A DNA stretch of 31,713 bases from Bordetella parapertussis. Lineage in GTDB: Bacteria; Pseudomonadota; Gammaproteobacteria; Burkholderiales; Burkholderiaceae_C. The notes below the pieces were generated by a model, which was not told where the DNA came from, ran no database searches, and was given only the letters and a program-made list of their open reading frames with translations. Position 1 is the first letter of the stretch, and each line of letters begins with the position of its first letter. Shown here piece after piece: positions 1 to 31,713 of this stretch. A program made the position numbers and the translations under genes. The stretch spans positions 1 to 31,713 of the forward strand of contig CAMBSK010000030.1 in NCBI GenBank assembly GCA_945870575.1, in the 5' to 3' direction.

Positions 1-162
1 CCCTTGATCGTTGGGAATATTGGCTCTGAGACTTTCGGTGCAGACGACAACGCTTTGTTGCTGGTTGACGAACACGGCGCAGCCGAATGGCCGCGTGCGC
101 CCAAAACAGACTTGGCGCAGCGCTTGGTGGCCGAGATCGCCAAACGCATGCAACGCAGTTAA
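1..162 (+). CDS. coaBC: CoaBC C-terminal fragment (phosphopantothenoylcysteine synthetase/decarboxylase), 5'-truncated by window
   Basis: The first 53 codons of frame 1 are open from the window edge to a TAA at 160-162. They read as the end of the CoaB (phosphopantothenate-cysteine ligase) domain: a [19 protein letters not shown] stretch, then the terminal [18 protein letters not shown] helix typical of this family, in which a Lys precedes the last helix. CoaBC makes 4'-phosphopantetheine from 4'-phosphopantothenate, CTP and cysteine in coenzyme A synthesis. The catalytic parts lie outside the window. The stop codon lies within the Shine-Dalgarno of the next gene, dut, so the two are probably cotranscribed. 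A coaBC-dut pair is common in proteobacteria, which supports the call. Confidence 0.8.
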
Positions 163-172
163 GGAACACCGT

Positions 173-622
173 ATGAAGTTAGACGTGAAAATTTTGGATG
201 CGCGCTTGCGCGAAGCCATGCCGGCCTACGCCACGCCGGGCAGCGCGGGCTTGGATTTACGCGCCTGTCTGGACGTACCGCTGACGCTGCAAGCCAATGC
301 CTGGCAACTGGTGCCCACCGGCATGGCCATCCATTTGAACGATCCGGCTTATGCGGCCTTGATACTGCCGCGTTCAGGTCTGGGCCACAAGCACGGCATC
401 GTGCTGGGCAATCTGGTGGGTTTGATTGACAGCGATTACCAGGGCCAGTTGATGGTCAGCGCCTGGAACCGCAGCGATGTGGCGTTCACCATCGAGCCCA
501 TGGAGCGCATTGCGCAACTCGTCATCGTGCCGGTGGTGCAAGCCGAATTCTGCATCGTCGATGAATTCGCCGCAGCCAGCGAGCGCGGCGAGGGCGGTTA
601 CGGCTCTACCGGCAAGCGCTGA
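173..622 (+). CDS. dut: Deoxyuridine 5'-triphosphate nucleotidohydrolase (dUTPase)
   Basis: A trimeric dUTPase of 149 residues, the normal length. It hydrolyses dUTP to dUMP and PPi, keeping uracil out of DNA and supplying dUMP for thymidylate synthesis. All five family motifs are visible: AGLDLRA (25-31), PRSGLG (66-71), GLIDSDYQG (83-91, with the catalytic Asp), ERIAQL (111-116) and the C-terminal P-loop-like GGYGSTG (141-147). The reading frame is open further upstream, but the ATG at 173 is preceded by AAGGA at 161-165 and begins with the usual MKLDVKILD, so the longer version is an overlap with coaBC in another frame. The stop codon directly abuts the stop of the convergent FKBP gene. 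Confidence 0.97.
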
Positions 623-1144
623 TCAATGCAATAAATCGCTGCCCGGCGTAGGCGGCAGGCTGAAGAAACCCGATCCGCAAGTGCCGTGAGATATTTCCTG
701 TGAGGTGGCGTGACGCACGCCGGTGATTTTGAGTGAAATGCGGAGTGCCATGCCTGAGAGCGGGTGGTTGCCGTCTATCACCACGTGTTCCGGGTAAATA
801 TCGGTGATGGTGTAGATGACGTCTTTCGGCGCATCTTCATTGCATCCTTTGGGCAAGGCATGGCCTTCAATCGTCATGCCTTCTTCAATTTCAACGGGGA
901 ACAGCGCGCGCGGCTCCAAAAAAACCAGCAGTTCATCAAAGTCGCCAAAGGCTTCCTCGGGCTCCAGGTGCAAATCGAGCAGATCGCCGACCTCGTGGCC
1001 TTGCAAGGCTTGCTGAATCTTCTCCAGCAAATCGTGTCCGCCTAAATAAAACTCAACCGGATCGTCGAGTTCGTCAAGGATTTCGCCTTGTGTGTCTTTG
1101 AGTACCCAAGTCAGGGCGACAACGCAGTCATTAGTGATGTTCAT
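623..1144 (-). CDS. SlyD-like FKBP-type peptidyl-prolyl cis-trans isomerase
   Basis: A 173-residue cytoplasmic prolyl isomerase/chaperone of the SlyD group. The FKBP half carries VEFYLGGHDLLEKIQQAL (30-47), followed by an inserted chaperone flap with EPEEAFGD and VEIEEGMTIEG (84-94), and then the conserved return GNHPLSG (125-131). The C-terminal tail is short (HGTCGSGFF) and lacks the His/Cys-rich metal-binding tail of E. coli SlyD, so a nickel-handling role is not supported. The start MNITNDCVV at 1144 is chosen over a start 29 codons upstream because the upstream part resembles no FKBP and would run into the divergent oxygenase gene. The gene is convergent with dut, with zero bases between the two stop codons. 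Confidence 0.88.
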   Translation of the reverse strand: MNITNDCVVALTWVLKDTQGEILDELDDPVEFYLGGHDLLEKIQQALQGHEVGDLLDLHLEPEEAFGDFDELLVFLEPRALFPVEIEEGMTIEGHALPKGCNEDAPKDVIYTITDIYPEHVVIDGNHPLSGMALRISLKITGVRHATSQEISHGTCGSGFFSLPPTPGSDLLH

Positions 1145-1175
1145 GGGGCAGAATTGTCGCAGTTTGGAGAGAGAC

Positions 1176-2306
1176 ATGGAAAAACACGATTTGCCGTGCG
1201 TGCTGGGCGGCATCAGCCCGCAGGAATTCATGCGGGTTTACTGGCAGAAAAAGCCATTGCTGATCCGCCAGGCCATACCCGGCATGCAGGCTTTGTTGTC
1301 CAGAAAAGAGCTGTTTGAACTGGCGTCTGAAGAGGATGTCGAATCCAGACTGGTCAGCGGCGACGGCGATGCTCAGCCTTGGCAAATGCGCAACGGGCCG
1401 TTCAAGCTGCGCGCATTGCCGCCTGTCAGTCGCCCGAATTGGACGCTGCTGGTGCAAGGCGTGGATTTGCATGTGGACGCATTGGCAGAGCTGCGTGACC
1501 GGTTCCGCTTCATTCCGGATGCGCGGCTTGACGATGTGATGGTCAGCTACGCCAGCGACGGCGGCGGCGTCGGCCCGCACTTTGACAGCTATGACGTGTT
1601 TTTATTGCAAGCCCAAGGGCAAAGGCGCTGGCGCATCAGCGCCCAGAAAAACTTGCAACTGCGCGATGACGTACCGCTGAAAATCCTGTCGCAATTCAAG
1701 CCGACCAAAACCATGTTGCTAGAGGCGGGGGACATGTTGTATTTGCCGCCGCACTATGCGCATGAAGGCGTGGCAGAGGGCGAGTGCATGACGTATTCCA
1801 TCGGTTTCAGAGCGCCTGAGCGCCGCGAGATGGCCGCTGAACTGCTCTCAAGAATCACTGAGCAGGAACACACTGCAGCGCCTCAGCGTTACCGCGATCC
1901 GGCTCAGGCGGCTACAGCCAAGCCCGCGCAGATTCCGAACGAGTTGCAACAGTTCGCTTTGCAAAGCGTGCAGTCACTGTTGCAGCAACCCAAGGAGCTG
2001 AATTGCGCGCTGGGCGAGTTGTTGACCGAGCCCAAGCCGCAGGTCTGGTTTGCAGCGCAAGACTGTCCACGCCGTCTTCACGCTATTTATTTGGATAAGA
2101 AAACCAGAATGCTTTATGACGGCGATTTTGTATTTATCAATGGTGAAAGTTGGCGCTGCCGCGGCGACGATGCACGCCACTTGCGCCAATTGGCAGACCA
2201 ACGCCAACTCAGTGATCTAAGCGGTATTTCCCCCGAATTAGGTATTTTGATAAGAGATTGGGTGCAGGCCGGTTGGCTGCATTCTGCTGTTGCGGGTAGG
2301 GGGTAA
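1176..2306 (+). CDS. RoxA/YcfD-type cupin (JmjC-like) 2-oxoglutarate oxygenase, probable ribosomal protein arginine hydroxylase
   Basis: 376 residues. It matches the ribosomal oxygenase family that uses Fe(II), O2 and 2-oxoglutarate. E. coli YcfD/RoxA hydroxylates an arginine of ribosomal protein L16; the same target here is inferred from homology. Residues 124-190 form the cupin core, with the iron ligands visible as HFD (His135, Asp137) and the distal His in PPHYAHEG (His196). VFLLQAQGQRRWRI (141-154) is the typical strand carrying the 2-oxoglutarate-binding region. The C-terminal 150 residues are a winged-helix-like dimerisation region. The ATG at 1176 follows GGAGAGAG, and only 31 bp separate it from the divergent FKBP start. 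A longer frame from 1092 would overlap that gene. Confidence 0.88.
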   Translation: MEKHDLPCVLGGISPQEFMRVYWQKKPLLIRQAIPGMQALLSRKELFELASEEDVESRLVSGDGDAQPWQMRNGPFKLRALPPVSRPNWTLLVQGVDLHVDALAELRDRFRFIPDARLDDVMVSYASDGGGVGPHFDSYDVFLLQAQGQRRWRISAQKNLQLRDDVPLKILSQFKPTKTMLLEAGDMLYLPPHYAHEGVAEGECMTYSIGFRAPERREMAAELLSRITEQEHTAAPQRYRDPAQAATAKPAQIPNELQQFALQSVQSLLQQPKELNCALGELLTEPKPQVWFAAQDCPRRLHAIYLDKKTRMLYDGDFVFINGESWRCRGDDARHLRQLADQRQLSDLSGISPELGILIRDWVQAGWLHSAVAGRG

Positions 2307-2329
2307 AAAGCAAGCCTAGCAAAATCACA

Positions 2330-2335
2330 TATAAT
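2330..2335 (+). promoter_or_regulatory. Candidate -10 box for the small lipoprotein gene
   Basis: A perfect TATAAT hexamer in the 139-bp gap ahead of the lipoprotein gene. No convincing -35 hexamer is found 16-18 bp upstream. The position would give a leader of about 105 nt that contains the hairpin at 2376-2402. Confidence 0.35.
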
Positions 2336-2375
2336 AAGCGGCTGAGTTGAAGGAGCTTGATTCCATCGGCTCGGT

Positions 2376-2402
2376 CACAAGTTTGAATGTCTTCAACTTG
2401 TG
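2376..2402 (+). promoter_or_regulatory. Stem-loop in the 5' leader of the lipoprotein gene
   Basis: CACAAGTTTGAA (2376-2387) and TTCAACTTGTG (2392-2402) pair over 11 bp with a single bulged base and a four-base TGTC loop. It lies about 30 nt before the ribosome binding site (AAAGGA at 2432-2437) and has no U-tract, so it is not a terminator. A role in mRNA stability or translation is possible but unproven. Confidence 0.5.
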
Positions 2403-2445
2403 GCATCCCTTGAAATGTTTTCGCATCTACTAAAGGAAATACCCC

Positions 2446-2640
2446 ATGAAAAAATCACTCCTCTTGGCAACTCTGTTGGCCGCTGCTCTGGTCGCTTGTG
2501 GCAAAAAAGAAGCCCCTCCCGAGCCTGCCGCTGCTCCCGCACCTGCTGCTGAAGCTCCTGCTGCTGCTCCCGCACCTGCTGCTGCTCCTGCCGCCGACGC
2601 TGCTGCACCTGCTGCCGCTCCTGCCGGCGAGAAGAAGTAA
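2446..2640 (+). CDS. Small Ala/Pro-rich lipoprotein
   Basis: A 64-residue protein starting MKKSLLLATLLAAALVACG, a clear Sec signal with an LVAC lipobox (lipidated Cys18). The mature part is almost only Ala, Pro and Glu, with repeating (AP)nAA units, and ends in GEKK. No folded domain is visible. Such low-complexity lipoproteins are frequent in Burkholderiales and usually unassigned; the mature part may be a flexible spacer. AAAGGA lies 8 nt before the ATG, and a strong terminator follows, so the gene is probably a monocistron with its own promoter. The function is unknown. Confidence 0.85.
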   Translation: MKKSLLLATLLAAALVACGKKEAPPEPAAAPAPAAEAPAAAPAPAAAPAADAAAPAAAPAGEKK

Positions 2641-2661
2641 TTTTTTCTGCTTCCGAAAAAT

Positions 2662-2686
2662 GCCACCCTCGGGTGGCTTTTTTTTT
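2662..2686 (+). terminator. Rho-independent terminator, probably bidirectional
   Basis: GCCACCC and GGGTGGC form a 7-bp GC-rich stem at 2662-2677, followed by nine T on the plus strand. It closes the lipoprotein gene. Read on the minus strand the same stem is followed by ATTTTT, so it may also stop transcripts of the dapA-bamC-hydrolase group. Confidence 0.92.
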
Positions 2687-2757
2687 GCCTGTTGTTTTCT
2701 AAAGTTCGTGTTTACGCTTGACTGCTTAGCTTTAACTAACCACCAACGACAGTAATT

Positions 2758-3546
2758 TCAATGCACCGTGAACCAGGGTGTGCCCAGCACGGGGTCGGCG
2801 ACCGGAATATCACTGCTTAGGCAACCCGCAGCCTGCGCCAATGTGGCCTGCGCCAGGTCCGGGCGGTTGTTGCGCTCGCTCAAATGCGCGGCCACTAGCA
2901 GATTCAAGGACGGATGTACCAGCGCTGCCGTCAATAGCGCAGATTCCTCATTAGACAAATGCCCTTGCGGTCCGGCAATGCGTTTTTTCAAAAACGCCGG
3001 GTAAGACGATTGCGCCAGCAGGTCGGTGTCATGGTTGCATTCCATCAGTAGGGCATGGCAATCCTGCAAGGATTCAATGACGTGTAAGCTTCCGTGTCCC
3101 AGATCAGTCAGCACACCCAGGCGGCGATCACCATCTGAGCAGCGCAGTTGCAAGGGTTCGCGCGCATCATGCGGAACGGTGAACGGCATGATTTCAAGTG
3201 CGCCCACCGCAAACGCGTGGCTGTCGCGTGCAATATGCCACTTGTCCTCTGCCAGGCCCCATTCAGCCAGCTGACATGCCAGTGCCGTGCCGCGACTCAT
3301 CCACACATCCATTCCAGTGCGCGTGGCAAGTGCGCGTGCATGGCCGACATGGTCGGCGTGTTCATGTGTGATGAACACCGCGTCTATATCTTCTAGGGCG
3401 AGTTCGGCCATGGTCAGGCGCTTGCCCAGTTCACGCACGCTAAGGCCGCAGTCTATGAGCAGCCGTGAAACCTGTTGACCGCACCGGGCCTCTACCAGGG
3501 TGGCGTTGCCTGCGCTGCCGCTGCCCAGGTTTTTGAAACGCAGCAC
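2758..3546 (-). CDS. YycJ/WalJ-like metallo-beta-lactamase-fold hydrolase
   Basis: 262 residues, the usual length for this branch of MBL-fold hydrolases. The N-terminus LGSGSAGNATLVEA (7-20) and LLIDCGLSVRELGKRL (29-44) are diagnostic of the YycJ type. The metal-binding motif is THEHADHVGH (60-69, giving His61, His63, Asp65, His66); further ligands are ALLMECNHD and VAAHLSERN. Firmicute YycJ/WalJ proteins are linked to DNA metabolism and cell-wall control as probable 5'-3' exonucleases. For this protein only a zinc-dependent hydrolase is safe. It starts with GTG just 4 bp after the bamC stop and probably depends on translation from that gene. Confidence 0.85.
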   Translation of the reverse strand: MLRFKNLGSGSAGNATLVEARCGQQVSRLLIDCGLSVRELGKRLTMAELALEDIDAVFITHEHADHVGHARALATRTGMDVWMSRGTALACQLAEWGLAEDKWHIARDSHAFAVGALEIMPFTVPHDAREPLQLRCSDGDRRLGVLTDLGHGSLHVIESLQDCHALLMECNHDTDLLAQSSYPAFLKKRIAGPQGHLSNEESALLTAALVHPSLNLLVAAHLSERNNRPDLAQATLAQAAGCLSSDIPVADPVLGTPWFTVH

Positions 3547-3550
3547 CTGT

Positions 3551-4669
3551 TTATTTCAGTTCGTTGACCAGCAATTTGGCAATGCGAACCGCTGTTTCAG
3601 AGCCGTCAGGCTCGCCCGAGGAAGTCAGGATAGCAATGCTCGAGTTCTGGTTGTCTGTGCTTGTGATTTTCAAACGGTATTGCAGCAGGCTTTGCGCGGG
3701 CTTGGTTTTGCTAAACAAGCGGCTGAAAAAACCTTGCTCTTCGGTGTTGACCTCGATATAACGCACAAAGTATAAGCCCTGGTTGCGGTCACGGTCTTCC
3801 ACGGTGAAGCCGTTGCGATCCAGCACCAGACCCAGCCTGCGCCACGTCACATCAAAGCCTTGTTTGAACTTGACGCTTGGCTTGCCGTCTACATTGACCA
3901 GTTCGCTGGAGCTATTGACGGCGGGCAGTTCTAACGTCGCATCTGTTGCACCAGGGTTTTGGGGTGTAGCAGGTCCGAGTTTGACCATGAGACGGCGCAT
4001 GAATTCTTTTTCTAATTCAGGGTCGTTCGGGCGAGGTTGCCAGACAACTTGAGATGAAGTCCTGGTGCCACCGGTTTCAATCAGACCCCGTTGGCTGATA
4101 TAAATTTCGGTTTTGTTGTCGTTGGTCCGCTCCAAGCGAATGCGAAACTTGTCACGTTCGCCGGTGGAGTAAACGGAGTCCAGCAGTTTGCCCAGGTTAC
4201 GTCGGATAAAGTCCTGCGGTAACTTAGCGCGGTTTTCAGCCCAGTCTGTTTCCAGCAAACCAACCGCCTGGTCTTCCTTGGTGAAAATAAAGCCAGATTC
4301 TTTCCAGAATTCTTTGACCAGCGGCCACAGCACCTCAGGCTTGCGTTCCACTTCCAGCCACATCTGCTGGCCTTCGCGCTTGATTTGAATGTCTCCGATG
4401 TTCAGGGGGCTGGTCAGCGTACCGGTGTCTGCCTGTGTAGAAGTACCGTTCATGTTGTTGGCACTGACTGCGCCACCGGGCATGTCATAGCGTTTGTTGC
4501 GCGTCATTTTTGAAAGATCCGGGGGAACTTCCAAAGGGACAGCTTTTTCTTCGGTCTGTGATTTGTAATTGACCTTGTCGGTGTCCATGACTGAACCGCA
4601 GGCCGCCAACAAGCATGCGAGTGCAATAACAGTGACTGCACGCTTTGAATTATTCAGAAAACATGACAT
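3551..4669 (-). CDS. bamC: BamC (NlpB)-like outer-membrane assembly lipoprotein
   Basis: 372 residues. The signal peptide ends in the lipobox LAAC (lipidated Cys24), and the mature part begins GSVMDTDKVNYKSQTEEKAVPLEVPPDL, the unstructured N-terminal region by which BamC contacts BamD. Two helix-grip domains follow (about 110-240 and 260-370), the first with MWLEVERKPEVLWPLVKEFW and the second with VTWRRLGLVLDRNGF. BamC is an accessory lipoprotein of the Bam complex that inserts beta-barrel proteins in the outer membrane. The ATG at 4669 is preferred: AAAGGA lies just upstream, and an extension of 20 residues would put non-signal sequence before the lipoprotein signal. It lies 25 bp after dapA, the same dapA-bamC order as in E. 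coli. Confidence 0.9.
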   Translation of the reverse strand: MSCFLNNSKRAVTVIALACLLAACGSVMDTDKVNYKSQTEEKAVPLEVPPDLSKMTRNKRYDMPGGAVSANNMNGTSTQADTGTLTSPLNIGDIQIKREGQQMWLEVERKPEVLWPLVKEFWKESGFIFTKEDQAVGLLETDWAENRAKLPQDFIRRNLGKLLDSVYSTGERDKFRIRLERTNDNKTEIYISQRGLIETGGTRTSSQVVWQPRPNDPELEKEFMRRLMVKLGPATPQNPGATDATLELPAVNSSSELVNVDGKPSVKFKQGFDVTWRRLGLVLDRNGFTVEDRDRNQGLYFVRYIEVNTEEQGFFSRLFSKTKPAQSLLQYRLKITSTDNQNSSIAILTSSGEPDGSETAVRIAKLLVNELK

Positions 4670-4694
4670 CAAACTACATCCTTTAAGGTGGTAT

Positions 4695-5576
4695 TCAAAG
4701 CAGACCGGTGCTGAGTAGCACATCTTCAAGTGCCGGTTGTAAATGGCTGGATAGAGGCGTCATGGGTAAGCGCATGGTGCCGCCGCACAAGCCCATGCGT
4801 GCCGCCGCCCATTTCACCGGAATCGGGTTGGCTTCTGTGAACAAATGTTTGTGCAAATTGAGCAAGCGGTTTTGTATGGCCATGGCCTCACGCGCCTGAC
4901 CGGCGATGGCTGCCACACACAATTCGTGCATCAATTTAGGCGCTACGTTGGCGGTCACGCTGACATTGCCCTGGCCGCCGCACAGCATCAGCGCCACAGC
5001 AGAGCCGTCGTCACCTGAGTAAATGGAGAAACCTGCGGGCGCATCGTGGATCAGCCATTGCGCGCGTTCAATATTGCCGGTGGCTTCCTTGATGCCGATG
5101 ATGCCTTTGACCTGCGCCAGTCGCATGACGGTGTCGTGCTGCAAATCGGCCACTGTGCGCCCGGGTACGTTGTAGAGCACCATGGGCAGATCAACCGCTT
5201 CGGCGATGCTGCGAAAGTGCAGGTACTGGCCTTCCTGTGTGGGTTTGTTGTAGTAGGGCACCACCTGCAACTGGCAATCGGCACCCACCTGACGAGCGAA
5301 CCGCGCGAGCTCAATGGCTTCTGCGGTCGAGTTGGCGCCGCAACCGGCCATGACGGGCACACGCCCGGCGGATTGTTCCACCGATACCCGGATGATTTCG
5401 CAATGTTCTTCAACGCTCACCGTCGGCGACTCGCCGGTGGTGCCGACCACGCCTATGCAGTCTGTGCCCTGGCTGATGTGCCAGTCAATGAGTGTGCGCA
5501 AATGAGGGTAGTCAATACTGCCGTCTTCGAGCATCGGGGTGACCAGGGCCACGATGCTTCCGGTGATAGGTGCCAT
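4695..5576 (-). CDS. dapA: 4-hydroxy-tetrahydrodipicolinate synthase
   Basis: 293 residues, standard length for the tetrameric Schiff-base aldolase that condenses pyruvate and aspartate semialdehyde in lysine and meso-diaminopimelate synthesis. Visible signature residues: GTTGES (45-50, with the Thr pair that binds substrate), [10 protein letters not shown] (107-116), LYNVPGRT (134-141, with the catalytic Tyr135 and the Arg140 that binds the semialdehyde) and GIKEATG (161-167), whose Lys163 forms the Schiff base. It is the first gene of the dapA-bamC-hydrolase group. The 66 bp upstream hold a weak TAGAAT-like -10 on the minus strand. Confidence 0.97.
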
Positions 5577-5642
5577 GGGTCAGTCAATGGGTGACAAAGA
5601 GTTGCATTCTAGCTTTAGCCCTGAAGGTCAGCGGCGGAAGTG

Positions 5643-6203
5643 TTACAGCAAATAACGCGCGGGCGGGTCACTCTGGTTGAAAGAAGTGTTGACCGCAACA
5701 ATACGTTGTACAAAGCGATCCGGCGTTTCACAGAAACCGTCTTCGTAAGCAACTATCTGCAAGCCCCGACAAACGTCCAGCAATTCCCCGTGGCGCAGTA
5801 AAAAATCCGGGTTGGAAGGTTTTCCCACAGTCTGGTTTCCCAGCGCAAAAGTTTCATAAATCAGCACGCCTTGCGGTGGCAATGCAGCCAGCAGATCCGG
5901 CCACAGTGCACGCCATAAATAGTTGGTGACCACTATCCCGCCAAAGTGCTGCCCGGTTAGCGGCCAGGCCTGGTTTTCCAGATCGGCTTGCAGCACTTCA
6001 CCGAAAGCACTTGCGCTAGCCAATGAGCTTGCATCCCGGTCAACGCCTAGGACTTGCAAACCTTGTTGTTGCAGCCATTGCATATGCCTGCCGCCGCCAC
6101 ATGCCACGTCCAGTACGCGAGCGCCCGCCGGTATGAGATGAGTCCAGCGACGTACCCAGTCCGAGGGCATCAAGTTCGTATGCACGGGTGGCACAGGCTT
6201 CAT
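5643..6203 (-). CDS. Class I SAM-dependent methyltransferase (TehB-like)
   Basis: 186 residues with one Rossmann-fold methyltransferase domain. Motif I is VLDVACGGGRHMQWL (30-44), and the acidic residue ending strand 2 is in VLGVDRD. VTNYLWRALWPDLLAALPPQGVLIYETFA corresponds to motifs IV-VI. The GGGRH version of motif I is shared with TehB and related tellurite or small-molecule methyltransferases, but the acceptor substrate cannot be read from the sequence. Its start overlaps the stop of the upstream dehydrogenase by ATGA (6200-6203), so it is translationally coupled and last in the transporter-dehydrogenase cluster. Confidence 0.85.
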   Translation of the reverse strand: MKPVPPVHTNLMPSDWVRRWTHLIPAGARVLDVACGGGRHMQWLQQQGLQVLGVDRDASSLASASAFGEVLQADLENQAWPLTGQHFGGIVVTNYLWRALWPDLLAALPPQGVLIYETFALGNQTVGKPSNPDFLLRHGELLDVCRGLQIVAYEDGFCETPDRFVQRIVAVNTSFNQSDPPARYLL

Positions 6204-7015
6204 TGATGCGGTCGAAAATCAGGTTTGATCGCAGCCAGCGCCATGCGATCCACCAGCCAAGGGGCCAATAATTTAAGCCAGCGGCCGAGTTTGCCCTGGC
6301 CGGTCATGACCACGTCGCGGCGGCGTCTGACCATGCCGTAAATAATCAATCGAGCGCATTCATGCACGCTCATCGCATTTTTTTCGATCAATCCGCTGAC
6401 ACCGGCTTTATCGCCTTTGGCATTAAAGCCGTGCACGCGGATTTTGGTATCGAACACGCCGGGGTAGGCGATGGTGACGCTGACGCCGCTGCCTTGTAAC
6501 TCTGAGCGCAAGGCTTCAAAAAAACCGGTCATGGCAAATTTGCTGGCGCTGTAGGCGGTGCGCCCCGGCACACCGACCAAACCGGCTAGCGAGGACACGG
6601 CAACAATGCGACCGTGGCTTTCCTTCAAGTAAGGCAGGGCCGCGTGGGTGCAGTACACGCTGCCCCACAAATTGACTTGCATCAGTTGGTGGTACCAGGC
6701 GAGTTTGTCGGCAGGCACATCCTGCAACAACGCATGGGCTGACACACCGGCGTTGTTGATCAGTATGTCCAGGCTGCCGCATTCACGCACCGTGGTTTCG
6801 ACCAGGTGCCTGCACTGCGCTTCGTCAGTCACATCCGTGGGCATGATGAGAGTGCGTGCGCCCAGGGCTTTGCATTCGGCAGACACAGATTGCAGCGCGG
6901 CGGTATTGCGTGCCGCCAGCACCAGCAAGGCCTGCAAGCCATGACGGCGCGCCAGTTGCCTGGCGATTTCAGCGCCTATGCCGTCAGACGCGCCGGTGAT
7001 GATGATGTTGGGCAT
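6200..7015 (-). CDS. Short-chain dehydrogenase/reductase, classical type
   Basis: 271 residues. Classical SDR signatures are all present: the nucleotide-binding TGASDGIG (7-14), NNAG (87-90), the catalytic Ser in VAVSSLAG (138-145) and YSASK (155-159, with Tyr155 and Lys159). The sequence after the active site (FFEALRSELQGSGVSVTIAYPGVFDT) and a C-terminal amphipathic stretch resemble SDRs that act on lipid-like substrates. The substrate is unknown. AARN after the second strand suggests NADPH, but this is only a hint. The start ATG directly follows the TAA of the 45-residue membrane protein, and the stop overlaps the methyltransferase start, so all are likely made from one mRNA. Confidence 0.92.
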   Translation of the reverse strand: MPNIIITGASDGIGAEIARQLARRHGLQALLVLAARNTAALQSVSAECKALGARTLIMPTDVTDEAQCRHLVETTVRECGSLDILINNAGVSAHALLQDVPADKLAWYHQLMQVNLWGSVYCTHAALPYLKESHGRIVAVSSLAGLVGVPGRTAYSASKFAMTGFFEALRSELQGSGVSVTIAYPGVFDTKIRVHGFNAKGDKAGVSGLIEKNAMSVHECARLIIYGMVRRRRDVVMTGQGKLGRWLKLLAPWLVDRMALAAIKPDFRPHQ

Positions 7016-7153
7016 TTACAAGCATCCCCATAACTGGTTGGCTAACACTTGCTGAAACGCGGGTTGCAAATACAAAAAGAAAACCGCCATCAAAGCCGCC
7101 GATACCAAACCCGGGATGAGCAGCTTGGTCAGTGTGTGTCTTAGCGTATTCAT
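7016..7153 (-). CDS. 45-residue single-pass membrane protein coupled to the MFS and SDR genes
   Basis: A short frame of 45 codons. It begins MNTLRHTLTKLLIP, then has one hydrophobic segment (LVSAALMAVFFLYL, about 16-29), and ends QPAFQQVLANQLWGCL. Three features argue that it is a real gene: its ATG overlaps the MFS stop as ATGA (7150-7153), its TAA is immediately followed by the SDR ATG with no spacer, and the N-terminal Arg/His/Lys followed by a hydrophobic helix makes a sensible N-in membrane protein. No family was recognised. A role as a small partner of the transporter or as a membrane anchor for the dehydrogenase is speculation. Confidence 0.65.
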   Translation of the reverse strand: MNTLRHTLTKLLIPGLVSAALMAVFFLYLQPAFQQVLANQLWGCL

Positions 7154-8367
7154 GCGGGTACCGGTATCCGCTGTATGCCTTGTTCACGCACAGGCAGATT
7201 GATCAGCGCCGCAAACACGCTGAGCGCAATGGTGAGGTACCAGACCTGGTCATAGCTGCCGGTGCGGTCAAAAACCCAGCCGCCCAGCCACACGCCCAAG
7301 TAACTGCCTAACTGGTGGCTCATGAAGACAAAGCCGGTAAGCATGGAAAAATGGGCCACACCGAACATTTGCGCCACGATGGCGCTGGTCACCGGCACCG
7401 TTGATAACCACAGCAAACCCATGGCGGAAGCAAACAGGTAAACGCTCATCGGTGACAGCGGCAGAAAAATGAACAGGCTGATGAACACGCCGCGCATGCT
7501 GTAGTTGAAAGAAAGCAGCAGGTTTTTTGCAAAGTGCTGCCCGAGGACGCCGGCCGCATAAGTGCCCAGAATATTGAAAAGCCCGATGAGTGCCAGCGCG
7601 GTACCGGCCACTTGCTGGCCCAGGCCCTGGTCTTTGAGGTAGCTGGGCATGTGCACGCCGATGAACACCACTTGAAAGCCGCAGACAAAGTAGCCGGCCA
7701 TCAGCAATTGAAAGCTTCGATAGCCGAAGGCTTCGCGCAGCGCTTGCAAAATGCTTTGTTGCCGCTTGGGCGCTTGACCGCCTGCAAATGCGGGTTCGCG
7801 CAAACCCAGTGTCAAAGGCAGCACCATCAGCATACCGGCGGCCAGCACCAGCAAGGCCTGGTGCCAGCCTATGTGTTCAATCATGTAAGACGAGGTCGGC
7901 ACCAATAAAAACTGTCCGAAAGAGCCGGCGGCAGACACCACGCCCATGGCCCAGGAGCGTTTTTCGGCGGGGATGTTGCGCCCGATGATGCCAAAGACGA
8001 TGGCAAACGTGGTACCGGCTTGCGCCGCCCCCACCATGACACCGAGGGTCAAGGAGAGCCAAACGGGAGAGGCGGCCTGGGCCATGCCCCACAAGCCCAG
8101 TGCATACAAAAGACTGCTGAACACCATGACCCGGAATGCGCCGAAGCGGTCGGCCAGCATGCCCAGAAAAATACCGATCAAGCCCCAGCTGATGTTTTGT
8201 ATGCCTATGGCTGTGGCAAAGTCCTCGCGGCCCCAGCCCATCTCCTGCGTCATGGGTTGCATCCACAGGCCAAAGCCGTGGCGAATGCCCATGGCCATAG
8301 ACACAATGATGGCGCCGCATGCCAATACTTGCCATAAAGGCAAAGTTTTGTGGGAGGAGTTTTGCAT
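7150..8367 (-). CDS. MFS transporter, 12 transmembrane segments
   Basis: 405 residues with about 12 hydrophobic helices in two halves separated by a loop rich in Gln, Lys and Arg (GGQAPKRQQSI). The MFS loop 2-3 signature is LADRFGAFRVM (about 70-80). The N-terminal MGIRHGFGLWMQPMTQEMGW is typical of the monocarboxylate/oxalate-formate antiporter-like branch, so an organic acid is a reasonable guess for the substrate, no more. It is the first gene of a minus-strand cluster whose four members all touch or overlap. It diverges from parE across a 110-bp gap that must hold both promoters. Confidence 0.9.
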   Translation of the reverse strand: MQNSSHKTLPLWQVLACGAIIVSMAMGIRHGFGLWMQPMTQEMGWGREDFATAIGIQNISWGLIGIFLGMLADRFGAFRVMVFSSLLYALGLWGMAQAASPVWLSLTLGVMVGAAQAGTTFAIVFGIIGRNIPAEKRSWAMGVVSAAGSFGQFLLVPTSSYMIEHIGWHQALLVLAAGMLMVLPLTLGLREPAFAGGQAPKRQQSILQALREAFGYRSFQLLMAGYFVCGFQVVFIGVHMPSYLKDQGLGQQVAGTALALIGLFNILGTYAAGVLGQHFAKNLLLSFNYSMRGVFISLFIFLPLSPMSVYLFASAMGLLWLSTVPVTSAIVAQMFGVAHFSMLTGFVFMSHQLGSYLGVWLGGWVFDRTGSYDQVWYLTIALSVFAALINLPVREQGIQRIPVPA

Positions 8368-8477
8368 GGGCTTTACTGTAACGATTTTGAGAATAAGTGA
8401 TTAGCTTTGGGTTGCGCTTGTCATGGACTGTTCATTTATCCAGTGTGGAATCAGCGGTCTGTCTACAATCTCAAACC

Positions 8478-10445
8478 ATGGTAACCAAACAATCTGAATA
8501 TTCCGAAGGTTCGATACGTGTCCTCAAAGGGCTCGAACCGGTCAAACAGCGCCCGGGCATGTACACCCGAACCGACAACCCGCTGCACATCATCCAGGAA
8601 GTCATAGACAACGCTGCCGATGAAGCGCTGGCCGGTCACGGCAAAAAAATCACCGTCACGCTGTTCGCCGATGGCTCTATCGGCATTGACGATGACGGGC
8701 GCGGCATTCCGTTCGGCATGCACCCCGAAGAAAAAGCCCCGGTCATCGAGTTGGTGTTCACCCGTTTGCACGCCGGTGGCAAGTTTGACAAAGGCAGCGG
8801 CGGCGCCTACAGCTTCTCCGGCGGCTTGCACGGCGTGGGTGTCAGCGTCACCAATGCGCTGTCCAAACGCATGGAAGTCACCTCTTACCGCGAAGGACAG
8901 GCGGCGCATCTGGTGTTTCAGGGCGGAGACGTCACTGACAAACTGAAACTGCGCAAAGCCGAAAGCGGTGACCGCAAACAGGGTACGTTTGTGCGCGTCT
9001 GGCCGGATGCCAAATATTTCGAATCATCTGCTTTGCCTTTGAATGAACTGGTGCATTTGTTGCGCAGCAAAGCGGTGCTGATGCCGGGCGTCAGTGTCAC
9101 GCTGGTGCAGGAAAAAGCCAAAGAAACACAGACCTGGTTGTACAAAGGCGGTTTGCGTGATTACCTCATGCAGACTTTGCACGCCGATCCGTTCATACCG
9201 CTATTTGACGGCGAAGGTTTCGCTGACGGCGGTCATGAAAGTTTTGCCGAAGGTGAGGGCGCGCAATGGTGTTTGGCATTTACCGAAGACGGTGCGCCAG
9301 TGCGCGAAAGCTATGTCAATTTGATTCCCACCAGCGCGGGCGGTACGCACGAAAGCGGCTTGCGAGACGGTTTGTTCAACGCGGTGAAAAGCTTTATCGA
9401 TTTGCACGCTTTGCTACCCAAGGGTGTCAAGCTGTTGCCCGAAGACGTGTTTGCACGCGCCAGTTTTGTACTGAGTGCCAAGGTGCTGGACCCGCAGTTT
9501 CAAGGGCAAATCAAAGAGCGTCTCAATTCACGCGACGCGGTGCGTTTGGTGTCGAGCTTTGTGCGTCCGGCCCTAGACCTGTGGTTGAACCAGCATGTGG
9601 ACTACGGCAAAAAACTCGCCGAGTTGGTGATTCGTGCGGCGCAGTTGCGCCAAAAAGCCGGTCAAAAAGTGGAAAAGCGCAAAGGCTCGGGTGTGGCCGT
9701 GTTGCCGGGCAAACTCACCGATTGCGAAAGCCGCGATCTGGCGCACAACGAGATTTTTCTGGTTGAAGGTGACAGCGCGGGGGGCAGCGCCAAGATGGGC
9801 CGCGACAAAGAATCGCAAGCCATTCTCCCCTTGCGCGGCAAAGTGCTCAACACCTGGGAGGTCGAGCGCGACCGCTTGTTCGCCAACAACGAGGTGCACG
9901 ACATCGCTGTGGCCATCGGTGTGGACCCGCACGGCCCGAACGACACGCCTGATTTATCCGGATTGCGCTACGGCAAGGTGTGCATATTGAGCGACGCTGA
10001 TGTGGACGGCTCGCACATTCAAGTGTTGCTGCTGACGCTGTTCTTTCGCCATTTCCCCAAGCTGATTGAAACCGGCCATGTGTTTGTGGCGCGCCCGCCA
10101 TTGTTTCGGGTGGACATTCCTGCGCGCGGCAAAAAACCGGCGGCCAAGGTGTATGCCTTGGACGAAGGCGAGCTCACTGCCATATTGGACAAAAGCGCCA
10201 AAGACGGCGTGCCGCGTGAGAAATGCAGCATCAGCCGCTTCAAAGGCTTGGGCGAAATGAACGCCGAGCAGTTGTGGGACACCACCTTAAACCCGGATAC
10301 GCGTCGCTTGTTGCCGGTGCAACTCGGTATTTTGGATTTCGCGCAAACCGAAGGCATGATCACCCAATTGATGGGCAAAGGCGAGGCTGCGGCGCGGCGT
10401 GAATTGATGGAGTTGCATGGCGACTCGATTGAAATTGATGTTTGA
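8478..10445 (+). CDS. parE: DNA topoisomerase IV subunit B
   Basis: 655 residues. The GHKL ATPase part is clear (IDNAADEALAGHGKK with the N-box Asn, DDGRGIPFGMHPEE, and YSFSGGLHGVGVSVTNALS), followed by the transducer and the TOPRIM domain with EGDSAGGSAKMGRDK, PLRGK and DADVDGSHI. The C-terminus SRFKGLGEMNAEQLWDTT is characteristic. The length and the absence of the long GyrB TOPRIM insertion favour ParE over GyrB; the parC gene further along the same strand agrees. The ATG at 8478 (MVTKQSEYSEGSIRVLKGL) is chosen because the frame upstream does not resemble the family. A TACAAT -10-like hexamer sits at 8464-8469. parE and parC normally lie close together; here 10.7 kb separates them. Confidence 0.95.
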   Translation: MVTKQSEYSEGSIRVLKGLEPVKQRPGMYTRTDNPLHIIQEVIDNAADEALAGHGKKITVTLFADGSIGIDDDGRGIPFGMHPEEKAPVIELVFTRLHAGGKFDKGSGGAYSFSGGLHGVGVSVTNALSKRMEVTSYREGQAAHLVFQGGDVTDKLKLRKAESGDRKQGTFVRVWPDAKYFESSALPLNELVHLLRSKAVLMPGVSVTLVQEKAKETQTWLYKGGLRDYLMQTLHADPFIPLFDGEGFADGGHESFAEGEGAQWCLAFTEDGAPVRESYVNLIPTSAGGTHESGLRDGLFNAVKSFIDLHALLPKGVKLLPEDVFARASFVLSAKVLDPQFQGQIKERLNSRDAVRLVSSFVRPALDLWLNQHVDYGKKLAELVIRAAQLRQKAGQKVEKRKGSGVAVLPGKLTDCESRDLAHNEIFLVEGDSAGGSAKMGRDKESQAILPLRGKVLNTWEVERDRLFANNEVHDIAVAIGVDPHGPNDTPDLSGLRYGKVCILSDADVDGSHIQVLLLTLFFRHFPKLIETGHVFVARPPLFRVDIPARGKKPAAKVYALDEGELTAILDKSAKDGVPREKCSISRFKGLGEMNAEQLWDTTLNPDTRRLLPVQLGILDFAQTEGMITQLMGKGEAAARRELMELHGDSIEIDV

Positions 10446-10507
10446 GGGAATTGAATTAATGTTTTAATATTACGAATATCATCAATTGAATATTTTTTTA
10501 TAAAGCC
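10446..10507 (+). other. AT-rich junction between parE and the R-M island
   Basis: 62 bp, strongly AT-rich against neighbours of moderate to high GC. It contains two direct copies of AATTGAAT (10449-10456 and 10484-10491) with the inverted repeat ATATT-ACG-AATAT (10467-10479) between them. TTGAAT at 10451-10456 and GAATAT at 10474-10479 are 17 bp apart and could be a weak promoter for hsdR. No target-site duplication matching the 27 bp before parC is evident. Confidence 0.4.
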
Positions 10508-13387
10508 ATGCCCTCAAACACGTTTCCATCTGATCTTGCTTCAAAGGTTACAAGACACACTGTTAAGGAAGAACAGATCGAATATGGTTTTATCGACAAG
10601 TTGCAAGGGCTTAAGTACGTTTACCGGGAAGATATTCGCGACCGTGCAGCGCTGGAGCAGAACTTTCGCGAAAAATTTGAAAACCTCAACCGAGTCAATT
10701 TGTCCAAAGGCGAATTCAAACGCCTGCTAGACGAGATAGTCACCCCAGACGTTTTTACAGCAGCCCGCCGCTTGCGCGAGCGCAGTGCTTTTACCCGCGA
10801 CGACGGTACGCCTCTTAACTACACTTTGGTCAACATCAAAGACTGGTGCAAAAACACTTTTGAGGTGGTTAACCAACTGCGAATCAATACTGATTACAGC
10901 CACCACCGCTATGACGTGCTCATACTTATCAATGGAGTGCCCTGCGTTCAAGTTGAACTCAAGACGCTGGGCATCAACCCCAAGCGTGCGATGGAGCAAA
11001 TCGTTGACTACAAAAATGATCCAGGTAATGGTTACAGCAAAACTCTATTGTGCTTCTTGCAGTTATTCATCGTCAGCAACCGCACCAGCACCTATTACTT
11101 CGCAAACAATAACACGCGGCACATTGCGTTCAACGCCGACGAGCGTTTCTTACCCATCTACCAGTTTGCCGACGATGCCAACACCAAGATCAACCACCTA
11201 GACGACTTTGCCGAGCAGTTCTTGCCCAAATGCACCCTGGGTCAAACCATCAGCCGCTACATGGTGCTGGTAGCCAGTGAGCAAAAGTTGCTCATGATGC
11301 GGCCCTATCAGGTGTATGCCGTCAAGGCCATCGTGGACTGCATTCGCGATAACTCTGGCAACGGCTACATCTGGCACACCACGGGCAGTGGCAAAACGCT
11401 TACCTCGTTCAAAGCCTCTACGTTGCTCAAAGACAACCCCGACATTGAAAAATGCCTCTTTGTGGTCGACCGCAAAGACCTCGACCGCCAAACCCGTGAA
11501 GAGTTCAACCGCTTTCAGGAAAACTGCGTTGAAGAAAACACCAACACCGCCAGTTTGGTGCGCCGCCTGCTGTCTGACGACTACGCTGATAAAGTCATCG
11601 TCACCACCATCCAAAAGCTGGGATTGGCGCTCGACGAAAACAGCAAGCGCAACCAGCAACGCAGCAAAAGCGGCCAAGCCACCTACAAAGAACAGCTCGC
11701 GCCGCTCCAAGACAAACGCATTGTTTTTATCTTTGACGAATGCCACCGCTCGCAGTTTGGCGAGAACCACAAAGCCATCAAAGCTTTCTTTCCTAAGGCT
11801 CAGTTGTTTGGCTTTACCGGCACGCCCATTTTTGAAGACAACGCCAGCCGCACCCAGATTGAAGACGAGCAAGCCAGCCTGCGCACCACCGAAGATATTT
11901 TTCAAAAGCAGCTACACGCTTACACCATCACCCACGCCATTGAGTACCACGCACTGTTTAAAGCAGCACAAGCGGCCAATCACGCCGCTAACCCCAGCTT
12001 TGTTCCGCTGAACATAGCCTGCGTGTTCTCGCCGCCCGCCGAGGGCAACGCCGATGTGCAGCAAATTCAAGAAGACTTGCCGCAAGAGAAGCTTGATAAC
12101 CAGGTGGACCCCGATAGCAAAAAGGCCGCCCTCAAAACCATACTGGTCGACTACAACACGCGATTCGGCACCAACCACAGCTTGAGCGAGTTCGATCTTT
12201 ATTACCAAGACGTACAAAAGCGCATCAAAGACCAGCAGTGGCCTAACGCTGACTACCCAGCCGTAAAGAAGATTGACATCACCATCGTGGTGGACATGCT
12301 GCTGACCGGCTTTGACAGCAAATACCTCAACACCTTGTATGTGGACAAAAACCTCAAGCACCATGGCTTGATACAAGCGTTCTCCCGTACCAACCGTATC
12401 TTGAACGGTACCAAGCCCTACGGCAACATACTCGACTTTCGTTCACAAAAAGACGCGGTCGATGCCGCCATTGCTTTGTTCTCTGGCGAGAAGAGCGAAG
12501 AAAAGGCCCGTGAAATTTGGTTGGTAGACAAAGCCCCCTTCGTTATTGAGAAGCTTCAAGGCGCGGTGCAGCGCCTAGAAGACTTCATGCAAACCCAAGG
12601 CCTGCCATGCACGCCCGAGGCTGTGCCTCAGCTTAAAGGTGACGATGCGCGTGCTGCTTTTATTGGCCACTTCAAAGAAGTGCAGCGCCTCAAAACCCAG
12701 CTGGACCAATACACCGACCTCACCCCGGGCGACGCCGCCGCCATCGAGCACATCTTGCCCAGCGAAGTTCAGCAAGGTTTTAGGGGTGCATATATCGAAA
12801 CTGCGCAGCGCCTCAAAGCGCTGCAAGAAAAATCGGGCAAAGACGAAGGCAGCACCATCACAGGCGAGGTAGACCAGCTCGACTTTGAGTTTGTGTTGTT
12901 TGCCAGCGCTGTCATTGACTACGATTACATCGTAGGCCTGATGTCGCGCTTTTCTAGCCAAGCGCCGGGCAAGCAGAAGATGAGCCGCGAAGAACTGATT
13001 GGCCTCATCAGCGCCGACGCCAAGTTCATGAACGAGCGCGACGACATTGCCGCCTACATTGCAACCCTCAGGGTGGGCGAGGGCTTGAGCGAAGCCTCTA
13101 TCCGCGACGGCTACACCCACTTCAAAAAAGTAAAAGACAGAGCCGAACTGAGCGCTATAGCCACCCAACACGGTTTGACCGCCGCCGCATTGCAAGCCTT
13201 TGTGGACAACACCTTGCAGCGTTTGATTTTGGACGCGGATGCCTTGACAGACCTGATGTCCCCGCTTGACTTGAGCTGGAAAGCCCGCGCCCAAGCCGAG
13301 ACCGCGTTGATGAAAGAGCTGGCGCCTTTGCTGACTAAACGCGCCCAAGGACGTGAGATTTCTGGATTGAGCGCGTATGAGCACTGA
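10508..13387 (+). CDS. hsdR: Type I restriction enzyme, motor/nuclease subunit HsdR
   Basis: 959 residues, the expected length. The N-terminal nuclease has the PD-(D/E)XK core YDVLILINGVPCVQVELK (Asp136, Glu150, Lys152). The SF2 translocase follows with Walker A TTGSGKT (291-297), motif Ia VVDRKDLDRQT, motif Ic VTTIQK, the DEAD-type box DECH (410-413), motif III FTGTP (436-440), then LLTGFDSKYLNTLYVDK and motif VI QAFSRTNRI. With HsdS and HsdM it makes the R2M2S complex that translocates and cuts unmodified DNA. It is the first gene of the island, whereas many type I loci have hsdM or hsdS upstream of hsdR. The ribosome binding site before the ATG at 10508 is poor. Its 3' end overlaps the DUF1016 gene by 11 bp. 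Confidence 0.96.
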   Translation: MPSNTFPSDLASKVTRHTVKEEQIEYGFIDKLQGLKYVYREDIRDRAALEQNFREKFENLNRVNLSKGEFKRLLDEIVTPDVFTAARRLRERSAFTRDDGTPLNYTLVNIKDWCKNTFEVVNQLRINTDYSHHRYDVLILINGVPCVQVELKTLGINPKRAMEQIVDYKNDPGNGYSKTLLCFLQLFIVSNRTSTYYFANNNTRHIAFNADERFLPIYQFADDANTKINHLDDFAEQFLPKCTLGQTISRYMVLVASEQKLLMMRPYQVYAVKAIVDCIRDNSGNGYIWHTTGSGKTLTSFKASTLLKDNPDIEKCLFVVDRKDLDRQTREEFNRFQENCVEENTNTASLVRRLLSDDYADKVIVTTIQKLGLALDENSKRNQQRSKSGQATYKEQLAPLQDKRIVFIFDECHRSQFGENHKAIKAFFPKAQLFGFTGTPIFEDNASRTQIEDEQASLRTTEDIFQKQLHAYTITHAIEYHALFKAAQAANHAANPSFVPLNIACVFSPPAEGNADVQQIQEDLPQEKLDNQVDPDSKKAALKTILVDYNTRFGTNHSLSEFDLYYQDVQKRIKDQQWPNADYPAVKKIDITIVVDMLLTGFDSKYLNTLYVDKNLKHHGLIQAFSRTNRILNGTKPYGNILDFRSQKDAVDAAIALFSGEKSEEKAREIWLVDKAPFVIEKLQGAVQRLEDFMQTQGLPCTPEAVPQLKGDDARAAFIGHFKEVQRLKTQLDQYTDLTPGDAAAIEHILPSEVQQGFRGAYIETAQRLKALQEKSGKDEGSTITGEVDQLDFEFVLFASAVIDYDYIVGLMSRFSSQAPGKQKMSREELIGLISADAKFMNERDDIAAYIATLRVGEGLSEASIRDGYTHFKKVKDRAELSAIATQHGLTAAALQAFVDNTLQRLILDADALTDLMSPLDLSWKARAQAETALMKELAPLLTKRAQGREISGLSAYEH

Positions 13388-14534
13388 CAAGCAAACAACG
13401 ACGGCCGTGAACACATCCTCAAGCCCGGATGCAACAGCGGGGCGTTTTGATGGGCTGGTATCGGCCATCGTCGATATTCATCGCCAGTCGCAGACCTTTG
13501 CAAGCAAGGCCGTCAACACCAGCCTAACCGTGCGCAACTGGCTGATTGGTCACCGCATTGTCGAGTTTGAGCAACACGGAAAGGACCGAGCGGCCTATGG
13601 TGAAAAACTCTTGCCCGCTTTGGCGCAGCGCCTCGCGGCGGCCGGTCTCAAGCGGGTGGATGCCCGTGAATTGCGCCGCTTCAGGCTTTTCTACAGCGTG
13701 TATCCGCAGATTCGGGAGACGCTGTCTCCCGAATGGCTGATGAGTCCTCAGGCTGCAGCGACGGTACCTGAGCAGCCCGCACCCCCACAGCCCAAAGGGG
13801 AGGCAGCGTCTCCCACTTTGATCCACCACCTCTCCTTCTCGCACTTGGCCGAGTTGTTGGATCTGCCTAACAACACCCAGCGCCGCTTCTACGAAGTCGA
13901 ATGCATGCGCGGTAATTGGTCGGTGCGCGAACTGCGCCGCCAGATCGACAGCCTGTATTACCAGCGTAGCGGGCTGTCCAAAGACAAAGCACAGCTGTCC
14001 ACTAAGATCAACACGGCGGCAGAAACGCTGCAACCTTCGCACATCATCCGCGACCCCTACGTCTTCGAATTTCTCGGCCTGCGCTCGCGCGATGTCATGG
14101 CCGAATCAGATTTGGAAGATGCCTTGCTCGACCGCCTTCAAGACTTTCTGCTGGAGTTGGGCCACGGCTTCTGCTTCGAAGCCCGGCAAAAGCGCATTCT
14201 CATCGGCGATGAACATTTTTTCATCGACCTCGTTTTCTACCACCGCATCCTCAAGTGCCACATACTGGTCGAGCTCAAAACCGACGCCTTCCGCCACGAA
14301 CACCTGGGCCAGCTCAACACCTACGTCGCCTATTACAAAAAACACCAGATGACACCGGGCGACCAGCCGCCCATTGGCATCCTGCTTTGCACGCGCAAGA
14401 ACGATGCACTCGTCGAGTTTGCCTTGGGCGACCTGAACAAGCAGGTTTTCGTCTCTCGCTACGCTGTGGAGTTGCCCCGAAAGGAAGAGATGGAGCACTT
14501 CATCACCCAAATCAACCGGGAGGTCGGCCCGTGA
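13377..14534 (+). CDS. DUF1016/YhcG-family protein with PD-(D/E)XK nuclease domain
   Basis: 385 residues. The N-terminal half (about 25-200) is the DUF1016_N region: LTVRNWLIGHRIVEFEQHG, YGEKLLPALAQRL, then FYEVECMRGNWSVRELRRQI and SLYYQRSGLSKDK. The C-terminal half (about 225-375) is the YhcG restriction-like fold: DPYVFEFLGL, then the active-site pattern FFIDLVFYHRILKCHILVEL with Asp284, Glu299 and Lys301, followed by GQLNTYVAYY. All catalytic residues are present, so it may cut DNA, but no activity is known for close relatives as far as I can say. A Pro/Gln/Ala-rich linker with two short runs lies at 120-145. It overlaps hsdR by 11 bp and the next gene by GTGA, so it is made with the R-M enzymes. 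Confidence 0.88.
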   Translation: MSTDKQTTTAVNTSSSPDATAGRFDGLVSAIVDIHRQSQTFASKAVNTSLTVRNWLIGHRIVEFEQHGKDRAAYGEKLLPALAQRLAAAGLKRVDARELRRFRLFYSVYPQIRETLSPEWLMSPQAAATVPEQPAPPQPKGEAASPTLIHHLSFSHLAELLDLPNNTQRRFYEVECMRGNWSVRELRRQIDSLYYQRSGLSKDKAQLSTKINTAAETLQPSHIIRDPYVFEFLGLRSRDVMAESDLEDALLDRLQDFLLELGHGFCFEARQKRILIGDEHFFIDLVFYHRILKCHILVELKTDAFRHEHLGQLNTYVAYYKKHQMTPGDQPPIGILLCTRKNDALVEFALGDLNKQVFVSRYAVELPRKEEMEHFITQINREVGP

Positions 14535-15133
14535 AAAACGCCATCGTCCACAACGACTACAGCCGCGAAGCGCCGCCCAAGTTTGAAATCTTTGCCGACC
14601 GCATCGAAATCACCTCGGCCTGCGCCTTGCCCGAAGGCTTGACCCCCGCCGAGTTTTTTGAGGGCTACTCCATCCCCCGCAACAAAGAGCTCATGCGCGT
14701 CTTTCGCGACCTAGAGCTGGTAGAGCACCTTGGCTCGGGCCTGCCCCGCATCACCGAGTTTTATGGGCCAGAGTGCTTTCGCTTCACCGAAAACTTTTTG
14801 CGCATCACCTTTGCGGCCAGTGGGCCGGTGCATGAGGAAGAGGCGACCCCGCAAGTCGAGGCCCCAGTCGAGGCCCCAGTCGAGGCCCCAGTCGAGGCCC
14901 CAGTCGCATTGACGGATACCGACCATAAAATTTTGAGCGCGCTCGCTGCCCAGCCACTGGGCCGCAGCCCCTTGCTCAGCGAACTCGGCTATAGCCAACC
15001 TACAGGCAACTACAAAGCTGCCATGACCAAGCTGCTGCAAACTCGGCTGATCGAACCCACCATCCCCGACAAACCCAACAGCCGCTTGCAGCAATACCGC
15101 CTGACCGCACAAGGAAGGGCCTTGTTGAAATGA
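14531..15133 (+). CDS. N-terminally truncated HATPase_c_4/winged-helix regulator (COG2865-like)
   Basis: 200 residues starting with GTG at 14531, overlapping the DUF1016 stop as GTGA. Residues 1-90 are the HATPase_c_4 module of proteins that normally begin with a Schlafen AlbA_2 domain: NAIVHNDYS (3-11), FEIFADRIEI, LPEGLTPAEFFEGYSIPRN and EHLGSGLPRI. The whole AlbA_2 half is missing, and the start falls inside the ATPase N-box: the usual Glu of the REALVNA-type motif is lost while the Asn remains, so ATP binding is doubtful. Next is a VEAP linker repeated four times (109-124), then a winged helix (DTDHKILSALAAQPLG to the C-terminus). It may be a DNA-binding remnant, a real short protein, or a decayed gene kept for coupling. 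Confidence 0.72.
   Translation: MKNAIVHNDYSREAPPKFEIFADRIEITSACALPEGLTPAEFFEGYSIPRNKELMRVFRDLELVEHLGSGLPRITEFYGPECFRFTENFLRITFAASGPVHEEEATPQVEAPVEAPVEAPVEAPVALTDTDHKILSALAAQPLGRSPLLSELGYSQPTGNYKAAMTKLLQTRLIEPTIPDKPNSRLQQYRLTAQGRALLK
14855..14902 (+). repeat. 12-bp in-frame tandem repeat, four copies
   Basis: Four exact copies of GTCGAGGCCCCA, each encoding Val-Glu-Ala-Pro, between the ATPase and winged-helix parts of the truncated regulator. A fifth copy starts (GTCG) and then diverges. The unit is a multiple of three, so slippage would change linker length without a frameshift. Confidence 0.95.
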
Positions 15134-15486
15134 ACCTGCCGACAAAGCAAGCGACTGCGCCAGACGCTGCCCCGTACCAAGATTTGCTCCAGACGCTGGC
15201 TGCCGCAGCCGTAACGCTGCAGATACTGCATCACCGGGCCGTTGAGGCGTTGGCGCCTACTGTCCAAGAGATATTGCGCAGCGGCAGCCGGGATGCGCAA
15301 CGGATCGAACACACGCTCGATCAACTGCTGAACCATGCTTGCACGCCCGAGGGTCTGATTCTTTTCAAAACCCTCTGCCGACACTACTGGGCAATCGACC
15401 CGCAAGCCACCGCGAGCTATGTCCACGCCTACCGCGAGATGTGGGATGACGATGACCAGAGCGCCACCGAAGAGGTGCAAGCATGA
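15130..15486 (+). CDS. Hypothetical 118-residue helical protein of the R-M island
   Basis: I do not recognise a family. The protein looks all-helical and soluble: a long amphipathic segment (PYQDLLQTLAAAAVTLQILHHRAVEAL, about 15-41), then EILRSGSRDAQRIEHTLDQLLNHA, and a C-terminal HYWAIDPQATASYVHAYREMW followed by an acidic tail. There is no signal peptide or membrane segment. It starts with ATG overlapping the previous stop (ATGA, 15130-15133) and its own stop overlaps the KilA-N start in the same way, so it is a real, coupled gene. Its place between a regulator remnant and a KilA-N protein suggests a small partner of one of these. That is inference. Confidence 0.7.
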   Translation: MNLPTKQATAPDAAPYQDLLQTLAAAAVTLQILHHRAVEALAPTVQEILRSGSRDAQRIEHTLDQLLNHACTPEGLILFKTLCRHYWAIDPQATASYVHAYREMWDDDDQSATEEVQA

Positions 15487-16313
15487 ATCGCAAAACAGCC
15501 AAGACCAGCACGCTGGATATCCAAGGCACCAGCGTGGCCGTGGTGTCCTCGCCCCAAGGCGACTACATCTCGCTCACCGACATGCTGCGCGCCAAGGATG
15601 GTGACTTCTTCATCTCAGATTGGCTACGCAACCGCAATACGGTAGAGTTTTTGGGCATTTGGGAGTCCATTTATAACCCCGCTTTTAATTACGGCGAATT
15701 CGCCACAATTAAAAGCCAGGCCGGGCTCAACAGCTACAAGATCAGCGTCAAAGAGTGGGTCGAAAAAACGGGTGCCATCGGACTCAAGGCCACCGCAGGC
15801 CGCTATGGCGGCACTTACGCTCACCCCGACATTGCCTTTGAATTTGGCATGTGGATCAGCCCAGAGTTCAAGATCTATTTGGTCAAAGAGTTCCGCCGCC
15901 TCAAAGACGAAGAAAGCAATCGCCTCCAGCTGGGCTGGAACCTGCAGCGCACACTCTCCAAAATCAACTACCGCATCCACACCGACGCCATCAAAGAGAC
16001 GCTGATTCCGCCCGCTGTCAGCAAAGCCCAGGCCAGCCAGGTTTACGCCAGCGAAGCCGACCTGCTGAACGTGGCCCTCTTTGGCCACACCGCCAAACAA
16101 TGGCAAGACGTCCACCCCGACGCACAAGGCAATCAGCGCGACAACGCCACGCTGGAGCAGTTGGTGGTGCTCACCAACCTAGAAAGCCTCAACGCGGTCT
16201 TCATCCGCCAAGGCCTGCCCGCGCCCGAGCGCCTGCACAAGCTCAACGAGATTGCCATCTCGCAAATGCGCAGCTTGCTTTCGGACCACCACATCAAGAG
16301 GCTGGCACCGTGA
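15483..16313 (+). CDS. KilA-N domain-containing protein
   Basis: 276 residues. The KilA-N DNA-binding module, common in phage and mobile-element proteins, covers about residues 10-125: ISLTDMLRAKDGDFFISDWLRNRNTVEFLGIWE, VKEWVEKTGAIGLKATAGRYGGTYAHPDIAFEFGMWISPEFKIYLVKEF. The latter half (about 140-276) is helical, with QVYASEADLLNVALFGHTAKQW and a final HKLNEIAISQMRSLLSDHH. Similar two-part KilA-N proteins occur beside hsd genes and RhuM in other bacteria; their function is not known. A role as regulator or as phage-sensing component is possible. It is coupled on both sides: ATGA with the preceding gene and GTGA (16310-16313) with hsdS. Confidence 0.88.
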   Translation: MNRKTAKTSTLDIQGTSVAVVSSPQGDYISLTDMLRAKDGDFFISDWLRNRNTVEFLGIWESIYNPAFNYGEFATIKSQAGLNSYKISVKEWVEKTGAIGLKATAGRYGGTYAHPDIAFEFGMWISPEFKIYLVKEFRRLKDEESNRLQLGWNLQRTLSKINYRIHTDAIKETLIPPAVSKAQASQVYASEADLLNVALFGHTAKQWQDVHPDAQGNQRDNATLEQLVVLTNLESLNAVFIRQGLPAPERLHKLNEIAISQMRSLLSDHHIKRLAP

Positions 16314-17551
16314 GCGAACAACAAAAAAGGCTGGTGCCTAAGCTGCGGTTTCCGGAGTTTCGGGGGCTTCAGAGTTGGCAACCGCGTAAGCTGAGTGACG
16401 CGTGCGAAGTAAATCCATCTAGCCCGGTACTTCCAGAACAGTTTGTTTACATTGATCTGGAGTCAGTCGAAGCTGGAAAGCTGATAACGAAGAAGATTGT
16501 CAAAAAAAATGAGGCCCCAAGCAGAGCCCAGAGGGTTTTGCATGTCGGTGATGTAATTTTTCAGATGGTTCGGCCTTACCAGCGCAATAACCTCTTTTTC
16601 GAAGAAAACGACGATTCAAGCTATGTTGCATCGACTGGATATGCGCAGTTAAGAGCAAAGGAGTCACCTGAATTTCTGTTTCAAGCAATTCATGTTGACG
16701 ACTTTGTTAATCGAGTAATTGCGAAGTGCACTGGTTCCAGCTATCCCGCCATCAACTCTTCAGACTTGGCAGAAATGCTCCTCGTTGTTCCGTCATCTGA
16801 TGAACAACAAAAACTCGCCGACTGTCTGAGTTCACTGGACGAACTGATCGCCGCCCAAGCCCGCAAAGTCGAAGCCCTCAAAACCCACAAAAAAGGACTG
16901 ATGCAGCAACTCTTTCCCCGCGAAGGCGAAACCCAACCGCGGCTGCGGTTTCCTGCGTTTCGCGGGGATTGGGAGGTAAGAAAGCTTGGCACCGTGTGCG
17001 ATATTCAACGGGGTAAGTTCTCGTACCGTCCCCGCAATGATCCGAAGTTTTTTGGAGGCCAATATCCCTTTATTCAAACTGGCGATGTTGTGAAATCAAA
17101 CGGCGGGGCGGTTATTGCAAGTCAGTCTTTAAACGAGGAAGGCTTGTCAGTCAGCAAGCTATTCAAACCGACGATTGTGTTGATTACTATCGCTGCAAAT
17201 ATTGGAGATACAGGACTGCTTGATATGGAGGGATGTTTTTCAGACAGCGTGGTTGGGCTGATTTCGAATAAACACGTCATATCCGTCTTTCTCGAACTCA
17301 TCATGCGAGGCCAAAAGGAATATCTAAATAAAGTTGCAACGACAGGAGCGCAGAAAAATATCAACAACGAAATTCTTCGGGTAGTTGATATCCAGTTACC
17401 CAGCGTGTCGGAGCAACACCGCATCGCCGACTGCCTCACCTCCCTCGACGCCCTCATCACCGCCGCCACCGAAGAACTAGACACCATCAAGACCCATAAA
17501 AAGGGTTTGATGCAGCAGCTTTTCCCCTCGGCAGAGGCGCTTGAGGCATGA
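16310..17551 (+). CDS. hsdS: Type I restriction-modification specificity subunit HsdS
   Basis: 413 residues with the classic two-half layout. Target recognition domain 1 spans about 15-160, followed by conserved region 1 (DEQQKLADCLSSLDELIA to KTHKKGLMQQLFP, 164-203). TRD2 spans about 210-365, and the second conserved helix region (366-406) repeats the same SLDALI and KTHKKGLMQQLFP pattern. Each TRD reads one half of a bipartite target; the sequence read cannot be deduced here. The GTG start at 16310 overlaps the KilA-N stop (GTGA) and begins MSEQQKRLVPKLRFPEF, the usual HsdS start. A longer frame upstream is an overlap with the KilA-N gene. The TRD parts are visibly AT-richer than the rest of the island, as is usual for horizontally shuffled TRDs. 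Confidence 0.95.
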   Translation: MSEQQKRLVPKLRFPEFRGLQSWQPRKLSDACEVNPSSPVLPEQFVYIDLESVEAGKLITKKIVKKNEAPSRAQRVLHVGDVIFQMVRPYQRNNLFFEENDDSSYVASTGYAQLRAKESPEFLFQAIHVDDFVNRVIAKCTGSSYPAINSSDLAEMLLVVPSSDEQQKLADCLSSLDELIAAQARKVEALKTHKKGLMQQLFPREGETQPRLRFPAFRGDWEVRKLGTVCDIQRGKFSYRPRNDPKFFGGQYPFIQTGDVVKSNGGAVIASQSLNEEGLSVSKLFKPTIVLITIAANIGDTGLLDMEGCFSDSVVGLISNKHVISVFLELIMRGQKEYLNKVATTGAQKNINNEILRVVDIQLPSVSEQHRIADCLTSLDALITAATEELDTIKTHKKGLMQQLFPSAEALEA

Positions 17552-18558
17552 GCGCTCTCATTCTCTACACGACCGATGACGGCAAGAGCCAGATCAAGCT
17601 GCGCGCTAAAGATCAAACCGTCTGGCTGTCGCAACGGGAAATGGCCGAATTGTTCGACGTCAGCACGGACAACGTGGGCTTGCACCTCAAGAACATCTAT
17701 GAGGACGGGGAACTGACCCGAGAGGCAACTACCGAGGAATCCTCGGTAGTTCAAACCGAGGGTACTCGGCAGGTGCAGCGGCCAGTGACGTTCTACAACC
17801 TCGACGCCATTCTCGCGGTCGGCTACCGGGTGCGCTCGCCCCGTGGCGTACAGTTCCGCCGCTGGGCCAGCACAGTGCTCAAGGAGTTCCTGACCAAGGG
17901 CTTTGTGATGGACGACGAGCGGTTGAAGAACCCAGATGGTCGCCCAGACTACTTTGACGAGATGCTGGCCCGCATCCGCGACATTCGGGCCTCGGAAAAG
18001 CGCTTTTATCAAAAGGTGCGCGACCTGTTTGCTTTGAGCAGCGACTACGACAAAACCGACCAGACCACACAACATTTTTTTGCGGCAGTGCAAAACACCT
18101 TACTGTATGCGGTGACGCAAAAGACCACAGCGGAACTGATCACTGACCGAGCCAACGCGAGTGACCCCCATTTTGGTCTAAAGCATTGGACAGGCTCGCA
18201 GGTACGCAAACAAGATATTCTGGTCGCCAAGAATTATTTGACCGAAGACGAGATTGACACCCTAAACCGGTTGGTGGTGATCTTTTTAGAAACTGCGGAG
18301 CTGCGCACCAAGAACCGCCAAGAAATTCGCATGGCCTTTTGGCAGCAAAACGTGGAGCAGATCATCAGCTCCAACGGCTTCACGGTACTTACCCATGTGG
18401 GCAAGGTTAGCCACGCTCGCATGGAGCAGCAGATCGAGTCCTTGTTCTTGGACTTTGACCAGCGCCGCAAACAACAAGAGGCCGCAAGTGCCGACAGCCA
18501 AGACGAGGCCGAGTTAAAAGCGCTGGAAAATACCTTGAAGAAACGGGTCAAACCATGA
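17548..18558 (+). CDS. RhuM-family protein, first of two tandem paralogues
   Basis: 336 residues of the Virulence_RhuM family. Residues 1-70 hold an N-terminal strand pair and a helix-turn-helix-like segment (VWLSQREMAELFDVSTDNVGLHLKNIYEDGEL), then FYNLDAILAVGYRVRSPRGVQFRRWA (about 89-114) and the signature DERLKNPDGRPDYFDEML-RIRDIRASEKRFYQKVRDLFALS. The family name comes from a Salmonella pathogenicity-island gene. A Fic/Doc-like or DNA-binding regulator role has been suggested for relatives, but the activity is not established. The ATGA overlap with hsdS (17548-17551) and with the second copy indicates coupled translation. It is clearly a divergent paralogue of the following gene. Confidence 0.88.
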   Translation: MSALILYTTDDGKSQIKLRAKDQTVWLSQREMAELFDVSTDNVGLHLKNIYEDGELTREATTEESSVVQTEGTRQVQRPVTFYNLDAILAVGYRVRSPRGVQFRRWASTVLKEFLTKGFVMDDERLKNPDGRPDYFDEMLARIRDIRASEKRFYQKVRDLFALSSDYDKTDQTTQHFFAAVQNTLLYAVTQKTTAELITDRANASDPHFGLKHWTGSQVRKQDILVAKNYLTEDEIDTLNRLVVIFLETAELRTKNRQEIRMAFWQQNVEQIISSNGFTVLTHVGKVSHARMEQQIESLFLDFDQRRKQQEAASADSQDEAELKALENTLKKRVKP

Positions 18559-19574
18559 CGGACAGCAATGCATCGCAATTTGTCATTTACCAAAGCGAAG
18601 ACGGAAAAATCAAGCTGGATGTGCGTTTTGTAGATGAAACCATCTGGCTAACCCAGCAGCAAATGGCAGAGCTGTTTCACACCTCACGTACCAATGTGGT
18701 GGAGCACATTGCCCATATTTATGAGGAAGGTGAGTTGGAGACGGCGGCAACCAGTCGGGAATTCCGACAGGTTCGCACAGAGGGCAAACGAGAGGTTGCT
18801 CGCAACATGACCTTTTACAACCTGGACATGACTTTGTCGGTTGGGTACCGGGTGAAAAGTGCAGTGGCTACGCGGTTTCGCATCTGGGCCACCCAGCAGC
18901 TGCGCGAGTATATTGTTAAAGGATTCTTGCTCAACGACGAGCGACTGAAAAACCCAGACCAACCTTTTGATTATTTTGAAGAGCTAACGCGGCGCATTCA
19001 AGATATCCGTACCAGCGAGCGGCGCTTTTATCAAAAGATCACTGATATTTACGCCACCAGCGTTGACTACGACCCCACGCAAGCAGAAAGCATTTCGTTT
19101 TTCCAGACCGTACAAAACAAGATGCATTGGGCCATTACAGGGCAAACGGCTGCAGAGATCATTCACAGCCGTGCCGATAAAAATCAGCCTCATATGGGAC
19201 TGACAAATTGGCGCGGCAGTAAGGTGCGCAAGGCCGATGTGAGTATTGCCAAAAACTACCTCAATACCGATGAATTGGCAGCGCTCAACAATTTGGTTGA
19301 GCAGTATTTGGTATTTGCCGAAGGTCAGGCCATGCGACGGGTGCCCATGACGATGAGTGACTGGATTACCAAACTGCATGGCTTTCTGACAATCAATGAC
19401 CGTGACATCTTGAAACATGCAGGAAAAATATCGCACGAGGTGGCCAAGTCTTTCGCTGAGCTGCAGTTTGAAACCTTCCACAAGGCGCAGATTGCTCAAG
19501 CTGATAAATTGGGGAGTGATTTTGACCGAGCGATGAAGCTGCTACCGAAGCCAGAAAAACAGAAGAAAAAATGA
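18555..19574 (+). CDS. RhuM-family protein, second of two tandem paralogues
   Basis: 339 residues with the same domain order as the preceding gene: IWLTQQQMAELFHTSRTNVVEHIAHIYEEGEL, FYNLDMTLSVGYRVKSAVATRFRIWATQQLREY, then DERLKNPDQPFDYFEELTRRIQDIRTSERRFYQKITDIYATS. Shared blocks are easily aligned by eye, yet the two copies differ at roughly half of the positions, so this is an old duplication or two separate acquisitions. The C-terminal third differs most: a GQAMRRVPMTMSDWITKLHGFL segment here against the KNRQEIRMAFWQQNVEQII segment of copy one. It overlaps both neighbours by ATGA and directly precedes hsdM. Confidence 0.88.
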   Translation: MTDSNASQFVIYQSEDGKIKLDVRFVDETIWLTQQQMAELFHTSRTNVVEHIAHIYEEGELETAATSREFRQVRTEGKREVARNMTFYNLDMTLSVGYRVKSAVATRFRIWATQQLREYIVKGFLLNDERLKNPDQPFDYFEELTRRIQDIRTSERRFYQKITDIYATSVDYDPTQAESISFFQTVQNKMHWAITGQTAAEIIHSRADKNQPHMGLTNWRGSKVRKADVSIAKNYLNTDELAALNNLVEQYLVFAEGQAMRRVPMTMSDWITKLHGFLTINDRDILKHAGKISHEVAKSFAELQFETFHKAQIAQADKLGSDFDRAMKLLPKPEKQKKK

Positions 19575-21178
19575 CCGAACAAAACCAAAAACAACTGGGC
19601 AAAACGCTGTGGGCCATTGCCGACCAGCTGCGCGGCTCCATGGACGCAGACGATTTTCGCGACTACATGCTGTCGTTCCTCTTCTTGCGTTATCTGTCGG
19701 ACAACTACGAATTAGCAGCCCAAAAAGAGCTGGGTGCTGATTACCCCAAGGTAGACGCTGAGGCCAAGCAAGTGCCGCTGGCCGTTTGGTATGCCGCTAA
19801 CGTAGCGGATGTACCCGCGTTTGAAAAGCAAATGCGCCGCAAGGTGCATTACGCCGTCCAGCCTGCGCACTTGTGGAGCAGCGTAGCCCAAATGGCCCGC
19901 ATACAAGACGGCGAGCTGCTGAACACCTTGCAAGCTGGGTTCAAGTACATCGAAAACGAATCTTTTGAAAGCACGTTTGCCGGGCTGTTCTCCGAGATTG
20001 ATCTGGGCTCTTCCAAGTTGGGCAAAGGCTACAGCGAGCGCAATGCCGTGCTGTGCACCGTGATTCAAAAAATTGCCGAGGGCTTGGCCGATTTTTCGAC
20101 CGATATTGACGCGCTGGGCGACGCCTATGAATACTTGATTGGTCAGTTCGCTGCAGGCTCGGGCAAGAAGGCGGGCGAGTTTTATACGCCGCAGCAAATT
20201 TCGGACATCTTGTCCACCATCGTCACGCTGGACAGCCAAGAGCCCAAAACAGGCGCGAAGCAGCGGCTAGAGAGTGAGATGGACTTTGCCTGCGGCTCGG
20301 GCTCGCTGTTGCTGAACGTGCGCAAGCGCATGGGACCGCATGGCATTGGCAAGATTTACGGCCAAGAGAAAAACATCACCACCTACAACTTGGCACGCAT
20401 GAACATGCTGCTGCATGGGGTGAAGGACACCGAATTTGAAATCTTCCATGGCGACACACTGACCAACGAATGGGACAAACTGCGCGAGTTGAACCCGGCA
20501 AAAAAGCCCGCGTTTGACGCTATCGTGGCCAACCCACCGTTCAGTTTGCGCTGGGACGCCAGCGAGGCCATGGCCGACGATGTGCGGTTTAAAAACCATG
20601 GCTTGGCACCTAAGTCGGCAGCAGACTTTGCGTTCTTGTTACACGGGTTTCACTTCCTCAAAGACGAGGGTGTGATGGCCATCATCTTGCCGCACGGTGT
20701 TTTATTCCGTGGCGGCGTTGAAGAGCGCATTCGCAAAAAGCTGCTGCTGGATGGGCACATCGACACCGTGATTGGTTTGCCATCGAACCTTTTTTATTCA
20801 ACCGGCATTCCTGTGTGTATTTTGGTGCTCAAAAAATGCAAGAAACCAGATGACGTGTTGTTCATCAACGCGGCAGAGCATTTTGAAAAGGGTAAGCGGC
20901 AAAACCAATTGACGCAGGCGCACATTGATAAGATTGTGAAAACCTACCAATTCCGAGAGGAAGAGGCGCGTTATTCACGCCGTGTGGACATGGTCGAGAT
21001 TGAGAAAAACGATTTCAATTTGAATATCTCTCGCTACATCAGCACTGCAGTGGCTGAAGAACAAATCAATTTGAATGAAGTCAATGAAATATTACACGCT
21101 ATCGAAAAAGATATTGTTGCTGCTAAGGCAAAGCACAACCAATTTTTGAAAGAACTCGGTTTACCGTTGCTGCCTTGA
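19571..21178 (+). CDS. hsdM: Type I restriction-modification methyltransferase subunit HsdM
   Basis: 535 residues, typical of N6-adenine methyltransferases of type I systems. HsdM_N covers about 8-145 (GKTLWAIADQLRGSMDADDFRDYM). The catalytic domain shows GEFYTPQQIS (202-211), SAM-binding motif I MDFACGSGSLLLNV (237-250) and catalytic motif IV NPPF (321-324). With HsdS it methylates the host target and assembles the restriction complex with HsdR. It starts with ATG overlapping the RhuM stop (19571-19574). Being the last of nine genes is unusual: a distal methyltransferase would be made last in a new host. Its stop is 27 bp before parC, and no terminator hairpin is seen there. Confidence 0.96.
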   Translation: MTEQNQKQLGKTLWAIADQLRGSMDADDFRDYMLSFLFLRYLSDNYELAAQKELGADYPKVDAEAKQVPLAVWYAANVADVPAFEKQMRRKVHYAVQPAHLWSSVAQMARIQDGELLNTLQAGFKYIENESFESTFAGLFSEIDLGSSKLGKGYSERNAVLCTVIQKIAEGLADFSTDIDALGDAYEYLIGQFAAGSGKKAGEFYTPQQISDILSTIVTLDSQEPKTGAKQRLESEMDFACGSGSLLLNVRKRMGPHGIGKIYGQEKNITTYNLARMNMLLHGVKDTEFEIFHGDTLTNEWDKLRELNPAKKPAFDAIVANPPFSLRWDASEAMADDVRFKNHGLAPKSAADFAFLLHGFHFLKDEGVMAIILPHGVLFRGGVEERIRKKLLLDGHIDTVIGLPSNLFYSTGIPVCILVLKKCKKPDDVLFINAAEHFEKGKRQNQLTQAHIDKIVKTYQFREEEARYSRRVDMVEIEKNDFNLNISRYISTAVAEEQINLNEVNEILHAIEKDIVAAKAKHNQFLKELGLPLLP

Positions 21179-21205
21179 ATGTAATCTCTAACCTGGTATT
21201 TTTTA

Positions 21206-23560
21206 ATGTCCTCCGATTTATTCACGCCCGATCTACCTGATGCTCAGTCCGACGACGGCATTGCCTTAGGCCATTACGCCCAACGCGCTTACCTTGAATA
21301 CGCACTCAGCGTGGTCAAAGGCCGCGCTTTGCCCGATGTCTGCGACGGCCAAAAACCGGTGCAGCGGCGCATTTTGTATTCGATGTCGCGCATGGGTTTG
21401 GGCTTTGGCGGCGCGAATGGTGCAGTGGGAGCGCGTCCGGTAAAGAGCGCGCGCGTGGTTGGTGATGTGTTGGGCCGCTATCACCCGCATGGCGACAGCG
21501 CAGCCTATGACGCACTTGTGCGCATGGCCCAGGATTTTTCTCAGCGTTATCCGCTGATCGATGGTCAAGGTAATTTTGGTTCGCGCGACGGCGACGGTGC
21601 CGCCGCCATGCGTTACACCGAGGCACGCTTGGCGCGCATCACCAGTTTGTTGCTGGATGAAATCGACGAAGGCACGGTCGACTTTCAGCCCAACTACGAC
21701 GGCTCCACCGAAGAGCCCAAACAATTACCGGCGCGTTTGCCGTTTGCATTGCTCAATGGCGCCAGTGGCATTGCGGTCGGCATGGCAACGGAAATCCCCA
21801 GCCACAATCTGCGCGAAGTGGCTGATGCATGTGTGGCCTTGATTAAAAACCCTAAGCTGTCGCACGAGGAATTGGTGCAAATCATGCCCGGGCCGGATTA
21901 CCCCGGCGGCGGTCAAATCATCAGCAGCGCGGCCGATATTTCAGATGCTTACGCCACCGGTCGCGGATCGCTCAAAGTGCGTGCGCGTTGGGTTATTGAG
22001 GACTTGGCGCGCGGTCAATGGCAATTGGTGGTCAACGAATTGCCGCCGAATGTCAGCTCGCAAAAAGTACTGGAAGAAATCGAAGAGCTGACCAACCCCA
22101 AGGTCAAGACCGGCAAAAAAGCGCTGACGCCTGAGCAAACACAATTGAAAGCGACGGTCTTGTCCGTGCTGGACGTGGTGCGCGACGAGTCTTCCAAAGA
22201 CGCGCCGGTGCGACTGGTGTTCGAGCCCAAAACCCGCACGATTGAGCAGCAAGAGCTCATCACCACCTTGCTGGCGCACACCAGTTTGGAAAGCTCGTCA
22301 TCCATCAACCTGACCATGGTCGGTTTGGACGGCAGGCCGGTGCCCAAGTCCATGCGCCAAATGCTGGAGGAGTGGATCAGCTTTCGCCAGACCACGGTGC
22401 AGCGTCGCTCGCAATTCCGCTTGGACAAAGTGCTGGCGCGTATCCATATTTTGGAAGGCCGCCAGTTGGTGTTACTCAACATCGACGAGGTGATTCGCAT
22501 CATCCGCCACAGTGACGAGCCTAAGCCTGCGTTGATAGAACGTTTCAAACTGTCAGACCGTCAAGCCGACGATATTTTGGATATCCGCTTGCGCCAATTG
22601 GCGCGATTGGAAGCTATCAAGATTGAGCAGGAATTGAAAGAGTTGCGCGAAGAGCAGGGCAAGCTCGAAGACATTTTGGGCAGCGCCACATCTTTGCGCC
22701 GTTTGATGGTCAAAGAAATCGAAGCCGATGCCAAAGTGTTTGCCGATGAGCGCCGCACTTTGATACAAGCCGAGAAAAAAGCCGTGGCCGAAGTCAAAGT
22801 GGTGGATGAAGCGGTGACCGTGGTGGTGTCTGAAAAAGGCTGGGTGCGTGCGCGCCAAGGCCATGGTCACGAGCCCGGCAGTTTTGCATTCAAAGCAGGT
22901 GACGGTTTATACGACACGTTTGAATGCCGCACCGTCGATCTGTTGATTGCTTTCGGCTCCAACGGCCGTGTGTACTCTGTGCCGGTGGCGGCATTGCCCG
23001 GTGCGCGTGGCGATGGCCAACCGGTCACCACCTTGGTGGATGTGGAATCGGGCACGCAACTGATGCATTACTTTGCCGGGCCGACGACCATGACTTTGTT
23101 GCTCAGCGGCTCGGGCGGTTATGGCTTTGTGTGTTGCATAGACAACTTGATTTCACGCAATAAGAGCGGTAAAGCCTTCATCAATTTACAGGACGGCGAA
23201 ACCCTGTGCGTACCTTCAATTGTTGGCGGTGGCAACGGCGCCGAGCCTTTGCCGATTGCCACGCACGTGGTGTGTGCGTCGGCAGGCGGGCGCATACTCA
23301 CGTTTGACATCACCGAACTCAAAGCCATGGAAAAAGGCGGTCGCGGTTTGATGCTGATGGACTTGGAAGACAAAGACACCCTGGCCGGTGCCGCCGCTTA
23401 CACAAGAAGCATTTGTATTCTGGGTGTGGGTCGCGGTGGCAAGGCCCGAGACGAAACGCTGGAAATCAGAAGCCTGAACAATGCCCGCTCAGTCCGCGCG
23501 CGCAAAGGAAAGGTGGCCGACCTGGGCTTTAAACCTACCCACGTGTTGCGAGTGCTCTGA
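21206..23560 (+). CDS. parC: DNA topoisomerase IV subunit A
   Basis: 784 residues. The N-terminal breakage-reunion domain shows [17 protein letters not shown] (41-57), the [12 protein letters not shown] block (91-102) where quinolone-resistance changes occur (Ser98 and Asp102 align with E. coli Ser80 and Glu84, both wild-type-like) and the catalytic Tyr137 in [10 protein letters not shown]. The C-terminal part has the degenerate beta-pinwheel repeats ([42 protein letters not shown]). No canonical GyrA box is seen, in line with ParC. It works with ParE to decatenate chromosomes. The region before the ATG has no good Shine-Dalgarno and no terminator after hsdM, so parC may partly depend on island transcripts. 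Confidence 0.95.
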
Positions 23561-23683
23561 GGCTGCTCATTTTTTAAATGCTGGAGCAATGGTCTGCAAA
23601 GACTTTGCTACCAGCGCTACCGCATACTTAGAGCGAACCGCAGAGCAAAGTCAATGCAAACATAGAGACTCACAATATTAGTC

Positions 23684-23953
23684 TTACTGTCTGCGAAGAA
23701 TAGCGGCGTTACCTTTAGGGTCTATGGTGTGGCATTGTGGAAATTTCACCTGACCTTGAAACACTTTTTGGATTGAGTTTGTTGAAGCAGGCACAACATT
23801 GGATCGAATACTGTCTTTGTCAGCAAAGCCGGGGATTTCTACATAGGGTTCAGGCGAGGCGCTGACCATGTTGTTACCGCCACCACCGCCGCAGGCGGAC
23901 AGCACAAGCACCACAAAAGCCAATGAGCAAAGACGACTGAGACATGTATTCAT
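23684..23953 (-). CDS. Small glycine-rich lipoprotein
   Basis: 89 residues from the ATG at 23953: MNTCLSRLCSLAFVVLVLSACGGGGG, a Sec signal with lipobox LSAC directly followed by a five-Gly run, then a short mature part with VEIPGFADKDSIRSNVVP and a C-terminal FPQCHTIDPKGNAAIL. The poly-Gly after the lipidated Cys is a spacer often seen in betaproteobacterial lipoproteins. No domain is recognised. Alternative in-frame ATGs at 23968 and 23995 would only add residues before the signal. None of the starts has a good ribosome binding site. A 16-bp palindrome lies 37 bp upstream. Confidence 0.65.
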   Translation of the reverse strand: MNTCLSRLCSLAFVVLVLSACGGGGGNNMVSASPEPYVEIPGFADKDSIRSNVVPASTNSIQKVFQGQVKFPQCHTIDPKGNAAILRRQ

Positions 23954-23989
23954 GATGTCTACATTCATAAAAAAAAGTAGACGAATAAT

Positions 23990-24005
23990 ATTCAATTAAT
24001 TGAAT
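23990..24005. promoter_or_regulatory. 16-bp perfect palindrome upstream of the small lipoprotein gene
   Basis: ATTCAATTAATTGAAT is a perfect inverted repeat, 37 bp upstream of the lipoprotein start codon on the minus strand. It could be an operator, but AT-rich palindromes of this size also arise by chance. Its half AATTGAAT is the octamer found twice at the start of the R-M island. Confidence 0.35.
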
Positions 24006-24139
24006 TCAGTCCTTGCTTTCGCCGGAAAAGATGTCTGTCATACCGTTGGCATAAAGAGCCGTATCCCGTTCGAGTGACAGCAAAAAGCAGCGCACAAGGC
24101 CAGTGCCTGCCTTGCCGCTTTAAACAATAGTTCAGGCGC

Positions 24140-24598
24140 TCAGTGCAACTCGGCAATCAACTCAATTTCCACGCAAGCGCCCAGCGGTAACTGGGCCACG
24201 CCGAAGGCGCTGCGCGCGTGTGCGCCGGCCTCGCCCAATATATATACCAGCAGTTCGCTGCAACCGTTGGTGACCAGATGGTGTTCGTTATAGGTGCTGC
24301 TTGAATTCACCAGGCTTAGCACTTTGACAATGCGTTTCACCCGGTTGAGGTCGCCGCCGCAAGCGGCTTGTAGACTGCCCAACAAATCAATGGCGATGGA
24401 CTCAGCGGCTTGTTTACCGGTCTCGGTGTCCATATTGGTTCCGAGTTGACCTACCCAGGGTTTGCCGTCTTTTTTGGCGATATGTCCGCTGATAAACACC
24501 AGATTACCCGTTTGCACATAGGGCACATACGCGGCGGCAGGCGCAGCGACAGGCGGAAGTTGTATGTTTTTGGCTTGCAGGCGTTGGTCTATGGTCAT
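24140..24598 (-). CDS. RidA-family (YjgF/YER057c/UK114) protein
   Basis: 152 residues, longer than the 128-residue archetype and matching the second RidA subgroup. It has the N-terminal RLQAKNIQLPPVAAPAAAYVPYVQTGNLVFISGHI, a GDLNRVKRIVKVLSLVNSSSTYNEHH segment and the C-terminal GEAGAHARSAFGVAQLPLGACVEIELIAEL. The Arg of HARSA aligns with the substrate-binding Arg105 of RidA. Archetypal RidA hydrolyses reactive enamine/imine intermediates; activity and substrate of this subgroup are uncertain. The AGGG of the leader lies 8 nt before the ATG. It diverges from the Lys/Ala-rich protein gene across 142 bp. Confidence 0.88.
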   Translation of the reverse strand: MTIDQRLQAKNIQLPPVAAPAAAYVPYVQTGNLVFISGHIAKKDGKPWVGQLGTNMDTETGKQAAESIAIDLLGSLQAACGGDLNRVKRIVKVLSLVNSSSTYNEHHLVTNGCSELLVYILGEAGAHARSAFGVAQLPLGACVEIELIAELH

Positions 24599-24642
24599 GG
24601 TGTTTCCCTGTAAAGAATAAAAAAGTGTGCGCTTTGAGCGTT

Positions 24643-24659
24643 GCAGACCGTTTGTCTGC
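24643..24659. promoter_or_regulatory. Small hairpin between ridA and the Lys/Ala-rich protein gene
   Basis: GCAGAC and GTCTGC are separated by five bases in the 142-bp divergent intergenic region. It could be an operator shared by both genes. There is no U-tract, so it is not a terminator. A GATACAT/TATAAG region at about 24710-24720 may be the -10 of the plus-strand gene. Confidence 0.25.
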
Positions 24660-24740
24660 GGTGCCAGCTATTTTGCACTTGCCGGGTTCAAGTATTGGCC
24701 GAACAATCCGATACATATAAGCCGCCAAATCAAACACACC

Positions 24741-26009
24741 ATGCATTACTTTTTTTTCATATCTTCATTTCGCCGCCTGTTGCCGCGTATCTGCGCTTTG
24801 GGCTTGTGTTGCAGCGCACTGCTGAGCGCGCATGCCGCCAGCAACGATGTCGATGAAGAAGGACGCTTAATTGCTGCGCCTGATGAAACCGACTTGGTCG
24901 AGCGCGGTTATTTGTTTTATCCGCAACGCGTGATGCCGAAAAACCCGAAGGATAAGCGTCGCCAAGCTGCCCCGACTGCCAATGCTCAGCCCGTCGCGGG
25001 TAAAGCCGGTCCGGCATTGGTTGCTGAGCAAGTGGCTGCCACTCAAACTGAGCAGGGCGAGCAGGGTGCTGTACCCGTGACCGCTACCACCGCCAAGCCT
25101 GGTGATGCGCAGGATTCGCATGTCGTCACTTCACAAACACTGCCACCTGTGATTGTGAAATCGACTGATCCTTATGCAAAAGGATTCGACAAGCCCGTGG
25201 CTGGCTCTGTCATCGTTCAACCGCTAGAGCGGGTCAAAGCTGTCAAACTGCCAGACCACGCAGCGAACCCGCACGCGTCTGACAAAAGCGGGCATGCCTC
25301 TGAGGAGGAAAACAAACCTGTATTGAGTAAAGCCGAACAGGCCAAACTTGATCGTGCCAAGGCGGCAGAGGCCAGGGCCGAGAAGATGAAGGAAGAGCAG
25401 GCCAAAGCTGAATTGGCCCGGGCCGATCGTTTGAAACGAGCACAGATCAGAGCTGAACTGGCCAAGGAAGAGCAAGCCAAAGCCGCGCAGGCGAGAGCCG
25501 AGAAGTTGAAAGAAGCACAAGCCAAGGCCGAACTAGCCAAGGCCGAGCGCGCCAAAGCCGCGCAAGCCAAAGCCGAGAAGTTGAAAGAAGAGCAGGCCAG
25601 AGCCGAGTTGGCGCGTGCCGAACGGGCCAAGGCCACGGCGCAAGCCAAGGCGTTGAAGGCGCAGGAGGAATTGGCCAAGGCTGAAAAATTGTTCGAGGAA
25701 CTCTCCAAGTTCGACAAGGCCAAAGCCGAAGCGCCCAAAGAAGAACAAGCCAAAGAAGAGGCTGGCAAAGACGAGCATGCCAAGCCAGAGCCTGCAAAAG
25801 CAGAGCCAGCAAAAGCCGAAGCTGCCAAGCCAGAGCCCGCCACGGAGGCTCACGCTAAGGACGAGCACAGCAAAGACGAGCATGCCAAGGATGACCATGC
25901 CAAAGCAGAGCCTGTTAAGAGTACACACGCTGCCCCGGCACAAAGCTCAGCCGGTCAAAAGTTGCTGCTTCAAACCCAGGAAAGCCGCTTGTTGACTGCC
26001 GCCCAATAA
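24741..26009 (+). CDS. Exported Lys/Ala/Glu-rich repeat protein, TolA-like helical
   Basis: 422 residues. A signal peptide with a long hydrophobic core (RRLLPRICALGLCCSALLSAHA, cleavage likely near 32-33) precedes an acidic region with DETDLVERGYLFYPQRVMPKNPKDKRR. From about 195 to 345 the sequence is a heptad-like Ala/Lys/Glu helix built partly from 25-residue repeats, which should form a long single helix or coiled coil. The tail (345-395) is made of DEHAK- and EPAKA-type repeats. I recognise no family; the composition resembles the TolA helical domain, but no TolA C-terminal domain or membrane anchor is present. The ATG at 24741 fits the signal peptide; upstream in-frame codons do not. No terminator is seen before the next gene, 48 bp away, so the two may be cotranscribed. 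Confidence 0.72.
   Translation: MHYFFFISSFRRLLPRICALGLCCSALLSAHAASNDVDEEGRLIAAPDETDLVERGYLFYPQRVMPKNPKDKRRQAAPTANAQPVAGKAGPALVAEQVAATQTEQGEQGAVPVTATTAKPGDAQDSHVVTSQTLPPVIVKSTDPYAKGFDKPVAGSVIVQPLERVKAVKLPDHAANPHASDKSGHASEEENKPVLSKAEQAKLDRAKAAEARAEKMKEEQAKAELARADRLKRAQIRAELAKEEQAKAAQARAEKLKEAQAKAELAKAERAKAAQAKAEKLKEEQARAELARAERAKATAQAKALKAQEELAKAEKLFEELSKFDKAKAEAPKEEQAKEEAGKDEHAKPEPAKAEPAKAEAAKPEPATEAHAKDEHSKDEHAKDDHAKAEPVKSTHAAPAQSSAGQKLLLQTQESRLLTAAQ
25356..25625 (+). repeat. 75-bp coding repeats (25-residue units) in the Lys/Ala-rich protein
   Basis: Three near-identical 25-residue units: residues 206-230 (25356-25430), 246-270 (25476-25550) and 271-295 (25551-25625). The last two are directly in tandem; a 15-residue linker separates the first. 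The consensus unit begins AKAAQAKAEKLKEEQ and continues with AKAELARAER. Confidence 0.85.
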
Positions 26010-26057
26010 GCGCCTGATGCGTATCAAGTTGCCCTGATTGCTGCCGATTTCTTATTT

Positions 26058-26492
26058 ATGTCCGCCTTCTCCGTCACGTTTCGTTGTTTGCTTCTTAGCC
26101 TGTGCCTGCTGGCAGGTGCCGGTGCTGCCGGTGCCGAATGGGCTGAGTTGTTGAAAGACGAGGAAATCACTTACGTCTGGGACAAAGACTCGGTGCGCGC
26201 CGTGCATGTGAGCCGAATTGCCTGGACCATGACCAACAACCCGGCCAAAGGTGTGAAAGCGCCTAACGGCGAGGAATACCAGTCTTCCATGGCGCGCTGG
26301 CGCATCAATTGCAAAACCGATTCTTTTATTAAATTGTCGGAAAGTTATTACGCCAAGCTCGACGGTAAAGGCCGTGAAGTGGCTTTTTACGAAGCAGCCG
26401 ATTGGCGACCGCGCGACGCAGCCATCCGTCCCGGCTCTTACCTGTCACTGTTGAAAAAACAGATTTGCACTAGCGCTGACGCTGCCTCTTAG
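26058..26492 (+). CDS. Exported protein resembling surface-adhesin E family
   Basis: 144 residues. A signal peptide (CLLLSLCLLAGAGAAGA) is followed by EWAELLKDEEITYVWDKDSVRAVHV, a pattern close to the start of the surface-adhesin protein E family (Trp near the mature N-terminus, then Tyr-x-Asp-x-x-Ser-hydrophobic-Arg). The middle RWRINCKTDSFIKLSESYYAKLDGKG and the final Cys suggest one disulfide (Cys in RINCK with the QICTS Cys). Haemophilus protein E binds host plasma proteins, but environmental betaproteobacterial relatives have no known ligand, so only a periplasmic or surface small beta-domain protein is inferred. It is flanked by the repeat protein upstream and comEC downstream on the same strand. 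Confidence 0.6.
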   Translation: MSAFSVTFRCLLLSLCLLAGAGAAGAEWAELLKDEEITYVWDKDSVRAVHVSRIAWTMTNNPAKGVKAPNGEEYQSSMARWRINCKTDSFIKLSESYYAKLDGKGREVAFYEAADWRPRDAAIRPGSYLSLLKKQICTSADAAS

Positions 26493-26546
26493 TAACTACA
26501 GTGTTTGTCTGCCAGGCCTTATGTTGCCAGGCAAGAAAGGACACTG

Positions 26547-28997
26547 TTGCTTCATCTCAGCGGCCCAGCGCCCTGGCTGTTGGCCTGGTTGGCCGGTACC
26601 GCAGTTCAATTGTTTCAACCCGTGCTTTGGTCTGCATCGGCTTATGCGTTGACGGTTTTGGGCGGTTGGTTGATCTGCATGCTTTGTCGTTGGGTTGCGC
26701 GACGCATTTCTTCTGCACGGTCTCACGCCTTGGTACTTTTGCGTTTTTGCGCTGCCTTGTGCGCAGGCGGCGCATTGGCGTTTGCGCTCACGGGTGCGCG
26801 AGCCTTGTGGTTTTCGCAGGATGCGTTGGATCCGGCGCTAGAAGGTGTGGACTTGCAAGTCACCGGCGTCGTGTCCAGCATGCCGCAGTGGCACAGCGAC
26901 GGTGTGCGTTTCGGGTTTCAGGTGGAGCAGGCGCAGCGCATTGCAGATCAGCAGAGCGTGCAACTGCCCAGGCAACTCAGCATTGGCTGGTACAGCAGCA
27001 ACTACGACGGTGAACCACGGGCTTTGCCTGACATCAAAGCAGGGGAGCGCTGGCAACTACCGCTGCGCTTGAAACGCCCGCACGGCCTGGTCAATCCAGG
27101 CGGTTTTGATGCAGAGTTGTGGTTGTGGGAGCAAGGCGTGCATGCCACAGGCCATGTGCGTGAGAGTGCAGCGGCGGGTAGTTTGAAACGCTTGCAAAGC
27201 ACTTGGCAATTTCCCATAGAGCAATGGCGGCAGCACACACGCAGCAAGATTGTGCAAACCTTGAAAGAGCCGCGTTTCAGCGGACAGACCGCGGCCTTGC
27301 TGCTAGGCGACCAAGCTGGCATCAGCCAGCGCGATTGGGATATTTTTCGCATCACCGGCATTGCGCACTTAATGAGCATCTCTGGCTTACACATCACCTT
27401 GTGGGCCTGGGCGGCGCGTTGGCTGGTGTCACGCGTTTGGCGTTACAGCGATGTCTGGGGCAGGTCGTGGTGTCTGGTGTATCCGGCGTCGCTGGCAGCG
27501 TTATGGGGCGGCGTGTTGTTCGCGCTGGTATACGCCTTATTCAGCGGTTGGGGCGTGCCGGCGCAGCGTACCGTCATCATGTTGATGGCGGCTTGCTGGC
27601 TGCGTGTGAACACATTGCGTTGGCCCTTGCTCGAGCAATGGTTGCTGGCCGCTGTGGTGGTGAGTGTGTGGGACCCGTGGGCTTTGTTGCAAGCCGGTTT
27701 CTGGTTGAGCTTTGTGGCGGTGGGTATGTTGTTTCTCATGCCGGCTTCTCAGTTACCGGCTATGTCAACCGAGCCGGTGGCGAAGCAATGGTGGACAAAG
27801 CTGTTCGATGCATTGCGCCACTTACTGCGCGAACAAGGCTTCATGACACTGGGGCTGGCGCCGCTCACGCTGTTGTTGTTTCAACAGGTCAGTATCGTCG
27901 GCTTGCTGGTGAATTTGTATGCGATTCCCTGGGTCACGTTTGTGGTGACGCCGCTGGCGTTTGCCGGTGTGCTGTGGTCGCCACTGTGGCAGTTGTGCAG
28001 CCAGAGTTTGCAATTGTTGATGGTCACACTCGAACCGCTGCAAGGCCTGCCCTGGGCTGTGTGGCAAAGCGCTGCGCCGCCTTGGTGGTTGGCGCTCATA
28101 GGCATAGCGGGCGGCGCGTTGTTCATCAGCCAACGCAAACTGTGGCAGCGCATCACTGGTGCGGCATTGGTGATGCCTGTGTTTTTTTGGCAAGCAGAGC
28201 GACCGCCGCACGGCGTCGCGCAACTGCTGTTTGCCGACATAGGACAGGGCAACGCGGTGTTGGTGCGAACCGCGCAACACAGCTTGTTGTTTGACACCGG
28301 CCCGCGCTTTGGTGTGGACAACGATGCCGGACAACGCGTGCTGCTACCAGTGCTACAAACCATGGACGAACACTTAGACGCACTGGTTCTCAGCCACCAG
28401 GACAGCGACCACACCGGTGGCGCTCTGTCTGTTTACAAACAACAAAAACAAACACAGCTGTGGTCGTCCATCACCGACTCGCATTGGTTGTCGCAGCGTT
28501 TGCCCTTGCAACGCTGTCAGGCCGGGCAAGCATGGGAATGGGATGGCGTGCAGTTTGATTTCATTCATCCGCTGGCTGCCGACTACGACAAAACCATGAG
28601 CCCGAACAATCGCAGTTGTGTGCTTCGCATACGCGCGCAAGCGCACACCGTGCTGCTGACCGCAGACATTGAAGCCATGCAAGAACAGGCGCTGGTGCAA
28701 AGAATGGGTGATGAGTTAAAGGCCGATGTTTTGCTGGTGCCTCACCACGGCAGCAAAACGTCGTCGACCGAAGGATTTATAGACGCGGTGCAACCGCGCT
28801 GGGCGCTGCTGCAACACGGTTACCGCAACCGCTACGGTCACCCCGCGCCCGTGGTGGTGCAACGTTACGCGGCGCGCGGCATACGCATGCTGGACTCACC
28901 GCATTGCGGGGCTATTCATTGGCGCAGTGATGTGCCGGGGCAGGTGTTGTGTCAGAGAGAGTTGGATAAGAGGTATTGGAGGTTTGGGGGACGGTGA
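26547..28997 (+). CDS. comEC: ComEC/Rec2-family DNA-uptake channel
   Basis: About 816 residues. The order is as in the family: an N-terminal hydrophobic region and soluble DUF4131/OB-like domain (to about 200), a Competence channel domain with many helices (LMSISGLHITLWAWAARWL, ALFSGWGVPAQRTVIMLM), and a C-terminal metallo-beta-lactamase domain (FADIGQGNAVLVRTAQHSLLFDTGP, the SHQDSDHTGG metal motif, LLVPHHGSKTSS). It moves single-stranded DNA across the inner membrane in natural transformation; the MBL domain may degrade the other strand. The start is uncertain. TTG at 26547 has AAAGGA at 26536-26541 and gives MLHLSGPAPWLLAWLAG. A TTG at 26505 in frame would add 14 residues without a good ribosome binding site. 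Confidence 0.9.
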   Translation: MLHLSGPAPWLLAWLAGTAVQLFQPVLWSASAYALTVLGGWLICMLCRWVARRISSARSHALVLLRFCAALCAGGALAFALTGARALWFSQDALDPALEGVDLQVTGVVSSMPQWHSDGVRFGFQVEQAQRIADQQSVQLPRQLSIGWYSSNYDGEPRALPDIKAGERWQLPLRLKRPHGLVNPGGFDAELWLWEQGVHATGHVRESAAAGSLKRLQSTWQFPIEQWRQHTRSKIVQTLKEPRFSGQTAALLLGDQAGISQRDWDIFRITGIAHLMSISGLHITLWAWAARWLVSRVWRYSDVWGRSWCLVYPASLAALWGGVLFALVYALFSGWGVPAQRTVIMLMAACWLRVNTLRWPLLEQWLLAAVVVSVWDPWALLQAGFWLSFVAVGMLFLMPASQLPAMSTEPVAKQWWTKLFDALRHLLREQGFMTLGLAPLTLLLFQQVSIVGLLVNLYAIPWVTFVVTPLAFAGVLWSPLWQLCSQSLQLLMVTLEPLQGLPWAVWQSAAPPWWLALIGIAGGALFISQRKLWQRITGAALVMPVFFWQAERPPHGVAQLLFADIGQGNAVLVRTAQHSLLFDTGPRFGVDNDAGQRVLLPVLQTMDEHLDALVLSHQDSDHTGGALSVYKQQKQTQLWSSITDSHWLSQRLPLQRCQAGQAWEWDGVQFDFIHPLAADYDKTMSPNNRSCVLRIRAQAHTVLLTADIEAMQEQALVQRMGDELKADVLLVPHHGSKTSSTEGFIDAVQPRWALLQHGYRNRYGHPAPVVVQRYAARGIRMLDSPHCGAIHWRSDVPGQVLCQRELDKRYWRFGGR

Positions 28998-29034
28998 TTC
29001 GGTTAGATAGATCACTTTTCAAGAGATCAAATAA

Positions 29035-29066
29035 TTGTCCTATGACAATGTAGTGTCATTTTGTCA
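29035..29066 (+). promoter_or_regulatory. Nested inverted repeats before the vapB remnant, probable operator
   Basis: TTGTC-CTAT-GACAA (29035-29048) overlaps ATGACA-ATGTAG-TGTCAT (29042-29059), and a further TTGTCA follows at 29061-29066. The repeats end just before the strong Shine-Dalgarno AGGAGG (29068-29073). VapB antitoxins autorepress through such inverted repeats, so an operator is a sensible reading. Confidence 0.5.
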
Positions 29067-29078
29067 AGGAGGCCAAAA

Positions 29079-29327
29079 ATGAGCATCACAGCCAAAGTTT
29101 TTATAAGTGAATGCAGCCAAGCCATACGCCTGCCCGCCAAGCTCTGTCTGCAATCCAAAGAGGTTCAGTTTGAACAAATCGGCGATACCCTATGGCTGAT
29201 GCCTCAAACTGGGGTCGAGCAAGACATGGGGCAATAGTTGACGGCGTTTTATGCAAACACTGAGCCTTTGCCAGATGATTTTCTAAATGACAGATAGGAC
29301 TTCCCCTTGCAAGAGCGCGATTGGTCA
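29079..29327 (+). pseudogene. VapB-type antitoxin gene broken by two in-frame amber codons; no toxin
   Basis: The frame starts at ATG 29079 (AGGAGG 5 nt upstream) and reads MSITAKVFISECSQAIRLPAK, a degraded version of the AbrB/VapB N-terminus in which NGxSQAVRLP is usual. After 52 codons a TAG (29235-29237) stops it in ...EQDMGQ. The same frame then goes on with LTAFYANTEPLPDDFLNDR, a TAG at 29295-29297, and DFPLQERDWS: the expected C-terminal tail of this antitoxin family. The two ambers look like single changes from TGG (Trp) and GAG (Glu) or GGG (Gly). No VapC PIN-domain gene follows; a terminator and the convergent dctP come next. The 52-residue product could still bind DNA but lacks the toxin-binding tail. 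Confidence 0.8.
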
Positions 29328-29350
29328 AAAGCCAACCCTCAGGTTGGCTT
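29327..29350 (-). terminator. Terminator of the TRAP substrate-binding gene
   Basis: AAGCCAACC and GGTTGGCTT form a perfect 9-bp stem with a CTCA/TGAG loop at 29329-29350. On the minus strand the stem ends in a short T4 run, 23 bp after the stop of dctP. On the plus strand the following T-run is only two bases, so action in that direction is less likely. Confidence 0.7.
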
Positions 29351-29372
29351 CTGTATTCACACTAAAACAATG

Positions 29373-30464
29373 TCAGCCTTTTCTGCCTGACGCCATCAAA
29401 CTGTCAAACGGCATCTCGCAGAGTTGTGACCACAACACGTACTCGTCGCGGAATTTAGACCAAGGCGCATGAATCTTTTTGAACGCCGGGCTGGTATCAA
29501 TCATTTCGGTCATGAATTGCTGCGAGGCTTTATAGCAGGCCTGCAATATCTCAGGCGAGAAACGCTTGAGTTGCGCGCCGTTGCTGATCAGCCGACGCAG
29601 CGCTGCCGGGTTGGTCATGTCGTACTTGGCGGTCGACCATTGGTTGGCCTCGGCAGCTGCCACTTTCAACACCGCTTTGTATTCAGCCGGCAGCGCATTA
29701 AACGCTTTCTGATTGATGAACAGCGACAACGTGGCCGAACCTTCCCACCATCCGGGGTAGTAATAGTATTTCGCCACTTTGTGCAGACTCAGGTGCTCGT
29801 CGTCAGCCGGGCCGACAAACTCGGCGGCGTCGATCACACCTTTTTCCAGCGCGGGGTACAAATCGCCGGGCGGCAGCTGTTGTGCCACCACGCCGATCTT
29901 TGTCAACACTTTACCGGCCAAGCCGCCGACGCGCATCTTCAAACCGTTGAAGTCGGCCACGGTTTTCATTTCCTTGCGGTACCAACCGGCCATTTGCGCG
30001 CCGGTGTTGCCCACGGGTATGGCCATCACGCCGTAATTGGCATAAAACTCGTTCAACAGTTCGATGCCACCGCCCACGTACATCCACGCGTTTTGCGCGC
30101 GTGAATTCATGCCGAAGGGAATGGCGGTGCCAAACCCAAATGCCGGGTCTTTGCCAATGTAGAAATAGCTGGCGCTGTGGCCGGCTTCGATGGTGCCGTT
30201 TTGCACGCCGTCCAGTACTTGCAACGCGGGCAGCAATTCACCGGCGGCGTGCAGCGTGATCTTGAAGCGGCCGTCGGTTAACTCGCTGACGCGCTTGCAC
30301 ATCATGTCGACCGCGCCGACGATGGTGTCTAGCGATTTGGGGTAGCTTGAGGCCAAGCGCCAGCGGATTTCCGGGCGTGAGGATTGCGCGATGGCCGGGG
30401 CGGCGAGGGCGGTGGCCGCGGTTGCGCCCAGGGCGCTGCGGGTGAGAAAGTTTCTGCGTTGCAT
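29373..30464 (-). CDS. dctP: TRAP transporter substrate-binding protein (DctP family), Tat-exported
   Basis: 363 residues from the ATG at 30464, which has AAGGAGA 10 nt upstream. The signal peptide has a twin-arginine start (QRRNFLTRSALGATAATALAAPAIAQ). The mature part shows RWRLASSYPKSLDTIVGAVDMM, NGLKMRVGGLAGKVLTKIGVVAQQLPPGDLYPALEKGVIDAAEFVGP and YYYYPGWWEGSATL, which places it with the FcbT1/TakP-like group. Members bind 2-oxo acids, lactate or related monocarboxylates, with the Arg of KMRVGG pairing with the carboxylate. It catches its ligand in the periplasm for a DctQ/DctM membrane pair, neither of which is near: its downstream neighbour is the decayed antitoxin. A longer frame upstream to 30650 has no family resemblance. 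Confidence 0.92.
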   Translation of the reverse strand: MQRRNFLTRSALGATAATALAAPAIAQSSRPEIRWRLASSYPKSLDTIVGAVDMMCKRVSELTDGRFKITLHAAGELLPALQVLDGVQNGTIEAGHSASYFYIGKDPAFGFGTAIPFGMNSRAQNAWMYVGGGIELLNEFYANYGVMAIPVGNTGAQMAGWYRKEMKTVADFNGLKMRVGGLAGKVLTKIGVVAQQLPPGDLYPALEKGVIDAAEFVGPADDEHLSLHKVAKYYYYPGWWEGSATLSLFINQKAFNALPAEYKAVLKVAAAEANQWSTAKYDMTNPAALRRLISNGAQLKRFSPEILQACYKASQQFMTEMIDTSPAFKKIHAPWSKFRDEYVLWSQLCEMPFDSLMASGRKG

Positions 30465-30784
30465 TGTTTTTGTCTCCTTGTTGAAATGACTGTAATTGAA
30501 TTTGCTAGTGTTGGTTCTTCTTTCAAAAAGAGAGCTAAATAATAATAAGCTGGTCGGGTACCAGGTGCAGTCTATGTTGTTAGGGATGTCTTGACGCAGC
30601 AAACCGTTGAAATTCTCATTGCTGCCCCGTATCCTCGGCCACCTAACCATTAGTATTTTAAAGAAGTACTTATCGGCTAATAATTATATTATAAAATATT
30701 AATTAATGATCTTAAAAAATAATTTTATTACTAGCACAAACTATGCTATTGCAAAATGTTTGTTAATCATTAAAATTATTTGAA
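30465..30784. other. AT-rich intergenic region between dctP and the LuxR-type gene
   Basis: 320 bp without a gene. The left 190 bp hold the dctP leader. From about 30650 the DNA is strongly AT-rich and contains many short A/T runs and TAGCA-CAAACTA-TGCTA (30732-30748), a small inverted repeat just ahead of the candidate promoter of the LuxR-type gene. No RNA gene or coding frame was seen. Confidence 0.6.
30749..30776 (+). promoter_or_regulatory. Candidate promoter of the LuxR-type gene
   Basis: TTGCAA (30749-30754) and TAAAAT (30771-30776) are 16 bp apart. Transcription would begin close to 30783-30785, at the ATG itself, giving a leaderless or nearly leaderless mRNA. This fits the absence of a Shine-Dalgarno sequence. 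In such AT-rich DNA chance matches are common. Confidence 0.35.
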
Positions 30785-31024
30785 ATGAAGAATTTTATAG
30801 ATTCACTATCAAAACAAGAAAAAAAAATCTTGACATTCATTCTATCGGGGTATGGAAATAAAGAAATATCAAACTTGACCAACTTAAGTCCACATACTGT
30901 TGGTACACATATAAGGCATATTTTTTTAAAAATGAATGTGCACTCAAGAGCTCAGTTGCGAGCCGCCGTTAATCACACCCCTTACGACTACTCTTCCTTA
31001 GAATCAAGAGCCAGTACAGGGTAA
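30785..31024 (+). CDS. Stand-alone LuxR/GerE-type helix-turn-helix protein
   Basis: 79 residues made almost only of the GerE fold: LSKQEKKILTFILSGYGNKEISN, LTNLSPHTVGTHIRHIFLKMNVHSRAQLRAAV (8-62). The conserved residues are there: the early Glu, Gly of the turn, NKEI, TV-H-I and K-V-R. It lacks the N-terminal receiver, autoinducer or PAS domain of full-length LuxR proteins. Single-domain members exist, such as GerE itself (74 residues), so it need not be a fragment. No ribosome binding site is seen before the ATG. Codon use is AT-rich, unlike most of the window. Its last 37 bp overlap the end of the convergent protease gene. The regulated target is unknown. Confidence 0.8.
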   Translation: MKNFIDSLSKQEKKILTFILSGYGNKEISNLTNLSPHTVGTHIRHIFLKMNVHSRAQLRAAVNHTPYDYSSLESRASTG

Positions 31025-31713
31025 ATAGAAATTTTACTTTCCGAATAAATGCGAATTGGCCGCATAGGTTGTTCTGGATCCACGTTGCGGGTGGTGGGTA
31101 AATTAGGTAGATCTTTGATCAAATCCAATAACTTGATGCTTTTGGTTGCGAAATTAACATTCTGAGACAAGTCATTGGTATTTTGTGACATTAACAAGGC
31201 GTTAAGTTTAGAGCGGACAACACCAACTACCGTGCCTCCTGGGCCAATCAGCGGCCCACCCGAGTTGCCTTTTTGAACTTCAGCGCTGAATTGAAAAGAA
31301 TTCTTATCATCTTTTAAGCCTGATGGGCTGTTGACTATTCCTTGGGTAATTTTGGGGGCAAAGCCTTGAATACCTACGTGCGGGTAGCCAATCGTCACTA
31401 CCTCCATACCAGCTGGCACACCTTGGGAATGAGACAAATACAAGAAAGAGGTGATGGCATCTACTTTAAGTAAAGCCAAGTCATTGACTTCATCAAACCG
31501 TATAAGTTTGGCTGGAAGTTTTCTTGAATCTGGAAAGATTACAAATAGGGAAGAAAATTTATTGATGACATGGTTCGACGTAATTAAATACCCGTTGTCG
31601 GTGATAAAAAAACCAGTACCAATAGAAATTTTATCTTTGGGTTTGACTTGCGGAGAAGAAGACTCAAGGGGTGGAGGTGATACGGCGCGCGGGGGGGGGA
31701 ATTCTGCCCATAA
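30988..31713 (-). CDS. Trypsin-like serine protease (HtrA/DegP-type core), 5' end beyond window
   Basis: The frame is open from the window edge to TAG at 30988-30990, giving 241 visible residues. The trypsin fold and catalytic triad are plain: GTGFFITDNGYLITSNHVI with His48 of the fragment, FDEVNDLALLKV with Asp78, and KGNSGGPLIGPGGTVVGVV with Ser151. The TDNGYLITSNHV version is close to HtrA/DegP proteases, but no PDZ domain follows; after the protease core only about 60 residues remain. The part before the protease is Pro-rich (EFPPPRAVSPPPLESSSP) and probably a linker after an upstream domain or signal that is not in the window. AT-rich codon use suggests recent acquisition. It may be a non-PDZ periplasmic protease or part of an effector. 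Confidence 0.8.
   Translation of the reverse strand, partial: LWAEFPPPRAVSPPPLESSSPQVKPKDKISIGTGFFITDNGYLITSNHVINKFSSLFVIFPDSRKLPAKLIRFDEVNDLALLKVDAITSFLYLSHSQGVPAGMEVVTIGYPHVGIQGFAPKITQGIVNSPSGLKDDKNSFQFSAEVQKGNSGGPLIGPGGTVVGVVRSKLNALLMSQNTNDLSQNVNFATKSIKLLDLIKDLPNLPTTRNVDPEQPMRPIRIYSESKISIYPVLALDSKEE
31691..31699. repeat. G9/C9 homopolymer in the protease coding frame
   Basis: Nine consecutive G on the plus strand (C on the coding strand) encode the PPP run before the protease core. Slippage would shift the frame. Confidence 0.95.

Follow-up and report, generated by a model that had tools for sequence, protein, structure and literature searches.

Overlapping accessory genes in a nine-gene type I restriction-modification operon of Bordetella parapertussis suggest slots with exchangeable occupants

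Does a type I restriction-modification (R-M) operon in which every gene overlaps the next encode one system of fixed composition, or are its accessory genes joined to the R-M core in a looser way? This question is raised by a contig of Bordetella parapertussis, which we analyzed over its whole stretch of 31,713 nucleotides (here called the window). Nine chained open reading frames (ORFs), all on the forward strand, extend from position 10508 to 21178, starting with HsdR and ending with HsdM. Their families were assigned using Pfam, NCBIfam, and PADLOC, with PHROGs used additionally for the six accessory proteins. The locus is a type I R-M locus, as hsdR, hsdM, and hsdS all have their domains and catalytic motifs: the EcoR124-like hsdR (10508 to 13387) contains the PD-(D/E)XK, Walker A, DECH, and TGTP motifs, hsdS (16310 to 17551) encodes a specificity subunit recognized by Pfam and PADLOC, and hsdM (19571 to 21178) encodes a methyltransferase with NPPF and FxCGSG motifs. 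Between hsdR and hsdS (slot 1) lie genes for a DUF1016/YhcG PDDEXK nuclease (13377 to 14534; PF06250 and PDC-S02 matches, PD-(D/E)XK residues with the D and ELK motif), a fragment with HATPase_c_4 and Fic-like_C domains (14531 to 15133), a 118-amino-acid protein that we call U118 (15130 to 15486), and a KilA-N protein (15483 to 16313; PF04383 and PDC-S22 matches). Between hsdS and hsdM (slot 2) lie RhuM-1 (17548 to 18558) and RhuM-2 (18555 to 19574), which match PDC-S05 as well as PF13310 (362.6 and 369.6 bits, respectively; cut-off, 33.7). The PADLOC matches of the DUF1016, RhuM, and KilA-N proteins range from 1e-127 to 1e-147.

All eight junctions of the operon overlap, by 11, 4, 4, 4, 4, 4, 4, and 4 bp in gene order, and the seven 4-bp overlaps comprise five ATGA and two GTGA sequences. 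The ORF coordinates thus agree with a preliminary description of this DNA, in which one 11-bp overlap and seven 4-bp overlaps were reported and the accessory genes were said to be tied to the hsd genes by these overlaps. The second point was strengthened by a count in the comparison loci, where an exact 4-bp overlap was found in 54 of 606 same-strand neighbor pairs without an R-M or accessory gene, 33 of 181 pairs with one such gene, and 58 of 124 pairs with two, i.e., about five times more often at R-M/accessory junctions than at other neighbors; these are rough figures that depend on longest-ORF starts, a greedy choice of genes, and related loci whose junctions are not independent. The probability of seven 4-bp overlaps among eight junctions is 3e-7 at the first of these rates and only 0.023 at the last, indicating that chaining is the norm for these operons. 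The operon in the window is a strong case of this typical arrangement and not a singular one.

The operon separates two housekeeping genes, parE (8397 to 10445, forward strand) and parC (21206 to 23560, forward strand). The former encodes a protein with 92, 86, 85, 84, and 83% identity to ParE of genomes G006, G003, G001, G004, and G002, respectively. The two genes are adjacent in L081 (4-bp overlap) and L083 (90 bp apart), and the short available flank of L082 shows no parC. Given the adjacency in these relatives, the operon looks like an insertion into the parE-parC pair.

The composition of related operons bears directly on the question of a fixed system. A search for HsdM in 299 family genomes gave some match in 210 and a close one (65 to 85%) in 18, of which 17 were fetched; 84 genomes from the nearest genus yielded no match at 1e-150. 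The assessable set upstream of hsdM consisted of 17 distinct loci with HsdM proteins 64 to 85% identical, including the second L124 copy (the first being L123); L129 (contig end), L132 and L133 (HsdM, 39 to 42%), and a fragment in G116 were left out. Across these 17 loci, one architecture is kept, R-[slot 1]-S-[slot 2]-M, and its occupants change. An accessory gene or its remnant lies directly upstream of hsdM in all 17, and this position is never held by hsdS or hsdR. It is occupied by RhuM in nine loci (L114, L117, L118, L120 to L123, the second L124 copy, and L130; the L117 gene is cut by the contig end, and that of the second L124 copy is broken), by a PrrC-type gene in four (L116, L119, L126, and L127), and by DUF1016 in four (L115, L125, L128, and L131). 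The junction between this gene and hsdM is ATGA in 16 of the 17 loci, the exception being L116. PrrC and RhuM occur together in L118 and L130, and L115 combines PrrC, a RhuM fragment, and DUF1016. Slot 1 is similarly variable. In L119, it holds DUF1016, 86% identical to that in the window and likewise overlapping hsdR by 11 bp; L116 has AlbA-HATPase there, L127 has AlbA-HATPase together with a Ppl-like gene, and L122 has AlbA-HATPase together with U118, both as open frames chained by 4 bp to each other and to hsdS. Open frames were also confirmed for hsdS in L119, L121, and L116, for PrrC in L116, and for the HATPase gene in L122. Genes are broken in 5 of the 17 loci, namely, L115 (RhuM fragment), L119 (hsdR), the second L124 copy (RhuM), L128 (hsdR and hsdS), and L131 (hsdR, DUF1016, and a PrrC remnant). 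HsdR is 71 to 81% and HsdM 64 to 84% identical among aligned clade members, and HsdS is only 29 to 40% identical to its clade counterparts. These values fit conserved HsdR and HsdM bookends around a changeable payload.

The nine-gene set of the window was found in none of the 17 assessable relatives, and KilA-N was absent from all of them. The nearest composition is that of L122, i.e., R-AlbA-HATPase-U118-S-(about 200 bp)-RhuM-2-M. On a tree of HsdM (21 clade rows and three outgroups; 5 of 21 inner branches starred, with bootstrap values not settled), the four slot labels need seven changes, the least possible number being three; the starred branches by themselves force at least three changes for PrrC, at least three for DUF1016, and only one for RhuM. 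The search for the same gene order in other genomes therefore does not bear out the proposal that the nine genes form a fixed system. The strictest form of that proposal, in which the accessory proteins serve the R-M enzyme as regulators or stoichiometric subunits in a single nine-protein complex, would explain why overlaps are chained at every junction. We regard it as very improbable in view of the set's absence from the relatives, the lack of KilA-N in all 17 loci, and the presence of RhuM and KilA-N in other loci.

The changes in slot 2 connect the operon with a system whose mechanism has been worked out. PrrC is a latent anticodon nuclease of the ABC-HEPN type, a tRNA-cutting suicide enzyme. 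Its R-M enzyme keeps it inactive until the phage factor Stp sets it free (PMC3710099, PMC3506569, PMC12707154). In the clade, the slot gene of about 400 amino acids corresponds to PADLOC PrrC in the four loci tested (L115, L118, L126, and L127; 1e-126 to 1e-142), and none of the nine operon proteins in the window has a PADLOC match to PrrC. Similar arrangements exist on plasmids: among the 15 HsdM relatives listed of 497 in plasmids, 11 are accompanied by a gene annotated as an AAA family ATPase and one by an anticodon nuclease gene, and the genes from four plasmids match PADLOC PrrC at 1e-126 to 1e-132. Plasmids of Synechococcus elongatus and Pseudomonas sp. MPC6 have the order R-S-PrrC-M; on a Sediminicoccus rosea plasmid, the displayed region reads S-PrrC-M (hsdR is not listed), and a Methylomonas sp. 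LL1 plasmid has R-DUF1016-S-PrrC-(IS)-M. Judged by gene order, the RhuM pair of the window occupies the position held by PrrC in these relatives. A RhuM-like gene in R-M loci has been proposed as a toxin in multilevel defense (PMC3710099), and the location of the RhuM pair in the PrrC slot supports this proposal of RhuM as an R-M-guarded second-line effector. RhuM-1 is about 71 to 81% identical to complete or contig-cut RhuM proteins in the same slot of relatives, and RhuM-2 is 48% identical to RhuM-1 and 88% identical to RhuM of L122. A recent tandem duplication is ruled out by this 48% identity and by the closer relatives that each copy has elsewhere. L122 itself has a possible RhuM-1 remnant between hsdS and RhuM (14 residues only; E value, 0.007).

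The slots, the exchange of their occupants, and the retained ATGA are direct observations. They suggest a reading of the type I R-M locus as a chain of slots in which the accessory proteins are interchangeable second-line effectors or sensors guarded by the R-M complex, a reading that we consider probable. The simplest form of the locus in the clade is R-S-PrrC-M, with ATGA at both the S/PrrC and the PrrC/M junctions; in the window, the RhuM pair fills the PrrC slot, and slot 1 contains four further cassettes (DUF1016, the HATPase remnant, U118, and KilA-N). By analogy with PrrC, the R-M complex would silence the effectors or sensors and set them free once a phage inhibits or escapes it. Ribosomes handed over across ATGA may ensure that effector and guard are made together. 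The preliminary description had offered regulators, subunits, or a second layer of phage defense, working in fixed proportion with the R-M complex. The second layer is the best reading, since PrrC and the accessory genes share a slot; the fixed proportion is not supported. In a tentative extension, which we put forward only as a possibility, the type I operons of this clade would serve as a guard chassis with hsdR and hsdM as bookends and hsdS plus effectors as payload; structurally unrelated effectors (the PrrC tRNase, RhuM, and the DUF1016 nuclease) would enter through the ATGA slot and respond to one trigger (i.e., R-M inhibition), with U118 acting as an adaptor or antitoxin linking DUF1016 or KilA-N to the complex.

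Several points count against the slot-chain reading: RhuM, DUF1016, and KilA-N are also encoded at sites without a recognized type I gene, the window has no PrrC of its own, the starred tree branches force a single change for RhuM, and the junctions of related loci are not independent. RhuM was found in 62 of the 299 family genomes (61 above the cut-off) and in 1 of 14 control genomes (Escherichia coli). Of 46 near-complete RhuM matches (partial matches were not counted), 21 are near a recognized type I gene, including 7 in clade loci, and 25 are away from one. Among 37 of the 78 neighbors listed at these 25 loci, four match type III methyltransferase models and four the TOTE primase domain, and others are housekeeping genes. 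Among the best 80 of 582 KilA-N genome loci, 13 have a type I gene at a distance of 6 kb or less, and a fourteenth type I-linked locus is L064, in which KilA-N is merged into a longer frame; 41 show no type I gene although each flank spans 3 kb or more, and 25 have short flanks. In favor of the slot-chain reading are the RhuM genes near type I genes and those beside type III methyltransferase and TOTE genes, and also that the same families recur in a different order in another type I clade, as M-RhuM-Fic-KilA-N-S-PrrC-DUF1016-R in L079 (Methylicorpusculum). Further mixtures of accessory families are present in L055 and L074.

If the accessory genes were found mostly apart, according to the preliminary description, they would be cargo and not one system; with 13 or 14 of the best 80 KilA-N loci and 21 of 46 RhuM matches near type I genes, the idea of one system fails. 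Plain cargo is a poor description as well, because the slot and its junction are kept while the slot gene changes. A passenger explanation would hold that defense genes gather at an R-M operon that supplies a promoter and is not easily lost, that each acts alone, and that the overlaps reflect compaction. The frequency of RhuM and KilA-N away from type I genes, the unstable composition of the clade loci, and the broken genes in 5 of 17 are all to be expected under it. It accounts less well for the fivefold enrichment of 4-bp overlaps at R-M/accessory junctions, for an accessory gene or remnant before hsdM in every assessable locus, and for the use of the same slot by PrrC, a proven guard-type partner; we consider it rather unlikely.

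Two genes of the operon are altered. Compared with relatives and EcoR124 HsdR, HsdR has lost about 62 residues in frame, between TITHAI and a following AIEYH. The deletion site is at approximately 11933 to 11946 (forward strand), at a short direct repeat of the ACGCCATYGA type, two copies of which are found in L114, at both ends of the deletion. In an alignment to EcoR124 HsdR, the gap falls after TGTP, at the start of the second RecA domain. The listed HsdR motifs are retained despite the deletion. Among 116 measurable relatives of the 120 listed, only P0241 (ENA) shares it, with a spacing of 21 residues from TITHAI to PLNIACVF (median, 83). An assembly error is unlikely given that P0241 has the deletion and differs from the HsdR of the window at two residues (related samples are possible). 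An AlphaFold model of HsdR (pLDDT, 67; pTM, 0.43) is too poor for judging the fold. The deletion probably abolishes motor activity and hence classical restriction, which would leave a methylating M-S complex plus effectors.

The HATPase gene is the 3' part of an AlbA_2-HATPase (schlafen-like regulator) gene; only the C-terminal part of the protein is encoded, and the N-terminal AlbA_2 domain is absent. The full-length relative in L116 has 488 amino acids and AlbA_2, HATPase_c_4, and Fic-like_C domains; the gene in the window is truncated at its 5' end. An array of 12-bp repeats encoding VEAP units (14855 to 14903, forward strand) differs in copy number between alleles. A 192-amino-acid allele, P0121, with the same start and two repeat units fewer is present on 13 contigs, and this shared start residue makes an annotation error unlikely. 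P0124 also begins at this residue and has a different C-terminal domain.

Decay of the locus could count against the slot-chain reading. A locus in decay, its HsdR and HATPase genes already defective and its other genes surviving only through deletions that happened to be in frame, would account for the truncated HATPase and for an HsdR deletion matched in only one measurable relative. We nevertheless find this improbable: the other seven ORFs look intact, and the chain stays in frame throughout. Another sequence that differs slightly also has the HsdR deletion, and 13 contigs bear the HATPase fragment allele, indicating that both persist in nature.

The slot-chain reading draws on parts that are already known, i.e., the components themselves, the idea of R-M-guarded toxins, and the accessory families as PADLOC candidates. 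The PADLOC S series (PDC-S) consists of single-gene candidates, of which PDC-S02, PDC-S05, and PDC-S22 are matched here by DUF1016, RhuM, and KilA-N, respectively, and U118 has no model. In EcoprrI, the gene order is M-S-PrrC-R. The operon of the window resembles EcoprrI in having extra genes embedded among EcoR124-like (type IC-like) hsd genes, and PrrC-type genes fill the S/M slot within the clade of its own HsdM; unlike EcoprrI, it lacks PrrC, has two RhuM genes in the slot, and follows the order R-S-x-M. A survey of HEPN proteins likewise places a RhuM-like gene in R-M neighborhoods (PMC3710099); the RhuM proposal made there is based on gene neighborhoods, whereas here RhuM takes the place of PrrC in one slot of a single HsdM clade without loss of the junction, in company with U118, KilA-N, and DUF1016. 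The hsdM and hsdS genes of EcoKI also overlap, by 1 nucleotide, and their translation is coupled (PMC3510504); the overlap described there joins two core subunits, whereas 4-nucleotide overlaps here chain core and accessory genes. In the open-licence PMC literature searched (preprints excluded), no description of the gene combination, the swapping of the PrrC slot, or U118 was found, and the papers searched contained no proven role for RhuM, DUF1016, or KilA-N. The replacement of slot genes with the ATGA junction kept, the combination of genes, and the U118 family are thus new. Proteins of the RhuM, DUF1016, and KilA-N families are widely distributed, and the location of RhuM and DUF1016 in the slot of PrrC yields a testable prediction of their function and trigger. 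Slot swapping also suggests how R-M operons may renew their back-up weapons.

U118 has no Pfam, NCBIfam, or PHROG family, and its only PADLOC match (PprPIWI, 0.0077) is marginal and was taken as noise. Its predicted model has four helices (pLDDT, 84), and none of 164 PDB matches in a fold search reached an E value of 0.001 or better. We found 256 related proteins. U118 was detected in 10 of the 299 family genomes (two marginally), 4 of 399 genomes of the order, and none of 369 genomes of the class; none of 32 pattern matches in viral contigs was confirmed, and the plasmids searched contained none. Of the 11 fetched contexts (L122 and L221 to L230; the weak matches L137, L219, and L220 were left out), 8 include a recognized type I gene (L122, L222 to L226, L228, and L229), L227 and L230 do not, and L221 consists of U118-KilA-N at a contig end. 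The usual order is M-DUF1016-U118-S-R (L223, L226, and L228). U118 adjoins DUF1016 in five contexts (L223, L224, L226, L228, and L229) and KilA-N in L221, L222, and the operon of the window. It thus represents a new, unnamed family of about 118 amino acids, predicted to be helical, that in most of the fetched contexts is encoded in type I loci, beside DUF1016, KilA-N, or hsdS. One U118 relative, P0043, is an apparent fusion to a KilA-N remnant.

The HATPase fragment, an operon gene (14531..15133, plus strand) that corresponds to the 3' part of an AlbA_2-HATPase gene, contains an array of 12-bp repeats (positions 14855-14903), which is two units shorter in the P0121 allele than in the window. 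The related protein P0124 shares the N-terminal half of the HATPase fragment and carries a different C-terminal domain beyond the repeat-array region, a pattern resembling what a recombination hinge at the array would produce. Five relatives of the HATPase and of U118, an unnamed 118-residue four-helix protein (i.e., P0004, P0006, P0026, P0122, and P0127), look like products of recurrent deletion; in one example among these deletion-like forms, U118 is fused behind an AlbA-type start. An 880-residue protein matching the PADLOC Ppl model, encoded between hsdR and the AlbA-HATPase gene of the related locus L127 (10063-12705), is a further occupant of the accessory-gene slot between hsdR and hsdS.

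The operon is inserted in the interval between parE and parC (10445-21206), which is possibly a preferred insertion site. A GyrB/ParE-like gene also adjoins hsdM in locus L119, and the neighbors of RhuM in other genomes include gyrase or topoisomerase domains. Some of the genes neighboring RhuM encode a TOTE primase domain or a type III methyltransferase domain. RhuM overlaps large genes by 4 bp in several loci (e.g., L170, L172, and L175) where no type I locus was recognized. Genome G021 (loci L123 and L124) carries two hsdM copies approximately 12 kb apart with identical search scores, the second of which is directly preceded by a broken RhuM gene.
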